Assembly (NCBI RefSeq): GCF_004005845.1 | Contig: NZ_SADE01000003.1 | Span: 620,001-684,000 of the forward strand | Length of the DNA: 64,000 bases | Reading direction: 5' to 3' | Source of the DNA: Hwanghaeella grinnelliae | GTDB lineage: Bacteria; Pseudomonadota; Alphaproteobacteria; UBA8366; Aestuariispiraceae | Shown here: positions 1 to 64,000 of the stretch, piece after piece | Numbering within the stretch: position 1 is the first letter of the stretch | Layout of the letters: every line of letters starts with the position of its first letter | Made by a program: the position numbers and the translations under genes | Notes under the pieces: model-generated | What the model was told of the DNA's origin: nothing | What the model saw: the letters and a program-made list of their open reading frames with translations, nothing else | The model's database searches: none

Positions 1-569
1 GTATCGACCACGCGAAGGGAGTGGCGCGCAATCTCACTAACGAACTTGATCACCGCATCGCGGTTCTCTCGGCGTTCCTGGGCCAACAAATCCAGAATAT
101 CGAAACGCAGGATAGAAAAAGGCCGTTTGTAACGGCGTGCCATCTCAACCGCTTCGGTGCCGCGAAGCTCCGCATGCGACCAATTGCTGCTGCTCGTCAG
201 CGGGTCCATGTGACTGAGGCGCGTCAGGTCGTCTTCGACCTTCCGTGTTTCCGTCACATCGCGCACGACAGTCAGCCTTCCGCCGCCATCCATCTCGTAT
301 TGGGCGACGATGATGACTTGCCCACTGGGCAATGCTTTTTCCAACCCGTTGCTGGTCACATGCTCGTGCGAGAGAATGTTCCGAGCCTCGAAACGCAACG
401 AGTCGAAAACAATCGTTCCATCGGCCGCTTCGATCCGAACACCGTCGGATGCAATCTGCAAGGCACGTTCCAAAGCATGGACGCGCGTCGCCAAATTTTC
501 CTGTTCACGGTCAGTCACTGGGGTAGTTCCACTTTCCGCTTTCTGGAGTCTTTGTGCAGAAACTAACAT
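1..569 (-). CDS. PAS-GGDEF diguanylate cyclase-like protein, 5' part (cut by window edge)
   Basis: The reverse strand from an ATG at 567-569 is open to the window edge for about 189 codons. The first ~40 residues are polar and helical. A PAS-like stretch follows and ends in the usual PAS-to-GGDEF linker (VVRDVTETRKVEDDLTRLS), then MDPLT, which is the conserved entry to GGDEF domains. RRYKRPFSILRFDI then matches the first strand of the domain. The GGDEF signature itself would lie outside the window, so cyclase activity cannot be judged. The usual LTGLxNRR after DPLT is degenerate here (LTSSSNWS), which may point to a regulatory rather than catalytic domain. The start codon has only a weak ribosome site. 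Confidence 0.75.
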   Translation of the reverse strand, partial: MLVSAQRLQKAESGTTPVTDREQENLATRVHALERALQIASDGVRIEAADGTIVFDSLRFEARNILSHEHVTSNGLEKALPSGQVIIVAQYEMDGGGRLTVVRDVTETRKVEDDLTRLSHMDPLTSSSNWSHAELRGTEAVEMARRYKRPFSILRFDILDLLAQERRENRDAVIKFVSEIARHSLRVVD

Positions 570-711
570 TTTTGTCACGATTCATCACATCCGAAAAGCT
601 GCTAATCCAAATGCTCATGACAACAATTTCTATCGAAGCTTGCCCGTATTCGCTGTGACCAACGGCACGATTCACTAGAATTTGGTTAAAATGCCAGACG
701 ATGAATTCCGT

Positions 712-1374
712 CTACAGCAGCGTGTGCGGCGGCAGGTCCGATATGAAATCAGATGGCTCGGTATCCAAAACCGAAGAGCGTTCCCGCAAATGATTCCAAA
801 GCCCCCGCAAGCGGGGATAAGGCATGGCCGCATCGGCGGCGGCTTCAACGCGCAGGCCGTAGTCCAATATCGGTGCGAGGTAGAGATCCGATAGGGTCAC
901 ACCATCGGATCCAACCTCGGGCAGGAGCGTCTCAATGACGGAAAATGCCGTATCGGTCATTTTGAGGGATGCACCCACTACACCCGGGTCCGTCTCTCCC
1001 CCCTCGACAGGCTTGCGCAGGATCTCCACGAACAATCCCCAGACCAAAGCCTTATAGAGATAACTGTCGCAGATCCCGATAATCTGGTTTTGCCGCGCCC
1101 GGCCCAGGGCGTCCGACGGCTGCAGCGGCGGGCCGTCGAAGGCTTCGTCGACATATCGGATTATGGCCTGGGTTTCGATAATCCGTGCCTTGCCGTGCAT
1201 GAAAACCGGCATCTTGCCAAAAGGGTGCAGATCGCGGTTCGGATCGGGTGGATCCTCGGCAAAGGGGTTCAGCGGGACTAGGCTATACCCGACCCCTTTT
1301 TCCGCCAGTGTGAGGCGCGCAATCCGCACATAGACACTGAAATACATGCCGTGCAGTTCAACCGGCTCAGCCAA
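712..1374 (-). CDS. Glutathione S-transferase family protein
   Basis: A 220-residue protein with the two-domain GST layout. The N-terminal thioredoxin-like half (ELHG, SVYVRIARLTLAEKGV, then KMPVF with the cis-Pro and ETQAIIRYVDE, the glutathione-binding ET/S motif) is followed by an all-helical C-terminal half. GSTs conjugate or reduce substrates with glutathione in the cytoplasm. The start is a TTG, chosen because GGGAG sits six bases upstream and the next ATG would remove the first beta strand. It lies 36 bases after the isomerase-like gene and is probably the last gene of that operon. The substrate is unknown. Confidence 0.85.
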   Translation of the reverse strand: MAEPVELHGMYFSVYVRIARLTLAEKGVGYSLVPLNPFAEDPPDPNRDLHPFGKMPVFMHGKARIIETQAIIRYVDEAFDGPPLQPSDALGRARQNQIIGICDSYLYKALVWGLFVEILRKPVEGGETDPGVVGASLKMTDTAFSVIETLLPEVGSDGVTLSDLYLAPILDYGLRVEAAADAAMPYPRLRGLWNHLRERSSVLDTEPSDFISDLPPHTLL

Positions 1375-1410
1375 CGGCTTCTCCCCACGGATCGCGGCCC
1401 ACGATTTTCG

Positions 1411-2253
1411 TCAGGCCTTTCCCAACGTGTCCCAAATGCCCTCGACCCGCTCCTTGATTGTCAGGGCCTCTTCCCACCGGTCGGACAGCTCATAACCGTC
1501 CGGACCCGTGATCGCGTATTCGGGTGGCCCCAATTCACAGAGGAAATTCACCACCGCATCCTCGGCCGCCCTGTCCCGCCAGGAACGCAGACCATCGGTC
1601 CACCAAGACGCAAACTGATCGAACCACTTCTGGTGCTGTGGAAATGAAATCTGGACCTGAACCTGCTCCCGATTTGCCACGCGGCCCTGGAACGCTTCCG
1701 AACGCTGCAGTATCCGCTGTATCAGCGCATCGTCTTCGTCTGAGATCGGGTACCAGAACTCCCTGTCCACCAAATAGTGGGAAAGATCGGCGCAGAGCTC
1801 CATTTCGGGGATCGCATCGATCAGTTGCAGCGTTGCAAACAGGTCGTTGGTGACGCAGTTGCGATGGGTTTCGAACAGGATCGGAACCCCTTCCTCACCG
1901 GCCATGTCGATCCATGCCCGGATGACCGGCATCATGTCTTCGACCTTGATCGGCATGACTTGGCCGATGATGTTCACATAACGGGTGTCGAACTGTTTCG
2001 ACATCTGCAGGACGGGACGCAGATCTTCGATCGTTTTCGGAAACGCGTTGATCAAACAACCAAGACCGTGGCGTTCGAAATAGGGCCGCGTCGCCAGGGC
2101 CTCGTCATTGTTCATAACGCCGAGATCGATCGCCATGCCGGCATAACCGGCATCGGCCACCATCTGAAAATTCTCTGCTACCGGCCGTTCAAATCCGTCC
2201 GGCCGACGCAGTTCCATCGCCCAAAGCGACTGGAAAACCTCCAACTGTTGCAT
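1411..2253 (-). CDS. Sugar phosphate isomerase/epimerase-like TIM-barrel protein
   Basis: A 280-residue protein resembling the xylose isomerase-like TIM barrel family (AP endonuclease 2 superfamily). Strand-like segments ending in metal-ligand-type residues are visible: MAIDLGV, CLINAFP, YVNIIG, PILFETHRN with Glu and His, and LCADLSHY with Asp and His. Members are cytoplasmic, divalent-metal-dependent isomerases, epimerases or dehydratases. Its ATG overlaps the TGA of the desaturase gene by one base (TGATG), so the two are translationally coupled. The pairing with a desaturase, aldolase and GST does not fit any sugar pathway I recognise, so the substrate is left open. Confidence 0.7.
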   Translation of the reverse strand: MQQLEVFQSLWAMELRRPDGFERPVAENFQMVADAGYAGMAIDLGVMNNDEALATRPYFERHGLGCLINAFPKTIEDLRPVLQMSKQFDTRYVNIIGQVMPIKVEDMMPVIRAWIDMAGEEGVPILFETHRNCVTNDLFATLQLIDAIPEMELCADLSHYLVDREFWYPISDEDDALIQRILQRSEAFQGRVANREQVQVQISFPQHQKWFDQFASWWTDGLRSWRDRAAEDAVVNFLCELGPPEYAITGPDGYELSDRWEEALTIKERVEGIWDTLGKA

Positions 2254-3260
2254 CAGGCGTGCTGCGTGTCGGCAGGGAGTTCATCGGGCAGCCCGTCGGC
2301 AATCCAGACCTGGTCCATCGGGTAATCCATTTCCGTCCGGCCGTTCATGAGCCGGCGTATCGCCTGCGCCTGAAACCCGAAATAGGTCATCGAATAGGGT
2401 TCACGCCCCCATTTCTCGACGATGTCCTTGTGCAGTTCCGGCAAAAGATGGAAGGGCACGGACGGGAAGGTGTGGTGTGCTGTGTGATACTGCATGTTCC
2501 AAGCCATCCAGCGCATGAAGGCGTTCGTGCGCAAGGTGCGGGTATTTTCCAGCGTATTCGGGTTATGGCTGAGGCCGAGATGCTCGCTTGAATTCTGCAA
2601 CTGATGGACGCATTTCGTCAGCATCATCGGGGCCAGCCAGAAGATGACCGCCGCCCAGCTTTCGAAGACCACCGACGCAACCGCGATCGCACAGTACAGA
2701 AGGAAATGAACCCGTCCTTCGAAAATGACCGTCGCGTGTTCCTTTTCCCTGATATACGGCTCGACGACGGTACCCCGCGTGAAACGCAGAATCCGCGCAA
2801 TCCGTGTCTGCCAATAAACGATGCCCGACATCCAAAGAAGATAGCTGCCCAGGGTGAAGGGGCCGCGCGCCAACTCTCCGTCCATCTCCCAGTCCTGGGT
2901 ATGACGGTGATGGGCAAAGTGCTGAATTTGGTCGAAATCACGCGGATACAGCTCGATGAAACCGACGATACGACCAAACCATTCGTTCAACCATCTGGTC
3001 TGGAAAACAGTGTTGTGGCTCAACTCATGCTGCGCGGCATAGAGGAAGTTCAATAAAACCCCATGCAGGATGAAGACCGGGATCGCCCAATAGGTGCCCC
3101 ATGTCTGCCATAGCAGTACGCCGGTTGCGCATATTGCACCCAGATGGGTCGCCATCTGCACCCCACCTTTGACATCCGACTTGGCGCTGAGCGCCTTCAG
3201 CCGTTGTGGATCGATCAGCCCGCGCTTCCCGACAAAATCGTCGACAGTCCGTTTCACCAT
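2253..3260 (-). CDS. Membrane fatty acid desaturase family protein
   Basis: A 335-residue integral membrane di-iron enzyme of the desaturase/hydroxylase superfamily. The three histidine boxes are present: HELSH at 78-82, HFAHHRH at 114-120 and HTAHH at 259-263, with extra histidines in SEHLGLSH near 226-232. Hydrophobic segments near 40-75, 130-155 and 185-215 frame them in the usual order. Such enzymes use O2 to desaturate, hydroxylate or ketolate an alkyl or ring carbon in the inner membrane. A strong ribosome site (TAGGAGG) precedes the ATG. It heads a coupled operon with the isomerase-like and GST genes. The exact reaction is not deducible. Confidence 0.85.
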   Translation of the reverse strand: MVKRTVDDFVGKRGLIDPQRLKALSAKSDVKGGVQMATHLGAICATGVLLWQTWGTYWAIPVFILHGVLLNFLYAAQHELSHNTVFQTRWLNEWFGRIVGFIELYPRDFDQIQHFAHHRHTQDWEMDGELARGPFTLGSYLLWMSGIVYWQTRIARILRFTRGTVVEPYIREKEHATVIFEGRVHFLLYCAIAVASVVFESWAAVIFWLAPMMLTKCVHQLQNSSEHLGLSHNPNTLENTRTLRTNAFMRWMAWNMQYHTAHHTFPSVPFHLLPELHKDIVEKWGREPYSMTYFGFQAQAIRRLMNGRTEMDYPMDQVWIADGLPDELPADTQHA

Positions 3261-3348
3261 GTATCAGCCTCCTAAATCCGTGTGTCTTGACGACAACTCC
3301 CCCCCGAGGCGGTTCTTGTTCTTGGTTTCATACAGCATTTACCACGCG

Positions 3349-4107
3349 CTATTCGTTCAGCGCGGTCAGATTTTCTCGCGCTTTCGTAACCATGGCCACG
3401 AAATCTGTATAGACGGTCACGAATTGGAAACCTTTGCCGATCCAATCCTTCGCCATCTCGACCGACCCGCAGTGAATCCCGGCCACGACACCGCAATCGC
3501 GGGCGCGGCGGACAATTTCCTCGATCGCACCGACCACTTCCGCATTCGTCGGCACGCCGGCCGGAAGATGCCCAAGGCTCAACGCCAAGTCGCTCGGACC
3601 GACATAGATCCCGTCGATGCCGTCTGTCTTGCAGATCGTTTCCAGATTGCTCATCGCTTCACGGGTTTCGATCATCGCCATGTTGATGATGGTTTCGTTG
3701 GCCTTCGCCGCATAGTCCGCGCCGCCATAGAGCAGGCCGCGTTGTGGGCCGTAACTGCGCTCGCCCTGCGGGGGAAATTTGCTGTTCTTCACCAGCATCG
3801 CGGCATCTTCGGGCGTGTTTACCATCGGGCAGATAATACCGTAACAGCCGTCATCCAGAACGCGCATGATCTTGGCCGGGTCGTTCCAGGCGACGCGGGC
3901 CATCGGGGTGCAATCGAACCGCCCAATGGTCTGGAACAGCTGCCGCGCCGAGAGTTCATCGGCAAACCCGTGTTGCAGATCGACGGTGCAGGAATCCCAA
4001 CCCACACTGGCCATGCCTTCGGCCGCCATTGTCGATTCCAATGCCAGCCAACCGTTCTTGACCACACCCCCGGAAGCCCAAATTTCCCTTACCTTGTTCG
4101 GCCGCAC
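3349..4107 (-). CDS. HpcH/HpaI family aldolase
   Basis: A class II pyruvate-type aldolase of 252 residues. The motifs are in family order: NGWLALES at the N-terminus, VDLQHG with the catalytic His, PMARV with the pyruvate-binding Arg, AMIETREA with a metal-ligand Glu and YVGPSDLALSLG with a metal-ligand Asp. These enzymes cleave 4-hydroxy-2-oxo acids to pyruvate or oxaloacetate plus an aldehyde. I chose the GTG at 4105-4107 because AAGGGG lies seven bases upstream and the length then fits the family; a longer frame upstream adds a tail with no homology. It lies 88 bases upstream of the desaturase gene on the same strand and may share its transcript. Confidence 0.85.
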   Translation of the reverse strand: MRPNKVREIWASGGVVKNGWLALESTMAAEGMASVGWDSCTVDLQHGFADELSARQLFQTIGRFDCTPMARVAWNDPAKIMRVLDDGCYGIICPMVNTPEDAAMLVKNSKFPPQGERSYGPQRGLLYGGADYAAKANETIINMAMIETREAMSNLETICKTDGIDGIYVGPSDLALSLGHLPAGVPTNAEVVGAIEEIVRRARDCGVVAGIHCGSVEMAKDWIGKGFQFVTVYTDFVAMVTKARENLTALNE

Positions 4108-4290
4108 AGCCCATCCCCTTAAAACGAATGATTGTTCTTTGTTGGGGTCAGCGCCCCGCGGCGGCAGCATCGCCCGGAAGGGACCCCGCTTCAAGGATTA
4201 TGCGCGGCGGAAAGGGCCGGAATATGCGGGTCAACGGTGCTGTTCCATAATACCCATGATCGCGGGCCTGAATACGGTGGCCGGGGCACA

Positions 4291-5157
4291 TCAACTGTTG
4301 CCGCGCCGTCCCATGCTCATGGCCCAGTAATGGGTGTAGACCGCCTTGCCCCGGTCCAGCGACAGAAACCGATAGCCGATACCGACATCGCGGATATCGC
4401 GGTTCAGCATGGCTTCGCGATGGCCTGTCTTTGAGTTGATCCATCCCTCCACCGCTGCCGCCGGACTGCCCATGCCGGCCGCCAAATTCTCCAGGACCAA
4501 CCCGCGATAGCCAACGGCGGCGGCCCGGTCGCCCGGCCCCGTCCCGTTCGGCGTCTTGTGGGCGAAATAGTCACGGTAAGCCATGTCGTCGGCATGTCGT
4601 TGCGCCGCTTCGTTCAAGACCGGAACCAAGCGCAGCGGCTGCAACCCATGCCGGGCGCGAAAGGCATTCACTTCCCGCAGCACGTCGTGGCGCCAGTTTC
4701 TGGCGGCGGGCTTGGGCGGATTGCCAAGGACCAGAACCCAATATTCCAACGGCCCGAATCTCGGGTCGTCAACCTTCTCGACACCGACACCGGCTTTCCC
4801 GAAACGGTTTGTTGCGATGGTCGGTTGGGTCCGCCCGTCGCTGAACCAACCCGCCGCGACATCGACGATGGGGGCTTTGGTTCCGGCGGAAGAAACCACC
4901 CCGATATCGGCACACGGGATTCCGGCATCCTCGATAAGGCGGCAGTAGTCGACATCCCGCCCAGGCTTAGCGGTGTATCGCGCGATCAACGCGGCGGCCT
5001 TGGCCAACCGCTTGTCGAAAAGCAGCGGGGACAGAACGCGCTTCTCACGGGCCTCGTTGACCGCCTTCAACAGTTCGCCCTCCCGGTTCTCCGCCGCCAG
5101 AGCCGGCACCGAGAGAACCGCGAGGAGAATAGGGAGAAAAGCGAGAATTCTAGCCAT
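4291..5157 (-). CDS. Secreted CAP (SCP/PR1-like) domain protein
   Basis: A 288-residue protein with a cleavable signal peptide (hydrophobic residues 4-21 ending in ALA). The C-terminal half, from about 155, is a clear CAP domain: LREVNAFRARHGLQPL, then NEAAQRHADDMA, YFAHKTPNG, LENLAAG and TGHREAMLNRDIRDVGIGY with the conserved His and Glu residues. The N-terminal half (about 28-135) has a similar order (LLKAVNEAREKRVLSPL, LAKAAALIARY) but lacks the cavity histidines, so it looks like a degenerate second copy. Bacterial CAP proteins are exported and often linked to the envelope; the activity is unknown. It is separated by 76 bases from mrp on the same strand. Confidence 0.8.
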   Translation of the reverse strand: MARILAFLPILLAVLSVPALAAENREGELLKAVNEAREKRVLSPLLFDKRLAKAAALIARYTAKPGRDVDYCRLIEDAGIPCADIGVVSSAGTKAPIVDVAAGWFSDGRTQPTIATNRFGKAGVGVEKVDDPRFGPLEYWVLVLGNPPKPAARNWRHDVLREVNAFRARHGLQPLRLVPVLNEAAQRHADDMAYRDYFAHKTPNGTGPGDRAAAVGYRGLVLENLAAGMGSPAAAVEGWINSKTGHREAMLNRDIRDVGIGYRFLSLDRGKAVYTHYWAMSMGRRGNS

Positions 5158-5233
5158 GGCGCCATTCTAAGTGAAAATACTCGCGGAACGAATATTTTAA
5201 CGTCCCGTCCACGGGCCTCGCTCTTCCCGGTTA

Positions 5234-6364
5234 CTATTCAATGACGATCTTTGGGGCTGCCCGGGAAGCATCGAGCGTTTGCCCGGAGAGTTTTTCCCAG
5301 ACGGCCGTCGCGATCTTGTTGTAGACCGCGGCATGCACACCGTCGGGTTCCGCTTCGACAATCGGGTTCCCGCTATCGGCATGGGTCCGGATTTCGATAT
5401 CCAACGGTATCTCGCCCAGGAAATCGACGCCCAGCTTGTCGGCTTCCGTCCGTGCGCCGCCATGGCCGAAGATATGCGCCTCGTGACCGCAATTCGGACA
5501 GATATAGAGGCTCATATTCTCGATAATGCCGAGCACCGGCACATCGACCTTGCGGAACATGTTCAGGCCCTTGCGCGCATCGATCAACGCGATGTCCTGC
5601 GGGGTAGAGACAATCACCGCGCCGGCCAGCGGCACGTTTTGCGCCATGGTCAACTGCGCGTCACCGGTGCCCGGCGGCATGTCGACGACAAGCACGTCCA
5701 ACTCGCCCCAATTTACGTCGGAAAGCATCTGCTGCAGCGCGCCCATCACCATGGGACCACGCCAGACGACCGGCTGGTCTTCCGCGACCAGGAAGCCGAT
5801 GGACATCGCCTTGATGCCGAAATTCTCCATCGGCTCCAGAATCTTGCCATCGGCGCTTTCCGGCCGACCGGAAATACCAAGCATGCGGGGCTGGCTGGGG
5901 CCGAACACGTCGGCATCCAACATGCCAATCTTCAAACCCAATTGTTTCAGGGCCAGGGCCAAGTTGACCGCGGTCGTCGATTTCCCGACACCGCCTTTGC
6001 CACTGGCCACGGCGATAATGTGCGTGATCCCGGCCGGTCCCGATTTCCGTCCCGGGCGCGGCGGCGCCCCTGCACCCGGCGCATTGCTTGGCGGGGCGCC
6101 CGATTGCCCGGACTTGCTTTCCGCTGTGAGGATGGCCGTCACCGACAAGACATCCGGCACGGCATTTACCGCGGTTTCGGCAGCAATGCGCACCTTTTCC
6201 ATTTCTTCGGCACGGGCCGGGTCGATTTCAATCGAGAACTGAACATTCCGGTCCTTGACGGCCACGCCCGATATCATCCCGAGCGCGATCAAGCTTTCCC
6301 CGTCACCTGGCACAATCACCGTCGCCAGTGCTTCCCGTACCTGCTGTTCCGTCACATCCGCCAT
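5234..6364 (-). CDS. apbC: Mrp/ApbC iron-sulfur cluster carrier ATPase
   Basis: A 376-residue cytoplasmic P-loop protein that binds and delivers Fe-S clusters to apoproteins. Residues 1-85 form a MIP18/DUF59-type N-domain. A Gly/Pro/Ala-rich linker follows, then the MinD/Mrp ATPase with a deviant Walker A at about 121-131 (ASGKGGVGKST), VVDMPPGTGDAQ and the CPNC cluster-binding pair in the C-terminal third. I start it at the ATG at 6362-6364 because GGGAGGA sits seven bases before it; an in-frame upstream ATG lacks a ribosome site. It is transcribed divergently from hflK. Confidence 0.95.
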   Translation of the reverse strand: MADVTEQQVREALATVIVPGDGESLIALGMISGVAVKDRNVQFSIEIDPARAEEMEKVRIAAETAVNAVPDVLSVTAILTAESKSGQSGAPPSNAPGAGAPPRPGRKSGPAGITHIIAVASGKGGVGKSTTAVNLALALKQLGLKIGMLDADVFGPSQPRMLGISGRPESADGKILEPMENFGIKAMSIGFLVAEDQPVVWRGPMVMGALQQMLSDVNWGELDVLVVDMPPGTGDAQLTMAQNVPLAGAVIVSTPQDIALIDARKGLNMFRKVDVPVLGIIENMSLYICPNCGHEAHIFGHGGARTEADKLGVDFLGEIPLDIEIRTHADSGNPIVEAEPDGVHAAVYNKIATAVWEKLSGQTLDASRAAPKIVIE

Positions 6365-6633
6365 GCTTTTATCCTCCCACGCGTGCTTCACGCTACTCAA
6401 CTTGGCCCCAATCCGGTCGAAAGCCAGCTTAAACCAAGATTTTTGCCGACTTTCCCGGTGCGCGCCCTTTGCTATTCAGGATGACTGCACATATATGTTG
6501 CCCGCACAGCACGCAAAGAATTTGCGGGCCGTCATGATGCTTTTGCCCGAAAGCGGAGATTAAATCTGCTTCGTGGCGAATGGGTCTGTCGGCTTAGACA
6601 ATCGATAAAGAACGACAAGGGAAGCAAGACGGT
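6365..6633 (+). promoter_or_regulatory. Divergent mrp/hflK promoter region
   Basis: A good sigma-70-type promoter reads toward hflK: TTGCTA at 6469-6474 and TATATG at 6492-6497, separated by 17 bases. This predicts a start near 6504 and a leader of about 130 bases. The hflK ribosome site is AAGGGAAG just before the ATG at 6634. No clear promoter for mrp was picked out on the other strand. Confidence 0.5.
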
Positions 6634-7827
6634 ATGCCTTGGCAGAACAATTCCGGTGGTGGTGGACCTTGGGGCGGCGGCGGTGGTGGCCGCGGTTCCG
6701 GCGGTGGTGGCGGACAAAGCCCTTGGGGACGGCCATCCGGTAGTGGTGGCGGCGGCGGAGGCGGCAATCGGCCCCCGCCCGATGTCGAGGAAATGGTCCG
6801 CAAAGGCCAGGAACGGCTGAAAAGCATGCTTCCCGGTGGCATGGGTACAAAAGGCATCTTCCTTCTCGGCGCCGTTGTTGTTGCCGGTTGGCTGTTGACC
6901 GGTTTCTACCAGGTGGAACCCAACGAACAGGGCGTTGAACTTGTTTTCGGGAAGCTTTCCGAAACGAGGGGCCCGGGCCTGAACTACAATTATCCCGCCC
7001 CGATCGGTACGGTGCTGAAACCGCGCGTTACCGACGTCAATCAGGAACAAATCGGCTTCCGCGCCAGCGGTTCCGGCACACGGGCCAGCAGTGTCCGTGA
7101 CGTCCCCGCCGAAAGTCTGATGCTGACGGGCGACGAAAACATAATCGACATCCAAGCGGCCGTATTCTGGCAGATCGGCGATGCGGGTGCCTTCTTGTTC
7201 AATATCGCCAGCCCGCAGGAAACGGTCCGAAATGCAGCGGAAGCCGCCATCCGGGAAGTGATCGGGAAGACCGGGTTCGAATTCGCCCGTACGTCAGGCC
7301 GTGGCAGCGTTGCCGCGCAGGTGCAGGAGCTGATCCAGTCGATCTTGGATGAATACAAGTCGGGTATCATCGTATCGAACGTCCAGCTGCAGAAAGTTGA
7401 CCCGCCCGGTTCGGTCATCAACGCGTTCCGTGACGTTCAAGCGGCGCGCGCCGATGCGGAAAAGGTGATCAACGAAGCGAATGCCTACAGCAAGGAAATA
7501 ACCCAACGCGCTGAAGGCCAGTCGCAGCAGATCAAACAGGCCGCGGAAGCCTACAAGGAAGAACGTACGGCCGCCGCGACCGGTGACGCACAACGCTTCC
7601 TGTCGATCTACAACGAGTACGTCAACGCCAAGGACATCACGAAACGGCGGATCTACTTGCAAACCATGGAGGAGATCCTGCGCAACATGGACAAGGTTCT
7701 GATCGAGAGCCAAGACGACGGCGCAGGCGTCCTTCCGTATCTTCCCCTCGACAAGCTGACCGGTGATCGGGAACGGCGCGTGGTTCCGCGCAATCCTAAT
7801 ACAGCCGACGGCTTAGACACTCAGTAA
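6634..7827 (+). CDS. hflK: HflK, FtsH protease regulator subunit
   Basis: A 397-residue SPFH/band-7 protein that with HflC forms the periplasmic-facing cage around FtsH and limits its attack on membrane proteins. Residues 1-46 are strongly Gly-rich, as in other HflK proteins. One membrane anchor lies at about 74-91, followed by the SPFH domain (QVEPNEQGVELVFGK, LTGDENIIDIQAAVFW, IREVIGKTGFE) and a long Ala/Glu/Gln-rich coiled coil at about 265-330. It is followed after 14 bases by hflC. Confidence 0.96.
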   Translation: MPWQNNSGGGGPWGGGGGGRGSGGGGGQSPWGRPSGSGGGGGGGNRPPPDVEEMVRKGQERLKSMLPGGMGTKGIFLLGAVVVAGWLLTGFYQVEPNEQGVELVFGKLSETRGPGLNYNYPAPIGTVLKPRVTDVNQEQIGFRASGSGTRASSVRDVPAESLMLTGDENIIDIQAAVFWQIGDAGAFLFNIASPQETVRNAAEAAIREVIGKTGFEFARTSGRGSVAAQVQELIQSILDEYKSGIIVSNVQLQKVDPPGSVINAFRDVQAARADAEKVINEANAYSKEITQRAEGQSQQIKQAAEAYKEERTAAATGDAQRFLSIYNEYVNAKDITKRRIYLQTMEEILRNMDKVLIESQDDGAGVLPYLPLDKLTGDRERRVVPRNPNTADGLDTQ

Positions 7828-7841
7828 GGGAGGATAAAACA

Positions 7842-8729
7842 ATGAAGAATGTAGGACTGGTTGTAATCCTCGTCATTATCGCGGCCGTTTTCCTGGTCGG
7901 CTCCGCGGCGTTTTTTACCGTGAGCGAGACAGAACAGGTTCTGGTGCGGCGTTTCGGTGAACCGACCCGCGTCATTAAGGAACCCGGCCTCAACGTCAAA
8001 GTGCCTTTCGTCGAAACAGCGACCTATTTCGACAAACGCCTTTTGAATTTCGACGGCGATTCTCAGGAAATTCCGACGGAAGACCAGAAGCAGCTGATCG
8101 TGGATGCCTTCGCCCGCTACCGCATTACCGATCCGCTGAAGTTTTTCCAAACGGTTGGTACGGTCGCAGGCATGGAAGCGCGGCTTCCCAACATCATCAA
8201 CTCCGCCCTGCGGCAAACGCTGGGTGAAGTGCCGATGTCCCGCATCCTGACCGAGGAACGCGCCAACCTGATGCGGAAGAGCACCGAGGTTGCTACGCAG
8301 AACTCGCAGGAATTCGGGATCGAAATCGCCGATGTCCGCATGAAACGCGTGGACCTGCCTGAAGAGAACAGTCAGGCCGTCTTCCGCCGCATGCAGACGA
8401 AGCGTGAAGAGGAAGCGCGCGAAATCCGTGCCGGTGGCGATCGTGAATCCCGTACCATTCGGGCAAAAGCCGATCGCGATCAGCGCGTTATCATCGCCGA
8501 GGCCCGCAAGACCGCGGAAATCCTGCGCGGTGAAGGCGATGCCCAGGCCCAGGCCATCTACAACGACGCCTATACCAAGGACCGCGAGTTCTTCGATTTC
8601 TGGCGTTCCATGCAAGCCATGGAGCGTGGCTTAGGGTCGGAGTCGACAACCTATGTCGGTCCGCCACGTGGCGATTTCTTCCGCTATTTCAGCAATGAGA
8701 GCGGCACGCGCGAACTTAGCCAGGACTAA
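7842..8729 (+). CDS. hflC: HflC, FtsH protease regulator subunit
   Basis: A 295-residue partner of HflK with an N-terminal membrane anchor at about 5-25, then the SPFH domain (TVSETEQVLVRRFGEP, GLNVKVPFV, RLLNFDGDSQEIPTEDQKQL) and a helical Arg/Glu-rich segment (REEEAREIRAGGDRES) near 190-240. Length and motifs are normal. The ribosome site GGGAGG precedes the ATG. It sits between hflK and the small DUF2065 gene in one operon. Confidence 0.96.
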   Translation: MKNVGLVVILVIIAAVFLVGSAAFFTVSETEQVLVRRFGEPTRVIKEPGLNVKVPFVETATYFDKRLLNFDGDSQEIPTEDQKQLIVDAFARYRITDPLKFFQTVGTVAGMEARLPNIINSALRQTLGEVPMSRILTEERANLMRKSTEVATQNSQEFGIEIADVRMKRVDLPEENSQAVFRRMQTKREEEAREIRAGGDRESRTIRAKADRDQRVIIAEARKTAEILRGEGDAQAQAIYNDAYTKDREFFDFWRSMQAMERGLGSESTTYVGPPRGDFFRYFSNESGTRELSQD

Positions 8730-8747
8730 TCCTGGAACCGGGGCGGT

Positions 8748-8945
8748 ATGGAGGACTTTTATACGGCATTGCTGACAGCCGTCGGCTTGGTCCTTGTCCT
8801 CGAAGGCCTGCTCTACGCCGCCGCCCCGGATTCCATGCGGCAAGCCATGCAAAAACTTCTGGAGTCGGACCCTGCGCTTCTGCGCAGGGCCGGCGCCATT
8901 GCCATCGGCATCGGCGTTTTCCTGGTCTGGTTGGCACGAGGCTGA
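8748..8945 (+). CDS. DUF2065 family small membrane protein
   Basis: A 65-residue protein with two hydrophobic helices (about 5-25 and 46-64) separated by a short polar loop containing PDSMRQAM. This matches the DUF2065/YjeT family, which is commonly found directly after hflC in proteobacteria. The function is not known; the position 18 bases after hflC suggests a link to the FtsH-HflKC complex or to inner-membrane quality control. The 312 bases that follow hold the degP leader. Confidence 0.85.
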   Translation: MEDFYTALLTAVGLVLVLEGLLYAAAPDSMRQAMQKLLESDPALLRRAGAIAIGIGVFLVWLARG

Positions 8946-9257
8946 TCAATTTCCGCACCAGGATTCGATTTCCGGTGTGACGCCATGGCCGCCCCACCCC
9001 TTGGGGAAATCAAACCAACCATTTCTTTTAAGCCATATTTTTGCCACAGTTAGGGCAACATTATGGAATCTCTCAATCCGGCATTGTGTTCCTCGCGTAG
9101 AACCCCACATCGGATCATGAACCTTATTCCAAGGAGTTTTTCGTGGACCGGCGTGTCAGTTCCCCTTCTAGGACAGGTCTGTCCACCGGGTCGTGATTTC
9201 AACAGATCGCGGAAAACCGGTAGGTTGTCCGCTCGATCTCTCATAAGGAGGACAACC
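8946..9257 (+). promoter_or_regulatory. degP upstream region with short dyad
   Basis: This 312-base stretch separates DUF2065 from degP. It contains a 5-bp inverted repeat, TTGCC-N8-GGCAA, at 9041-9058, and a possible 17-codon upstream frame at 9143-9196. The degP ribosome site, AAGGAGG, ends six bases before the GTG at 9258. No convincing sigma-70 promoter was seen; an envelope-stress sigma factor is an open possibility that I cannot test by eye. Confidence 0.35.
9143..9196 (+). CDS. Possible 17-residue upstream peptide before degP
   Basis: A GTG at 9143 preceded by AAGGAG with six bases of spacing opens a frame of 17 codons (MDRRVSSPSRTGLSTGS) ending in TGA at 9194-9196, 61 bases before the degP start. 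The ribosome site is as good as those of the real genes around it, but the peptide is Arg/Ser-rich and has no recognised family. It may be a translated leader affecting degP expression, or chance. Confidence 0.25.
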   Translation: MDRRVSSPSRTGLSTGS

Positions 9258-10748
9258 GTGTACTCGGCCAAAGTGAAACAAATTCTAGTTCCGGCAAGGA
9301 GAAAGGCCGTCTCGATGGCGGTCGGCATGTTCGCCGTCACCTTTGTGGCGGTGGGATTGGCGTTTACCAGCGCGGGCACAGCCGCCGCGCGCGGGGCACC
9401 TGATAGCTTTGCTGACCTTGCAGAGCAATTGCTGCCGTCCGTCGTGAACATCCGCACGACGTCAACAGTACAGGCGGGCGTCCATTCCGGTCCGGAGTTC
9501 AATCTGCCCCCTGGGCTTGAGGACTTCTTCGAGCGCTTCCGGGAAGGACAGCCCGAACAACGCCGCAAGGCGACGTCGCTCGGCTCTGGCTTCATCGTTG
9601 ACGAATCCGGCTACATCATAACAAACAACCACGTGGTTAAGGACGCCGAGGAAATTTTCGTCGTCCTGCATGACGATTCGGAATTGGAAGCGGAAGTCGT
9701 CGGCATCGACGACAAAACCGATATCGCTGTTCTGAAGGTTGATCCGAAGACGCCCCTTCCGGCGGTCTCCTTCGGGGATTCGGACGCGGAACGCGTCGGC
9801 GACTGGGTGATCGCCATCGGGAACCCGCTTGGGTTCGGCGGTACAGTGACCGCGGGGATCGTCTCGGCGCGTGGTCGGGATATCAATTCCGGTCCCTATG
9901 ACAACTACATCCAGACCGATGCCCCCATCAATAAAGGCAATTCCGGCGGACCGCTGTTCAACATGGAAGGCGAAGTGATCGGCATCAATACGGCGATCTT
10001 CTCCCCCAACGGCGGCTCCATCGGGATCGGCTTTGCCATTCCGTCCAACTTGGCCAGCAAGGTCGTCTCCCAGCTTCGCGAATACGGTACGACCCGCCGC
10101 GGTTGGCTTGGCGTCACCATCCAGCAGGTCACCGACGAAATCGCTGAGACCATGGGTCTGCCGGAAGCCTCCGGCGCGCTGGTCTCGACCGTCCATGACG
10201 ACAGCCCTGCCGCAGCTGCCGGCATCCAGTCGGGCGACGTGATCGCCACCTTTAACGGCCAGAAAGTTCCGAACTCCCGCCGGCTGCCGCGGATGGTCGC
10301 AGACGCATCGGTTGGCGATACCGTTCCGGTCGAAGTTTGGCGCGGAGGCAAGAAAGTGGACCTCGACGTCAAACTGGGTCAGTTGGAGAAAGTTGATCTG
10401 GCGTCGCTGCGCGGTGCGCCCCAGCAGGACCAGGAGAGCCCGCGAGCCTTGGACTCTCTCGGCCTAGCCCTTGCACCAATCGGCAATGCGGTCCGCCAGG
10501 AATTCGGCCTGAGTGCTGATATCGAAGGCGTCGTCATCACCAAGGTCGACCCGTCCAGCGATGCGGCGGAAAAACAGCTCCGCCCGGGAAACATCATCGT
10601 TGAGGTCAACCAGGAGAAGGTTACTTCCCCGGACGATGTCGCGAAACAGATCGAAGCTGCCAAAGCGGAAGGCAAGAAATCAGTTCTGATGCTGATCAAT
10701 CAAGGCGGTTCGCTCCGTTTTGAGGCGGTCAGGTTCAAAGAAGGCTGA
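9258..10748 (+). CDS. degP: DegP/HtrA-type periplasmic serine protease
   Basis: A 496-residue Do-family protease that degrades or chaperones misfolded envelope proteins. The N-terminus has basic residues and a hydrophobic signal at about 18-45. The chymotrypsin-like domain shows the triad as His125 (NNHVVK), Asp155 (DKTDIAVL) and Ser229 (KGNSGGPLF). Two PDZ domains follow, at about 290-375 (RGWLGVTIQQV) and 400-490. The frame is open upstream, but I start at the GTG at 9258 because AAGGAGG lies six bases before it and the signal peptide then begins normally. A strong terminator lies 38 bases downstream. Confidence 0.95.
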   Translation: MYSAKVKQILVPARRKAVSMAVGMFAVTFVAVGLAFTSAGTAAARGAPDSFADLAEQLLPSVVNIRTTSTVQAGVHSGPEFNLPPGLEDFFERFREGQPEQRRKATSLGSGFIVDESGYIITNNHVVKDAEEIFVVLHDDSELEAEVVGIDDKTDIAVLKVDPKTPLPAVSFGDSDAERVGDWVIAIGNPLGFGGTVTAGIVSARGRDINSGPYDNYIQTDAPINKGNSGGPLFNMEGEVIGINTAIFSPNGGSIGIGFAIPSNLASKVVSQLREYGTTRRGWLGVTIQQVTDEIAETMGLPEASGALVSTVHDDSPAAAAGIQSGDVIATFNGQKVPNSRRLPRMVADASVGDTVPVEVWRGGKKVDLDVKLGQLEKVDLASLRGAPQQDQESPRALDSLGLALAPIGNAVRQEFGLSADIEGVVITKVDPSSDAAEKQLRPGNIIVEVNQEKVTSPDDVAKQIEAAKAEGKKSVLMLINQGGSLRFEAVRFKEG

Positions 10749-10785
10749 TCCGGCCAACCACCGATACCAGCTCTAAAACAGAAAA

Positions 10786-10811
10786 GCCCCGGCCTAGGCC
10801 GGGGCTTTTTC
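10786..10811. terminator. Rho-independent terminator, probably bidirectional
   Basis: A perfect 10-bp GC-rich inverted repeat (AGCCCCGGCC / GGCCGGGGCT) with a TA centre is followed by five T on the plus strand and preceded by AAAA, which gives a U-run on the minus strand. It lies between the convergent degP and alpha/beta hydrolase genes and can serve both. Confidence 0.9.
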
Positions 10812-10836
10812 TTTAGGTGTCCGGATACACCCAGCA

Positions 10837-11637
10837 TTATGCAGATTGCTCATCCAACCAGCGTCGCAGGATATCGTTGAACTGATCAGGGGCCTGGACG
10901 TTGCAGAGATGTGCGGCACCCTTCACCGTCTCCAAACGCGATCCCGGCAGATTCTCGTGGATGACGTCCGACATCGCTGGCGGCAAGGCGGGATCGACTT
11001 CGCCTGGTATGATAATGGTCGGCGTCTTGATGCTGCCCAACTGGCTTGTGTAGTCGAGACGCGAGATCGCCTCGCAGCAGCGGGAATAACCGATAATAGA
11101 GGTATTCACGATCATCGACCTCACCTCGGCGACCCGGCTCGGATTGGCGGAAATCCAGTCCTCGGTGAACCAACGCTGCACTGTTGTGTCACCCATCGCC
11201 TCCATTCCGTTTTCCTTTACGGTCGCGACACGGTCGATCCAAGTCTGGTGCATTTCCTTCGGGATCGCGCTTGTGGTCGCGCAGAGGGCCAAGGATTTGA
11301 AAACACCCGGATGATAGAGTCCGAGCGCCTGACCGGTCATCCCGCCGATGGACAGACCGCAGAAATGCGCGCCCTTGAACCCCAGTGCCTCGGCAAGCGC
11401 AACGACATCGTCGGCAAGGGTCTTGATTTCGATCGGCTCGTCTTTGGCTTCGCTTTGCCCATGCCCCCGCCGGTCGTAGCGCAGGATTCGGTATTTGTCG
11501 GCCAGCGCCGCAATCTGTTCGTTCCACATGTTCAGATCTGTGGCGAGCGAGTTGCAGAAGACCAAGGGTATCCCCTCATCCGGCCCGTCGATCTTGTAAT
11601 GCAGCCGCACCCCGTTTGCCGTTACATCGCCTTCCAT
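10837..11637 (-). CDS. Alpha/beta hydrolase, 3-oxoadipate enol-lactonase-like
   Basis: A 266-residue alpha/beta hydrolase. The oxyanion-side strand (PLVFCNSLATDLNMW), the RGHGQS turn, the nucleophile elbow CGLSIGG with Ser, an Asp after IIPGEVDPALP and the catalytic His in GAAHLCN are all in order. The overall pattern resembles PcaD-type enol-lactonases, though no other beta-ketoadipate gene is nearby, so esterase or another hydrolase activity is equally possible. The ATG at 11635-11637 is preferred over one seven codons upstream because AGGGGG lies eight bases before it. It is convergent with degP. Confidence 0.8.
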   Translation of the reverse strand: MEGDVTANGVRLHYKIDGPDEGIPLVFCNSLATDLNMWNEQIAALADKYRILRYDRRGHGQSEAKDEPIEIKTLADDVVALAEALGFKGAHFCGLSIGGMTGQALGLYHPGVFKSLALCATTSAIPKEMHQTWIDRVATVKENGMEAMGDTTVQRWFTEDWISANPSRVAEVRSMIVNTSIIGYSRCCEAISRLDYTSQLGSIKTPTIIIPGEVDPALPPAMSDVIHENLPGSRLETVKGAAHLCNVQAPDQFNDILRRWLDEQSA

Positions 11638-11725
11638 CTCTGAATCCCCCTGGGTCATTGTTTCTTGGCCAAGTTAGAATTGACCGGTGGGGAGAGTAGA
11701 CAGAAGGCGGCGGGCGGGGAAGGGG

Positions 11726-12613
11726 TCAGGCCCCGATAAACTCGTCCCGACTGTATCCCTGGTAGAAAAGCAGTGTGGAAAGATCGGTGTGGTCGATCCT
11801 GAAGGACGCTTCGGCCCGCACGATGGGTTTCCCATAATAGGCCACGCCCAGCCCGGTCGCCCGCAGCATGTCCAAATCATTAGCCCCGTCACCGACCGTG
11901 CAGGCGTCTTCCAGCTCGACGCCCTGCTTCACGCATAGTTCACGAACCGTGGTCAGTTTCGTATCCCGGGCCACAATCGGTTCAGCCACCTTACCGGTCA
12001 GTCGGCCGTCGTTGATCTCTAAAACATTGGCGCGGTGTTCGTGGAACCCGAGCTCGGCATAAACCGTCTCAGTCGTGAAGGTGAAGCCGCCCGATACAAG
12101 GGCGCAATAGGATCCATAAGCCCGCATGGTTGCAATCGCGACCTTGCCACCGGGCGTATAGGTCACCCGGTCCATCACGGTCTGCATCGCCTGTTCCGCC
12201 GGATATCCCTCCAGCATCGCCACGCGCTCCCGCAGCGCCGCCGCAAAGTCCAACTCGCCATTCATCGACCGTCTGGTGATTTCCGCGATCGCTTCGCCCA
12301 ACCCCAGTTCCGCCGCGAGCGTATCCAAGGTCTCAATCTCGATCATGGTGGAATCCATGTCCGCGACGAGGACAGCTTTTCGGCGCTTTCCCAGGAAAGT
12401 AATCGCCCAATCCAGCCCTTCAAAGTTCAGGACGGACCGAAAACGTCCGGGGTCCACCGCATCGAAGCGGATTTCCGCGGCTTTCCCCGCTTGAAGCCAA
12501 TTGGGAATAGCCGGCGTGGCGCCGAGGTTTTCCAACGCGGTTTGCGCCTCGGAGAGATCGGATTCCGTCAGCGGCCTGGATGGCGGGGCAACAAGGATCA
12601 GAAAAGCGGTCAT
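11726..12613 (-). CDS. serB: Phosphoserine phosphatase
   Basis: A 295-residue HAD-family enzyme for the last step of serine synthesis, removing phosphate from O-phosphoserine in the cytoplasm. The N-terminal ~85 residues are an ACT-like regulatory region. The catalytic half has motif I VADMDSTMIE, motif II with SGGFTFTT, the Lys of motif III (RDTKLTTV) and motif IV GDGANDLDML. The start is set at the ATG at 12611-12613, which has AGGA five bases upstream, in preference to an in-frame ATG 20 codons earlier. It is transcribed away from the ytoQ-miaA pair, an arrangement seen in many alphaproteobacteria. Confidence 0.95.
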   Translation of the reverse strand: MTAFLILVAPPSRPLTESDLSEAQTALENLGATPAIPNWLQAGKAAEIRFDAVDPGRFRSVLNFEGLDWAITFLGKRRKAVLVADMDSTMIEIETLDTLAAELGLGEAIAEITRRSMNGELDFAAALRERVAMLEGYPAEQAMQTVMDRVTYTPGGKVAIATMRAYGSYCALVSGGFTFTTETVYAELGFHEHRANVLEINDGRLTGKVAEPIVARDTKLTTVRELCVKQGVELEDACTVGDGANDLDMLRATGLGVAYYGKPIVRAEASFRIDHTDLSTLLFYQGYSRDEFIGA

Positions 12614-12781
12614 AGCGGTCCTGTAGCGACGCTCCCCGTTTCCTGCAAGCGCGAAGCTCATTTTCCAATACATCTTTAATCGAATTGCAACTGTCCAGGC
12701 CTTTACCCAGGTTGGCCAAGCGGGGTCCGCTCGGCTATGACCTTAGCGGAACATCAAACAGCACTTAAGGGAGGACCGACC

Positions 12782-13255
12782 ATGTCCGGCCTAGAATGGA
12801 CCGTTTACCTTTCCGGGGAAATCCACACAGACTGGCGCGAACAGATCGAAGAAGGCACCAAAGCCTTGGGTTTGCCGATCCATTTCGTTTCCCCGGTCAC
12901 GATCCACGAGGATAGCGATGATTGCGGCGTCGCCATCATGGGCGATGCACCTAGCGATTTTTGGAAGGACCAGATGGGCAGTCGGATGAATGCTATCCGG
13001 ACGCGCACCCTGATCGAACAGGCAGATGCGGCTGTCATCCGCTTCGGCGACAAATACAAACAGTGGAACGCGGCCTATGATGCGGGTATCTGTTCGGCCC
13101 TCGGCACGCCATACATCACGTTGCATGACGAGGCGATCAACCACGCCCTGAAGGAAGTGGACGGCGGCGCGCAAGCGGTGGCGCGAACGCCTGAACAAGT
13201 GGTCCGCACGCTGCAATACGTGACGACCGGCGTCCTCAATCGGGCCGCGGGTTAA
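12782..13255 (+). CDS. YtoQ family protein
   Basis: A 157-residue cytoplasmic protein beginning WTVYLSGEIHTDWREQI, the typical opening of the YtoQ family. It has conserved stretches IHEDSDDCGVAIMG, GSRMNAIRTRTLIEQADAAVIRFGDKYKQWNAAYDAG and YITLHDEAINHALKEVD. The fold resembles nucleoside 2-deoxyribosyltransferase-like proteins (a Rossmann-type pattern with a GEIH strand-turn), but no activity is established. The ATG at 12782 is chosen because GGGAGG precedes it. It is 29 bases upstream of miaA and probably co-transcribed. Confidence 0.8.
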   Translation: MSGLEWTVYLSGEIHTDWREQIEEGTKALGLPIHFVSPVTIHEDSDDCGVAIMGDAPSDFWKDQMGSRMNAIRTRTLIEQADAAVIRFGDKYKQWNAAYDAGICSALGTPYITLHDEAINHALKEVDGGAQAVARTPEQVVRTLQYVTTGVLNRAAG

Positions 13256-13284
13256 CCGCCGCGCCCGCGCTCAGGGATCACGCC

Positions 13285-14235
13285 GTGCCAACGACCGGGC
13301 CGCGTCCCATTCTCGTCATCGCCGGTCCGACCGCGTCAGGTAAATCAGCCTTGGCGCTTCGGGCGGCGCAAGAATGCAACGGGACCGTTATCAATGCGGA
13401 CTCGATGCAGATCTATGCCGATCTGCGGATCATTACGGCACGCCCAAGCGAAGAAGACGAGGCCACCGCCCCGCATCGCCTTTACGGGATACTTGATGCG
13501 GCGGAGGTTTGCTCCGCCGCACGTTGGCGCGACCTGGCCCTGACGGAGATCGAGACCGCCCACGAAGCCGGACGCCTGCCGATCCTTTGCGGTGGAACGG
13601 GCCTGTATCTGAAAGCCTTGATCGAAGGGCTTTCCCCGACACCGGACATTCCTGACGACATTCGATCGGCGGTAAGAGAAAGATGCGACCGCGAGGGGCC
13701 GGTGGCGATGCATGCGCTTCTCGCCGAACAGGACCCTGAAATGGCATCCCGCCTGAACCCGACCGACAGCCAGCGCATCTGCCGCGCGCTTGAAGTCGTG
13801 ACCGCGACGGGCCGCAGCCTTGCCGATTGGCAGAATGACGCGCCGGATGGCCCGCCCGCGGATCTGCATTTCCATACCGTCGCGCTTCTGCCGCCGCGGG
13901 ACGTGCTTTATGAAGGGATCAACAAACGGTTCGACCAAATGGTCGAACTGGGCGCGTTGGACGAAGTTCGCCGACTGGACGAGCGCCATTTGGACCCGAA
14001 GCTGCCGGCCATGAAAGCACTCGGTGTGCCCGAATTGCGGGCCTTTCTGCACGGCGAAATGACATTGCCGGAAGCCGTCACATCGGCCGCGACAAAGAGC
14101 CGCCGCTACGCAAAAAGGCAAAATACCTGGCTGAAAAGTCAGATTATTATAAATTTTTCTATCAATGCGAAATTTTCAGAAAGTTTAACGACCTCTTTTT
14201 TTGCATTTATTCGTGAAAACGGGTTGACCAGCTAA
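13285..14235 (+). CDS. miaA: tRNA dimethylallyltransferase
   Basis: A 316-residue enzyme that transfers a dimethylallyl group to A37 of tRNAs reading U-starting codons. Visible motifs are the P-loop GPTASGKS at 14-21, NADSMQIYADL, PHRLYGI, GGTGLYLKALI and the C-terminal RRYAKRQNTW. It starts with GTG (AGGGA seven bases upstream). The last ~30 codons are AT-rich (KSQIIINFSIN...) compared with the rest, and its TAA stop lies inside the predicted ilvI promoter spacer, so the tail composition may reflect that overlap. Confidence 0.95.
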   Translation: MPTTGPRPILVIAGPTASGKSALALRAAQECNGTVINADSMQIYADLRIITARPSEEDEATAPHRLYGILDAAEVCSAARWRDLALTEIETAHEAGRLPILCGGTGLYLKALIEGLSPTPDIPDDIRSAVRERCDREGPVAMHALLAEQDPEMASRLNPTDSQRICRALEVVTATGRSLADWQNDAPDGPPADLHFHTVALLPPRDVLYEGINKRFDQMVELGALDEVRRLDERHLDPKLPAMKALGVPELRAFLHGEMTLPEAVTSAATKSRRYAKRQNTWLKSQIIINFSINAKFSESLTTSFFAFIRENGLTS

Positions 14236-14252
14236 TACACGGCCCATATTGT
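14224..14252 (+). promoter_or_regulatory. Promoter of ilvI-ilvH overlapping the miaA stop codon
   Basis: TTGACC at 14224-14229 and TATTGT at 14247-14252 are separated by exactly 17 bases, a near-consensus housekeeping promoter. The -35 lies within the last codons of miaA and the miaA TAA (14233-14235) lies in the spacer. A transcript would start near 14259. Confidence 0.65.
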
Positions 14253-14259
14253 GCGCCCG

Positions 14260-14331
14260 CGCGGGCCGGGAGGCCCGTGTTTCACATCTCGGCTGCATTT
14301 TTTTGAAGCGGTCGGCGCCATTCCGGCGCCG
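14260..14331 (+). promoter_or_regulatory. Structured 5' leader of ilvI
   Basis: The predicted ~120-base leader can form two hairpins: 14260-14279 (8-bp stem, GGGA loop) and 14313-14331 (7-bp stem CGGCGCC/GGCGCCG, loop ATTCC). A run of seven T at 14298-14304 lies between them. The layout is suggestive of transcription control of branched-chain amino acid synthesis, but I found no leader peptide rich in Ile, Val or Leu. Confidence 0.35.
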
Positions 14332-14380
14332 GGCTTGGTATCGCCGCCGGGGAGACTGAAAAGACACAAGGAACCTAGTC

Positions 14381-16132
14381 ATGAGTACGATATCGATGAG
14401 CGGCGCCCAGATCATCATCAAGTCTTTGGTGGATCAGGGTGTAGATGTCGTATTCGGCTATCCGGGCGGTGCGGTCCTTCCGATTTATGACGAGCTGTTC
14501 AAGCAGAACAAGATCCGCCACGTCTTGGTCCGGCACGAGCAAGGCGCGGTGCATGCCGCGGAAGGCTATGCGAGATCCACCGGTAAGGTGGGCGTGGTGC
14601 TGGTGACCAGCGGTCCAGGCGCCACCAACGCGGTGACCGGCCTGACCGACGCCCTTATGGATTCCATTCCGATCGTTTGCCTGACCGGCCAGGTGCCAAC
14701 CCATCTGATTGGCAACGACGCCTTCCAGGAATGCGACACGACCGGCATTACGCGCCCCTGCACCAAGCACAATTATCTGGTGAAAAGCGTCAACGATCTG
14801 TCGAAAACGATGCATGAAGCTTTCTATGTGTCGCGCAGCGGACGGCCGGGGCCCGTTGTTATCGATATTCCGAAGGACGTGCAGTTCGCTGCCGGCCCCT
14901 ATTCCGGCCCGGAAAATGTGCAGCACAAGACGTATCGACCGAAGGTGAAACCGGACCGCGAAAAGGTGGAACGGACCGTGGACCTGCTTCTGTCCGCGAA
15001 ACGTCCGGTGATCTACGCGGGCGGTGGCATCATCAATGCGGGCCCCGCCGCCAGCACATTGCTGACTGAATTTGTCAGGATGACCAATTTCCCGACCACC
15101 TTGACCCTGATGGGGTTGGGTGCGCTGCCGGCAAGTTCACCCCAATTCCTGGGCATGCTGGGAATGCACGGCACTTATGAGGCCAACTGGACCATGCATG
15201 ACTGCGACGTCATGCTTTGCCTGGGCGCGCGTTTCGACGACCGGATCACCGGGCGGCTCGATGCCTTTTCGCCGAATTCCAAGAAAATCCACGTCGATAT
15301 CGACGCGTCCTCGATCAACAAAAACGTCCAGGTGGATCTCGGCATCGTTGGCGATGTCGGCCATTTCCTGGAAGACATGATTAAGGTTTATAAGAGCCGT
15401 CAGCGCCAACCAGACCAGGACGCTTTGGCCGCTTGGTGGCGCAAGATCGACGAGTGGCGCAGCATTAAGTGCCTCGACTTCACGACGAATGACGAGCAGA
15501 TCAAGCCGCAGCAGGCTATCCGCCGCTTGTTCGAAATGACCAAGGACCGCGATCCCTATATCACGACCGAGGTCGGGCAGCACCAGATGTGGGCCGCTCA
15601 GCACTTCAATTTCTACGGTCCGAACAAATGGATGACATCCGGTGGTTTGGGTACGATGGGCTACGGCCTGCCGGCAGCCGTTGGCGCCCAGATCGCGCAT
15701 CCGGACGACCTTGTCATCGACATCGCCGGCGAAGCGTCGATCCTGATGAACATTCAGGAAATGTCCACGGCGGTCCAATACCGCCTGCCGGTCAAGGTCT
15801 TTATCCTGAACAACAAATATATGGGTATGGTTCGCCAGTGGCAGGAACTGCTGCATGGGGGCCGGTATTCGGAAAGCTATTCCGAAGCGCTGCCCGACTT
15901 CGTCAAATTGGCCGATGCCTATGGCGGCAAGGGCCTTCGGGCGACCAAGCCGTCCGAGTTGGACGCAACGATTCAGGAGATGCTGGACTATCCGGGCCCG
16001 GTCATCGCCGATATTGCGGTCGACGCGGCGGAAAACTGCTTCCCGATGATTCCGTCGGGAGCAGCCCACAACGACATGCTTTTGGCAGCTGACGCGAATG
16101 CGATCGACGACAAGGGCAAGGTTCTCGTTTGA
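14381..16132 (+). CDS. ilvI: Acetolactate synthase, large (catalytic) subunit
   Basis: A 583-residue thiamine-diphosphate enzyme that condenses two pyruvates, or pyruvate with 2-oxobutyrate, as the first common step of Val/Leu/Ile synthesis. The N-terminal pyrimidine-binding domain has VFGYPGGAVLPIYDEL and the catalytic Glu in RHEQGAVHAAEGYAR. The central FAD-binding domain and the C-terminal domain follow, the latter with the GDGSF-equivalent region altered to DIAGEASILMN and then LNNKYMGMVRQWQ. The usual thiamine motif reads GEASILMNIQEM here, an Ala-Glu version I regard as natural variation. The ATG has AAGGA seven bases upstream. ilvH follows after 86 bases. Confidence 0.95.
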   Translation: MSTISMSGAQIIIKSLVDQGVDVVFGYPGGAVLPIYDELFKQNKIRHVLVRHEQGAVHAAEGYARSTGKVGVVLVTSGPGATNAVTGLTDALMDSIPIVCLTGQVPTHLIGNDAFQECDTTGITRPCTKHNYLVKSVNDLSKTMHEAFYVSRSGRPGPVVIDIPKDVQFAAGPYSGPENVQHKTYRPKVKPDREKVERTVDLLLSAKRPVIYAGGGIINAGPAASTLLTEFVRMTNFPTTLTLMGLGALPASSPQFLGMLGMHGTYEANWTMHDCDVMLCLGARFDDRITGRLDAFSPNSKKIHVDIDASSINKNVQVDLGIVGDVGHFLEDMIKVYKSRQRQPDQDALAAWWRKIDEWRSIKCLDFTTNDEQIKPQQAIRRLFEMTKDRDPYITTEVGQHQMWAAQHFNFYGPNKWMTSGGLGTMGYGLPAAVGAQIAHPDDLVIDIAGEASILMNIQEMSTAVQYRLPVKVFILNNKYMGMVRQWQELLHGGRYSESYSEALPDFVKLADAYGGKGLRATKPSELDATIQEMLDYPGPVIADIAVDAAENCFPMIPSGAAHNDMLLAADANAIDDKGKVLV

Positions 16133-16218
16133 TAGCGTCCCGCTTGCTCTTCTTTCCATAAAACTGGCGCCGCCGCGTCCCACACGCGGCGGCAGCCTGA
16201 AAACCTGAGGATTTTCCC

Positions 16219-16791
16219 ATGGCTTCCAATGCGACAGCGAGCCCGCAGCAACCGGGCGCCGCCTATACCTTCCAGGACCCGGACAAAGAAGTCCGCCGCC
16301 ACACATTCGCGGTGATCGTTGACAACGAGCCCGGCGTTCTGGCCCGTGTGATCGGCTTGTTCGCCGGCCGGGGCTACAACATCGAGAGCCTTACCGTTTC
16401 GACCGTCACCGAAGATGAATCCGTCAGCCGGATCAACATCGTCACCACGGGCACGGCAATGATCATCGAACAGATCAAGGCGCAGTTGAACCGACTCGTC
16501 CCGGTTCACAACGTCCACGATCTGACGATCGAAGGCCCTTCGGTGGAGAAGGAACTGGCTTTGGTCAAAGTGCGCGCCACGGAGCATCAACGCCGCGAAA
16601 GCCTGCGGATTGCCGACATTTTCGGGGCAACGGTTGCGGACACAACCTTGGAGTCGTTCATCTTTCAGATCGGCGGTTCGCCGGACAAGGTGGATAGTTT
16701 CATCGAATTGATGCGGGCACTGGGTGAGACGGAAATCGCACGGTCGGGGATTGTCGCCGTTTCACGCGGGGCGTCCATCACCTCGGTCTGA
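16219..16791 (+). CDS. ilvH: Acetolactate synthase, small (regulatory) subunit
   Basis: A 190-residue regulatory partner of the large subunit that raises its activity and carries valine feedback control. The ACT domain is at about 25-105 (HTFAVIVDNEPGVLARVIGLFAGRGYNIESLTV), and the C-terminal domain holds ELALVKVRA, FGATVADTTLESFIFQIGGSPDKVDSFIELM and GIVAVSRG. Length is slightly above the ~165-175 norm because of a 20-residue N-terminal extension. It shares the ilvI transcript. Confidence 0.95.
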   Translation: MASNATASPQQPGAAYTFQDPDKEVRRHTFAVIVDNEPGVLARVIGLFAGRGYNIESLTVSTVTEDESVSRINIVTTGTAMIIEQIKAQLNRLVPVHNVHDLTIEGPSVEKELALVKVRATEHQRRESLRIADIFGATVADTTLESFIFQIGGSPDKVDSFIELMRALGETEIARSGIVAVSRGASITSV

Positions 16792-18137
<1,346 letters not shown>

Positions 18138-18176
18138 GACCCAGCGCCCGCGGCGACGCGGGCTGCAATTTCCTGA

Positions 18177-18208
18177 ACGGGCGTCATCCATGGGTGGCGC
18201 CCGTTTTC
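18177..18208 (+). terminator. Rho-independent terminator of ilvC
   Basis: ACGGGCGTCATCC pairs with GGGTGGCGCCCGT (two G-U pairs) to form a stem of about 13 bp, followed by TTTCTTT. A smaller GC-rich hairpin (GCCCGCGGCGACGCGGGC) sits at 18146-18163 just after the ilvC stop. Confidence 0.88.
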
Positions 18209-19865
<1,657 letters not shown>

Positions 19866-19940
19866 CCTTTGGATGATAAAACTGCGGCAATCGGGGACGC
19901 GGTAGTCGCGTAGCCGGAACTGCAAAGGGCCAATTTAGCA

Positions 19941-20813
19941 ATGGCGCCACGGTCGGGAACAACAATGATGAGGATAGCGGTACCCTTGCGCTCTTTCGCG
20001 CAAAGGTTCGCATTCGTCCTGCTTCTCGCCTGCGCCGTCGCGATCATGCTTGTCGGCAAGGCCGATCCCCTAACCTTTGAACGCGCCCGCACCGAAGTGA
20101 CCGATCTGGTTACGCCGTTGTTGGACGCTATTGCACAACCTGTTGCGACGGCCGCCCGTGTCGTAGACGAAGCGGAGCAGCTTTTTGCGCTTCGTGACGA
20201 AAACGCACGCCTTCGCGAGGAAAACGCACGCCTCAAACAATGGCAGTCCGCCGCGCTGAATTTGCAAAGCGAAAACGACCAGCTGCGTGAATTGCTGGCC
20301 TACCAGCCCAAAGACGCCGTCCGCTATATTACCGCCCGCGTCGTGGGTGACCGGGGTGGCGCCTTCGTCCGCAGCATCCTGATCAACGAAGGGTCCGATG
20401 GCGGTGTCAAAAAGGGCCAAGCCGCGCTGGTCAGCGACGGTCTGCTGGGCCGGGTCGCGTCTGTCGGCGAAAACTCCGCCCGGGTCCTTTTGATTACCGA
20501 TTTGAACAGCCGTATTCCGGTGATGGTTCAGGAAACACGAATTCGCGCCGTCCTCGCAGGCGACAATTCGCAAACCCCTCGTCTGGTCTTCCTGTCCGCC
20601 AATGCGACGGTTAAAAAAGGTCAGCGCATCGTAACGTCCGGCCATGGGGATGCATTCCCCCCGGGCCTGCCGGTTGGTGAGATCACCGAGGTTGGCGAAG
20701 CCGGCGTACGCGTACGAGCCTTTGCCAGCGAAGACCGTTTGCGCTTTATTCGGTTGGTCGACTTTGGACGAGACGGAATTCTGACGCCCCCCAGCGCCGG
20801 TGTCAGCGAGTAG
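19941..20813 (+). CDS. mreC: Rod-shape determining protein MreC
   Basis: A 290-residue inner-membrane protein whose periplasmic part activates PBP2-RodA. One transmembrane helix lies at about 20-40 and is followed by a coiled coil at about 72-115 (FALRDENARLREENARLKQW). The beta-rich MreC core then includes RVVGDRGGAFVRSILINEG, DGLLGRVASVGENSARVLLITD and a terminal second barrel. It lies 75 bases after mreB. Confidence 0.95.
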   Translation: MAPRSGTTMMRIAVPLRSFAQRFAFVLLLACAVAIMLVGKADPLTFERARTEVTDLVTPLLDAIAQPVATAARVVDEAEQLFALRDENARLREENARLKQWQSAALNLQSENDQLRELLAYQPKDAVRYITARVVGDRGGAFVRSILINEGSDGGVKKGQAALVSDGLLGRVASVGENSARVLLITDLNSRIPVMVQETRIRAVLAGDNSQTPRLVFLSANATVKKGQRIVTSGHGDAFPPGLPVGEITEVGEAGVRVRAFASEDRLRFIRLVDFGRDGILTPPSAGVSE

Positions 20814-20876
20814 TAACGGCGCAGGTTTTCTTTGGCTGCGGCCTCACGAGGTCATGATTTGACCCAAGGTTTTGCA

Positions 20877-21395
20877 ATGCAGATGACACTCCTGCAACGG
20901 CTGGACTTGTACCTGCGGTTCTCTCTGCCGGTTGCCCTGACGATTCTGCTCGCCATTCTGGGTGTTGTTCCCCTGCACGCACCGAGCTACGCGCCAGTCG
21001 CCCCCATGCTTGTCCTCGCGTCCCTTTACTATTGGGCGATCTATCGGCCACAAATGATGCCGTTGATCCTGGTTTTCCTGGTCGGCCTGTTCCACGACAT
21101 ACTGATCGGCGGACCGCTGGGCGTGAATGCCCTGGCCTATCTTGCCGCCTATGGTCTCGTCGCGGGTCAGCGGCGGGTCTTTCTGGGCAAATCGTTCGGT
21201 GTCGTTTGGTGGGGTTTCATGCTGGTTGCCGGTGCGGTGGAAGCGCTGCGCTGGATTCTCATCTCCGCGCTGGGCGGCACGGTTCTCGATCCCCTGCCCG
21301 GCTTTTTCACCTATGTCTCTTCGGTCGGTGTTTATCCATTGTTGTCCCTGCTCTTCTCGTCAGTGCACAAACTGATCCCCATGCCGGAGCACTGA
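20877..21395 (+). CDS. mreD: Rod-shape determining protein MreD
   Basis: A 172-residue polytopic inner-membrane protein of the elongasome with about five hydrophobic helices and the family-typical loop GLFHDILIGGPLGVNALAYL. I use the ATG at 20877 (AAGG seven bases upstream); an upstream in-frame start adds a hydrophilic tail only. It ends four bases before mrdA. Confidence 0.9.
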   Translation: MQMTLLQRLDLYLRFSLPVALTILLAILGVVPLHAPSYAPVAPMLVLASLYYWAIYRPQMMPLILVFLVGLFHDILIGGPLGVNALAYLAAYGLVAGQRRVFLGKSFGVVWWGFMLVAGAVEALRWILISALGGTVLDPLPGFFTYVSSVGVYPLLSLLFSSVHKLIPMPEH

Positions 21396-21399
21396 CGTC

Positions 21400-23292
21400 A
21401 TGAAGCCGGAACGCACCCGTTCGAAAACATTTACCCGGCGCGCCGCCCTGCTTACCGGTGCGAAGATGGCTTTACTGGGCGGCCTGACAGCGCGGATGTA
21501 TTACCTGCAAGTCGTTGAATCCGAGCGCTATAAAATGCTGGCGGAAGACAACCGGATAAATTTCCGGCTTCTGGCGCCGCCGCGCGGCTTCATCGTCGAT
21601 CGCAACGGCGACTATCTGGCCATCAATATCCAGAATTATCAGGTCACCCTCGTGCGCGAACAGGCCAAGGATGTCGAGGAAGTCCTCGCCAGATTGGCCC
21701 AGGTCATTGACTTGGAAGAACATGAAATTGCGAAAGTCCTGCGGGAAACTCAGCGTCGCCGCAGCTTCGTGCCGATCACCGTCCGCGATAATCTGACCTG
21801 GGAAGAAGTAAGCCGCATCGGCGTCAACGCACCGGACCTGCCCGGCATCAGCATTGATGTCGGCCAATCGCGCCACTACCCCTATGGGCCGGATATGGCG
21901 CATGTGGTCGGCTATGTTTCATCGGTTTCTCAAGAAGATCTCTCCGGCGATCCGTTGCTGGAACTGCCTGGCTTCCGGATCGGCAAGAACGGGATCGAAA
22001 AGCGCTATGATCTGGCGCTGCGCGGACAGGGCGGCACCAGTCAGGTGGAGGTCAACGCACTTGGCCGCGTAATCAAGGAAATCGATCGGCAGGAGGGGCA
22101 ACCCGGCCGAGAGTTGAAACTGACCCTGGACATGCGCCTGCAGCAGATGATCGCCGAACGGATCAAGGATGAAAAATCCGCGGCCGTCGTGGTGATGGAC
22201 GCCAAGACCGGGGCCGTGCGGGCGCTTACCTCCATTCCCGCCTATGACCCGAATACGTTCAGCGAAGGGCTCAGCACCAAGCAGTGGAACGACTTGGTCA
22301 ACAATCCGTATTCCCCGCTGACCAACAAGGCGGTCGCCGGGCAATATGCCCCTGGATCCACCTTCAAGGCCGCAGTCGCCCTGGCGGCACTGGAAAACGG
22401 CATTTCGCCGGATCATAGTGTTTTCTGCCCCGGCCACATGCGGCTGGGGGACCGCCGGTTCCATTGCTGGAAACGGTATGGCCACGGCCATATGGAACTG
22501 GTCGACGCCCTGCGGGAATCTTGCGACGTCTGGTTCTATGACGTCGCCCGCCGGATCGGCGTCGACGCGATTGCAAAGGCGGCCAACAAGCTGGGCCTGG
22601 GCGCACCAACCGGCATCGATCTATTGGGCGAACGGGGCGGCTTGATCCCCACCAAACAATGGAAACGGGACAAGCGGGGCCAGCCCTGGCATGCCGGCGA
22701 AACGCTGATCGTTGGGATCGGACAGGGTTATGTTCTGACCACACCGCTGCAACTTGCCGTCATGACCGCGCGGATCGTCAATGGCGGGAAAGCCGTGTCC
22801 CCCTTCCTTTCCGTTGATCAGATCGACGGCAGGGACGCGCATGAGCGGACGGAACAGGAAATACCGTCCTTGAACATCAATCCGGACCATTTGCGGATCA
22901 TCATGCAAGGGATGGACGAGGTGGTGAACAGCCCGCGGGGTACAGCCCGCCGATCAGCTATCAAGGAACCTGACAGGGCGATGGGGGGCAAGACCGGAAC
23001 GGCCCAGGTTCGCCGCATCAGCAAGGCAGAACGCGATACAGGTGTTCGAAAATCGGAAGAAATGGAATGGCGCCTGCGGGACCATGCCCTGTTTGTCGGA
23101 TATGCCCCGGTTCACGACCCCCGTTTCGTCGTGTCCGTTATCGTGGAACACGGCGGCGGTGGTTCTAGCGTAGCGGCGCCGATTGCAAGCGACGTATTGA
23201 AAGAAACCCAACGTCTTTTCTTCGATGAAGATGAAAATGCCGTCACGCCCACTGAAACCGGTGAGAACGACGCGAACCGGAGGACCGGCTGA
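21400..23292 (+). CDS. mrdA: Penicillin-binding protein 2 (elongasome transpeptidase)
   Basis: A 630-residue monofunctional class B PBP that crosslinks peptidoglycan during elongation. The N-terminal membrane anchor lies at about 18-35. The pedestal domain holds RGFIVDRNGDYLA and VVGYVS. The transpeptidase domain has the active-site SxxK as PGSTFKAA, the second motif SCD in RESCDVWFYD and the third motif GKTGTAQ. The TGA overlaps the rodA ATG by one base, which indicates coupling of the two partner proteins. Confidence 0.96.
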   Translation: MKPERTRSKTFTRRAALLTGAKMALLGGLTARMYYLQVVESERYKMLAEDNRINFRLLAPPRGFIVDRNGDYLAINIQNYQVTLVREQAKDVEEVLARLAQVIDLEEHEIAKVLRETQRRRSFVPITVRDNLTWEEVSRIGVNAPDLPGISIDVGQSRHYPYGPDMAHVVGYVSSVSQEDLSGDPLLELPGFRIGKNGIEKRYDLALRGQGGTSQVEVNALGRVIKEIDRQEGQPGRELKLTLDMRLQQMIAERIKDEKSAAVVVMDAKTGAVRALTSIPAYDPNTFSEGLSTKQWNDLVNNPYSPLTNKAVAGQYAPGSTFKAAVALAALENGISPDHSVFCPGHMRLGDRRFHCWKRYGHGHMELVDALRESCDVWFYDVARRIGVDAIAKAANKLGLGAPTGIDLLGERGGLIPTKQWKRDKRGQPWHAGETLIVGIGQGYVLTTPLQLAVMTARIVNGGKAVSPFLSVDQIDGRDAHERTEQEIPSLNINPDHLRIIMQGMDEVVNSPRGTARRSAIKEPDRAMGGKTGTAQVRRISKAERDTGVRKSEEMEWRLRDHALFVGYAPVHDPRFVVSVIVEHGGGGSSVAAPIASDVLKETQRLFFDEDENAVTPTETGENDANRRTG

Positions 23293-24446
23293 TGCGGTCA
23301 GGTATGAGCGAATTCGGCGTTCCCGAACTGACGTTGCAGCAGAAGGTTTTTCAGATCAATTGGCTGTTGGTGCTGCTCGTCACCAGCATTGCCTGCATCG
23401 GTTTCGCTATGTTGTATTCCGCGGCCAATGGCAGTTGGTCGCCTTGGGCGATCCGGCAGGCTTCAATCTTTGGCGGCGGCGTGGTGCTGATGCTGTTTAT
23501 TGCGCTCGTCGATATACGCCTGTGGCTGCGCTACGCCTATGTGCTTTATTTCCTCGCCCTGCTCGCCTTGGTCGCTGTAGAACTCTTTGGTGAAGAAAGA
23601 AAAGGCGCACAGCGTTGGATCAGCCTTTGGGTGCTCGACCTGCAGCCGTCCGAACCGATGAAAATCATGCTCGTGCTGGCCCTGGCGCGATACTTCCACG
23701 GGATTTCAATTGAGGACATCGGCCGGCCCACCGTCTTAATCGTTCCCCTATTGCTCGTTGCCGCGCCGGCCCTGCTCATACTGCGTCAGCCAGACCTCGG
23801 CACCACCGTGATGCTGATCGCCGGCGGGGGCATCATGTTCTATCTCGCCGGTGTTCGGATTTGGAAATTCCTGGCCGTCATTGCATCGGTCCTGGCCGCC
23901 GTCCCATTCTTGTGGAGTTCGCTTCACGACTATCAAAAACAACGGGTTTTCACATTCCTGGACCCTGAACGGGACCCACTCGGTGCCGGCTACAACATCA
24001 TGCAGTCCAAAATCGCCATCGGATCCGGCGGATTTTCCGGCAAAGGTTTTCTACAGGGCACGCAAAGCCATCTGAACTTCTTGCCCGAGAAACAGACAGA
24101 TTTCATCTTTACTATGCTGACCGAAGAATTCGGATTGATGGGCGGCGGGATCGTCCTCGCGCTTTATGGCGCGATCATGCTCTACGGTCTGATCATCGCC
24201 ATGCGGGCGCGCACGCAATTCAGCCGGCTGCTGGCGATGGGCGTTGTTTCGACCTTGGCGCTCTATGTCTTCGTCAATGTTTCCATGGTGCTCGGCTTGA
24301 TCCCGGTTGTCGGCGCGCCCTTGCCGCTGATTTCTTTCGGCGGAACGGCCATGCTGACGGTGATGATCGGTTTCGGTTGGCTGATGAATGTGTATATCCA
24401 TCGGGAAACACGGATCGGCCGGCGCTGGGACGAATCCGCGCCCTAG
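23292..24446 (+). CDS. rodA: RodA, SEDS peptidoglycan glycosyltransferase
   Basis: A 384-residue SEDS-family protein that polymerises lipid II in the elongasome together with PBP2. It has about ten transmembrane helices and the family signatures GAQRWISLWVLDLQPSE, LRQPDLGTTVM, GTQSHLNFLPEKQTDFIFTMLTEEFG with the essential Asp in the large loop, and GAPLPLISFGGTAMLT near the end. It is the last gene of the operon. Confidence 0.96.
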   Translation: MRSGMSEFGVPELTLQQKVFQINWLLVLLVTSIACIGFAMLYSAANGSWSPWAIRQASIFGGGVVLMLFIALVDIRLWLRYAYVLYFLALLALVAVELFGEERKGAQRWISLWVLDLQPSEPMKIMLVLALARYFHGISIEDIGRPTVLIVPLLLVAAPALLILRQPDLGTTVMLIAGGGIMFYLAGVRIWKFLAVIASVLAAVPFLWSSLHDYQKQRVFTFLDPERDPLGAGYNIMQSKIAIGSGGFSGKGFLQGTQSHLNFLPEKQTDFIFTMLTEEFGLMGGGIVLALYGAIMLYGLIIAMRARTQFSRLLAMGVVSTLALYVFVNVSMVLGLIPVVGAPLPLISFGGTAMLTVMIGFGWLMNVYIHRETRIGRRWDESAP

Positions 24447-24538
24447 CTTCCTCGTATTACGGGTCGGCGATGTCAGAGCCCGAAATACCGCCAGATGCCC
24501 CGACCAAGCGATAGCGCCGGCAGAGCATGAATACAGGC

Positions 24539-24567
24539 TTGGCAAGCCAAACCGCATTTGGTATTAC
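24539..24567 (+). promoter_or_regulatory. Probable promoter of the tRNA-Lys gene
   Basis: TTGGCA at 24539-24544 and TATTAC at 24562-24567 are spaced by 17 bases. A transcript would begin near 24574, about 56 bases before the mature tRNA, leaving a short 5' leader for RNase P. Confidence 0.45.
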
Positions 24568-24629
24568 CCGCGCCTGCCCGGAACGGCTTTATCAAAAGCC
24601 GCCCTCCGGGCCTTTGCCGCCAAGGCAAT

Positions 24630-24705
<76 letters not shown>

Positions 24706-24981
24706 ACAACCAAATGGCCCAACCCGGACATTTAGGTTACGGAACGCCCCTAAGACAGGGGTAACGCACGCCCGCAAAAGGGTGCGCCGATTGTCCGAAA
24801 AGTTCTCTGTTCCAAATCGATTTTTCCCAAATCGTAGAGTACGAAGATGACGAGACATATCCTCTCGTCGACTTCCTAGAATCCTACTCTCTGCACTGCC
24901 ACCACTGTGGAGGAGGCTCTTCTTTCAATACATTCAGATGTGGCCGCAAACGGTGCGCATGAGGGCGGTGAAAAGAGAGCT

Positions 24982-26823
24982 TCACGGTTCCTTGAAACTG
25001 TTGTCCAAGGCGCGCGCGATCGGATAGACGAAGTAAGAGATCACCTTGCGTTTGCCGACGGTGATCTCGGCCGTTCCCGTCATGCCTGGAATCAATCGGA
25101 AATTCGCGGGCACGCTGCGTAAATCATGGTCGGTGATCTCAACCTTGGTCCGGTAGGTGGGTTCGGATTTTCCATCCTCGGCCTTGACCGTGTCCTCGCT
25201 GATCAAAAGGACCGTTCCTTGAAGGCTGCCGAATTTTTGGAAAGGCAAAGCGTCCAACTTTATCCGCACCGGATCGCCAACCTTAATCTGGCCGACGTCT
25301 TTCGGCGCAACACTCGCTTCCATCTGCAACTCGACATCCAATGGCACGATCGTAAAGAAAGGTTCGGCCTGCTGCACCACGGACCCGGCAGAGCGATCCG
25401 CAATGTCCAACACGATTCCACGGGCGGGCGCCGTCAGTGAAACAAGACTTTCGCGCCGTTCGGACTTCTTCAGTCTCTCTTCCATCTCCTGACGTTGACG
25501 ACGTGTCGCGGCAAGTTGTTGCGCGATCTGGGATCGATGGTTGCTGGTATAGGCTTCACGGTCCTGCCGTGCGGCTTCCCGTTCATGAATGAGGCGCTGA
25601 CGAACGCTCAACAGGCGGCGCTGCTCGCGCTCGACGGACAATCGCTGATTCTTGGCCACCAGGAACTGAACGCGCGACCCATATCCGTCGTTCATCAGCT
25701 TGATGCGCATGCCTTCGATCTCTCTCAGCACCTCAACCTGCTCAGCCATGTCTGCCGCGTCCTGCCGGTTGATGACGAGGTCCGCCTCAAGCTGGGAAAT
25801 TCGTTCGTTCCAGGATGACAGGGTCGCGACATATTCGGCGCGCCGCCGGTCGAAAATCTCCCTCTGCAAAAGATCAATCGCTGGAACGGGTGAAAAACTT
25901 TCCGGATCGCTTGCGGCAAGCTCCGCGGTCAACCGCCGCTCCTCAGCCGCAATGCTGATCAGGCTGGATCGGCTTGCCTGGAGGTCTGCTTCAGCAAAAG
26001 TCGCATCCAAAGTCGCCAACAACTGCCCTTCTTCGACGATGTCCCCTTCCTTCACCTCGATACCCAGGACCACCGCGGTTTCGACCGGCTGAACCAGGAT
26101 ATTGGGAACGGCCGGCGCGACCCGGCCCGGGGCGATGACCGCCGTATCAATTTCCGCAAAGGAAGCCCAGGTGAGTACCGAGAGAAAGAACCCGACGATC
26201 AGATACAAAGTGACCTTGGCGATCATCGGAAAACGGCTTTGTTCCAGTTCCACGGCATCCGGTCGGAACTCGGACAAATCGTCGGACGAGGAAAAGAACC
26301 GGCGCATCGCACCGATAGGCGAGAGCCGTTTTCGCAGGGGAGTGGGTGTCTCCCCCATATCACCGCCGCGCACCTTGTTCTCCAACTGGGATTTCAAGAA
26401 ATACTGATGCGCCATTCGGTCATTGGTTTCCCGCAAATTGCCGATCAGGCGATTCACGAGGTCGAGGGCGAATTGCGGGTCCTGTTCCATCCGGGCCAGG
26501 AATTCGGAAACGGCAAACCGCTCCACCACGACATCCGTTTCCGCGTAAGCGGAGGCACTGCGCGGCTTCCCGTCAATGATTCCCATTTCGCCGAACAATT
26601 CGCCCGCGTGGATGCGGCGCAGATGAACCTCGCCTTTCCCGGTATCCTTCGTCAGCCAGACCGTGCCGGAACGGATCAGATAGGCGACGTCGCTGTCCTC
26701 GCCTTCGAAGAAAAGATACTCTCCGGCGCCGAAGTGAACGCTGTTGTCCTTGCGTGGTCCTTGGACAGGTTGCAGATTGCCGCCTAGCGGGGTGATCTTC
26801 GCGGCGGGTTGTGTCGATGCCAT
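24982..26823 (-). CDS. HlyD-type secretion adaptor with N-terminal cyclic-nucleotide-binding domain
   Basis: A 613-residue fusion. Residues ~30-140 form a Crp-like cyclic-nucleotide-binding domain (FGAGEYLFFEGEDSDVAYLI) with a phosphate-binding cassette at about 74-91 (GELFGEMGIIDGKPRSAS) that keeps the Gly-Glu and Arg-Ser residues. A ~60-residue linker leads to one membrane helix at about 201-222. The remainder is a HlyD-type periplasmic adaptor: a lipoyl half (GIEVKEGDIVEEGQLLATLD), a long coiled-coil hairpin at ~285-450, the second lipoyl half, and a beta-barrel ending PGMTGTAEITVGKRKVISYFVYPI. The start is the ATG at 26821-26823, five bases after the ABC exporter stop. The cytosolic sensor could gate secretion; that is inference. 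Confidence 0.9.
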   Translation of the reverse strand: MASTQPAAKITPLGGNLQPVQGPRKDNSVHFGAGEYLFFEGEDSDVAYLIRSGTVWLTKDTGKGEVHLRRIHAGELFGEMGIIDGKPRSASAYAETDVVVERFAVSEFLARMEQDPQFALDLVNRLIGNLRETNDRMAHQYFLKSQLENKVRGGDMGETPTPLRKRLSPIGAMRRFFSSSDDLSEFRPDAVELEQSRFPMIAKVTLYLIVGFFLSVLTWASFAEIDTAVIAPGRVAPAVPNILVQPVETAVVLGIEVKEGDIVEEGQLLATLDATFAEADLQASRSSLISIAAEERRLTAELAASDPESFSPVPAIDLLQREIFDRRRAEYVATLSSWNERISQLEADLVINRQDAADMAEQVEVLREIEGMRIKLMNDGYGSRVQFLVAKNQRLSVEREQRRLLSVRQRLIHEREAARQDREAYTSNHRSQIAQQLAATRRQRQEMEERLKKSERRESLVSLTAPARGIVLDIADRSAGSVVQQAEPFFTIVPLDVELQMEASVAPKDVGQIKVGDPVRIKLDALPFQKFGSLQGTVLLISEDTVKAEDGKSEPTYRTKVEITDHDLRSVPANFRLIPGMTGTAEITVGKRKVISYFVYPIARALDNSFKEP

Positions 26824-26828
26824 ACCGC

Positions 26829-28973
26829 CTACTCCGCCGCCTGGTGGCGGTGGTAATCCACACTCTGCTGCTGCCAAAGGTGTCGGTACAGATCACAACC
26901 GGCCAGCAGATCTTCATGCGTCCCCGCACCCACGATCCTCCCTTCATCAACGACAATGATCTTGTCCATATTCATAAGGGCGGAAAGACGGTGGGATACG
27001 GTGATTACCGTTCGTCCCTCGGCAATACGGGCCATGTTCGCTTGAACGATGGCCTCGCTCTCCGGGTCCAGGGCGCTGGTTGCTTCGTCGAGGATCAAGA
27101 TACGCGGTTGCTTCAGTAGGGCCCGGGCAATGGCCAGCCGCTGCTTCTGGCCGCCGGAAAGGTTGGTCGCGCCCTCTTCCAGCGGCGTATCGTAGCCCTG
27201 CGGCAAGCGTTGAATGAATTCGTCGGCGCCGGCGAGACGCGCGGCAGCGACAATTTCAAAGAAGCTAGCCTCTGGACGGGTCGCGGCGATGTTCTCCTTG
27301 ACTGTCCCTTTGAACAGGAAGCTTTCCTGCAGCACGACCCCGGTATTCATCCGAAGATGTGCCAAATCAATTTCGCGCATGTCGGTACCGTCGATACAGA
27401 TCATCCCAGTCTGCGGCGCGTAGAGCCCCTGCAACAGACGGATCATGGTGCTCTTACCCGAGCCCGACCTGCCGACGACACCAAGCGACTGATCCACGGA
27501 CAATGTGAAGGAAACCCGGTCCAATGCGGGGGCGGCGGAATTGGGATACTTGAACCCGACCTCTTCGAAATCGATGCGGCCGTCGATTTCCGGGGTCAGT
27601 CCGCCGGACTTCGACTGCTCGGGGTTCTGGTTCATGACCTGACCGAGCATCCGGACGGAGAGAGCCGCCTGCTGATATTCATTTATCAAACCGACGGCAG
27701 CAATCAACGGACCGCTGACGCGCTGGGCCAGCATGTTGAAGGCAATGATCGCGCCAATCGTAAGGTCGCCCTGGAACACAAGCTGAACACCTACGAAAAG
27801 GATCGCGATCGACATCAAGGTTCCGAGGTATTTGGTAATGCCGCTGACCAATTGCGACAGCCTGCCGACGCCGATATGCATGGCAATGGTCCGCGCGGCG
27901 CGGCGATCCCATTCCGCACGACGGACCGGTTCAATCGCCAAGGCCTTGACGGTTTCCATCCCCGCGATCGTCTCTACAAGCATCGATTGGCGATCGCCTT
28001 CCGCCCTGTAGAGCGCCGATAGCCGGTCCTTGTAGCTGCCTTTGATCAGGAAACTGATGCCGGCGATCAATCCGGAAAACCCCAGAACGACCATGGTCAG
28101 GGCCGGGGAATAGAAGGTAAGGATCGGTATGTAGACCAGAAGCGCCAGACAATCGAGGAAGGTCAGAAACAGCCGACCAGTGAGGAATTCGCGCACCGTC
28201 GAGGTCTGCTGCATGTGTTTGGTCAGCGCCCCGGCGGAGGTCTTGCGAAAGAAATCGATCGGCAGCGATAACAGTTTTCCGAAGGTTCGTGTCGAAATGC
28301 GAATATCGATCTTGCTGGTTGCGTGAAGCAACAGCATGCCCCGCAGATACTCGATCACGGCGTTGAAGGTCACAGCCGCCACCACGGCGACGGCCAGAAC
28401 ATAAAGCGTGTCCAAGCTGTGATTGCCAATGACCTTGTCGAACGTGATCTGGAAGAAGATCGGCTGCGACAATGCAAAGAGATGCAGCAGCAAAGCGACG
28501 AAACCGACTTCCAGGAATACCGACTTGTGGCGCAGCATCTCCGGAATGAACCAGCGGAACCCGAAGGGCTGGTCCTCCTCGGTCAAACGCGCAGCCTGTT
28601 TCAGGAAAATAACCTGTCCGAGCCAGGCGTTTTCCAGTGTCATCTGATCGATGGGAATGACCTGGCCGGATTCCGCCAACGGATCGATGATCCTCACAAC
28701 AGGGTCATCACCGGACGCGTCATAGCCGGCCAGGATAACCCATTTGCCGTTCGTAAGTGGGCAGAGAACAGGATACGCGTCCCCGATATCCGCAAGGTTT
28801 CGCCACGACACGGACCGGAGACGGCCTTTCAATCCCAGGTCCTGGGCGATGCGAAGCAGTCTTTCGGGGGCAGGTTCCTCCGTCAGGGCGAAGTCATGCG
28901 TCAATCGTTCCGGCGTGACGTCTACGCCATGCCGCCGGGCCAGAAGCGCAAGGCATTGGATGGCCGTCTGCAG
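26829..28973 (-). CDS. HlyB-type type I secretion ABC exporter with C39-like domain
   Basis: An inner-membrane ABC exporter of 714 residues if started at the CTG at 28971-28973. The N-terminal C39-peptidase-like domain begins LQTAIQCLALLARRHGVDV and lacks the catalytic Cys, as in HlyB, so it should bind rather than cut substrate. Six membrane helices follow at about 150-430, then the ATPase: GRSGSGKST near 510, LSGGQKQRLAIARAL, ILILDEATSALD and a switch His (VSHRL). No ATG, GTG or TTG exists in frame upstream of the domain start; the CTG has GGAGG exactly seven bases before it. A TTG at 28902-28904 would remove the first helix of the C39-like domain. It lies between the small paralogues and the adaptor gene. 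Confidence 0.9.
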   Translation of the reverse strand: MQTAIQCLALLARRHGVDVTPERLTHDFALTEEPAPERLLRIAQDLGLKGRLRSVSWRNLADIGDAYPVLCPLTNGKWVILAGYDASGDDPVVRIIDPLAESGQVIPIDQMTLENAWLGQVIFLKQAARLTEEDQPFGFRWFIPEMLRHKSVFLEVGFVALLLHLFALSQPIFFQITFDKVIGNHSLDTLYVLAVAVVAAVTFNAVIEYLRGMLLLHATSKIDIRISTRTFGKLLSLPIDFFRKTSAGALTKHMQQTSTVREFLTGRLFLTFLDCLALLVYIPILTFYSPALTMVVLGFSGLIAGISFLIKGSYKDRLSALYRAEGDRQSMLVETIAGMETVKALAIEPVRRAEWDRRAARTIAMHIGVGRLSQLVSGITKYLGTLMSIAILFVGVQLVFQGDLTIGAIIAFNMLAQRVSGPLIAAVGLINEYQQAALSVRMLGQVMNQNPEQSKSGGLTPEIDGRIDFEEVGFKYPNSAAPALDRVSFTLSVDQSLGVVGRSGSGKSTMIRLLQGLYAPQTGMICIDGTDMREIDLAHLRMNTGVVLQESFLFKGTVKENIAATRPEASFFEIVAAARLAGADEFIQRLPQGYDTPLEEGATNLSGGQKQRLAIARALLKQPRILILDEATSALDPESEAIVQANMARIAEGRTVITVSHRLSALMNMDKIIVVDEGRIVGAGTHEDLLAGCDLYRHLWQQQSVDYHRHQAAE

Positions 28974-29035
28974 TTTGTCGCCTCCCCCTCCGAGAAAAAC
29001 CGGCCGGCACGTTTCCGCACAAGCCGGCTGACAGG

Positions 29036-29284
29036 TTATTCAGCGGCCTGTTGTTCCGTCCGCGAGATCAGCCCCTTTTCCTCCATACCTTGCAACGTCT
29101 GGCTTAGGGCTCCGACAAGACGCATGAAGGCCCGGGGACTCATGACAAGCTGTTCGACAAATTCAGGCACCGGATTCCCTTCCTTGTCGCGGGTGGTCGG
29201 CGACATGGCGAGCAGGTCCATGCGAATGACGCCTTCGGACAAGCGGACTTCGCCAACACCGTCGATAAAGGTTTGATTAGCCAT
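29036..29284 (-). CDS. Small secretion-locus protein A, unknown family
   Basis: An 82-residue protein I cannot assign to a family. It begins with ANQTFIDGVGEVRLSEGVIRMDLLAMSP, contains a charged turn (RDKEGNP), and ends in a helical half (EFVEQLVMSPRAFMRLVGALSQTL and QGMEEKG). It has no signal peptide or membrane helix, so it is cytoplasmic unless secreted by the neighbouring exporter. By hand alignment about 38 of 67 positions match the next gene, so the pair arose by duplication. The layout (beta strands, then an EFV helix, then MSP and a helix ending in EEKG) recalls DUF3467-type proteins, but that is only an impression. It has a ribosome site (GGAG). Confidence 0.8.
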   Translation of the reverse strand: MANQTFIDGVGEVRLSEGVIRMDLLAMSPTTRDKEGNPVPEFVEQLVMSPRAFMRLVGALSQTLQGMEEKGLISRTEQQAAE

Positions 29285-29327
29285 GGTTCACTCCGTTCGT
29301 TTGGTTGTTCTCGTAAATAGGACGGGC

Positions 29328-29690
29328 TTAGAAGTTTGGTGAGCCGGACAAGACCTTGCGCTTTGGTCGGTCCTGCACGTCCGGGTCCGCAGGCTTCACG
29401 GCCAGATCCGCAGTCGTCGCGACACCGGGATCGACTTCGTCCCTGTGACCGTCAATATCCTGTGTGAAATAGCCCTTGTCCTGCATCGCCTTCATCGTAT
29501 TGCGCATGGTTTTCACCATGCGGATGAAACCGACCGGGGTCATGACGAGCTGCTGCACGAATTCCGTCGTCGGCACCCCATCTTCGTTCCTTAGCGTCGG
29601 GGACATGGCCAGCAGATCCATCCGGATCGCACCGTCCTGCATTCGGGTTTCCCCGACCCCATCGATAAAAATACGTTTATCCTTTGCCAT
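29328..29690 (-). CDS. Small secretion-locus protein B, paralogue of A
   Basis: A 120-residue protein sharing FIDGVGE, IRMDLLAMSPT, EFVQQLVMTP and the terminal KG region with the preceding small protein, plus a ~40-residue hydrophilic C-terminal tail rich in Asp, Pro and Lys (VKPADPDVQDRPKRK). It has no export signal. I start at the ATG at 29688-29690 because AGGGG is six bases upstream; a GTG one codon earlier is too close to that site. The gene lies 29 bases after the giant repeat protein, which suggests a chaperone, secretion-timing or immunity-like role for that protein; none of these is established. Confidence 0.8.
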   Translation of the reverse strand: MAKDKRIFIDGVGETRMQDGAIRMDLLAMSPTLRNEDGVPTTEFVQQLVMTPVGFIRMVKTMRNTMKAMQDKGYFTQDIDGHRDEVDPGVATTADLAVKPADPDVQDRPKRKVLSGSPNF

Positions 29691-29719
29691 CACGTACCCC
29701 TGGTATTGTGCATCGCCCG

Positions 29720-32700
29720 TTATGCATTTCCTTGAACGTTGAAAATATCGTCCGTTTGATCGTCTTGGACGGATTGGATGAACGCCACATCGACCGGCGC
29801 CGCATTGGCGATGCTTTCCGCTGACCCGTCGGACGCCACAACGGCGTCTTCCAACGCACTGGCCAAAGCTTCGAATGTTGCGTTCGAATCCGCTTGCAGG
29901 AGGTCCGCCAAGCTTGCGGACTTATCATCGGTTTCTGCAACGCGCTGAAAGATATCGGTTAGATCGAATTCGATGGTCTGATCCCCAAAGTCGATCTTCA
30001 GGTTTTCTATCGCGAAGTCCTCGCCGTCGAACATGTCGTTGATCAAGATGTTGCTGGTCGACCCTTCGCGACCGGTACTGATCGCGAAATTGTCGTCGCC
30101 AAAAAGGAAACCCTCATCCACGGTGAAGAGGATATCACCCAGGTCGAGTGCCGGTTCGGCCCCAAACTGATTGATGTTGAACAGGATCGTGTCTGTCCCG
30201 GTCTCCCCGGTATCGGTGATGATGTCCATCCCTTCGCCTTGGTAGAAGACATAGGTGTCGGACCCGTCACCGCCTGAGATGTTATCGACACCGAAGCCGG
30301 AAACGAAGATATCGTCTCCATCGCCGCCACGCGTTTCCGCCGCGCCGGCGGAGCCGAAGAAGCCGCCAAAGTCCTCTACGTCGAAGCCTTTGACCAGGGC
30401 GTCGAACTCCTCATCGTTCGGAAGGAAACCTTCGAACAGTCCGGTTGAGAATTCGTCCAACAAGTCGTTGAAGGCGTCGGTGATATAAGTCCCGGCATCG
30501 TCGAAACTGCCCTCCACGGCCTTGCCCGCGTTGGCGAGATCTCCGTCCGGATCAAGGAATGTATCCTGCAGCTTGCTGTCGATGCTGGCGAACATTTCAG
30601 AGATCTCGTCGCCCAACCCGGAAATCGTATCCGTGATTGTGTCGTTGAAGGCGTCCAGGAATGTGTCGATCGCCCCCTCGAACGTCTCGAAGGCAACGGT
30701 CAAATAGTCAGCGAACTCGGTGAAGATCCCGTAACCGATTTCCAGGAACAAGTCGTTCCCGGCATCGCCATCCGACGACGCCGTACCGCCGAGGTTGACG
30801 AGCACATCATCCCCTTCACCACCAAGCAGGACAGCTCCGCCCGCCATGTTGACCAGAAAATCATCGCCATCGCCGGCATAGACGAAACTGCCAAGCCCAC
30901 CGGTGTAGACATTATCATTGCCGTGCCCGGTGAAGATCAAACTGGCCGCGCCGGTCGCAACAACCGTATCGTTCCCGGCATCCTTGCTGGTATTCAGCAG
31001 ATCATCCAACTGTTGCAGGTAGCCGCCGTCGGCGGACTGATCCGTGAACAGTTCCGTATAGAGATCCTGCGCCGCCGTCGCGACGCCGGTAACGGTGTCA
31101 CCCACGAGGCTGGCCAGCGTTTTAACAGCCGCGCTCCTTATGCCGCCGGAGAAATCCGTGCTGACGATGCTGCCGAGTCCCGCGGAAATCACCGTGTCGT
31201 CTCCGGCCCCGCCCATCATCCAGTTAGCGGCGCCGAAACCGACAAGCACGTCGTTTCCATAGTCGCCGTTGATAATGTTCATCGCGCCGATACCGACGAC
31301 GAGGTCGGCCCCCGACCCACCGCTGAGGTTGTTCTGCACCCCAACGGCGACGATTTGATCGTCCCCTTGCATACCGAGCACTGTGGACGATTTCCCTACG
31401 GTGACGATGGTGTCGTCCCGTATTTCAAAGTCATTACGCGTGTATTCGATACCGGCAGCTTCAGCCTGTGCGCGCCGCTCATCGGATTCGTCATAGGTAC
31501 CCGCAAAACGGCCCAGGTCTTTCGAAGGGTCGCCGCCATCTGCGCCGAATAGGTTGCCCAACGTGTTTTTTGCGAAATCACCCAAGGCAACCAAGTCGAA
31601 TTGATCGCCCAGGATGATGTTTTTCGCCCCAACGGCGACGATCGTATCGTCGCCCTGTCCGCCGGAAACGATGTTCATTTCACCGACGGTCAGGACCACG
31701 TCGTTGCCATCGCCCGCAAGCGAGATATTCATCGACGGGATTGTGGTCTCACCACCCGAAAACGGTAGACCCAGGACATACATCGACTTTTGAAATGTGG
31801 ACTTGTCTGCCCATGATTTCTCAGTGGATAGAACCGACCCTTTCAAACCGACATTCAGGTTTGTGATGAAATCGTCACCCGCGCCGGTAACCGCTAGATT
31901 GGCTCCGAGTAATTGGGCGAGCCCGCCCGCCGATGTGAACAACCCGCCAAGGCCGTTGAGGTTCGGCGACAGGATCGACGCCGGGGTGGAGAGAATCCCC
32001 CCGATCATGAAGACACTGTCGTTGCCCGCGTCGGTGATCGCCACATTTGTTTGACCGACCGCCAGGATGTCGTCGTTACCGGCGCCGGTCGCAAGGACGT
32101 TCGCGCCCCCGGCCACCATGACGAGGTCGTCGCCTTCTTCCGCCACAACCACGTTCGCGCCGCCAAGCCCGATTACGACGTTGTCGCCGCCGCCGGCATG
32201 AATGAACTGCCCCGCGGCCGCGGAGTAGACCTGGTCGTCGCCGGCGCCAGTCGAAACCCCGCTGGCCAAGCCAACCAGATAGAGCGTGTCGTTGCCCTCA
32301 CCGGAATCGATATAGGAGCCGGCCGCCGCCGCGTGGATTGTGTCATTGCCGTCGCCGGTATCGATGCGCGCGCCGAAATTGGCGGCATAAACCACATCAT
32401 CCCCGCTGCCGGCCACGATATTCGCACCGGCAGCCAGGACATGGATTGTGTCGTTGCCGCTGCCGCCCAGGACATTCGCGCCGGTCGCGGTCAGATTAAT
32501 GATGTCGTCGCCGCTACCAGCGTCCAAATGCACGCCGACGGCACCGATCCATGCCGTATCGTTGCCGGAGCCCAATTTGACGTTTGCACCGACCGCCCCC
32601 ACGGTGACGGTGTCGTTGCCGGCACCGGAATCCACATCGGCACCCAGGGAATAGACGTCGATTTCGTCGTCACCGCCATACGTGTAGACGGACGCGTACG

Positions 32701-34588
32701 CGCCGTACGTTGAGACCTTGTCCCGGGAGGAGCCGTAGATATCAATATCCACATTCGCGCCATCCGCATCGACGTTGGTTCTACCGCCAACCCCGCCGTG
32801 TATCTGAACGCTTGTATCAAAGGAAAAACCGGCATCAACATTGATTCTGCTGTCATCGCCCGCCGTGATGGCGATATCCGACGTTCCGCCACCGGACGTA
32901 TCGACATCGATCGTGCTGCGGGCCCCGGAGACGACTTCGATGTCGTTCCCCTCGATTCCTAAGACGTCGGAGTCGATCTGAATGGTGTTGTCTGCGCCTG
33001 AAAGCTTGACCGTCGCGTCCTCGACGGAATCGTCACCCCAGCCCAGTTGAACGATGTTGTTGCCCTGTCGGTCCGCGTTGTAGGCCGTTCCGTCGATATA
33101 GACATCATCTGCATCCTCGATCCAAATCCGGCTGTCTTCCAGATTGGACATGTTCAGGGAGACATCGAAGGCATCGTCTATGTTGACGTTCTGATAGCGG
33201 GATTGCCCGCGGACGGTCAGGGAAACATCGTCTGCGTCGTCTATATCGAATGTATTGTACCAGCCCGCCGTCGCGATCGAGACGTCGTCTATATCTTCCA
33301 GGCGGAAGGTGTTGGCGCCTTCGGACGTGTTGATACGAACATCGTCCGCATCCGTAACCGTTACGTCATTGTGGAAGGAGTAGGCCTTGTCCCCCAATTC
33401 AAGACGCACGTCGTCGGCGTCGTTGATATCGATCTTGTTGTCACCGCCATAGATATTGAGGTCGATATCATCGGTGTCATCCAAGGTCAGGGTATTGCCG
33501 CCGGCGTCGATGTCGATCCAGGTATAGTCGGAATCGACGATGCGGATATCGTTGCCGCCCTCTGCCCCGTTGAAGTTCAGGCGGACGGACTCCTCTGAGA
33601 AGTCGTCTCCCTCCAACGTCTTCTGGTTCATGTCGATATTGACGCGGTTGTTGCCGTCATGGATCGTCGCATCGACGCTGTCGGCATCCCAGACCTTCAG
33701 ATAATTGCCGCCGTCACCACCGAAATTTACCCGCACGTCGTCCGCGTACCAAATGTCGACGTGGTTTTCACCCCAGCTGAAATCCACCTCCACGTTATCG
33801 TTATGGCCCGCATAGAGCGTGTTACCGGAGCCGGTGGCGTACACACTGACATCCAGGGAATCATATACTTCGATCTTGTTATTCGAATTGCCGTACTGGT
33901 CCATCTGGACCCGTACATCGTCGGAGTTCTTTACGTAAAAACGTCCGTTCCCCGCATCGGTATCGATCCAGACGTCGTCGGCATCGCGGACCTCGACATC
34001 GTCATACCCGCGTCCGCCCTGGAAATTGAGATTGACCGAGTTCTCGCGGGTATAGTCGCCATCCCAAAAATCCTGCTGCATATCGATGCGGACCGTGTTC
34101 CCACCGCCCCAAATTTCGGCGTTGACCGTATCCGCGCCTTTGATATCGACCCAGTTGTCGCCGGACCCGCCCAGATGGAGCGCCCCTATATCGTCGGCAT
34201 CGTAGATATTGACGGAATTTGCGCCCCAATCGGTCCAGATATCGACATCGTCGACATCCTGGAACCGCATCCAATTGCCGCCGCCAGTGGCATAGAAGCT
34301 GATATCGTCAGCGTCATAGACCTGGACGCTATTGTTGGAATTACCGTACTGATCAAAATTGAACCGGACGTCATAGGCATCCTCTACCTTGAACCATGAG
34401 CCGCCGGCATCGGTGTCGATCCAAACGTCACTGACATCGGTGATTTGGGCGCTCACGCCGCGGGAATTGTTGAAGTTGACCGAGACATTGCCCCAGTCCT
34501 TGATGCTGGCCCAGCTTGTGTTCCCCAGGGTCTCGTTGAAGTCCGCACCCCAAAAGCGGTCCCAGGAATCCGCGTGGTAGTTTGTCAC
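29720..34588 (-). CDS. Giant RTX-like repeat protein, predicted type I secretion substrate
   Basis: A 1622-residue, very acidic protein without a signal peptide. Residues ~50-540 consist of ~20-residue units centred on DADDV, likely a beta-solenoid. Within them a ~151-residue block is tandemly repeated (Trp56, Trp207 and Trp357 are equivalent). Residues ~650-860 are regular 18-residue units of the type GSGNDTIxVxAxGANIxx. Less regular GxGxD units run to ~1280, then a helical segment (~1285-1400), two canonical RTX nonapeptide rows at ~1420-1460 and a hemolysin-type domain ending FDLTDIFQ. The last ~60 residues (Ala/Asp/Val-rich, no Cys) fit a C-terminal type I signal. It starts with GTG (GGAG seven bases upstream). 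It is the first gene of the secretion operon; the role may be adhesion, matrix or S-layer-like. Confidence 0.92.
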   Translation of the reverse strand: MTNYHADSWDRFWGADFNETLGNTSWASIKDWGNVSVNFNNSRGVSAQITDVSDVWIDTDAGGSWFKVEDAYDVRFNFDQYGNSNNSVQVYDADDISFYATGGGNWMRFQDVDDVDIWTDWGANSVNIYDADDIGALHLGGSGDNWVDIKGADTVNAEIWGGGNTVRIDMQQDFWDGDYTRENSVNLNFQGGRGYDDVEVRDADDVWIDTDAGNGRFYVKNSDDVRVQMDQYGNSNNKIEVYDSLDVSVYATGSGNTLYAGHNDNVEVDFSWGENHVDIWYADDVRVNFGGDGGNYLKVWDADSVDATIHDGNNRVNIDMNQKTLEGDDFSEESVRLNFNGAEGGNDIRIVDSDYTWIDIDAGGNTLTLDDTDDIDLNIYGGDNKIDINDADDVRLELGDKAYSFHNDVTVTDADDVRINTSEGANTFRLEDIDDVSIATAGWYNTFDIDDADDVSLTVRGQSRYQNVNIDDAFDVSLNMSNLEDSRIWIEDADDVYIDGTAYNADRQGNNIVQLGWGDDSVEDATVKLSGADNTIQIDSDVLGIEGNDIEVVSGARSTIDVDTSGGGTSDIAITAGDDSRINVDAGFSFDTSVQIHGGVGGRTNVDADGANVDIDIYGSSRDKVSTYGAYASVYTYGGDDEIDVYSLGADVDSGAGNDTVTVGAVGANVKLGSGNDTAWIGAVGVHLDAGSGDDIINLTATGANVLGGSGNDTIHVLAAGANIVAGSGDDVVYAANFGARIDTGDGNDTIHAAAAGSYIDSGEGNDTLYLVGLASGVSTGAGDDQVYSAAAGQFIHAGGGDNVVIGLGGANVVVAEEGDDLVMVAGGANVLATGAGNDDILAVGQTNVAITDAGNDSVFMIGGILSTPASILSPNLNGLGGLFTSAGGLAQLLGANLAVTGAGDDFITNLNVGLKGSVLSTEKSWADKSTFQKSMYVLGLPFSGGETTIPSMNISLAGDGNDVVLTVGEMNIVSGGQGDDTIVAVGAKNIILGDQFDLVALGDFAKNTLGNLFGADGGDPSKDLGRFAGTYDESDERRAQAEAAGIEYTRNDFEIRDDTIVTVGKSSTVLGMQGDDQIVAVGVQNNLSGGSGADLVVGIGAMNIINGDYGNDVLVGFGAANWMMGGAGDDTVISAGLGSIVSTDFSGGIRSAAVKTLASLVGDTVTGVATAAQDLYTELFTDQSADGGYLQQLDDLLNTSKDAGNDTVVATGAASLIFTGHGNDNVYTGGLGSFVYAGDGDDFLVNMAGGAVLLGGEGDDVLVNLGGTASSDGDAGNDLFLEIGYGIFTEFADYLTVAFETFEGAIDTFLDAFNDTITDTISGLGDEISEMFASIDSKLQDTFLDPDGDLANAGKAVEGSFDDAGTYITDAFNDLLDEFSTGLFEGFLPNDEEFDALVKGFDVEDFGGFFGSAGAAETRGGDGDDIFVSGFGVDNISGGDGSDTYVFYQGEGMDIITDTGETGTDTILFNINQFGAEPALDLGDILFTVDEGFLFGDDNFAISTGREGSTSNILINDMFDGEDFAIENLKIDFGDQTIEFDLTDIFQRVAETDDKSASLADLLQADSNATFEALASALEDAVVASDGSAESIANAAPVDVAFIQSVQDDQTDDIFNVQGNA
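32009..32635 (-). repeat. 54-bp-period RTX-like coding repeats
   Basis: About eleven consecutive 18-residue units encode alternating rows: one carries GxGxD (GSGNDT, GSGDD, GDGNDT, GEGNDT, GAGDD) and the other is calcium-motif-free and Ala/Gly-rich (AVGANV, AAGANI, NFGARI). Canonical RTX has a calcium motif in every nine residues, so this is a half-loaded variant. Confidence 0.8.
33524..34426 (-). repeat. Tandem ~450-bp coding repeat in the giant protein gene
   Basis: Two adjacent blocks encode residues 55-205 (33974-34426) and 206-355 (33524-33973). Both begin VWIDTDAG, continue with DVR.. and DQYGNSNN, and share the order ATG-GN, WG-N-V-IY-ADD, NTVRIDM/NRVNIDM and ENSVNLNF/EESVRLNF. A third, shorter and more diverged copy begins at residue 356 (TWIDIDAGGN). 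The period is 150-151 residues. Confidence 0.85.
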
Positions 34589-34953
34589 CTTATGTCTCCT
34601 GCGCGTGTCGTCACGGGCGTTTGATCCGTACTAGGCGACGATGCACGGGATCGGTGGCCCGGCTCTTCGTGATATACGTCAACCTTTTGCGACAGAATTC
34701 AGACCCGAACAGTCACATCCCTTGCCCGTGTTCCGCAGCAGATGCGGAACAAAAGATGCGACCGCCCTCCTTCGGCGAAAACTTCGGGCCGGAGATTACT
34801 CAAATAGCCGGAATAACGAACATATTTCCGACAAGTTGACCGATATGCGCGCAAAGTTGTCCCCTTCGTGACCGCTTTCGCCTTTCTCGATCTGGGCAAG
34901 CCGGTACACTCACAGCAGGAAACAGCCGCACAATTCGACTCGGGTTGAGGCAT
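34589..34953. promoter_or_regulatory. Divergent control region of the secretion operon and its regulator
   Basis: This 365-base region separates the two divergent starts. It contains a perfect 9-bp inverted repeat, TGTTCCGCA-GCAGA-TGCGGAACA, at 34729-34751, which has no T-run on either side and so looks like an operator rather than a terminator. An imperfect dyad (CGGAATA ... TATTTCCG) lies near 34809-34830. No single promoter pair stood out on either strand. Confidence 0.5.
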
Positions 34954-36735
34954 ATGAATAGCGTCATGTTGCGCCCCATCCCGGTCGCGATCGCCGTAAG
35001 CTTGCTGGTTTTGATCGGCTTTTGGGCCGTTGAAGGAAAAAGTGAGCAGTCACCCCCACTGTGCGGGCAGTCTATTGCCGAAACACCGACGGCGACTGTC
35101 TTCGACCATAACTCGGTACAGGAGTTGCTTTTCCTCCGTGCCGACTTTCTGCTTGATACGAGCGGGGCGGAACGGCCCGACGACCTTGACGGCAAAGATT
35201 TCCTTAAGTCACCCTGCCTCGACCGTTATCCGGCCCCGGCACCGGGAGCAGCGCTTTGGCTCCGATTCAGTATCCAAAACGACACGAACACGGCGCGCGA
35301 CTGGCGGATCGGCTTCAGCGAATATCTTTACGGTTCGACAATTCTTTACCGTGACGATCCGCAATCCGAACCGCTAGCGGCTGCGGGCCGAAGCGTTCCA
35401 CGGCAGGAACGGACATTCATCAGCCTCCGCCCTCAGCTTCCCCTCTCACTCGCGGCGGGTGAAAAACGGACCTACTATCTGCGGATCGCCGAAACCTGGG
35501 ATGTGGCCGTTACTCCCTACGTCATGAGTCCGGCCACAGCATATACCCAGAACGAATTCGCCAGCCTGGTATCTGCTCTTTTCCTAGGGTTTCTGGCAGC
35601 TACGCTCGTCATCAGCCTGGTGCTGTTCCGGCATGCGGACGTTACCAACTACCAATTCTATTCCCTTTACGTCATCAGCATGCTGGTTTCCTCCCTGCTC
35701 TACGATGGATGGTTCCACCATTTGACGGAGTCCGGCTTGGATTTTGTTCTGATGGTGCGGGCGATCGAGGCGCTCTTTGCGCTTTGCGCTGTCGGATATG
35801 TTCTGTTCTGCCAAAACATCCTGACCTTGACCACGGATCGGCCCAAATGGCCGCGATTTTTCTCGTTAGGCCTTGGTGCCCTCACGGTCAGCGCGGTCTT
35901 TGCCGTCCTCGATCCTTGGATTTTCGACCTGCCACTCACTCTCGTCATCCTGTTCCTGCAACTCGGGGTACTGGTAGCGGCCGTCATGCGCATCAAGGAC
36001 GGTATTCCGGAAGCTAAACCCGTCGCCGCTTCAGCGGCTTCCCTGTTTATCCTGATCACAATTGGGCACATTCCTTATATATTGACGTTCCACCTGGACA
36101 CAGCGGACGCGTCCACAAAACTCGCTTTTGAACAAATGAGCGAAGTGGCCTTTTATGCAGCCGTGTTGGGTGAAGCTATTTTCATGGGGATCGCGATCGC
36201 GGTGCGGGTCAACTCCCTGCAAGCGCAACGGCTTGCCGCAACGGCTGAGGCAAACGCGCTCAAGCACGAAGCCCAGGCAATAAGAGCAACCCTCGACGAG
36301 GCCAGAAGAGTGTCCGGAAGCCGTATCGCGGCATTGGAAACACGCTTGATAGAAACCGCGAACGATACGGAAAAAGTGTCGTTGGCCCCGGCGGATAGCC
36401 GCTTCCTCGACTGGGCCAAGGAGCTGGTGCAAGCAAATATCGGCGATCCCGCCTTCGGAGTCCGTCAGCTTTCGGCCGCCTTGGGTACCAGTGAGAAGAC
36501 ATTGGGGCGGCGGTTGAAACAGTCCCTCGGTCTGACCCCGGTCGCCTTTATCCGGCAAGAGCGCCTGAACCGTGCGCGGGACATGCTCTTGATCCGGCAA
36601 TTCAATACAGTGGCAGAGACCGCACATGCGGTCGGCTTTTCCAGCACGGGCCATTTCGCAAAACTATATCGCGAGGCATTTGGTGAGACGCCAAATGCGA
36701 CGCTTCGCGCGGCAATACGGGACCATCAAGACTAA
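34954..36735 (+). CDS. 7TMR-DISM sensor fused to AraC-type DNA-binding domain
   Basis: A 593-residue membrane regulator (numbers are from the first in-frame codon, a TTG at 34945). Residues ~12-30 are a signal/anchor. A periplasmic 7TMR-DISMED2-like beta domain covers ~45-195 (LWLRFSIQNDT, WRIGFSEYLYGSTILYRD). Seven hydrophobic helices lie at ~205-422, then a coiled coil at ~425-470, then an AraC/XylS two-helix-turn-helix domain at ~487-590 (FGVRQLSAALGTSEKTLGRRLKQSLGLTPVAFIRQERLNRAR and AHAVGFSSTGHFAKLYREAFGETP). 7TMR-DISM modules usually carry kinase or GGDEF outputs; an AraC output makes it a one-component membrane-bound regulator. It likely controls the divergent secretion operon. The start is uncertain; the ATG at 34954 is preferred over the TTG. 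Confidence 0.85.
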   Translation: MNSVMLRPIPVAIAVSLLVLIGFWAVEGKSEQSPPLCGQSIAETPTATVFDHNSVQELLFLRADFLLDTSGAERPDDLDGKDFLKSPCLDRYPAPAPGAALWLRFSIQNDTNTARDWRIGFSEYLYGSTILYRDDPQSEPLAAAGRSVPRQERTFISLRPQLPLSLAAGEKRTYYLRIAETWDVAVTPYVMSPATAYTQNEFASLVSALFLGFLAATLVISLVLFRHADVTNYQFYSLYVISMLVSSLLYDGWFHHLTESGLDFVLMVRAIEALFALCAVGYVLFCQNILTLTTDRPKWPRFFSLGLGALTVSAVFAVLDPWIFDLPLTLVILFLQLGVLVAAVMRIKDGIPEAKPVAASAASLFILITIGHIPYILTFHLDTADASTKLAFEQMSEVAFYAAVLGEAIFMGIAIAVRVNSLQAQRLAATAEANALKHEAQAIRATLDEARRVSGSRIAALETRLIETANDTEKVSLAPADSRFLDWAKELVQANIGDPAFGVRQLSAALGTSEKTLGRRLKQSLGLTPVAFIRQERLNRARDMLLIRQFNTVAETAHAVGFSSTGHFAKLYREAFGETPNATLRAAIRDHQD

Positions 36736-36950
36736 GACGTCGCCCCGAAACGACCAAGTGATTGTGCTGAGGGCGTTCGTTCAGCTTGTTTCAGTGCTAT
36801 GTGGCGGGAAGTGACCGCCTATATACGCGATCCACCATCCTCGTGCGGGCCATCCGGGGATCCTTCGGCCTGGAACAGCGTGCGGTCCATTGAGTAGCGC
36901 CGTGGGATTTTCGCGCGCCGCCAGCGGGGACCTTCAGAAATCCCTGAAAC

Positions 36951-36980
36951 GAAAACGGCGGCGCTCATTAGCGCCGCCGC
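36951..36980 (-). terminator. Rho-independent terminator of glcB
   Basis: On the minus strand a 10-bp GC-rich stem (CGGCGGCGCT / AGCGCCGCCG, loop AATG) is followed by TTTTCGTTT, 24 bases after the glcB stop. The plus-strand side ends CCAGTTTTCG, so it may also stop transcripts from the AraC-type gene. Confidence 0.85.
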
Positions 36981-37003
36981 CAGTTTTCGTACTGGCCGTT
37001 CGA

Positions 37004-39172
37004 TCAGCCGGCCGCCTTCACCTCGCGGCGGCGGCGGTGCAGGATCGGTTCGGTATAACCGCTTGGCTGGTTGATGCCTTCGAAGACCAGCTCGCGCGCG
37101 GACTGAAAAGCAATGCTGGCGTCATAGTCCGGCGCCATATTGCGATAACCCGGGTCGCCCGCATTTTGTCCGTCGACCGCAACAGCCATGCGGCGGAAGG
37201 ATTGATCGATCTGATCGGCGGTACATATGCCGTGCAGCAGCCAATTTGCCAGATGCTGCGCAGAGATACGCAGGGTCGCACGGTCTTCCATCAGGCCGAC
37301 ATCGTTGATGTCCGGCACCTTGGAACAGCCGACGCCCTGATCGACCCAGCGCACCACGTAACCCAGGATTGACTGGCATGAATTGTCCAGCTCCCGCGTG
37401 ACTTCCTCGTCCGACAGGTTGCGCCCTTCCAACATCGGCGGCACCAGCAGGTCCGACAACGCAGCAGGCGTGCGTTGGGCGATTTCCTTCTGCCGTTCAT
37501 GCACGTCTACTTCGTGGTAGTGCAGGGCGTGCAGCGTAGCGGCCGTCGGAGACGGTACCCAGGCTGTGTTAGCGCCCGCCATAGGATGGCCCGATTTGAC
37601 TTCCAGCATCTCGGCCATGGCATCGGGCTTGGCCCACATGCCCTTGCCGATCTGAGCATGCCCGGCGAGCCCCGCCGCCAGACCTATATCGACATTGTTG
37701 TTCTCGTAGGTGCCGAGCCAGACGGCAGATTTCATGTCATTCTTCGGCAGGACCGGCCCGGCCTGCATGGAGGTATGGATCTCATCCCCCGTGCGGTCCA
37801 AGAATCCGGTGTTGATGAAGACCAAACGGTCTTTCACGGCACGAATGCATTCCTTGAGGTTGGCGCTCGTCCGCCGTTCCTCATCCATTACCCCAACCTT
37901 CAGCGTATTCCGCTCAAGACCGAGCACATCTTCCACCCGGTCGAAGAGCGTGTTGGTGAAGGCAGCTTCCTCAGGTCCGTGCATCTTCGGTTTGACGATA
38001 TAAACGCTTCCCGCACGAGAGTTCCGCATGCCAGTGGATTTCTTCAAGTCATGCACTGCACAAAGCGAAGTGATCATGCCGTCCAGGATACCTTCAGGCG
38101 TTTCCTTACCATCTTCACCCAGTACGGCGTCCGTCGTCATCAGATGGCCAACGTTGCGCACAAGCAGCAGGCTGCGCCCCGGCACGGAATAAGTTTCTCC
38201 GTCCGGCCCCGTGAAGTCTCGGTCTGGATTGAGGCGACGGGTCATAGTCTGACCGTTCTTTTCGAAGCTCTCTTCCAGGTCACCCTTCATCAAGCCCAGC
38301 CAGTTCGCATAGACGAGGACCTTGTCCTCGGCATCAACCGCTGCGACCGAATCCTCACAGTCCTGGATTGCCGTCAGGGCCGATTCCAGCACGACGTCTT
38401 CCAGATTTGACGGGCTCTCCGCGCCGATCGGGCTGTCCGGGTTGAACTTCAACTCCACATGCAGACCGTTGTGGCGGAACAGAAGCGACTTCGTCGCTCC
38501 CTCACCCGCATGGCCGACGAACTGGGTGGTATCGGCAAGGCCGGTTTCCGTCCCATCGGCAAGCGTGACGACAACACCGTCCGCGCCCGCAACATAGGAT
38601 TTCGCACCGGCATGCGACCCGCTGCCCAGCGGCACCGCCGTGTCGAGATAGGATGCGGCGCGCGCCACGACTTCCGCGCCACGCTTCGCATTGAAGCCCT
38701 TGCCCGGCGCCAGGTCACCATCCTGCGGCACGGCGTCGGTCCCATAGAGCGCGTCGTAAAGACTGCCCCAGCGCGCATTCGCGGCATTGAGGGCAAACCG
38801 CGCGTTCATGACCGGCACAACAAGCTGCGGTCCCGCCACAGTCGCGATTTCCGGGTCGACATTCGTTGTACCGACCTTGAAATCAGGCCCTTCGGGGACG
38901 AGATATCCGATTTCGCGCAGAAAAGCCTGATAGGCTGCACCGTCGATCGCTTGGCCCTTGCGTGCCTTGTGCCAATCGTCGATCTGCGCCTGCAGGCTGT
39001 CGCGCTTTGCGAGCAGCGCCCTGTTGATCGGGGCGAGATCCGCGAGAATGGCCGCATATCCGGACCAGAAACCGTCCGCATCGACGCCGGTGTCCGGCAA
39101 GGCCTGTTCCTCGATAAAGGCCGCCAAGCCTGAATCAACCTGCAAGTTCGCTCTCGTGACTCGACTATCCAC
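37004..39172 (-). CDS. glcB: Malate synthase G
   Basis: A 722-residue monomeric enzyme that condenses glyoxylate and acetyl-CoA to malate in the glyoxylate bypass or glycolate utilisation. The length is that of the G isoform. Typical segments are [86 protein letters not shown] and the C-terminal [23 protein letters not shown]. The GTG at 39170-39172 gives the standard start and has AGGGG eight bases upstream; an upstream in-frame codon adds a non-homologous tail. No isocitrate lyase is in the window. Confidence 0.97.
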
Positions 39173-39371
39173 GCGTTCTTCCCCTCTGACTATTTTTCCA
39201 GCAACGCAGCTCATTGCATATTAAGTATGCCGCACGAGCGAGAGGAATCCACGTCGGGCACGGGTTTTCAAACCGAATTTTTCATTTTGCGCCTAATTCG
39301 ACCATTGCTGACACTTTACGTCACCTTCCGGCGGGCGAGGCTGTGCGGGCCGATTGGTCCGTCAGCCCCAA

Positions 39372-40634
39372 TTAAGCTGCAATGGCGTCGGGAATGAAGA
39401 CGGAATCCGCCTCATAAGTGATTCCGGCACGCAGACAGAAGGCCGGGCGAATCAATTGGTCACTGGCGACCTTGGTGCCGCTGTTGTCCGAAAGCTGGAA
39501 TTTGCCGGTTTCAACCTTGAGAACGCTTATGTCGGCGTCAAAGCCCGGTTGCAGGGACCCGATCCGATCTTCCATCCGGATCAGCTTCGCCGGGTGCGAG
39601 GTTACCATCGCAATAACTTCCGGCAATGACAGGCCGAGATACAACAATTCCGTCATCGCGATCGTCAGGTTGAAGGGCGCGACGCCAAAGAACGGACTCG
39701 ACGTGCGCACCGCATCTGACTGACCGTCGGGAACGGTGACGTTATAACCGTGCATGTCCGCGCCCAGCGTGTAGGGGGTAATCCCCGCTTCCAGGACACG
39801 TTTCGCCGCATCGAAACTGAAATGCGAACCATGTCCCACATCGACGAGAATCTGCTTCTCGTGAACCGCTTCCAACAGGATGGGATGAACTTCGCCCGTG
39901 TCGGAAACGAACCCGCCCGGATGGCGTGTGAACGGATGGGCTAGAATATCGCCAGGTTTCATGATCGGAACCAATTCCGTGATCAGTTCCTCAGCGTCCG
40001 GGATTCGACCACTCTCATCGGTCGGCCAAAGCTGCCCCAGATGTATATACAGGGGCAAATCGGTCTCCCGAGCGATTTGCGCGCCGATCTTGATGACATC
40101 AAGGCCCCAGCGCGATTGGCCGCCGATTTCGGCATGCGCCTTGATCCCTTTGATCAGATCCTTGTTTTCATTGGCAACGCGGATCGTGTGTTCGGCATTC
40201 ACACCGTTCGGGCCGTAAAGTTCCGGGTAGAGATGCCCTTCCAATCCGCCGACCAAATAGCAGGAAATGAAGGCAAGAACCCGGCTGGCAGACGGTTCGG
40301 AAATGAAATGGCGGAAGCCGCCCAAGGTCATGCAACTTGGTCCGCCTTGATCGATCAGCGTTGTAACGCCCGACCGCACACCGACCAGATCCGGTTCCAA
40401 TCCGAAACGCCCGGTCACATGCCGATATACATGGGCATGGGTGTCGATCATGCCCGGCACGACGACATGACCGTCGGCATCGATTCTGTTGAGCGCGCGG
40501 CTGTCCCGCAGGCTGGGCTCCACGGCGGCAATTTTTCCGTCGTTGATGGCAATGTCGAACTTGCCGTCCCGCCCGATCATCGGATCAATCACCCGACCAT
40601 TTTCAACGATCGTTTCATACACCGCTGTCGTCAT
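39372..40634 (-). CDS. Amidohydrolase/deacetylase family metallohydrolase
   Basis: A ~420-residue amidohydrolase-superfamily enzyme of the dihydroorotase-like branch. The N-terminal beta-sandwich (VENGRVIDPMIGRDGKFDIAINDGKIAAV) is followed by the HxH metal motif VVPGMIDTHAHVYRHV, a candidate carbamylated Lys in IKGIKAH, IYIHLGQ, HPFTRHPGG and the metal-ligand Asp region TLGADMHGYN. The end reads SHPAKLIRMEDRIGSLQPGFDADISVL. These enzymes hydrolyse cyclic or linear amides. I prefer the ATG at 40632-40634 (GGAAG eight bases upstream). It is divergent from the molybdenum hydroxylase operon, which suggests a shared pathway. Confidence 0.8.
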   Translation of the reverse strand: MTTAVYETIVENGRVIDPMIGRDGKFDIAINDGKIAAVEPSLRDSRALNRIDADGHVVVPGMIDTHAHVYRHVTGRFGLEPDLVGVRSGVTTLIDQGGPSCMTLGGFRHFISEPSASRVLAFISCYLVGGLEGHLYPELYGPNGVNAEHTIRVANENKDLIKGIKAHAEIGGQSRWGLDVIKIGAQIARETDLPLYIHLGQLWPTDESGRIPDAEELITELVPIMKPGDILAHPFTRHPGGFVSDTGEVHPILLEAVHEKQILVDVGHGSHFSFDAAKRVLEAGITPYTLGADMHGYNVTVPDGQSDAVRTSSPFFGVAPFNLTIAMTELLYLGLSLPEVIAMVTSHPAKLIRMEDRIGSLQPGFDADISVLKVETGKFQLSDNSGTKVASDQLIRPAFCLRAGITYEADSVFIPDAIAA

Positions 40635-40848
40635 CTCAACCGCTTCCATACGTTTCAAGTTTCAGAAACACTCACCGTCATATCCCTATAGATTAAACGG
40701 GAACTGGGATCAGAAAAGAAAAAAGTTGTAAATACGACCATTCACATGACACATTTTGCACTGCAACCAAATCACAACACCGCGACCCGCCGCGATGGTA
40801 CCTTCGGGGCGGGTGTGCATTAGGAACGGCGCGAGTACGGGGCAAGCG

Positions 40849-43215
40849 ATGGCAGGCGACACAGGCACCAAGGAACGCAGCAATTCCGGCGTGGGCGCGC
40901 GGCAGATCCGCCGCGAAGACGACCGCCTATTGCGCGGAAAGGGACGCTTCGTCGCCGACATTAAAATGTCCGGCATGCAGGAACTCGCTTTTCTACGAAG
41001 TCCGCTGGCACATGCTCGTATCAAGTCGATCACCGTCCCGGATGCTCTTCGCGACACAGTTTATCTGGCGGCGGACCTGACCGGTGTAATCGGTATTCGC
41101 GCCGATTCCGGTTTGCCCGGTTTCCGCAGTTCCGTTCAGCCGATCCTGGCGGATACGAAGGTCCGTCATGTCGGCGAGTTGATCGCCGCTTGCCTGTCGG
41201 ATACCCGTGCCGGTGCGGAAGACATCGCGGAAGAAATACAGACTGAGTTCGATGAATTGCCGGCGGTGTGGGACATGACGGCGGCTCAATCGCCGGACGC
41301 CCCGCTGATCCATGAAAATTGGGACAAGAACGCGTTTCTCGAAACGCAAACCGAGGTCGATTTCGACGGCGCTACCGCCGACGCCGCCGTTGTCGTCAAC
41401 AAGACCTTCCGCACTGCGCGGCAATGCATGGCGCCTATCGAAGGGCGCGGGCTAGTGGCGGTCTGGGATCGCACACTTGAGGTCTTGACGCTTCATTCCG
41501 CAACGCAAATGCCGCATATCGTACGGACGGGATTGGCCGAATGCCTGGGCCTGGACCACGGGCAGGTCCGCGTCATCTCACCCGATGTCGGCGGCGGTTT
41601 CGGCTATAAGGGGATATTGCTGGCTGAGGAAGTCTGCGCCTGTTATCTGGCGATTAAGCTGGACCGCCCCATTCGCTGGATTGAAGATCGTCGCGAACAC
41701 CTGACCGCCGGTGCGAATTGCCGTGAGCATTTCTATGACATTACCGGCTATGCTGCGGCTGACGGCACGCTTCTGGCCGTTGATTGCAACGCATTGGTCG
41801 ATTCAGGGGCGTATTCCAGCTATCCGTTTTCCGCCTGTTTGGAAGCCGCCCAAGTCACCAGCATCCTGCCAGGCCCGTACAAGATGCGCGGATACCGGTG
41901 TTCCGCTACGTCGGTAACCACCAACAAACCGCCGATCCTGCCGTTTCGCGGTGTCGCCCGCACGGGCGTTTGTTTCGCGATCGAACTTCTGCTGGACGCC
42001 ATCGCCAGGGAACTCAGCATCGCGCCGGAAGAAATCCGCGCACGAAACCTTGTGACGCCGCAGGAAATGCCTTTCACGAATATCACCAACAAATACTTCG
42101 ACAGCGGCGACTATCCCGAAGCGTTGCGGCGCGCGATAGAAGCAATAGATCTGCCGTCAATTCGAAGCGAACAGAAATCCCAGACCGGACGGGAAAGGAT
42201 CGGTGTCGGCTTATCCATTTTCTGTGAACAAGGCGCCCACGGCACATCCGTCTATCACGGATGGGGAATACCGATGGTCCCGGGTTTCGAACAGGCGACC
42301 GCCAGGCTGACACCGGATGGCGGCCTGGAACTTCGGGTCGGTGTGCATAGCCACGGCCAGGGTTTGGAAACAACCCTGGCGCAGATCGCCCATGAGCGTT
42401 TGGGCATCACCATCGAAAAGATAAAGGTGGTCCACGGCGATACTGCCTATACGCCCTATTCGACAGGCACTTGGGGGTCGCGATGCATCGTCATGGCCGG
42501 CGGCGCTGTTGCGACGGCTTGCGACGCACTCGGCCAGCGCATCCGCAACATTGCCGGGCATCTGCTTCAATCGGAGAACGACGATGTCGCATTGGAAGAC
42601 GGCGTGGCACGGGCCGGGACGGCTTCGGTCAGCATCGAGGAAGTCGCGAAGACCTGGTATTTGAAGCCGCAACTATTGCCCGACGGCGTAGACCCCAGAG
42701 GTCTTGAGGCGACGGAAGGATACAAGACTGTCCAGGATACCGGGACGTTTTCCTATGCCTGCCACGCGGTGAAAGTGAGCGTCGATCTGGACCTGGGTCA
42801 CGTCAAATTGCTGGATTATGTGATCGCCGAAGATGCCGGGACCATGATCAATCCGATGATCGTGGATGGGCAGGTTCTAGGCGGCGCCGTGCAGGGAATC
42901 GGCACCGCCTTGTTCGAAGAAATGCCTTTCAGCGAAACCGGGCAACCGATGGCATCCACCTTGGCGGATTATCATCTGCCCGTCGCCGCGGACATACCCG
43001 ACATTCGCATTATCCATATGGAAACGCCGTCGCCCCTGAGTTATTTCGGCCAAAAGGGAATCGGTGAAAGCGGGGCGATCGGACCACCCGCCGCCATCGC
43101 GAATGCGGTTAACGATGCGTTGTCATCCCTGGGCGCCGAGGTCGCGCAGGTCCCTATGACGCCGGAAAGAATTTTGGCGGCGCTCGATCAAGCGGAAAAG
43201 GGCGACAAGGCATGA
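40849..43215 (+). CDS. Molybdenum hydroxylase large subunit (CoxL/xanthine dehydrogenase family)
   Basis: A 788-residue Mo-cytosine-dinucleotide-binding subunit that hydroxylates a substrate carbon with water. Family motifs are GRGQIRREDDRLLRGKGRFVADI-like entry sequence, DVGGGFGYKG, the active-site loop LPFRGVARTG and the C-terminal FGQKGIGESGAIGPPAAIANAVNDAL with the catalytic Glu. The loop lacks the AYRCSFR signature of true CO dehydrogenase, so another substrate, probably an N-heterocycle or aldehyde, is expected. The ATG at 40849 is selected over an upstream frame because GGGG precedes it. It overlaps the next gene by four bases (ATGA). Confidence 0.9.
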   Translation: MAGDTGTKERSNSGVGARQIRREDDRLLRGKGRFVADIKMSGMQELAFLRSPLAHARIKSITVPDALRDTVYLAADLTGVIGIRADSGLPGFRSSVQPILADTKVRHVGELIAACLSDTRAGAEDIAEEIQTEFDELPAVWDMTAAQSPDAPLIHENWDKNAFLETQTEVDFDGATADAAVVVNKTFRTARQCMAPIEGRGLVAVWDRTLEVLTLHSATQMPHIVRTGLAECLGLDHGQVRVISPDVGGGFGYKGILLAEEVCACYLAIKLDRPIRWIEDRREHLTAGANCREHFYDITGYAAADGTLLAVDCNALVDSGAYSSYPFSACLEAAQVTSILPGPYKMRGYRCSATSVTTNKPPILPFRGVARTGVCFAIELLLDAIARELSIAPEEIRARNLVTPQEMPFTNITNKYFDSGDYPEALRRAIEAIDLPSIRSEQKSQTGRERIGVGLSIFCEQGAHGTSVYHGWGIPMVPGFEQATARLTPDGGLELRVGVHSHGQGLETTLAQIAHERLGITIEKIKVVHGDTAYTPYSTGTWGSRCIVMAGGAVATACDALGQRIRNIAGHLLQSENDDVALEDGVARAGTASVSIEEVAKTWYLKPQLLPDGVDPRGLEATEGYKTVQDTGTFSYACHAVKVSVDLDLGHVKLLDYVIAEDAGTMINPMIVDGQVLGGAVQGIGTALFEEMPFSETGQPMASTLADYHLPVAADIPDIRIIHMETPSPLSYFGQKGIGESGAIGPPAAIANAVNDALSSLGAEVAQVPMTPERILAALDQAEKGDKA

Positions 43216-44021
43216 AACCCGTCGATTTTTCCTACCTCAATGCCATGAACCTGGAACAGGCAGAGAACGCTCTCGCCGGTCAGTCTTGTTCGATCGTTTC
43301 GGGAAACCAGTCACTGGGCCCGATGATGAATCTGAGGCTTGCGCGACCGGGTGTTCTGCTCGACGTCTCCCGTGTTGAGGAACTGCGCCGGGCAGAGGAA
43401 ACGGATACGGAAGTCCGGTTCGGTGCCGCCGTCACCCATGCAGAAATCGAAGACGGGACCGTCCCGGACCCGACCGGCGGTTGGATGCGGGCGGCCGCTT
43501 CCAATATTGCGCATCGGGCCGTTCGCAACCGCGGCACAATCGGGGGCAGTCTGTGCCATGCAGACCCCGCCGCAGACTGGGTCACAGTCTTACCGGCATT
43601 GTCCGCGCAGATTTCCATCGCCGGCCCCGACGGTGTTCGAAAGGTCGACGCCATCGATTTCGTAGTAGGGCCCTATGCCACCGTTCTCGCCCCCGGTGAG
43701 ATCGTCGTTTCCGTTGCGGTCCCCAAACCTTCCGCCGCCGCGCGGTGGGGGTACTGGAAATTCGTTCGGCAAGTTGGTGAGTTTTCGAAAGCAAGCGCCG
43801 CGATCCTTGACGATCCCGACACCGGCCGGTCGCGCGTGATCGTCGGCGCATTGGGCAGGCAACCGCTGTTGATCGACAAGCCCGATGACGTCATCGCCGG
43901 CCGGATAGACGGAAAGGCAGCCCTCTCGCACGCATTGCCGGATATGCCCGCATGCGCTGTCCGGATGCACGCAGTGGCCATCGACCGTGCGATCGAACAA
44001 ATGGCTGGGTCGCCAGAATAG
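43212..44021 (+). CDS. Molybdenum hydroxylase FAD-binding subunit (CoxM-like)
   Basis: A 269-residue medium subunit that carries FAD and passes electrons from the Fe-S clusters. It shows the FAD-binding NQSLGPMMNLRLARPGVLLDVSRV and the pyrophosphate loop region AASNIAHRAVRNRGTIGGSLCHADPAADWVTVLPAL, then the C-terminal CO_deh_flav_C-like domain (WKFVRQVGEFSKASAAI). Its ATG overlaps the large-subunit stop. The gene order large-medium-small differs from the M-S-L order of classic cox clusters. Confidence 0.9.
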   Translation: MKPVDFSYLNAMNLEQAENALAGQSCSIVSGNQSLGPMMNLRLARPGVLLDVSRVEELRRAEETDTEVRFGAAVTHAEIEDGTVPDPTGGWMRAAASNIAHRAVRNRGTIGGSLCHADPAADWVTVLPALSAQISIAGPDGVRKVDAIDFVVGPYATVLAPGEIVVSVAVPKPSAAARWGYWKFVRQVGEFSKASAAILDDPDTGRSRVIVGALGRQPLLIDKPDDVIAGRIDGKAALSHALPDMPACAVRMHAVAIDRAIEQMAGSPE

Positions 44022-44068
44022 GAACCCGGGCGCGTCCCAATCATAGGAACTGGAGTTTCACTTTCCCC

Positions 44069-45247
44069 ATGCAGACCGACGTTGAATTCCTTTTGAACGG
44101 AAAGAAGGTCACGGGCGCCGCTGAACCGCGCACCCATCTGGCCGATTTCATCCGCGAGGATGCGCTGGCCAGCGGCACCCATATCGGCTGCGAACAGGGT
44201 GTTTGTGGCGCTTGCACGGTTTTCGTCGACGGCCGCCCCACGCGATCTTGTATTACCCTTGCCGCAGCCTGCAACGGCGCCGACATTCGCACAGTGGAAG
44301 GTTTCGATACCGACCCCTTGATGGAAGCCATCCGGGACAGTTTCAAACGTCATCACGGCCTTCAATGCGGGTTCTGCACGCCCGGCATGCTGACGACGGC
44401 ATATGATATCATCCGCCGCATCCCGGATGCTGACCGGGAAACCATCCGCAAGGAATTGTCGGGCAATCTGTGCCGGTGCACGGGCTATGCCGGCATCGTC
44501 GACGCGATAGAAGATGTTTTGAAAGAGGCCCCGGCAGCGGCGTTACAGCCCACTGAGCGGCCGCGCTCGGCGATAAGCGCAACGTCTGCAGCGCCAAAGG
44601 CCGCGGAGATTTCCGATTCCAAGCAAGCGCCTTCGCCCGAAACGGTCATTGTGGCCGACATGGCATTGCCCGCGGCCGACTCTTTCGAAACGGCAACTGT
44701 GCTAAGGAAAACAATGCACCTTTCGGCCGGCCCCGAAGAAGCGTGGCGGCTGATTTCGTCCCCAGAGGCAATCGTGTCCTGCATCCCCGGCGCCACTCTA
44801 TCCGGCCCAGTCACCAATGGTATCGCCAACGGCGCCTGCAATGTATCGGCGGGCCCGATCAAGGCGCAATTCCGCGGCACCGCCAGCATCACCTATCTAC
44901 CGGAAACGAAATCCGGCCAGTTGCTGGGACGCGGAAAAGACGGTTTGAGCAGAAGCGGCCTGGAAGGCCGCCTGGATTTCCAATTGGTTCCGAACGACAA
45001 TGCCAGCGACATCAACCTGGAAATGCGGTACCGGTTGAACGGTCCCTTGTCGCAATTCGGCAGACCGGCCTTGGTTGAAGAGATCGCCAACGGCCTTCTT
45101 GCAGATATAGCCCAAGCCATCGACGCAACATTGTCCGGCAATGATGCAACGGCCGGCCGGACACAGCCGCAACGCTCTCTCAGCGGTTTTCGGCTGCTGT
45201 TCAACGCGTTCAAAGGCCTGATCAGGCGCACCTTGTCGACTCGCTAG
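44069..45247 (+). CDS. Fusion of [2Fe-2S] small subunit (CoxS) and CoxG-type SRPBCC domain
   Basis: A 392-residue two-part protein. Residues 1-~155 are a CoxS-type subunit: a plant-type [2Fe-2S] domain (CEQGVCGACTVFVDGRPTRSC) and a helical [2Fe-2S] domain (CGFCTPGML and CRCTGY). An Ala/Pro/Ser-rich linker covers ~160-205. Residues ~210-370 match the CoxG/SRPBCC family (MHLSAGPEEAWRLISSPEAIVSCIPGA, GPIKAQFRGTASITYL). The final ~25 residues are basic (GLIRRTLSTR) and could be membrane-associated. CoxG proteins are separate accessory or anchoring factors in most clusters, so the fusion is unusual. The start is the ATG at 44069. Confidence 0.9.
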   Translation: MQTDVEFLLNGKKVTGAAEPRTHLADFIREDALASGTHIGCEQGVCGACTVFVDGRPTRSCITLAAACNGADIRTVEGFDTDPLMEAIRDSFKRHHGLQCGFCTPGMLTTAYDIIRRIPDADRETIRKELSGNLCRCTGYAGIVDAIEDVLKEAPAAALQPTERPRSAISATSAAPKAAEISDSKQAPSPETVIVADMALPAADSFETATVLRKTMHLSAGPEEAWRLISSPEAIVSCIPGATLSGPVTNGIANGACNVSAGPIKAQFRGTASITYLPETKSGQLLGRGKDGLSRSGLEGRLDFQLVPNDNASDINLEMRYRLNGPLSQFGRPALVEEIANGLLADIAQAIDATLSGNDATAGRTQPQRSLSGFRLLFNAFKGLIRRTLSTR

Positions 45248-45294
45248 GGAATCCCCTACCTTGCAAACAATAATTCTAGCAGGTTTGGGATTCC
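45248..45294 (+). promoter_or_regulatory. Nested dyad before the MarR gene
   Basis: Two nested inverted repeats occupy the 47 bases between the CoxS-CoxG gene and the MarR gene. The outer pair is GGAATCCC (45248-45255) with GGGATTCC (45287-45294). The inner pair is CAAAC (45264-45268) with GTTTG (45283-45287). The position directly before a MarR start fits an autoregulatory operator. Confidence 0.4.
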
Positions 45295-45789
45295 ATGACG
45301 AAAGTACGCATGGCTGCGGATATGAGCCGCGCCGACGAAGACGATCTGTGGCGCAGCGGCGACGTTTCGTTGCGACCCGGGTTTCTGATCCGCCGGCTGC
45401 ATCAAATCCATACAGGCTTATTCCTGGAATCCTGCGGCGAGGAGAACATAACGCCGGTCATGTATTCCGTTCTGTCCTGTTTGTCACAGAACGGACCTTT
45501 GGATCAGACGACACTGGCCAAAGCGGTTGCGATCGACAAGACGAACATGACCGACATCCTGAAACGCCTGATGAACCGGGGCTACGTCATCCGCGAGGTC
45601 GCGGATACGGACCGACGCATGCGGCTGACCACCCTGACGGCCGCGGGGAAAGCGGTTCTGGAACGCACCGACCCATTTGCCCGGGACGCGCATCGCAGAA
45701 CACTGGATGCCTTGTCGCCGCAGGACCGGGTCCGGTTCACCGAAATGATGATGACAATCGTCGCAGCGGCGGAGAACGACGCCGTTTGA
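45295..45789 (+). CDS. MarR family transcriptional regulator
   Basis: A ~164-residue winged-helix regulator: an N-terminal dimer helix, MYSVLSCLSQNGPLDQTTLAKAVAIDKTNMTDILKRLMNRGYVIREVADTDRRMRLTTLTAAGKAVL as recognition helix and wing, and a C-terminal dimer helix. MarR proteins typically respond to small aromatic or heterocyclic ligands by leaving DNA. It lies within the hydroxylase operon on the same strand and probably controls it. Alternative starts at 45310 and 45322 are possible; none has a clear ribosome site. Confidence 0.88.
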   Translation: MTKVRMAADMSRADEDDLWRSGDVSLRPGFLIRRLHQIHTGLFLESCGEENITPVMYSVLSCLSQNGPLDQTTLAKAVAIDKTNMTDILKRLMNRGYVIREVADTDRRMRLTTLTAAGKAVLERTDPFARDAHRRTLDALSPQDRVRFTEMMMTIVAAAENDAV

Positions 45790-45856
45790 CCAAATGGGGC
45801 AACCGGCGCGGCACTGTCCGACCGGACGACTGCCTCCAACCGTCTGGAGGCACACC

Positions 45857-47017
45857 ATGACGTCACCCAAGCCCGCCACCCTGCAATCCTATCGCCAAAT
45901 GTTGGCGGTCGACCCCGTTTTGAAGCGAATTGCGCGCTTGTCCGACCTGTTGGACAACCTGCCCGACCGAACGCTGTTTCACGCCGGTCCTCCTTTTAAG
46001 TCGCTCAAAAATTTGCCCGCGCCGATCCTGAATGCGTCATCCGCGGCGGCCGTCCAAGAAGGATTCGCCGATACCCTCGATGCGGCGCGGAGCGCGGTCA
46101 AATCCGGCGACATCCATCTGTGTCCCGCCCAGGATTTCGGAATCGTAACCCCTTTGGCCTTCGTCGCGGGGCCTAGCATGTACGCAGTTGCCGTAGAGGA
46201 CCGCGCCGCACCGGGTCAGATTGTTGTGTCACCGCTTAACGATGGTCCACCGTCCGGGTGTTTGCGGTTCGGCACAGCCAACGACGCGGGACGCGGGCTG
46301 CTGGACGCACTGTGCGGGGAGGTCGGTGCCGACCTGGCAAGAGGCTTCTCCAGCAGTCCCGCGAACCCGCTGGCGCTCTTGCCGCTGATGTCGGCGGCAA
46401 TCGGGAAAGGCGACGACCTTCACGGGCAGGTCGCGGCTGCCAACGCCCTGTTGCGTCCTGCCTTGGGGTCTGACTTGTCCGATGCAAGCGAAGACTATTT
46501 GGATCAAGCCGGACAGTTCGTGCTGAACGTGATAATGGCTGCCTGCGGCCTTATGCTAAAAGCAGGGAACGGCGTCGCAGGAAGCGAGATGGTAACGGCG
46601 AGCGGCGGAAACGGGCAAGAGATCGGTTATCAGATCGCAAACGCCCCAGGCGATTGGATTACCCTGCCGGCCACCAGACCGGTGGGGCCGGCCCTTCCCG
46701 GCAAAGAAAAATCCACGGCCCTGCCAGCTATCGGCGACAGCGCTGTGATCGATGCCTTGGGTTTCGGCGCGGCCTGCCTACGTTTCGCGCCCACCCTTCA
46801 CGACCCATTGAAGCCGCATATCCCGGATATCTATGCGAACGCGGCGGCGCATGACGCTTATATCGGACCCCATCCCAAATTCTCCTATCCTGGCCTGAAA
46901 CTGGGCCTGGACCTGTCACAACCAAGGCAATGTTTGGGTATTATGCTGGGCATGGTTGAGGAAACGGGCACCGAAGGATTGATCGGGCGGGGAGTCGCGC
47001 CATGGCCGGATGCATGA
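45857..47017 (+). CDS. DUF1116 family protein
   Basis: A 386-residue protein of the DUF1116 (YlbE-like) family. Characteristic stretches are LHAGPPFKSLKNLPAPILN-like text in the N-terminal third, SPLNDGPPSGCLRFG, NVIMAACGLMLKAGNGVAGSEMVTASGGNGQEIGYQI and KFSYPGLKLGLDL near the end. In enterobacteria a DUF1116 protein works with FdrA in oxamate carbamoyl transfer during allantoin breakdown; no FdrA-like gene is visible here, so the role is open. The ATG at 45857 has GGAGG six bases upstream. It follows the MarR gene by 67 bases. Confidence 0.8.
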   Translation: MTSPKPATLQSYRQMLAVDPVLKRIARLSDLLDNLPDRTLFHAGPPFKSLKNLPAPILNASSAAAVQEGFADTLDAARSAVKSGDIHLCPAQDFGIVTPLAFVAGPSMYAVAVEDRAAPGQIVVSPLNDGPPSGCLRFGTANDAGRGLLDALCGEVGADLARGFSSSPANPLALLPLMSAAIGKGDDLHGQVAAANALLRPALGSDLSDASEDYLDQAGQFVLNVIMAACGLMLKAGNGVAGSEMVTASGGNGQEIGYQIANAPGDWITLPATRPVGPALPGKEKSTALPAIGDSAVIDALGFGAACLRFAPTLHDPLKPHIPDIYANAAAHDAYIGPHPKFSYPGLKLGLDLSQPRQCLGIMLGMVEETGTEGLIGRGVAPWPDA

Positions 47018-47055
47018 CGTCGGGTACAGGCTTTCAACCCAAAGGGATTTTGCCC

Positions 47056-47397
47056 CTAGTCGTCGACGATGGCCTGCAAGCAGATATGAACCATGCCCCC
47101 GTCTTCCTTCACTGTATAACGACGCAGAGGTGGAAGCGCCCAGCCCGGCCCGCAAATACCGTCCGACAAACGGAACTTCGCCATATGGCGCGGGCAATTG
47201 ATATGCCCGTCAGCGACGCGACCTTCCACCAGTCGCGCAAACTGATGCGGGCACTGACCTTGATAGGCACCGATGGTTTCTCCATGCCGGATCAATACGA
47301 AGATGTTCTCCCCAATCAGGACTTCATGCGGCTTGTCAGGCAGAAGTTCCACGGACGGAACAACCGCAATCCATTGAAGGTCTTCGGGACTCGACAT
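47056..47397 (-). CDS. Rieske [2Fe-2S] ferredoxin
   Basis: A 113-residue small Rieske protein with the two cluster motifs CPHQF (C-x-H) and CPRHMAKF (C-x2-H) and a third-strand GPGWALPPLRRYTV. It is a soluble electron carrier rather than an oxygenase subunit, since no catalytic domain is attached and no oxygenase gene is nearby. It is convergent with the DUF1116 gene and divergent from the phosphoribosyltransferase gene (32 bases apart). Its partner could be the hydroxylase system or an oxygenase elsewhere. Confidence 0.88.
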   Translation of the reverse strand: MSSPEDLQWIAVVPSVELLPDKPHEVLIGENIFVLIRHGETIGAYQGQCPHQFARLVEGRVADGHINCPRHMAKFRLSDGICGPGWALPPLRRYTVKEDGGMVHICLQAIVDD

Positions 47398-47429
47398 CGG
47401 GCTTTCTCTACTCGTTTGGAATTTACGTC

Positions 47430-48170
47430 ATGAAGCCAGTTACAGACGCCGCCCCGCACTTCACCCGACCGACAACCGATTGCTGGCAGGCTCTGTTGCC
47501 CGGTAGTGACGAGCGAACGACGCAGGGGCCGCCGTTTCAATATACCTATCCCGCCCCTCTGCCCAATGGACAAGTCCTGGAACTGCCTATCCGCGCCATT
47601 CCCGGAACCGACCGCGCGGTTGCATCCCTGATCGCCAATCACGCGAGTTTCTCGGTCATCGAAACGCTTGTATCCCTGATGGCGCCGATGGCCGCGGCCG
47701 AGAAGCCAGACTGTATCGTGGGCCTGCCGACACTGGGTCTTGCCTTCGCACCCAACGTCGCCGAGCGACTGGGTCATCAAAATTTCGCGCCACTCGGTTA
47801 TTCGAAGAAATTCTGGTACAGCGCGGACCTATCCGTGCCGGTGCAGTCGATTACCAGCCCTGGCGGGAACAAATCGCTCTATATCGACCCAAACATCGTT
47901 CCGCGCATATCGGGCAAACGGGTCATTCTTGTTGACGATGCCATATCGTCCGGCACCACGGCCGTCGCCGCCTTCGCACTGCTTGGGCAGTTGGATTGCA
48001 AAATTTGCGGTTTCGTCTGCGCCATGCGGCAAGGCGTAACTTGGCGTGAGAAACTGAATGCTATCGGGCCCGACTATGCTTCCCTCGTGAAAAGCCCTCT
48101 AGCAGGGCCGATATTCGAAAAAGTCGATGACGGTTGGGTGCCCCTTCCCGGCACGCTCGACAGGGCATGA
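47430..48170 (+). CDS. Type I phosphoribosyltransferase family protein
   Basis: A 246-residue protein with the PRPP-binding signature VILVDDAISSGTT at about 171-183 and an upstream PRT core (IVGLPTLGLAFAPNVAERLG, YSKKFWYSADLSVPV). The pattern resembles adenine or xanthine phosphoribosyltransferases, which convert a free base to its nucleotide or act as base-sensing regulators. An N-terminal ~55-residue extension precedes the core. Its location among hydroxylase and importer genes hints at a purine-like substrate for the locus. It ends 19 bases from the convergent livF gene. Confidence 0.8.
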   Translation: MKPVTDAAPHFTRPTTDCWQALLPGSDERTTQGPPFQYTYPAPLPNGQVLELPIRAIPGTDRAVASLIANHASFSVIETLVSLMAPMAAAEKPDCIVGLPTLGLAFAPNVAERLGHQNFAPLGYSKKFWYSADLSVPVQSITSPGGNKSLYIDPNIVPRISGKRVILVDDAISSGTTAVAAFALLGQLDCKICGFVCAMRQGVTWREKLNAIGPDYASLVKSPLAGPIFEKVDDGWVPLPGTLDRA

Positions 48171-48189
48171 CACGGGTTTTCCGGAATCC

Positions 48190-48906
48190 TCAAATGCCCA
48201 TATAGGCTTCGCGTACCCGTGGGTCTTCCCCCAATACGCTTGTTTCGCCGGACATGCTGACCCGCCCGGTTTCGATCACGAAAGCGCGGCTTGCAACGTC
48301 GAAGGCCGTCATGACGTCCTGTTCTACGAGCAGGATCGTCAATCCCGTTCCGTTGATTTCGATCAGGGCCTCACTCAATCTCTCCACAAGCCGCGGCGCC
48401 AGCCCAAGCGACAATTCGTCGATCACCAGCAAACGGGGCCGCGACATGATTCCACGGCCAATCGCACACATCTGCTGCTCTCCACCCGACATCGTCGTTG
48501 CGTCCTGCAGCCGCCGTTCTTTCAGGATCGGGAACAAGTCCAAGACAAAGTCCATGTCGTCCCGCACCGCGCTCTTGTCACGCCGAAGATAGGCGCCCAG
48601 CAACAAATTGTCCTCGACCGTCAGGCCCTTGAACAAACGTCGTCCTTCCGGAACATGGGCGATCCCGCGCGTCAGAACCTCATCCGGTCGCGCACCTGCT
48701 ATTTCTTCGCCGTCGAAGACAATGGAGCCGGCTTTCGGCTCAATCAGCCCGGAAATTGTCCGAAGCAATGTGGTTTTCCCGGCGCCGTTCGACCCGACGA
48801 CACAGGCAATTTCACCTTCGTTCACGGACAGTCCAATGTCCCATAGCACTTGGACATCGCCGTAGCCGGCCTGAAGGCCATCAATTTCAAGGATCGGTTT
48901 CGCCAT
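48190..48906 (-). CDS. Liv-type ABC importer ATPase (LivF-like)
   Basis: A 238-residue ATPase with Walker A GSNGAGKTTLLR, signature MSGGEQQMCAIGRGIM and Walker B LLVIDELSLGLAP. It is the second ATPase of a branched-chain amino acid-type (HAAT) importer. It starts immediately after the livG stop codon, and the set livK-H-M-G-F is complete. Such importers also carry amides, urea and purine derivatives, so the substrate is not implied by the family. Confidence 0.92.
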   Translation of the reverse strand: MAKPILEIDGLQAGYGDVQVLWDIGLSVNEGEIACVVGSNGAGKTTLLRTISGLIEPKAGSIVFDGEEIAGARPDEVLTRGIAHVPEGRRLFKGLTVEDNLLLGAYLRRDKSAVRDDMDFVLDLFPILKERRLQDATTMSGGEQQMCAIGRGIMSRPRLLVIDELSLGLAPRLVERLSEALIEINGTGLTILLVEQDVMTAFDVASRAFVIETGRVSMSGETSVLGEDPRVREAYMGI

Positions 48907-49656
48907 TTAGCCAGCCACCTTGTATCTTTCAGCAAATTTGGCACCCAGATAGGCTTCGATGACCCGCTGGTCCTCGACTACCTGTTTCGGCGTTCCGTCG
49001 GCGATCAACTCACCATGGTGCAGAACCAGAAGCCGTTCCGACACGGACAAAACAACTTTCATCAGATGCTCGATGATAAGGATGGTGACGCCGCGGCCGG
49101 AAATTTGTTCGATCAGCTTCAACGCATCGTCGATTTCAGAAGCGTTCAGGCCGGCATTCACTTCATCGAGAAGCAGGACACTCGGCTTCATCGCCAAACT
49201 CTTCGCGAGTTCCAACCGTTTCCGGTTCGGGAGCGACAGGGACGATGCCGGCTCGTTTGCCACATGTCCCAGACCGACGAAGTCTAACTCCGCCTGGGCA
49301 GCTTCTTGACCCGCCGCGATACCGCCTGCGGCCCCGCCAAAGACAGCACCGGCGGAGACGTTTTCCAGCACGGTCATTTCCGGAAAGGGCTGAACGATCT
49401 GGAACGTGCGGGCCAAGCCCCGGCGCGCGGCCTGGAACGGTTTCTGGCTGCCGACATCCTCACCCTTGAAAATGACCTGCCCATCGGAAAGGGAATGGAC
49501 GCCCGTCACCAGGTTGACCAAGGTCGTCTTTCCCGCGCCGTTCGGCCCGATCAACCCAACGATTTCACCTTGCTTCAAACCGAATGAGACATTTGAAACA
49601 GCGCTGACGCCGCCGAAGTTTTTGCTGACATTCTTAAGTTCGAGGATAGCGGTCAT
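48907..49656 (-). CDS. Liv-type ABC importer ATPase (LivG-like)
   Basis: A 249-residue ATPase with Walker A GPNGAGKTTLVN and Walker B VLLLDEVNAGLN. The signature reads SLSLPNRKRLELAKSL, a variant without the usual Gly seen in some BraF-type subunits. Its ATG overlaps the livM stop codon by four bases (ATGA). Confidence 0.92.
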   Translation of the reverse strand: MTAILELKNVSKNFGGVSAVSNVSFGLKQGEIVGLIGPNGAGKTTLVNLVTGVHSLSDGQVIFKGEDVGSQKPFQAARRGLARTFQIVQPFPEMTVLENVSAGAVFGGAAGGIAAGQEAAQAELDFVGLGHVANEPASSLSLPNRKRLELAKSLAMKPSVLLLDEVNAGLNASEIDDALKLIEQISGRGVTILIIEHLMKVVLSVSERLLVLHHGELIADGTPKQVVEDQRVIEAYLGAKFAERYKVAG

Positions 49657-50645
49657 CCCTTAGCTTCCCCTTCAGATACAGTGTTCGATCGATCAGCGGA
49701 CCGATTGGCCGAGAGCTTCTTCAGCAGATTTTTGTAACGGATCTTCAAAAGCCCTCCCGGCAAGAAGAAGATCAGGAATACGATGATGATGCCAAGAATT
49801 GCCCTGTTCCATTGCAGGAAGTTGGCCCAGAAGAATTCCTCAAGCAGGACGAACACACCTGCCCCAACGATCGGACCCGCCAAGGTTCCCGCCCCGCCTA
49901 GCAAGGCCATCACCGGTACCTTTACGGTCAGCAGAATGGAGAAGCTGTCCGTCGGATCGATGTAACCAACCCAGGAGGCATAGACCGCGCCAACGAGACC
50001 GCAGAACAAGGCAGAGAGCACAAAGGCCGCGATCTTGAACCGGGTGGTATCGACACCGACCATATCGGCAGCGTCTTCATTCTGATGAATGCAGCGCAGG
50101 CCGAAACCCAATCGGGAACGGTCCACGATAACAGTGGCCACGAAGGCGCCCCCCATCACGGCAAGCATGATATAGAGGATACGCGCAGCCACGACATCGG
50201 GCGTGCCCGTCATAAGCGGCACGTTCAGGCCGTCACCACCGCCGGTAACCGACCCCCAAGACGATATGATCAGCCGCGTTACTTCAACGATGGCAATCGA
50301 ACCGATCGCGAAATAATGGCCTTTGAGCCGCAGGATGATTGCGCCAAGCGCCGCGGCAAATGCGGCGACGCCGACGGTTGCGATCATCCAGGCCGCTTCT
50401 GCCGGCAATCCCGCACGTTGGGACAGCGCCCCTATATAGCAACCCAGGCCGAAGAAGGCCGCGGTGGAAAACGAAGGATATCCCGTGAACCCGCCGATGA
50501 AATTCCATGACAGAGCAAGGGCTGAAAACATGGCGACGGATATCGCGATACGCGTCTCGTAGTTTCCGGCGAATTGAGGGATCAAGGCCAGTGCGATCGT
50601 ATAGGCGACAACGGCGGCGATGCTCATTACTACCTGGCGGTTCAT
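49653..50645 (-). CDS. Liv-type ABC importer permease (LivM-like)
   Basis: A 330-residue inner-membrane permease with about nine hydrophobic helices and the family text FTGYPSFSTAAFFGLGCYIGAL, LRLKGHYFAIGSIAIVEV, the cytoplasmic coupling loop RSRLGFGLRCIHQNEDAADMVGVDTTRFKI and LLGGAGTLAGPIVGAG. The start is the ATG at 50643-50645, overlapping the livH TGA by one base; the frame is open further upstream but only as an overlap with livH. Confidence 0.92.
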   Translation of the reverse strand: MNRQVVMSIAAVVAYTIALALIPQFAGNYETRIAISVAMFSALALSWNFIGGFTGYPSFSTAAFFGLGCYIGALSQRAGLPAEAAWMIATVGVAAFAAALGAIILRLKGHYFAIGSIAIVEVTRLIISSWGSVTGGGDGLNVPLMTGTPDVVAARILYIMLAVMGGAFVATVIVDRSRLGFGLRCIHQNEDAADMVGVDTTRFKIAAFVLSALFCGLVGAVYASWVGYIDPTDSFSILLTVKVPVMALLGGAGTLAGPIVGAGVFVLLEEFFWANFLQWNRAILGIIIVFLIFFLPGGLLKIRYKNLLKKLSANRSADRSNTVSEGEAKG

Positions 50646-51505
50646 CACTCGTACCCCTTCACGCCGATAAGGCCTGTCGGGCGTACCACCAACAGGAAGA
50701 GCATCAGAAGGAAGCCGACCGTAATCGCGTTTTGCGGACCGATCGTGTAACCGGCGACGCTTTCGATCAGTCCAAGCGCTAAGCCGCCGACCAAGGCGCC
50801 GGGCACACTGCCCAAACCGCCGATGACACAAACAACAAACGCCTTCCCCAGGAAAACGCCCGTCAGATTGGTGGTGACCGGAAAGACCATCGCAAAAATA
50901 GCACCAGCGGCGCCGGCCATAAGCGCACCGATCCCGAAAGTGATGGAATAAACTTGGTTGACTCGGATACCCATCAGCGCGGCCGCCTGCCGGTCCATTC
51001 TAACCGCGACAATCGCCCGTCCGATCCTGGACCCACGCATGACAAGATACAGCAGCGCCGTCAGCACCAACGCCAACGCCATGCCCAACAACCGATCAAT
51101 CGGCAGATACACATCGCCGAAGGACAGTGTACCAAGGTCAAGCGTTACGCGGCGCGGCGTCGCCGTGAAGAATACCGTCATCAGGTTATAGAGGATCATA
51201 TCCAACCCGAAGGTCAGGGTCAGTGTAGTGAGAACCGGCGCCGTGACGACTTTATTGATGAACAGATGTTGAAGAACGTAGCCCAAGGCGAACAGAGCCA
51301 GGGCGACGAAAGGCAACAGAATGATCGGGTAGATACCTGTGTAGTGCCACGCAAAATAGGTGAGGTATCCACCCAGGATAATGAAAGAACCGTGCAGCAT
51401 GTTGATTACGTTCAGCACCCCCCAAACCAGGGAGAACCCAATCGCGATGCAGGCGTAGAGAGCGCCGAGCACAATGCCATTTAGAAGTATTTGGAAAACG
51501 TCCAC
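50645..51505 (-). CDS. Liv-type ABC importer permease (LivH-like)
   Basis: A 286-residue permease with eight or so hydrophobic helices. Family markers are LNGIVLGALYACIAIGFSLVWGVLNVINMLHGSF, GRAIVAVRMDRQAAALMGIRVNQVYSITFGIGALMAG and GKAFVVCVIGGLGSVPGALVGGL. It begins with GTG; the upstream ribosome site is weak (GGGG about 11 bases away). It is 114 bases downstream of the binding-protein gene. Confidence 0.9.
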   Translation of the reverse strand: MDVFQILLNGIVLGALYACIAIGFSLVWGVLNVINMLHGSFIILGGYLTYFAWHYTGIYPIILLPFVALALFALGYVLQHLFINKVVTAPVLTTLTLTFGLDMILYNLMTVFFTATPRRVTLDLGTLSFGDVYLPIDRLLGMALALVLTALLYLVMRGSRIGRAIVAVRMDRQAAALMGIRVNQVYSITFGIGALMAGAAGAIFAMVFPVTTNLTGVFLGKAFVVCVIGGLGSVPGALVGGLALGLIESVAGYTIGPQNAITVGFLLMLFLLVVRPTGLIGVKGYE

Positions 51506-51619
51506 GGTCTTTGGGACCCCGATGAAGTTGAGCGTGGGAGAAGTTGGCCTTCAAACATCACCGCCATGGGCACCGTGATCCTGGCACCCATGGCTGTGTG
51601 ATTATAGAACCGTCGGGCT

Positions 51620-52837
51620 TTACTTGATCATCGTCATTTCGGCGTCGGCGATAGCGGCCGGATAAAGGACTTTGATCGCCTCGCCCTGGACCTGGATGAT
51701 CGGCATCTCACGGCCCTGATTCATGCCGTTGTCGCCGAAATCGATGGGACCGTAGAAGGTCAGGACTTCAGTGGCGGCAAGGGCGTCGCGCACTGCTGTC
51801 TTGTCGGTGGACCCGGCCGTCTGCACGGCGTTGACCAACACATCTGCCGCCGCAGCGCATGACCCGTGGACGTAATCGGGATCGCCGCCGAACTTGGCGA
51901 CGAAGTCCTTGTAGAAATCGGCCGTGCTGCTCCAGGCACCGATCGTGTCGGTGTAAGAGGTCGCATGATGCCACCAGGTTGAGCTGGTCACACCATCGGC
52001 GAGCTCACCGAGCCCTTCCGTGAATTCCGCATAGGCCGGACCGGTCACCATGGTGATGATGGGCGCATCAATGCCCAGATCCGACATCTGCTTGCGGCCC
52101 AGGATCAAATCCTGCGTATAGCCGGTCATGTAAATCCAGTCAGGCGATGCCGATTTGATAGCGGAAACGGCCGCCGAATGATCCATCGTGCCGACTGCGT
52201 AAAGTTCGTTATAGACGACATCGAGCCCGGCATTTCCGGCCGAGGCCGCCAGAGCTGTGGCCATCGCCTTCGGGAACACGTCGTCCCGGCCGTAGACCGC
52301 GACTTTACTCAAACCCGGCATTTTTTCCTTGAAGTAAGCGACCATCGACTCAGTCATGCCGGTGTTCGGTGCCAAGGTTCCGAAGAGATACTTGAAGCCC
52401 TGGTCATAAACCGAAACGGAAGAGGCCACACAAGCAACCAACGGCGTCTGATACCGTTCGGCAACCGCCGCCACGATCTTGGTGTGCCCCGAACCGAAGG
52501 GCGCCATCAGCACATCGACACCGTCATCGGTAATCAGTTTTTCGGCCAACTGCCCCGCGCGCTTACCATCCGTCTGGTAATCATAATAGACGAGTTCGAC
52601 CGGCATCTTCTTGCCGTCAACCTCAATCCCGCCATTCGCGGTGACCTTGTCGAGCCACAATTGCCAAACGGCTTCCTGCTTTTTGCCTTCGTCGGCAAGC
52701 CCACCGGTCAGCGCCAAGGGCGCGCCGATTTTTAGCACGCCGTCTTCGTCCGCCAGTGCCGGACCAGCCAAGAAAGCAGATGCCAGAACCGTTGCAGAAA
52801 CGGTTAGCTTTGCCAGGTGTCGAATAGTGTTACGCAT
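51620..52837 (-). CDS. Liv-type periplasmic substrate-binding protein
   Basis: A 405-residue exported protein with a signal peptide (basic MRNTIRHLAK, hydrophobic core, cleavage near ALA-D at about 30). The mature part is a Leu/Ile/Val-BP-type two-lobed receptor (VLKIGAPLALTGGLADEGKKQ, VDVLMAPFGSGHTKIVAAVAERYQTPLVA, DWIYMTGYTQDLILGRKQMSDLG). The ATG at 52835-52837 has AAGGGG five bases upstream. It is the first gene of the importer operon. Confidence 0.92.
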   Translation of the reverse strand: MRNTIRHLAKLTVSATVLASAFLAGPALADEDGVLKIGAPLALTGGLADEGKKQEAVWQLWLDKVTANGGIEVDGKKMPVELVYYDYQTDGKRAGQLAEKLITDDGVDVLMAPFGSGHTKIVAAVAERYQTPLVACVASSVSVYDQGFKYLFGTLAPNTGMTESMVAYFKEKMPGLSKVAVYGRDDVFPKAMATALAASAGNAGLDVVYNELYAVGTMDHSAAVSAIKSASPDWIYMTGYTQDLILGRKQMSDLGIDAPIITMVTGPAYAEFTEGLGELADGVTSSTWWHHATSYTDTIGAWSSTADFYKDFVAKFGGDPDYVHGSCAAAADVLVNAVQTAGSTDKTAVRDALAATEVLTFYGPIDFGDNGMNQGREMPIIQVQGEAIKVLYPAAIADAEMTMIK

Positions 52838-53209
52838 GATCGCCCCTTTTTGTTCAGTAGAGCCCCGTGCAGCGCCGTCATCCCGAACGGCCCGGCCGTG
52901 ATCTCCGTTGTTCTGGGTTTGCAGCGCAGCAAAGGTCATGCCATTTGTCGTAACTACCAACAATTCTGTCATATCGGTTCTGAACGTGAACTGCATCGGC
53001 CCGCGCCTGTGGTTAGAAAATGGGCAATTGATAATCAGTACCGATTAATTCTTGAGCAGGCAGCTCAGCTACTCCGGTAAAACACATGCGTTTTGAAAGT
53101 GGAAAAACGTCTACCGCCGCTGCGTGGAATGTAACGACTGAGGCCCGCGCGTGCCGAGACTCTCCTCAATCCATGTGCGGCGTTTGTCGGCAAGCATACA
53201 TCAAGCCGT
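52838..53209 (-). promoter_or_regulatory. Upstream region of the Liv-type importer operon
   Basis: This 372-base gap holds no supportable gene. It should contain the promoter of the importer operon. The clearest symmetric element is TAATC-AGTACC-GATTA at 53032-53047, extended by AATT on both sides, which could be a regulator site. No good -35/-10 pair was identified on the minus strand. Confidence 0.3.
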
Positions 53210-54112
53210 CTATCCGAAACGCGCTTCAAGCACCTTGGTTACCTGATCGATGAACCGCGTAGCGGCAATGGGAAGCGTCCGGTTCTTTAACTGCCCCATA
53301 TAGATTGTCCCGCTCGGCATATCACGCGGGTCGATCATCGCCGACGCCATGCCGGGAACAGTGCCGTCGGTCGGCAAGCCGATCGGAATCTGGAACGAAA
53401 CAATGTTCTCCGTGGTCGCCTGGAAGCGAAGAAACTCGAAACTGTCGGATTCAATAACCAAATTCATCGTAAGCGTGGAATCGATCAAAATCGTCTCCAG
53501 CAAAGAACGGACACCGGATGACTTGGTAGGCAGCGCGACAGGGTAGCTCAGGCAATCCGCGAGGCGGACCGTGCTTTGTCCCGACAGAGGGTGATCAGCG
53601 GAAAAGACGGCATGGACAGGTTGGCGAATGGTCCGGATCGTCTGGAACTCGGCCAGGCGAACAGGCTCGAAGACCAGAGCGATATCGGCTGTGAAATCGA
53701 CGAGCGCCTCTTCCGCGGCAGCCCGGTCGCGCAAGAAAACGCCGAAGCTGACACCCGGATGTTCCCGCCGATAGGTGGCAATCTGTTCAGGAAGGAAATA
53801 CGGCAGCAGCGCCTGGCTGCACGCGATTGAGACATGGCCCCGCCGCACCCCAGACAGATCCGCGATCTGGGATCGGACGCGGTCCAGGTCGGAAAACTGC
53901 TTCCGAATGTGATCAACCAGTATTTCACCGGCACTGTTCAGCCGCACTCCCCGCGGCAACCGTTCGAAGACAGGCACGCCCAGGTCTTCCTCAATCGCCA
54001 ATATTCGACGGTTTAGTGCCGTCGACGTAATCGATAACTCCTCCGCCGCCTTCCGGATGGACCCAGCGCGGGCCACCGCGTCGACGTAACGCAAGGTCGT
54101 GATGTGCTTCAT
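53210..54112 (-). CDS. LysR family transcriptional regulator
   Basis: A 300-residue regulator: an N-terminal winged HTH (LRYVDAVARAGSIRKAAEELSITSTALNRRILAIEEDLGVPVFERLPRGVRLNSAGE) and a periplasmic-binding-protein-like effector domain (GHVSIACSQALLPYFLPEQIATYRREHPGVSF). It is transcribed divergently from the allophanate hydrolase gene, the arrangement known for AtzR and the atzDEF operon, and probably controls the ureide operon. Confidence 0.92.
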   Translation of the reverse strand: MKHITTLRYVDAVARAGSIRKAAEELSITSTALNRRILAIEEDLGVPVFERLPRGVRLNSAGEILVDHIRKQFSDLDRVRSQIADLSGVRRGHVSIACSQALLPYFLPEQIATYRREHPGVSFGVFLRDRAAAEEALVDFTADIALVFEPVRLAEFQTIRTIRQPVHAVFSADHPLSGQSTVRLADCLSYPVALPTKSSGVRSLLETILIDSTLTMNLVIESDSFEFLRFQATTENIVSFQIPIGLPTDGTVPGMASAMIDPRDMPSGTIYMGQLKNRTLPIAATRFIDQVTKVLEARFG

Positions 54113-54358
54113 TCAGGCCTCTGACATTCTACTGCTGCAATTTTTGCATCGCATTGCTGCGTTTATAGCAGAAGACAGAAGCGGTCAGATACACCCAAAA
54201 TGCTGCTGGGCATACGCAACAGGCTGAAAAAGGGGTTGGCATCAACAAACCCCGGCCAAGCGAAACCCTACCGGGGGAAACGGTCACGACGCTGAGCATT
54301 CGATGGCGAATGCTGAAGAGCGCAATTAACCGTACCGTTGGGGGCATCGTCGGCATCC
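54113..54358. promoter_or_regulatory. Divergent LysR/allophanate hydrolase control region
   Basis: The 246 bases hold a dyad TGCAA-TTT-TTGCA at 54136-54148 and a second short one, CTGC-GTTTATA-GCAG, at 54157-54171, both close to the LysR gene start. This is where LysR regulators usually bind to control themselves and the divergent target. No clear -35/-10 pair was picked. Confidence 0.4.
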
Positions 54359-56209
54359 ATGCACGACCAATCATTCGATATCATCAGTCTACACAGTGCC
54401 TACGCATCGGGCGCCAAGCCGGAAGACGTCATCGCCGAATGCTATCGCCGCATCCGTGCCAATGGCGATCCTGGGATTTTCCTGCATCTAATCGATGAAG
54501 AAGCCGCCCTGGCTGAAGCACATGCGCTGGGTGTCTTCGATCCGGAAGCCAAGCCGCTTTGGGGGATCCCCTTCGCCATTAAGGACAATATCGACGTCGC
54601 AGGCGCGCCGACAACGGCTGCCTGCCCCGCTTTCACTTATAGGCCGGGCGCGGATTCCTATGTCGTAGCGAAACTGCGTGAAGCGGGCGCCATTCCGATC
54701 GGTAAAACCAATCTGGATCAATTCGCGACGGGGCTGGTCGGCGTGCGCACCCCGCATCCGGTTCCCAAAAACGCTATCGACCCGGAAATCGTGCCCGGTG
54801 GGTCGAGCGCGGGCTCGGCAGTTTCGGTCGCACTGGGTCTGGTCGGCTTCTCGTTGGGGACCGACACCGCCGGATCCGGCCGGGTGCCGGCGGCACTCAA
54901 CAATATCGTCGGCGTCAAGCCGAGCCTTGGGTTGCTGTCGGCTACCGGGTCGGTACCCGCCTGCCGCACTCTCGACACCATCTCGATTTTCGCGCTAACC
55001 GCGGAAGACGGTCACAGAGTCCTTCAAGCCGCAGCAGGTTATGACCCGAAGGATGCCTATTCGCGCGATATGCCCGTATCGCCACTCGCACCCCCGCCGG
55101 AACATCTGCGCATCGGGGTGCCCGATGCCAATTCCCGCAAATTCTTCGGCGACAGCGCCCAGGCCGAATCTTTCGAAGCGGCAATCGAACAGATAAAAGC
55201 CTTTGGCGCACAAATCGAACACATCGACCTAACACCCTTCTACCAAATCGCGGAAATGCTCTACGAAGGCGTATGGGTGGCGGAACGGAACACCGTCGTC
55301 GAACCCCTATTGAAAACGAAGCCCGATGCCGTTCATCCGGTCATTCGGACCATTGTGTCCAAGGCGGAGGGGTTCTCGGCGACCGATACCTTCCGCTCGT
55401 TTTACCGGATGGAGGAATTGCGGCGGATGGCCCGGACGGCAATGGAAGGGCTTGAGGTTCTTCTGGTCCCGACCATTCCTTCCTTCTGCACGGTCAAGGA
55501 AATCAGCGAAGACCCGATTGGTCCGAACAGCCGGCTTGGCACCTACACCAACTTCGTCAATCTGCTGGATCTCTGTGGAGTCGCGGTCCCGACGCCGACA
55601 CGCACCGATGGCCGCCCCGGCAATGTCACTTTGTTGGCCAAAGCAGGCGCCGACGCCTTACTGGCCGGATTGGCGGCTAAAATTCACAGGGCCGCAGACG
55701 TCAAATTGGGTGCCACGGATTGGGCCTATCCGGCGACCGAACCGCTGGCACCCGCCGCCGGTGCACGCGAGATAACCATCGCCGCCGTTGGCGCCCATAT
55801 GTCGGGCTTGCCGCTCAACACTGAACTTACGCGCCTCGGCGCCCGCTACCTGAAGACAACACGGACGGACGCCGGATACCGGCTTTACAGACTGGCCGGC
55901 GGCCCACCTGCACGCCCCGGCCTGGTTCGCGACGAGAAGGGCGCCTCTATCGAAGTCGAACTTTGGGCAATGCCCGAGGAAAACTTCGGCGCCTTTATGC
56001 GCGGCATTCCGTCTCCACTTGGTATCGGCACAGTGACCCTTGAATGCGGGGAAACGACGAACGGCTTTATCTGCGAAAGCGCCGGGCTGGATGGCGCCAG
56101 CGACATTACGGAATACGGCGGTTGGCGGAACTTCCTCGCCTCGCTGACGACAACGAATAACCACAAACCAATAACCAGCATGCAAGGAGAGCAACATGCA
56201 GAGGCGTGA
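54359..56209 (+). CDS. atzF: Allophanate hydrolase (AtzF type)
   Basis: A 616-residue enzyme that hydrolyses allophanate to ammonia and carbon dioxide via N-carboxycarbamate. Residues 1-~440 are an amidase-signature domain with the Ser-cisSer-Lys triad at Lys75 (FAIKDN), Ser149 (GGSSAG) and Ser173 (DTAGSGRVP). Residues ~460-600 are the allophanate hydrolase C-terminal domain (VGAHMSGLPLNTELTRLGARY, VELWAMPEENFGAFMRGIPSPLGIGTVTLE), which handles the second step. No urea carboxylase is attached or adjacent, so allophanate more likely comes from biuret. The ATG at 54359 is used; an upstream TTG adds seven residues. The 3' end overlaps the next gene by 14 bases. Confidence 0.93.
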   Translation: MHDQSFDIISLHSAYASGAKPEDVIAECYRRIRANGDPGIFLHLIDEEAALAEAHALGVFDPEAKPLWGIPFAIKDNIDVAGAPTTAACPAFTYRPGADSYVVAKLREAGAIPIGKTNLDQFATGLVGVRTPHPVPKNAIDPEIVPGGSSAGSAVSVALGLVGFSLGTDTAGSGRVPAALNNIVGVKPSLGLLSATGSVPACRTLDTISIFALTAEDGHRVLQAAAGYDPKDAYSRDMPVSPLAPPPEHLRIGVPDANSRKFFGDSAQAESFEAAIEQIKAFGAQIEHIDLTPFYQIAEMLYEGVWVAERNTVVEPLLKTKPDAVHPVIRTIVSKAEGFSATDTFRSFYRMEELRRMARTAMEGLEVLLVPTIPSFCTVKEISEDPIGPNSRLGTYTNFVNLLDLCGVAVPTPTRTDGRPGNVTLLAKAGADALLAGLAAKIHRAADVKLGATDWAYPATEPLAPAAGAREITIAAVGAHMSGLPLNTELTRLGARYLKTTRTDAGYRLYRLAGGPPARPGLVRDEKGASIEVELWAMPEENFGAFMRGIPSPLGIGTVTLECGETTNGFICESAGLDGASDITEYGGWRNFLASLTTTNNHKPITSMQGEQHAEA

Positions 56210-57800
56210 TTTTCTAAAAAGTGCAGCGGTACTAGGGGCCAGTACGCTTCCCTTTATCCGCTCCCTGCCCGCAAGCGCGGCCACCGACGGTGTGGTTGTC
56301 GTCGCGATGGGACAAACGATCAACAGTCTGGATATCCACCGCACCGGCACGAACCGGCCGAGCTACCAGGTAGCCGTCAATGTCTACGACCGCCTGGTCA
56401 GCTTCGGCACCAAGAGCACGCCCGATGGCGGCCTGTCCTATGACTATTCGACTATTGTACCGGAAGTGGCGGAAAGCTGGACCGTTTCGGACGACGGCAC
56501 CCACATGACCTTCAACCTGCGCAAGAACGGCGTCTTCCACGACGGATCGCCGATCACCGCGCAGGATGTGAAATGGTCCTTTGACCGTGCTGTCACCGTC
56601 GGCGGCTTCCCGACAGTTCAGATGAAAGCCGGTTCCCTGGAGAAGCCGGAACAGTTCGAAGTGATCGACGACTACACATTCAAGATCAACCTGTTGCGTC
56701 CGTCCAAGCTGACACTGCCGGATCTGGCCGTGCCGGTTCCGATGATCATCAATTCAAAGGTCGCGATGGAACACGCGACCACGGACGATCCCTGGGCCAC
56801 AGAGTATCTGCACAAGACGCCAGCCGGGTCGGGCGCATACAAGGTCGCCCGGTGGGAACCGGGCCAACAGTTGGTTTACGAACGGAACGACAATTGGACG
56901 TCCGGTCCGGTGCCGGCGGTCAAACGCGTAATCGTCCGTGAAGTGCCGAGCCAAGCGACACGGCGCGCGTTGTTGGAGCGCGGCGACATCCAGATGTCCT
57001 TCAACATGCCGAACAAGGATGCGAAGGAACTATCGGATAAGGAAGGCATCGACATTTTTTCGACCCCGGTCGAAAACGCGATCTACTGTCTTTGCCCGAA
57101 CCTTGCGTTCGAGCCGTTCAAGAACAAGCTGGTGCGTCAGGCCGTCGCCTATTCAGTGCCTTATGAAGATGTTTTCCAGACCGCGGCCTATGGCCGGGGT
57201 GTGAAAATGTGGGGCGGGGCCTCCGCGACGCCGTCGGATATCGCCTGGCCGCAGCCGTTCCCCTACAGCACGGACCTGGACAAGGCGAAGGACCTTCTGG
57301 ACCAGACCGAATTCAAGGGTGGCTTCGAAGTGCCGTTGTCGATCTCCCTCAGCCAGACCGATTGGATGGAACCGACCGCGCTTCTTATACAAGAGAACCT
57401 GGCCAAAATCGGCATCAAGGCGACCATCGACAAGATCCCCGGCGCGAACTGGCGCACGGCATCACTGGTCGAGAAGCGTCTGCCGCTGGCGTTGGAAACC
57501 TTCGGCGGCTGGCTAAACTATCCCTGCTACTATTTTTTCTGGGCCTATCTGGAAGGGCACCTCTTCAACTCCTCCAACTATCGGAACGAAGAGATCGAGA
57601 AACTGACGCCCTTCGCCTTGCACAAGGAAGTCGACGATCCGGAATACGCACCAGCCATCAAGCGGATGATCGAAATCGCGTGGGACGAGGTTCCCAGGAT
57701 CGCCCTGTTCCAACCGGCCCTTAATGTCGGCACCAATGGCATGGAAGGGTATGAGTATTGGTTCCACCGCCAGCTCGACGCCCGCGGGTTCAAGGTCTAA
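56196..57800 (+). CDS. Dpp/Opp-type ABC importer substrate-binding protein (Tat-exported)
   Basis: A 534-residue periplasmic receptor of the SBP_bac_5 family. The N-terminus carries a twin-arginine signal, MQRRDFLKSAAVLGAS, followed by an Ala-x-Ala cleavage region. Mature-part motifs include VPEVAESWTVSDDGTHMTFNLRKNGVFHDGSPITAQDVKWSFDR and GSGAYKVARWEPGQQLVYERND. This class binds peptides, nickel, glutathione and various amides. It starts inside the atzF 3' end, so import and hydrolysis are coupled genetically. Confidence 0.92.
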   Translation: MQRRDFLKSAAVLGASTLPFIRSLPASAATDGVVVVAMGQTINSLDIHRTGTNRPSYQVAVNVYDRLVSFGTKSTPDGGLSYDYSTIVPEVAESWTVSDDGTHMTFNLRKNGVFHDGSPITAQDVKWSFDRAVTVGGFPTVQMKAGSLEKPEQFEVIDDYTFKINLLRPSKLTLPDLAVPVPMIINSKVAMEHATTDDPWATEYLHKTPAGSGAYKVARWEPGQQLVYERNDNWTSGPVPAVKRVIVREVPSQATRRALLERGDIQMSFNMPNKDAKELSDKEGIDIFSTPVENAIYCLCPNLAFEPFKNKLVRQAVAYSVPYEDVFQTAAYGRGVKMWGGASATPSDIAWPQPFPYSTDLDKAKDLLDQTEFKGGFEVPLSISLSQTDWMEPTALLIQENLAKIGIKATIDKIPGANWRTASLVEKRLPLALETFGGWLNYPCYYFFWAYLEGHLFNSSNYRNEEIEKLTPFALHKEVDDPEYAPAIKRMIEIAWDEVPRIALFQPALNVGTNGMEGYEYWFHRQLDARGFKV

Positions 57801-57805
57801 TTCCC

Positions 57806-58825
57806 ATGACCCCCAGGACGAGGCTGATCCTTTTCCGTGTGCTTCAGGCGATCCCGGCGCTTGCCGGGGTCATCCTGGTCAGCTTCATCCTGACAAGAAT
57901 GTTGCCGGGCGATCCGGCCGCATATTTTGCCGGCCCGGCAGCGACAACCGAGTCCATCGCGGAGATACGCGCCGCGATGGGCCTGGACCGGTCGCTGCCG
58001 GTCCAATTTCTTCATTATGTATTGGATCTGTTTTCCGGCGATTTGGGTAACAGCCTATCGACAGGCCAGCCGGTGCTGGAGGAACTCGCCCGCAGGTTAC
58101 CCGCCTCACTGGAACTTACCTTTACCGCCTTGCTACTTTCTTGCGGCATCGCCCTGCCTTTGGGCATCGCCGCCGCGGTCAACCAAGGTAGTTGGATCGA
58201 CCATGTGTGTCGGGCCGTCGTAACGGCCGGCGTCTCCCTGCCGACTTTCTTCACCGGAATCGTCCTTGTTTATGTCTTTTACTATCTGCTGGGTTGGGCG
58301 CCTTCGCCGCTGGGAAGACTCGATTTCGTCTATCTGTCACCGCCGGACGTTACCGGTTTCTATGTCATCGATGCCCTGCTTGCCGGGGATATGGAAACCG
58401 CTTGGGGCGCGGCACGGCAATTGATCCTGCCTGCGACCACTTTGGCACTTTTCACCTTGGCGCCGCTTGCGCGCATGGCGCGCGCATCGATGCTGCAGGC
58501 GTTGTCTTCCGACTACATACGGACCGCGCGCGCCGCCGGTCTTCGAGAAGGTCAGGTTATCTTCGGCTATGCCTTTCAAAACGCAATGCTTCCCGTCATC
58601 ACGACACTGGGCATGGTCTTTTCCTTCATGTTGGGCGCCAATGTCCTGGTCGAGAAAGTCTTCGCCTGGCCCGGCATCGGGTCCTACGCAGTCGAGGCGC
58701 TCGTCGTTTCCGACTATGCCGCCGTGCAGGGCTTCGTGCTCGCCATGGCGATCCTCTTCGTGTTGCTCAACTTGGTGATCGACATCCTCTACACGGTTGT
58801 CGATCCACGAACGCGGGAGGGCTGA
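57806..58825 (+). CDS. Dpp-type ABC importer permease (DppB-like)
   Basis: A 339-residue permease with six hydrophobic helices. The N-terminal FRVLQAIPALAGVILVSFILTRMLPGDP is typical of DppB. The coupling loop is LARMARASMLQALSSDYIRTARAAGLREGQVIFGYAFQNAMLPVIT. The start is the ATG at 57806, five bases after the receptor gene stop. Confidence 0.93.
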   Translation: MTPRTRLILFRVLQAIPALAGVILVSFILTRMLPGDPAAYFAGPAATTESIAEIRAAMGLDRSLPVQFLHYVLDLFSGDLGNSLSTGQPVLEELARRLPASLELTFTALLLSCGIALPLGIAAAVNQGSWIDHVCRAVVTAGVSLPTFFTGIVLVYVFYYLLGWAPSPLGRLDFVYLSPPDVTGFYVIDALLAGDMETAWGAARQLILPATTLALFTLAPLARMARASMLQALSSDYIRTARAAGLREGQVIFGYAFQNAMLPVITTLGMVFSFMLGANVLVEKVFAWPGIGSYAVEALVVSDYAAVQGFVLAMAILFVLLNLVIDILYTVVDPRTREG

Positions 58826-58827
58826 AC

Positions 58828-59709
58828 ATGGCTCTGGCGGAAAATTCGGCATCGGAAAAAGCACATCGCGGTTTCGGTGGTCACGTCCTCTACGTGCTCA
58901 GCGAAAACCCCATTACCGCCGTCGCATTCGGCCTGTTTGCCCTGATTGTGATCGTGGCGATCCTGGGTCCGCTGATCACGCCTTACGATCCCCTGGAATC
59001 GAATGCGGCACGTGCCCTGCAGGCCCCCAGTGCCGATCATTGGTTCGGGACCGACAGTGTGGGACGGGACGTCTTCTCCCGCGTGATTATCGCCACCCGA
59101 CTGGACATGATGATCTCCGTCGCCGCGGTGGCTTTGTCTTTCGTCGTCGGCTCCATCGTCGGTTCGATCGCCGGATACTGGGGCGGCTGGATGGACGCGG
59201 TCACCGGGCGCTTCGTCGATACCATCATGGCCTTTCCGCTTTTCGTGCTCGCCATGGGAATTGTCGCCGCGATGGGCAATACGGTGGAGAACATCATTTA
59301 CGCCACCGCCATCATTAACCTGCCCTTCTATGCGCGCGTCGCCCGAGCTGAGGTCCGCATCCGCCGTGAAGCCGGATTCGCCCAAGCTGCCCGGCTGGCG
59401 GGCAATACAGACATCCAGGTCCTGGCCCTCCATATTTTTCCGAACGCCTTGCCGCCAATGATGGTGCAGATCTCACTCAATATGGGTTGGGCAATCCTGA
59501 ACGCAGCCGGTCTTTCCTTTATTGGGCTCGGCGTGCGGCCGCCGACGGCCGAATGGGGGATCATGGTGGCGGAGGGCGCCAATTTCGTCGTATCCGGCGA
59601 ATGGTGGCTGGCCTTCTTCCCTGGTCTCGCCTTAATGATTGCGGTCTTCGCTTTCAATCTTTTGGGCGACGGACTTCGCGACATCGTCGACCCGCGTCAG
59701 AGGACCTGA
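58828..59709 (+). CDS. Dpp-type ABC importer permease (DppC-like)
   Basis: A 293-residue permease. It has the DppC N-domain pattern (ITPYDPLESN, HWFGTDSVGRDVFSRVIIATR) and six helices with the coupling loop ARVARAEVRIRREAGFAQAARLAGNTDIQVLALHIFPNALPPMMV. It begins two bases after the DppB-like stop codon. A long open frame upstream in the same reading frame is only antiregister overlap with DppB and is ignored. Confidence 0.93.
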   Translation: MALAENSASEKAHRGFGGHVLYVLSENPITAVAFGLFALIVIVAILGPLITPYDPLESNAARALQAPSADHWFGTDSVGRDVFSRVIIATRLDMMISVAAVALSFVVGSIVGSIAGYWGGWMDAVTGRFVDTIMAFPLFVLAMGIVAAMGNTVENIIYATAIINLPFYARVARAEVRIRREAGFAQAARLAGNTDIQVLALHIFPNALPPMMVQISLNMGWAILNAAGLSFIGLGVRPPTAEWGIMVAEGANFVVSGEWWLAFFPGLALMIAVFAFNLLGDGLRDIVDPRQRT

Positions 59710-59712
59710 ACC

Positions 59713-61371
59713 ATGTTCCTCGATGTCGAAAACCTGAACGTCACATTCAAAACACGCCGGGGGCTTGTCTCCGCCGTCCGCGACGTGAGTTTCACTCTGG
59801 AAAAGGGGGAGACCCTGGGCATTGTCGGCGAGAGCGGGTCGGGGAAATCGGTCAGCTCTTACGCCATTATGCGCATCCTTGATCGCAACGGCAGAATTGC
59901 AAACGGTCGCGTCTCTTTCGACGACATGGATCTGACCGCCTTTTCAAACCGCGAAATGCGGGAGTTGCGCGGCCGCGAAATTTCCATGGTGTTCCAGAAC
60001 CCGCGTGCAGCGCTGAACCCGATCCGCAAGGTTGGCCATCAGATCGAGGATGTCCTGCGACGGCATTCGCGCGCCACGAAATACACGGCGCGGAAGAAAG
60101 CGATCAAAGCGCTCGAAGCGGTGCGTATCAGCGATCCGGAAAAACGCTACGACGCCTATCCCTTCGAACTGTCCGGCGGGATGTGTCAGCGCATCGTGAT
60201 CGCGATCGCCTTGGCGTGTGACCCGCGTCTTCTTATTGCCGACGAACCGACCACAGGTCTGGACGTGACGACTCAGAAAGTGGTGATGGACCTTTTAGCG
60301 GAGTTGACCACACGGCGCGGCATGAGTTCGATCTTGATCACCCATGACCTGGGTCTGGCAGCGGAATACTGCGACCGCATCGTTGTTATGAAAGACGGGG
60401 AGATCGTCGAACAGGGCAAACCCGATGCCCTGTTTGCGCGACCGGCGAATGCCTATACGCGACGGTTGATCAGCGCCACGCCGCGCCCCGGCGCGGAGAT
60501 CGGCGATCTTGTCGACCCACCCCTGCCATCGCCACCGCGACCTGAATTGGGAGCGCCGCTTCTTCAGGTGAAGAATCTATCCAAGGTGTTCGGTCACGGT
60601 GACGACGCCGTGACAGCGGTCGACGACATTTCGTTCGACATCCGCGAAGGGGAAACCCTGGGTCTGGTTGGCGAATCCGGCTGCGGCAAGTCAACCACAT
60701 CTTCCATGGTCATGCGGCTGATGGACCCGTCCAACGGGGAAATCCTGCTTAACGGAAAACCCATGACCGATGTTCCCGCGGCAAAGTTCGCCCGAGACCC
60801 CCGACGAGCAAGCCTGCAAATGGTCTTCCAGGACGCAACGGACAGCATCAATCCGCGCTTTACCGCGCGCCAAGCGATAGCAGACCCAATCAGGCGGTTG
60901 ACCGACGAAAAACCCAATGGCCGTGTCGAGGAACTGGCAACGCAAGTCGGGCTGCCCCTCACCCTGTTGGACCGCTTTCCGCATCAGCTATCCGGCGGGC
61001 AGAAGGCGCGTGTTGGGATTGCACGGGCCCTCGCATCGCGCCCCAAACTGTTGATCCTTGACGAACCGACCGCCGCCCTCGACGTATCGATCCAAGCGGT
61101 CGTGCTGAACTTGTTGGCCGAACTGCGCGCGTCGCTTGGCGTCAGCTACCTGTTCGTCAGTCACGACTTACACGTGGTGCGACTGCTGTGCGACCGCATC
61201 ATCGTGATGCGCAAAGGTCGGATCGTCGAGGAAGGCGACACGGCCAGCATCATGGACAACCCTACCGACGATTACACGAAGACACTATTGGCTGCGACGC
61301 CGATGGCGCCACGGGCGGACCGCGATGAGGTCGACATTGCAATAACGGCGAAGCAGGCAATTGCCGAATAG
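59713..61371 (+). CDS. Dpp-type ABC importer, fused tandem ATPases (DppD-DppF)
   Basis: A 552-residue protein with two ATPase domains. The first (~1-255) has [15 protein letters not shown], signature [16 protein letters not shown] and [12 protein letters not shown]. The second (~275-540) has [31 protein letters not shown] and [12 protein letters not shown]. The fusion replaces the usual DppD and DppF pair and supplies both sites for the heterodimeric permease. It starts three bases after the DppC-like gene. Confidence 0.94.
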
Positions 61372-61386
61372 AAAGGGCTGAACGGT

Positions 61387-61761
61387 ATGACAATCAACGA
61401 CCCCCAGGTGGTCAAGGAAGTGACGGGACAGTTCTTCCGGTATGAAAAGGCCCTGATGGAGAACGATGTCGAGACACTGAACATTCTTTTTTGGGAATCG
61501 CCTCACACCGTTCGGTACGGTCCCAAGGAGGCCCTCTACGGCTATGAGGAAATTGCTGGGTTCCGCGCGGCACGGGATACATCCGACATCGCCCGCGAAC
61601 TGACGCGAACGGTGATCACGACCTATGGCCAGGACTTCGCAACGGCCTTCACCGAATACCGGCGGTTGGGAAGCGGACGCGAGGGACGTCAAACCCAGAC
61701 ATGGATGCGGATGCCGGAGGGATGGCGGATCGTCGCCGCGCACGTAAGCCTTCTTCCCTGA
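61387..61761 (+). CDS. AtzH-like protein (DUF3225, SnoaL-like fold)
   Basis: A 124-residue protein of the NTF2/SnoaL-like superfamily: [53 protein letters not shown], then [33 protein letters not shown]. It fits DUF3225, the family of AtzH, which in cyanuric acid degraders removes the dead-end product 1,3-dicarboxyurea by decarboxylating hydrolysis to allophanate. Its place between the importer and a biuret hydrolase-like gene, with atzF in the same operon, supports that reading. Confidence 0.82.
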
Positions 61762-61799
61762 TTTGAAACCGCGATCATGAGCGAAGGGATGTGACCAAG

Positions 61800-62486
61800 A
61801 TGACCACGATTTCCATCGAAGCAGACCCGGCGCCCATCGAGATCGATTTGGCGAAAACCGCCTTCGTCATTATCGACATGCAACGCGATTTTCTGGAACC
61901 CGATGGCTTCGGTGAAAGTCTTGGCAACGATGTCTCGCTGCTGAGAACGGCCATTGCACCCTGTGCAACCATGCTGAATTGGTGCCGTGGTAACAACGCG
62001 CTGGTCATCCATACGCGCGAAGGCCACCGACCGGACATGACCGACGCCCCGCTTGCCAAGGTGCAACGCGGATCCCCCAGCATGCGGATCGGCGATACCG
62101 GCCCAATGGGGAGGATATTGATTCGAGGCGAGGCAGGCCACGGTATCGTGGACGAACTGGCGCCGGTCGACGGCGAACCGGTCCTGGACAAGCCCGGCAA
62201 GGGCGCCTTTTACCAGACCGACCTGGAACTGATTCTACGCAACCGCGGCATCGATGCCTTGTTGGTTGCCGGCGTCACGACGGAAGTTTGCGTCCACACG
62301 ACTGTTCGGGAAGCGAATGACCGCGGTTTCCGCTGCATCGTGCTGGGCGATTGTTGCGGTTCCTATTTTCCCGATTTCCATACGACCGGCTTGAAGATGA
62401 TCGCCGCACAGGGCGGCATTTTCGGTTGGGTTTCCGATTCGACCCGTTTCCTGTCCGCGGCGGCGGGAGGGCCCGCAGTCGCGTAA
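61800..62486 (+). CDS. Biuret hydrolase-like isochorismatase family amidohydrolase
   Basis: A 228-residue cysteine hydrolase with the family triad Asp26 (VIIDMQRDF), Lys131 (LDKPGKGAF) and Cys164 (TTEVCVHTT). The stretches IHTREGHRPDM, GRILIRGE, DKPGKGAFYQTDLELIL, TVREANDRGF and DCCGSYF closely resemble rhizobial biuret hydrolase (BiuH) and triuret hydrolase as I remember them, more than RutB or nicotinamidase. The expected reaction is biuret to allophanate plus ammonia, feeding AtzF. I prefer the ATG at 61800 over a GTG three codons upstream; the spacing is not decisive. Confidence 0.82.
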   Translation: MTTISIEADPAPIEIDLAKTAFVIIDMQRDFLEPDGFGESLGNDVSLLRTAIAPCATMLNWCRGNNALVIHTREGHRPDMTDAPLAKVQRGSPSMRIGDTGPMGRILIRGEAGHGIVDELAPVDGEPVLDKPGKGAFYQTDLELILRNRGIDALLVAGVTTEVCVHTTVREANDRGFRCIVLGDCCGSYFPDFHTTGLKMIAAQGGIFGWVSDSTRFLSAAAGGPAVA

Positions 62487-62531
62487 TCAACGACGCATTT
62501 TCGGCGTATTCCCCTTGAAGGAGGAAAGCCA

Positions 62532-64000
62532 ATGACCACGACCAAACCCGCACTTTGGACTCCAGGCGATTGGAACGCCTTGTTCGGCCTCGGCACCAAC
62601 GTTCTGGTGAACCTGCTCGTCATGACGGGTCTGTTGAAGTTCGTACTGCAGATGCCGGATGAGATCACATTCGGCCGAATCATCCCGGCCGTTGGAATGA
62701 TGCTGTTTCTGGGCAATGCGTACTACGCCTATATGGCTTGGAAACTGGCCCGGAAGACGGGTCGTACAGATGTCTGCGCGCTGCCCTCCGGGCCCAGCGT
62801 GCCGCATATGTTCATCGTCGTTTTTGTGATCATGCTTCCGATCCTGGGCCAAACCGGCGACCCGGTTAAGGCCTGGGAGGCCGGCCTTGCCTGGGTCTTT
62901 CTACAAGGTTTCATTCTGATCGGCGGCGGCTTCATCGCCCCGATTATCCGCCGGATCACGCCTCGCGCCGCTCTTCTCGGCACGCTGGCAGGGGTTTCTA
63001 TAGCGTTCATCTCCATGCGTCCGGCCATGGAGATGTACATGACGCCGATTATCGGCCTGACCAGCTTGGCGATCATTCTGGTCAGTTGGTATGGCGGCGT
63101 GCGGTATCCGCGCGGCATTCCGGCCGGCTTGGTCGCGATTGCGGTCGGCGCGTTGATCGCCTGGGGCAGTACCTTTCTGGGCCTCGATATCGGTGGAATG
63201 AGCGTCGATAAGGTCGTCGCCTCCCTGACCAGCGTCGGCTTCTCCGTTCCAATTCCGGCTTTCGACCATGTCTTCTCGGGCTTTGAATTTCTGGGCTTCA
63301 TCCTGGTGACGGCGATTCCATTCGGGGTCTACGACCTGGTCGAGGCGATGGACAATGTGGAAAGCGCGGAAGCGGCCGGCGACACATACAACACGACCGA
63401 AGCCCTCGCCGCGGAAGGGACAATCAGTCTTGTCGGCACGCTTATGGGCAGTCCCTTCGCAAACGCCGTCTATATCGGCCATCCCGGCTGGAAAGGTATG
63501 GGCGGGCGCATCGGCTATTCGCTTGGAACCGGCGCGATGGTGTTGGTCCTGGCTTGGCTTGGGATTCTGTCCCTATTGCTGGACGTTATACCCGTCGTCG
63601 CGATCTCTCCCATCCTGCTCTATATCGGCATGCTGATCGGCGCGCAGGCATTCCAGACCACGCCATCCAGCCATGCGCCGGCCATTGTCTTTGCGCTGAC
63701 ACCGCATCTGGCTGCTTGGGCCAAGGTTCTGATCGATGGGGCCTTGGGAGCCGCGGGCACGAATGCGGCTGAGGTCGGCTTCGACAAGATGGCGAATATG
63801 GGCGTCCTCTATGAAGGTCTTTCCATCATGGGCAACGGCGCGATCTTGTCGGGCCTGGTTCTGGGCGCGATCGCGGTCTTTGTGATCGAACGGAAGTTCA
63901 TCTATGCCGCCGGCTTTGCCTTGGCCGGGGCCGTACTGACCTATTTCGGGTTCATGCACGGTCCTGCGGTCGGCATCGGTGAGAACGGACTTGGGGTCAC
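62532..64000 (+). CDS. NCS2-type permease, cut by the right window edge
   Basis: An open frame of 489 codons without a stop before the window end. It encodes a polytopic membrane protein with at least eleven hydrophobic helices, resembling the uracil/xanthine (NCS2/AzgA-like) permeases: TNVLVNLLVMTGLLKFVLQMP near the start, ALPSGPSVPHMFIVVF, a loop with YDLVEAMDNVESAEAAGDTYNTTEALAAEGTISLVGTLMGSPF and NAVYIGHPGWKGMGGRIGYSLGTG. It starts 45 bases after the biuret hydrolase-like gene with a strong ribosome site (GGAGGA). Its place suggests uptake of a nucleobase-like or ureide compound. Confidence 0.85.
   Translation, partial: MTTTKPALWTPGDWNALFGLGTNVLVNLLVMTGLLKFVLQMPDEITFGRIIPAVGMMLFLGNAYYAYMAWKLARKTGRTDVCALPSGPSVPHMFIVVFVIMLPILGQTGDPVKAWEAGLAWVFLQGFILIGGGFIAPIIRRITPRAALLGTLAGVSIAFISMRPAMEMYMTPIIGLTSLAIILVSWYGGVRYPRGIPAGLVAIAVGALIAWGSTFLGLDIGGMSVDKVVASLTSVGFSVPIPAFDHVFSGFEFLGFILVTAIPFGVYDLVEAMDNVESAEAAGDTYNTTEALAAEGTISLVGTLMGSPFANAVYIGHPGWKGMGGRIGYSLGTGAMVLVLAWLGILSLLLDVIPVVAISPILLYIGMLIGAQAFQTTPSSHAPAIVFALTPHLAAWAKVLIDGALGAAGTNAAEVGFDKMANMGVLYEGLSIMGNGAILSGLVLGAIAVFVIERKFIYAAGFALAGAVLTYFGFMHGPAVGIGENGLGV

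Follow-up and report, generated by a model that had tools for sequence, protein, structure and literature searches.

A family of small proteins in Pseudomonadota, uncurated and without a name, carries a C-terminal SPNF tag where its genes adjoin one subfamily of HlyB-type ABC exporters, and the tag stays while the substrates of these operons change. One copy ending in S-[S/P]-N-F is present in 27 of 28 HlyB-adjacent loci and in 0 of 48 other loci, taken from two Pseudomonadota classes. Two members of the family, smallA and smallB, lie in the window, that is, the whole stretch of 64,000 nucleotides of Hwanghaeella grinnelliae DNA that was analysed. The link of genomic context to the C-terminal tag is new here; a preliminary description of the window had not recorded the tag at the end of the 120-aa protein.

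The gene pair and its family

The genes are arranged in the order giant, smallA, smallB, hlyB, hlyD (Table 1), so that the pair sits between an RTX-like ORF and the gene of a HlyB-type ABC exporter, as had been described earlier. Neighbouring genes are separated by short gaps of about 30, 43 and 60 bp, and therefore the stretch from the giant gene to hlyD is likely one operon. Conserved adjacency to HlyB- and HlyD-type genes places the small genes in type I secretion operons. BLASTP aligns smallA and smallB with 38 identities in 70 positions (54%), 77% positives and an E-value of 4e-29, a likeness far beyond chance, and the hand count of 38 in 67 given before was essentially right. smallA consists of a core (approximately residues 1-77), a variable linker and the terminal SPNF. 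No export signal was seen by eye in either protein, and the two are the sole family members within the genome of the window. The RTX-like giant had no Pfam match at E 0.001 despite the 19 motifs listed in Table 1, and its repeat length is apparently about 17-18 residues.

Table 1. Features of the secretion operon, in positions of the window
Feature	Positions	Strand	Remark
smallA, 120 aa	29331..29690, stop codon to 29328	-	exporter-type ('tagged') family member
smallB, 82 aa	29039..29284, stop codon to 29036	-	tagless paralogue
HlyB-type exporter, N-terminal C39-like domain	26829..28973	-	start suggested by homologues
HlyD-type adaptor, N-terminal cyclic-nucleotide-binding domain	24982..26877	-	
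RTX-like protein, 1622 aa, presumed substrate	29720..34588	-	19 GxG[NDS]Dx motifs
SPNF-encoding codons TCA CCA AAC TTC of smallA, then stop	29331..29342	-	

The listed HlyB ORF begins at 28904 and lacks the first 23 residues relative to its homologues. Comparison with these homologues suggests that the true start is a CTG codon at 28973, located 7 nt downstream of GGAGGGGGAGG. Use of the first ATG, GTG or TTG as the start would remove 23 conserved residues from the C39-like domain.

The family is widespread and occurs in roughly 5-10% of the sampled Pseudomonadota genomes. Members were found in 24 of 385 genomes of the class with a two-row profile and, with a 23-row profile, in 18 of 297 genomes of one order and in 38 of 398 genomes across the phylum, the second class included. 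Many of them are solo genes in unrelated contexts. The core signature is F-x-D-G...G-x-[VI]-R-[IM]-[DE]...[RQ]-[LV]-[VI]-M-x-P-x-x-[FA]..., followed by a helix with a conserved Gly at its end. No model of Pfam or NCBIfam reached its cut-off with smallA or smallB, weak MarR matches in the Pfam search staying below it, and this agrees with the earlier placing of the pair outside known families. A PDB sequence search found no solved structure matching either protein, PHROGs gave no convincing match for the family, and a profile search of genome contigs with the two-sequence alignment gave no match.

The SPNF tag, neighbouring exporters and cargo

In a first set of 46 loci, comprising class members, named plasmid records (R. 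etli and Azospirillum lipoferum) and the MAG locus L089, exactly one copy ends in S[SP]NF in each of the 20 HlyB-adjacent loci and none does in the 26 non-adjacent loci (Fisher 1.8e-13). The association holds when the set is collapsed by family and context (12/12 vs 0/19, p 7e-9). Adjacency is defined here by similarity to the HlyB of the window, so other exporter types are outside the count; in L210, for example, a tagless member adjoins a distant HlyD-like gene. In the second class the tag is present in 7 of 8 HlyB-adjacent loci and in 0 of 22 others; these counts take L213 as adjacent, its HlyB beginning 7 bp downstream and being cut by the contig end, and they become 6/7 and 1/23 without this truncated gene. 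The exception is L225, which has HlyB and a tagless member with no recognisable tagged copy. Locus L208 came close to an out-of-sample test, since its tag was noticed before its HlyB (50%), which surfaced in a wider fetched region.

The S[SP]NF end is sometimes extended by 1-4 residues, and the linker before it is variable. Wherever paralogues stand in tandem (the window, L034, L040 and L212-L216) the tag is on exactly one of them, in the window on the 120-aa protein and not on the 82-aa protein. The gene adjoining HlyB is usually the tagged copy; the window differs, as tagged smallA is not beside HlyB. Codons for Ser, Pro, Asn and Phe of the tag each vary synonymously across loci, so that the constraint is on the protein and the tag is not a DNA or ribosome-binding signal; the position of the tagged gene in the window also excludes such a signal. 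At least 4 changes are needed to place the tag on a tree of the core domains; it thus tracks context rather than ancestry and is not the mark of a single clade of small genes.

On the exporter side, the residues that set the linked HlyBs apart (such as HMQQ at 230-233) are mainly in the transmembrane domain, and most of them are also present in some unlinked relatives. They therefore mark a subfamily only, and a docking surface on HlyB drawn from these residues is not supported. The linked exporters do not form one clade in the HlyB tree. In L176 a free-standing C39-like domain (positions 910-1467, 185 aa) is encoded between the tagged small gene and HlyB and is 35% identical to the N-terminus of the latter. 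The small protein of L178 (1024-1542) runs on past its SPNF in a longer extension, and beside its gene only the last 46 residues of a HlyD are left, 63% identical to the HlyD of the window; this may be a decayed or misassembled locus.

The presumed cargo of the tagged operons is of several kinds. RTX proteins are present in the window and, divergent, in L040; giants bearing DUF4082, cadherin-like and DMFA2_C domains, and a CobW gene in between, in L047, L168 and eight related loci; a serralysin-like M10/RTX protease in L214, an arrangement repeated in L212-L216; and clostripain-type C11 peptidases in L208 and L209. Since these proteins are mutually unrelated, the tag follows the exporter and not the substrate. 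None of the large cargo proteins ends in SPNF. Tagless copies have other neighbours. Giant ORFs lie next to 8 of the 36 members of the second class (tagged L208 among them), as compared to 0 of 127 background ORFs. The tagless copy of L089 stands immediately after the C-terminus of an RTX protein, and no exporter is in its vicinity. This suggests a division of labour between substrate-side (tagless) and exporter-side (tagged) copies; many tagless solo members have neither a giant neighbour nor an exporter close by. In the BltDE-like operons of L047, L168 and L181 a CobW-type GTPase is encoded between the small gene and the DUF4082 giant, and from this neighbour a metal-related role of the giant is possible.

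As judged from gene order and sequence, the rhizobial BltDE system is one of the tagged-type operons. In R. leguminosarum 3841, passages of the published account place BltDE at pRL90164/65 with the giants pRL90159/161, which carry repeats of about 140 aa, just upstream (PMC2275737); the same passages do not mention a small gene beside BltDE. The gene numbers 90159, 90161, 90164 and 90165 would leave room for two CobW genes and a small gene. The syntenic R. etli operon has the order giant-CobW-giant-CobW-small-HlyB-HlyD, and the product of its small gene RHECIAT_PC0000254, annotated 'hypothetical conserved protein', ends in SPNFN. The literature searched yielded no description of this small gene. 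HlyB of this type of operon is about 53% identical to that of the window, whereas its giants are of the DUF4082/cadherin type rather than RTX and there is one small gene instead of two. Supernatant proteins of a bltD mutant are described in those passages as unchanged (PMC2275737), and on that account an exporter of this kind has no known active cargo.

Fold and relation to known families

The position of the pair had been compared to the slot where RTX operons carry an acyltransferase. This comparison did not hold. In L040 a two-domain HlyC (PF02794, E 1.6e-48), two family members, HlyB and HlyD stand in a row, and in other loci the substrates differ. PF02794 had no match in smallA or smallB in the Pfam search. 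The coexistence of HlyC with two family members in one operon means that the small proteins are not substitutes of HlyC, and replacement of the acyltransferase is thereby excluded. The HlyC of L040 (10637-11638), 334 aa long, contains two HlyC-type acyltransferase stretches within a single chain.

An AlphaFold2 model of smallB, made from eleven sequences, has a mean pLDDT of 87 and confidently predicts a beta-beta-beta-alpha-(alpha) fold with a long helix. Foldseek with this model found nothing at E 0.001 among PDB and viral structures. Structural re-ranking placed COMM domains first with Z 5.4-5.8 over 58-64 residues (8esd_S, rmsd 2.3 over 58 residues) and gave PUR-alpha and PC4 a Z of about 4, values below 8 that may reflect nothing more than a common arrangement. 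The modelled core would share three beta strands plus a helix with the COMM domain of COMMD proteins, but the pair has no Pfam match to COMM. COMM domains form dimers, which makes a smallA-smallB heterodimer an attractive guess.

A vague likeness to DUF3467 (PF11950), raised in the preliminary description, is suggestive. smallB scores 13.6 bits and the best family member 19.0 bits, both below the gathering cut-off of 25, and smallA has no match. Over 22 family-bearing genomes, the best match of the DUF3467 model is a family gene in five, which represent three lineages (G124, G238 and G330 of one genus, G137 and the genome of the window); its best matches in four other genomes are unrelated. 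hhalign of the two profiles gave a probability of 5% and an E-value of 0.0074 in a plausible register, and a single-sequence DUF3467 model (pLDDT 59) was too poor for a fold comparison. The proteins are of similar size and share a stretch around 'R[VL]xxSP' with a helix after it, while the SPxHAKR motif of DUF3467 was not seen by eye in our family. Remote kinship is plausible, with scores below the cut-off for membership. We know of no link of DUF3467 to exporters.

SecB is about twice the size of these small proteins. The pair has no match to the SecB family in Pfam, NCBIfam or PDB sequences, and SecB was not among the matches listed in the structural comparison. By analogy, the pair could resemble SecB in its work for HasA, as a cytosolic helper that holds type I cargo unfolded (PMC3034196), and differs from it in lacking a SecB sequence match and in having an exporter-linked tag.

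Proposed role and alternatives

The usual view of type I secretion is of a machine with three parts and no dedicated chaperones. An exception is SecB, which is needed for export of HasA, and the cargo is taken unfolded (PMC3034196); substrate is recognised mainly by the C39-like domain (CLD) of HlyB (PMC11026475). These facts would suit a small cytosolic adaptor able to hold cargo and to dock on the exporter. We consider, with about even chances of being right, that smallA and smallB assist a type I secretion system from the cytosol, most likely as a chaperone/adaptor pair for export; the free-standing C39-like domain beside the small gene of L176 also counts in favour. As to the chaperone or pilot role proposed earlier, the tie to the exporter is supported and the role appears plausible. 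In the proposed mechanism, smallA and smallB would each contribute a small beta3-alpha core, to which smallA adds a flexible linker and the C-terminal SPNF. The cores may form dimers and take hold of the unfolded giant, or of its C-terminus. SPNF, as a short linear motif, may dock on the exporter from the cytosolic side, perhaps at the C39-like domain, and the tagless paralogue would be the substrate-side partner, possibly paired with the tagged copy. Against this reading stand L225, where the only copy beside HlyB is tagless, the many tagless solo members that lack a giant or an exporter in their surroundings, the mainly transmembrane position of the residues that distinguish the linked HlyBs, and the unaltered supernatant proteins of the bltD mutant. 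Type III secretion uses cargo-specific chaperones, and by extension of that analogy we tentatively propose a fourth component in a subset of type I systems, in which the beta3-alpha adaptor docks through SPNF and receives giants from tagless sister chaperones.

That the tag goes with the exporter and not with the class of substrate, and that the gene beside HlyB is usually the tagged copy, would equally be expected of an exporter assembly or gating factor, which binds HlyB/HlyD through SPNF and stabilises or gates them without holding the substrate. Cyclic-nucleotide-binding domains on the HlyD of several loci and the setting of L034 among response-regulator genes also suggest controlled secretion. 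We regard this explanation as rather unlikely, as it leaves unexplained the tagless paralogues beside RTX or giant genes away from exporters. Secretion signals of type I systems are C-terminal, and SPNF could in principle be such a signal on a small secreted cargo; the related BltDE system was once guessed, according to passages of PMC2275737, to be bacteriocin-like. However, the large cargo proteins of the same operons have no SPNF end and the core is common to members far from any exporter, which makes small cargo improbable. Least probable, and indeed very much so, is a nucleic-acid-binding regulator of the operon with a PUR/PC4-like fold: the structural matches to PUR-alpha and PC4 and the MarR matches, all of them weak, speak for it, but the cores of the family are mostly acidic or near neutral, which argues against nucleic-acid binding, and such a regulator would have no need of an exporter-linked C-terminal tag.

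The observations on the chaperone/adaptor reading suggest dedicated export helpers so far without description for the type I secretion machine, and a conserved family of partners whose docking-like tag is nearly invariant would give this machine a further component. Such a family would also provide a sequence handle for locating sets of exporter and substrate in Pseudomonadota, and a motif that can be tested in rhizobia, where genetic work is tractable.

The HlyDs of L034, L040 and L212-L216 also align across the cyclic-nucleotide-binding region of the window HlyD, a domain whose presence hints at possible second-messenger control of secretion. In L034 (8710-11948) response-regulator and Hpt genes are interleaved with the type I secretion operon. 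In the window, the divergent gene adjoining the giant (34945-36735) codes for a fusion of a 7TMR-DISM membrane sensor with a DNA-binding domain of the AraC type.

Follow-up and report, generated by a model that had tools for sequence, protein, structure and literature searches.

A seven-transmembrane receptor fused to an AraC-type DNA-binding domain and a predicted direct-repeat operator linking it to surface-protein genes in Alphaproteobacteria

The gene at positions 34954–36735 (forward strand) of a 64,000-nucleotide stretch of Hwanghaeella grinnelliae DNA, the window of this study, raises a simple question: which DNA is read by a protein that seems to be a membrane receptor at one end and a transcription factor at the other? 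A preliminary description of the locus had read the chain as a periplasmic 7TMR-DISMED2-like domain, seven membrane helices, a coiled coil, and an AraC-type domain with two helix-turn-helix (HTH) motifs, and had reasoned, rightly, that an AraC domain tied to the membrane can reach its DNA only there, drawing a comparison with CadC and ToxR.

As for the domain identities, profile searches and structural modeling agree with that reading. One intact open reading frame runs from ATG to stop and encodes 593 aa; an in-frame TTG at 34945, if used as the start, would make the receptor three residues longer. The three relevant Pfam domains all exceed their curated cut-offs (22, 29, and 33.6 bits, respectively). 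7TMR-DISMED2 (PF07696) matches residues 64–190 (35143–35523, forward strand, as for every part of this gene) with an E-value of 3.9e-11 and 43.5 bits, 7TMR-DISM_7TM (PF07695) matches residues 205–416 (35566–36201; E 8.1e-11, 42.7 bits), and HTH_18 matches residues 506–585 (E 3.4e-21, 75.8 bits) within an AraC-type two-HTH DNA-binding domain spanning residues 480–593 (36391–36732), for which the PDB sequence 3mn2 is also a match (E 5e-12). An AlphaFold2 model, produced with 20 relatives as input (mean pLDDT 81.7, pTM 0.63), displays the same order, with a β domain (residues 48–191), seven membrane helices, a single long helix (residues 386–471; 36109–36366), and an AraC-type domain composed of seven helices (residues 480–592). 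In this model, TM7 runs without a break into the predicted coiled coil, so that one continuous helix leads from the membrane to the DNA-binding side, a layout that is predicted to be conserved across the family. The periplasmic domain is similar in fold to that of RetS (3jyb, Foldseek E 2.7e-4), and the AraC domain to 3oio (Z 15.6 over 112 residues). Structure comparison also finds a likeness of the 7TM part to GPCR-like folds, which at the level of the model is a shared arrangement and no evidence of descent. Two periplasmic cysteines, C37 and C88 (codons 35062–35064 and 35215–35217), are conserved in the family, one of them invariant and one nearly so; their conservation raises the possibility of a disulfide and, with it, of a redox or folding switch.

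Relatives of this protein are not readily found. Used alone as a query, it retrieved none in a first scan of genome contigs, and the whole protein gave a full-length match in only 1 of 97 relatives of the window's genome. An alignment of four family members was needed for a second scan, which identified 18 full-length relatives in named genomes (Pelagibius, Denitrobaculum, other Kiloniellaceae, Labrenzia, Octadecabacter, Roseicyclus, other Rhodobacteraceae, and one Rhizobiaceae-group bacterium), and a separate family search revealed two further loci. The same domain architecture is thus present at about 20 loci in several alphaproteobacterial families, at about 30% identity. Among 385 genomes sampled evenly from the class, 2 contain the family and 54 contain PF07695 as such; the earlier view that an AraC output is rare next to the usual kinase or GGDEF outputs is right. 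No relatives were detected on plasmids at E 1e-15. In a tree, the window's receptor sits on a long branch, and its placement among the relatives is not settled.

The unusual domain combination might have come from a frame error or an assembly join of two unrelated genes, the former being a risk that the preliminary description had itself pointed out. However, because intact, full-length relatives with the same domain order recur in unrelated assemblies, this explanation is ruled out, its residual probability being negligible. On sequence evidence, the DISM-AraC fusion is real, old (as judged by the roughly 30% identity among relatives), rare, and patchy. The literature searched on 7TMR-DISM and AraC, which left aside the 2003 paper defining 7TMR-DISM and most subscription papers, does not describe this architecture, and it reports no large number of proteins built in this way for which another target is already established. 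An earlier mention may exist.

Next, we looked for DNA shared by the receptor loci. BLAST comparison of upstream regions revealed a common TTTGTCCGAAATGAG, which is one half of a direct repeat, TTTGnCC-N14-TTTGTCC. The family consensus can be written TTTGTCC-N14-TTTGTCCGAAATG, with an AraC-like 21-bp period, and this conserved direct repeat is the predicted operator of the receptor. When loci were scanned with position matrices from which the locus under test and its close relatives had been left out, a clear top site emerged in nearly every locus, with scores mostly of 13–43 and background maxima mostly below 7. The best site in locus L077 is weak (10.5) and lies about 130 bp upstream of a neighboring gene with ABC_membrane and cNMP-binding domains, in the usual orientation. 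The spacing is specific, too. TTGnC...TTGTC pairs 21 bp apart number 29 and occur in all 17 non-redundant loci, whereas other spacings yield 4.0 pairs on average and never more than 10, making 21 bp (start to start) the unique favored half-site distance. AraC half-sites at araI are known to repeat with this same period, which amounts to two DNA turns. Some PEP-CTERM operators in loci L141, L142, and L156 seem to have a third half-site another 21 bp on.

In the window, position matrices and the genome-wide model described below both place the predicted operator at 34835–34862 (forward strand), with the sequence GTTGACC-N14-GTTGTCC. It is among the weaker sites, with GTTG in place of TTTG and a degenerate downstream box. 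The divergent promoter region had already been proposed as the place to look, and this holds, but the element then singled out does not. That element is a perfect 9-bp inverted repeat with a 5-bp spacer (TGTTCCGCA-gcaga-TGCGGAACA, 34729–34751, unstranded), and the direct repeat lies about 85 bp nearer the receptor gene. Nothing corresponding to the palindrome is present upstream of the relatives, and the genome contains it in perfect form only once; when three mismatches are allowed, it yields 8 matches per strand as against 7 for a reversed-pattern control. It is probably not the operator, and is perhaps the site of another regulator.

How closely does the operator follow the receptor? A genome-wide model, based on sequence only and containing sites from the nine positive genomes, detects a single strong site in the genome of the window (25.4 bits, E 4.6e-5; the runner-up scores 12.8 bits), and this site adjoins the receptor gene. 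With its own sequence removed from the model, the site is still the best in the genome, at 18.0 bits, but with an E-value of 0.011 the window operator is convincing largely through its position beside the receptor gene. Sites at E ≤ 2e-4 are found in 9 of 9 receptor genomes. Three Pelagibius-type genomes and genome G022 contain one strong site each, and the four Denitrobaculum-group genomes contain 9–11 each at E ≤ 0.0032. By comparison, none of 40 receptor-free controls, which are related to the receptor genomes at the genus, family, order, or class level, has a site below E 0.02. A class-wide run over 385 genomes found sites below E 1e-3 only in the receptor-bearing genome G374; single weak matches (E 0.001–0.02) in many receptor-free genomes are expected by chance, given several hundred genomes and rough E-values. 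Three lines of support do not depend on model training: the scan with matrices lacking the tested locus, the comparison of spacings, and the dispersed sites.

This co-occurrence bears on whether the direct repeat might be read by another, soluble AraC-type regulator, with the membrane receptor merely located beside it. AraC proteins are numerous in receptor genomes (the window's genome has 11 other matches), and the half-sites of different family members can resemble each other. However, the sites track the receptor even when the comparison includes a receptor-free genome of the same genus, the only strong site in the window's genome is next to the receptor gene, and we saw no further gene common to the receptor loci. 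We therefore regard a soluble reader as very improbable and the receptor itself as the likely reader.

The presumed target in the window is the divergent gene at 29720–34588 (reverse strand), which encodes a 1622-aa repeat protein. Its start is separated from the first half-site by 248 bp, and the ATG of the receptor gene by 118 bp; the corresponding distances in the Pelagibius group are about 214–236 bp (giant gene) and 98 bp (receptor gene). The protein is RTX-like and probably a type I secretion substrate. Its match to Pfam HemolysinCabind is weak (18.5 bits, under the cut-off of 23), and all NCBIfam calcium-repeat models fall below cut-off. The protein, only weakly RTX-like, has no cysteine, 14% Asp, and many "DADD" repeats, and it may be an unusual β-solenoid. 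Genes for a type I secretion system are nearby on the same strand: an ABC transporter (26829–28904; Pfam ABC_membrane and ABC_tran) and an HlyD-type membrane fusion protein (24982–26877) in which Pfam identifies an N-terminal cyclic-nucleotide-binding domain. Such domains recur in L077, on the ABC-type transporter encoded next to the receptor, and in L144, on a SulP transporter whose gene is linked to an operator. Two small tandem paralogues (FIDGVGE...RMDLLAMSPT...; 29036–29284 and 29328–29693, reverse strand) separate the RTX-like gene from the ABC transporter gene; they have no Pfam match above cut-off and are perhaps accessory to the secretion system.

Receptor neighbors in other lineages are often large exported proteins of mutually unrelated kinds. 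RTX occurs with a PPC domain in the Pelagibius group, by itself in L069, and as RTX-Hint in one Rhodobacteraceae genome; Labrenzia has an autotransporter, Octadecabacter and another Rhodobacteraceae genome have Big_12 repeat proteins, and the Denitrobaculum group has PEP-CTERM proteins. Most sites are located about 40–300 bp upstream of the start of a surface- or secreted-protein gene in a fixed orientation, the gene reading away from the site on its GGACAAA side; in L070 and L100, the site is found at the receptor gene only. The PEP-CTERM link extends beyond the receptor loci. For 41 sites in the four Denitrobaculum-group genomes, a PEP-CTERM C-terminus is encoded 520–860 bp off in the predicted direction for 22 and in the opposite direction for none. 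The chance expectation is about 0.25% per site, and the binomial p is near 1e-11 per genome, although these genomes are related and not independent. Further operator targets have, by eye, a PEP-CTERM-like tail under the listed score. Other operator-linked genes do not encode obvious surface proteins: the SulP transporter with its cNMP-binding domain, a protein of 85 aa, and, in genome G423, a C58 (YopT-type) peptidase and an Exo_endo_phos protein (L155 and L152) as well as two others. The best explanation of these sequence patterns is a spread of the operator, in those relatives that have two such receptors, to PEP-CTERM (exosortase-sorted) surface-protein genes at scattered positions. In the literature searched on PEP-CTERM and AraC, which excluded most subscription papers, neither such a regulator nor this operator is described.

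Might the receptor repress these genes, or anchor their loci at the membrane for co-transcriptional export, instead of activating them? Orientation and distance alone cannot separate an activator from a repressor, and most targets are exported, so that proximity to the membrane could help. However, the sites lie upstream of start codons at the distances and in the single orientation typical of activators, members of the AraC family are mostly activators, and we found no sigma-70-like promoter (and no terminator) between the two divergent genes of the window, which is consistent with dependence on an activator. Repression or anchoring is thus unlikely, and activation by the receptor is the reading that we retain.

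From the features established by computation (the architecture, the operator with its spacing and orientation, its co-occurrence with the receptor, and the nature of the target genes), we infer physical binding of the operator, dimerization, activation over repression, and binding while the protein is in the membrane. The periplasmic DISMED2 domain would sense an envelope or extracellular cue, and the signal would cross the seven membrane helices and then the unbroken TM7/coiled-coil helix, and would determine how two AraC-type domains are arranged on the inner side of the membrane. Head to tail, the two domains would bind TTTGTCC half-sites 21 bp apart at the membrane and most likely activate surface-protein genes with promoters on the GGACAAA side. 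The binding of direct repeats by AraC-family proteins is due to the structural independence of their DNA-binding domains from the dimerization part (PMC9723621). In the window, the receptor would control the divergent 1622-aa RTX-like gene; its own gene might be controlled through that site too. A calcium link, combining LadS-type calcium sensing with an RTX target, is speculation.

Alternatively, the receptor could be cleaved after sensing, and a soluble coiled-coil/AraC fragment could then bind the operator as a free cytoplasmic protein. TcpP is a known case of a transmembrane regulator that undergoes regulated degradation (PMC11323476), and in the model residues 468–477, a linker right before the DNA-binding domain, have a pLDDT below 50. 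Yet this linker varies in length and sequence, with no conserved cleavage motif noticed, and TM7 and the coiled coil form one predicted helix with a family-conserved layout, as for a mechanical relay. Moreover, CadC is a documented case of diffusion and capture, in which a regulator still in the membrane finds its DNA fast enough without release (PMC7888679). Release is therefore doubtful, if somewhat less so than repression or anchoring, and we consider it probable that the intact protein is a one-component 7TM receptor/transcription factor that would act on surface-protein genes through the predicted direct-repeat operator.

The conserved family operator and the gene set of the DISM-AraC receptors are new here. 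Two well-known modules, a 7TMR-DISM receptor and an AraC activator, are joined into the shortest possible trans-membrane signal path, which gains a defined, predicted DNA target and gene set; the tie of the operator to surface- and secreted-protein genes suggests a direct line from the cell exterior to the genes that build its surface. With somewhat less confidence, we favor the broader view that these proteins form an undescribed family of GPCR-like 7TM receptors/transcription factors dedicated to the surface architecture of marine alphaproteobacteria, in which different lineages have joined one operator to export systems that have nothing in common: type I (RTX) and type V (autotransporter) secretion, Ig-like repeat proteins, and PEP-CTERM/exosortase. 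As a multi-pass system with local and dispersed operators, the family could serve as a model for how a membrane-locked protein finds its DNA, and receptor plus 28-bp operator, movable as a unit, could report on what DISMED2 domains sense.

Compared with known systems, the receptor is, by sequence, a member of the 7TMR-DISM group through both sensory domains and of the AraC family through its output domain. Like RetS, LadS, NicD, and RgsP, it has a periplasmic DISMED2 domain, a DISM 7TM unit (PF07695 over cut-off), and a fused C-terminal intracellular module. However, where the common outputs of these receptors are kinase or GGDEF/EAL domains, its output is a DNA-binding domain in the same chain, and no phosphorelay or second messenger is needed. 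RetS, LadS, and NicD also affect surface-attached growth (PMC6107284). The receptor shares with the AraC/XylS family a two-HTH domain, some 100 aa long and well over the HTH_18 cut-off, but it lacks a cupin-like or other soluble ligand-binding domain, its sensor being a 7TM membrane receptor. AraC/XylS proteins bind asymmetric or direct-repeat sites in target promoters, and the predicted operator that tracks the receptor gene is a direct repeat with a 21-bp period. The YSIRK-targeted surface antigen regulator (TIGR04094) is also AraC-type and named for surface-antigen genes, but it matches only the DNA-binding part (25.7 bits, against a cut-off of 200) and has no 7TM receptor in the matched region. 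As for the comparison with CadC and ToxR made at the outset, the principle stands, for these proteins and TcpP likewise unite sensing, a membrane part, and DNA binding in a single chain, and their DNA must meet the membrane. The layout does not: CadC, ToxR, and TcpP have one membrane helix, an N-terminal OmpR-type winged HTH, and a C-terminal periplasmic domain, whereas the receptor has seven helices and the reverse order, with a C-terminal AraC domain.

Finally, PrsK/PrsR/PrsT is the precedent for PEP-CTERM genes, many of which have a conserved DNA motif upstream that was paired with the regulator by phylogenetic profile (Haft 2006, PMC1569441). PrsK/PrsR is a sigma-54 two-component system with a motif different from the receptor operator, and Pfam detects neither a histidine kinase nor a sigma-54 response regulator domain in the receptor. 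Haft et al. anticipated that more PEP-CTERM regulators and motifs were still to be discovered (PMC1569441). Judged by its operator-linked genes, the receptor family is a candidate for such a further regulator, one that offers a testable answer to that point and, if true, would constitute a second PEP-CTERM regulatory system beside PrsK/PrsR.
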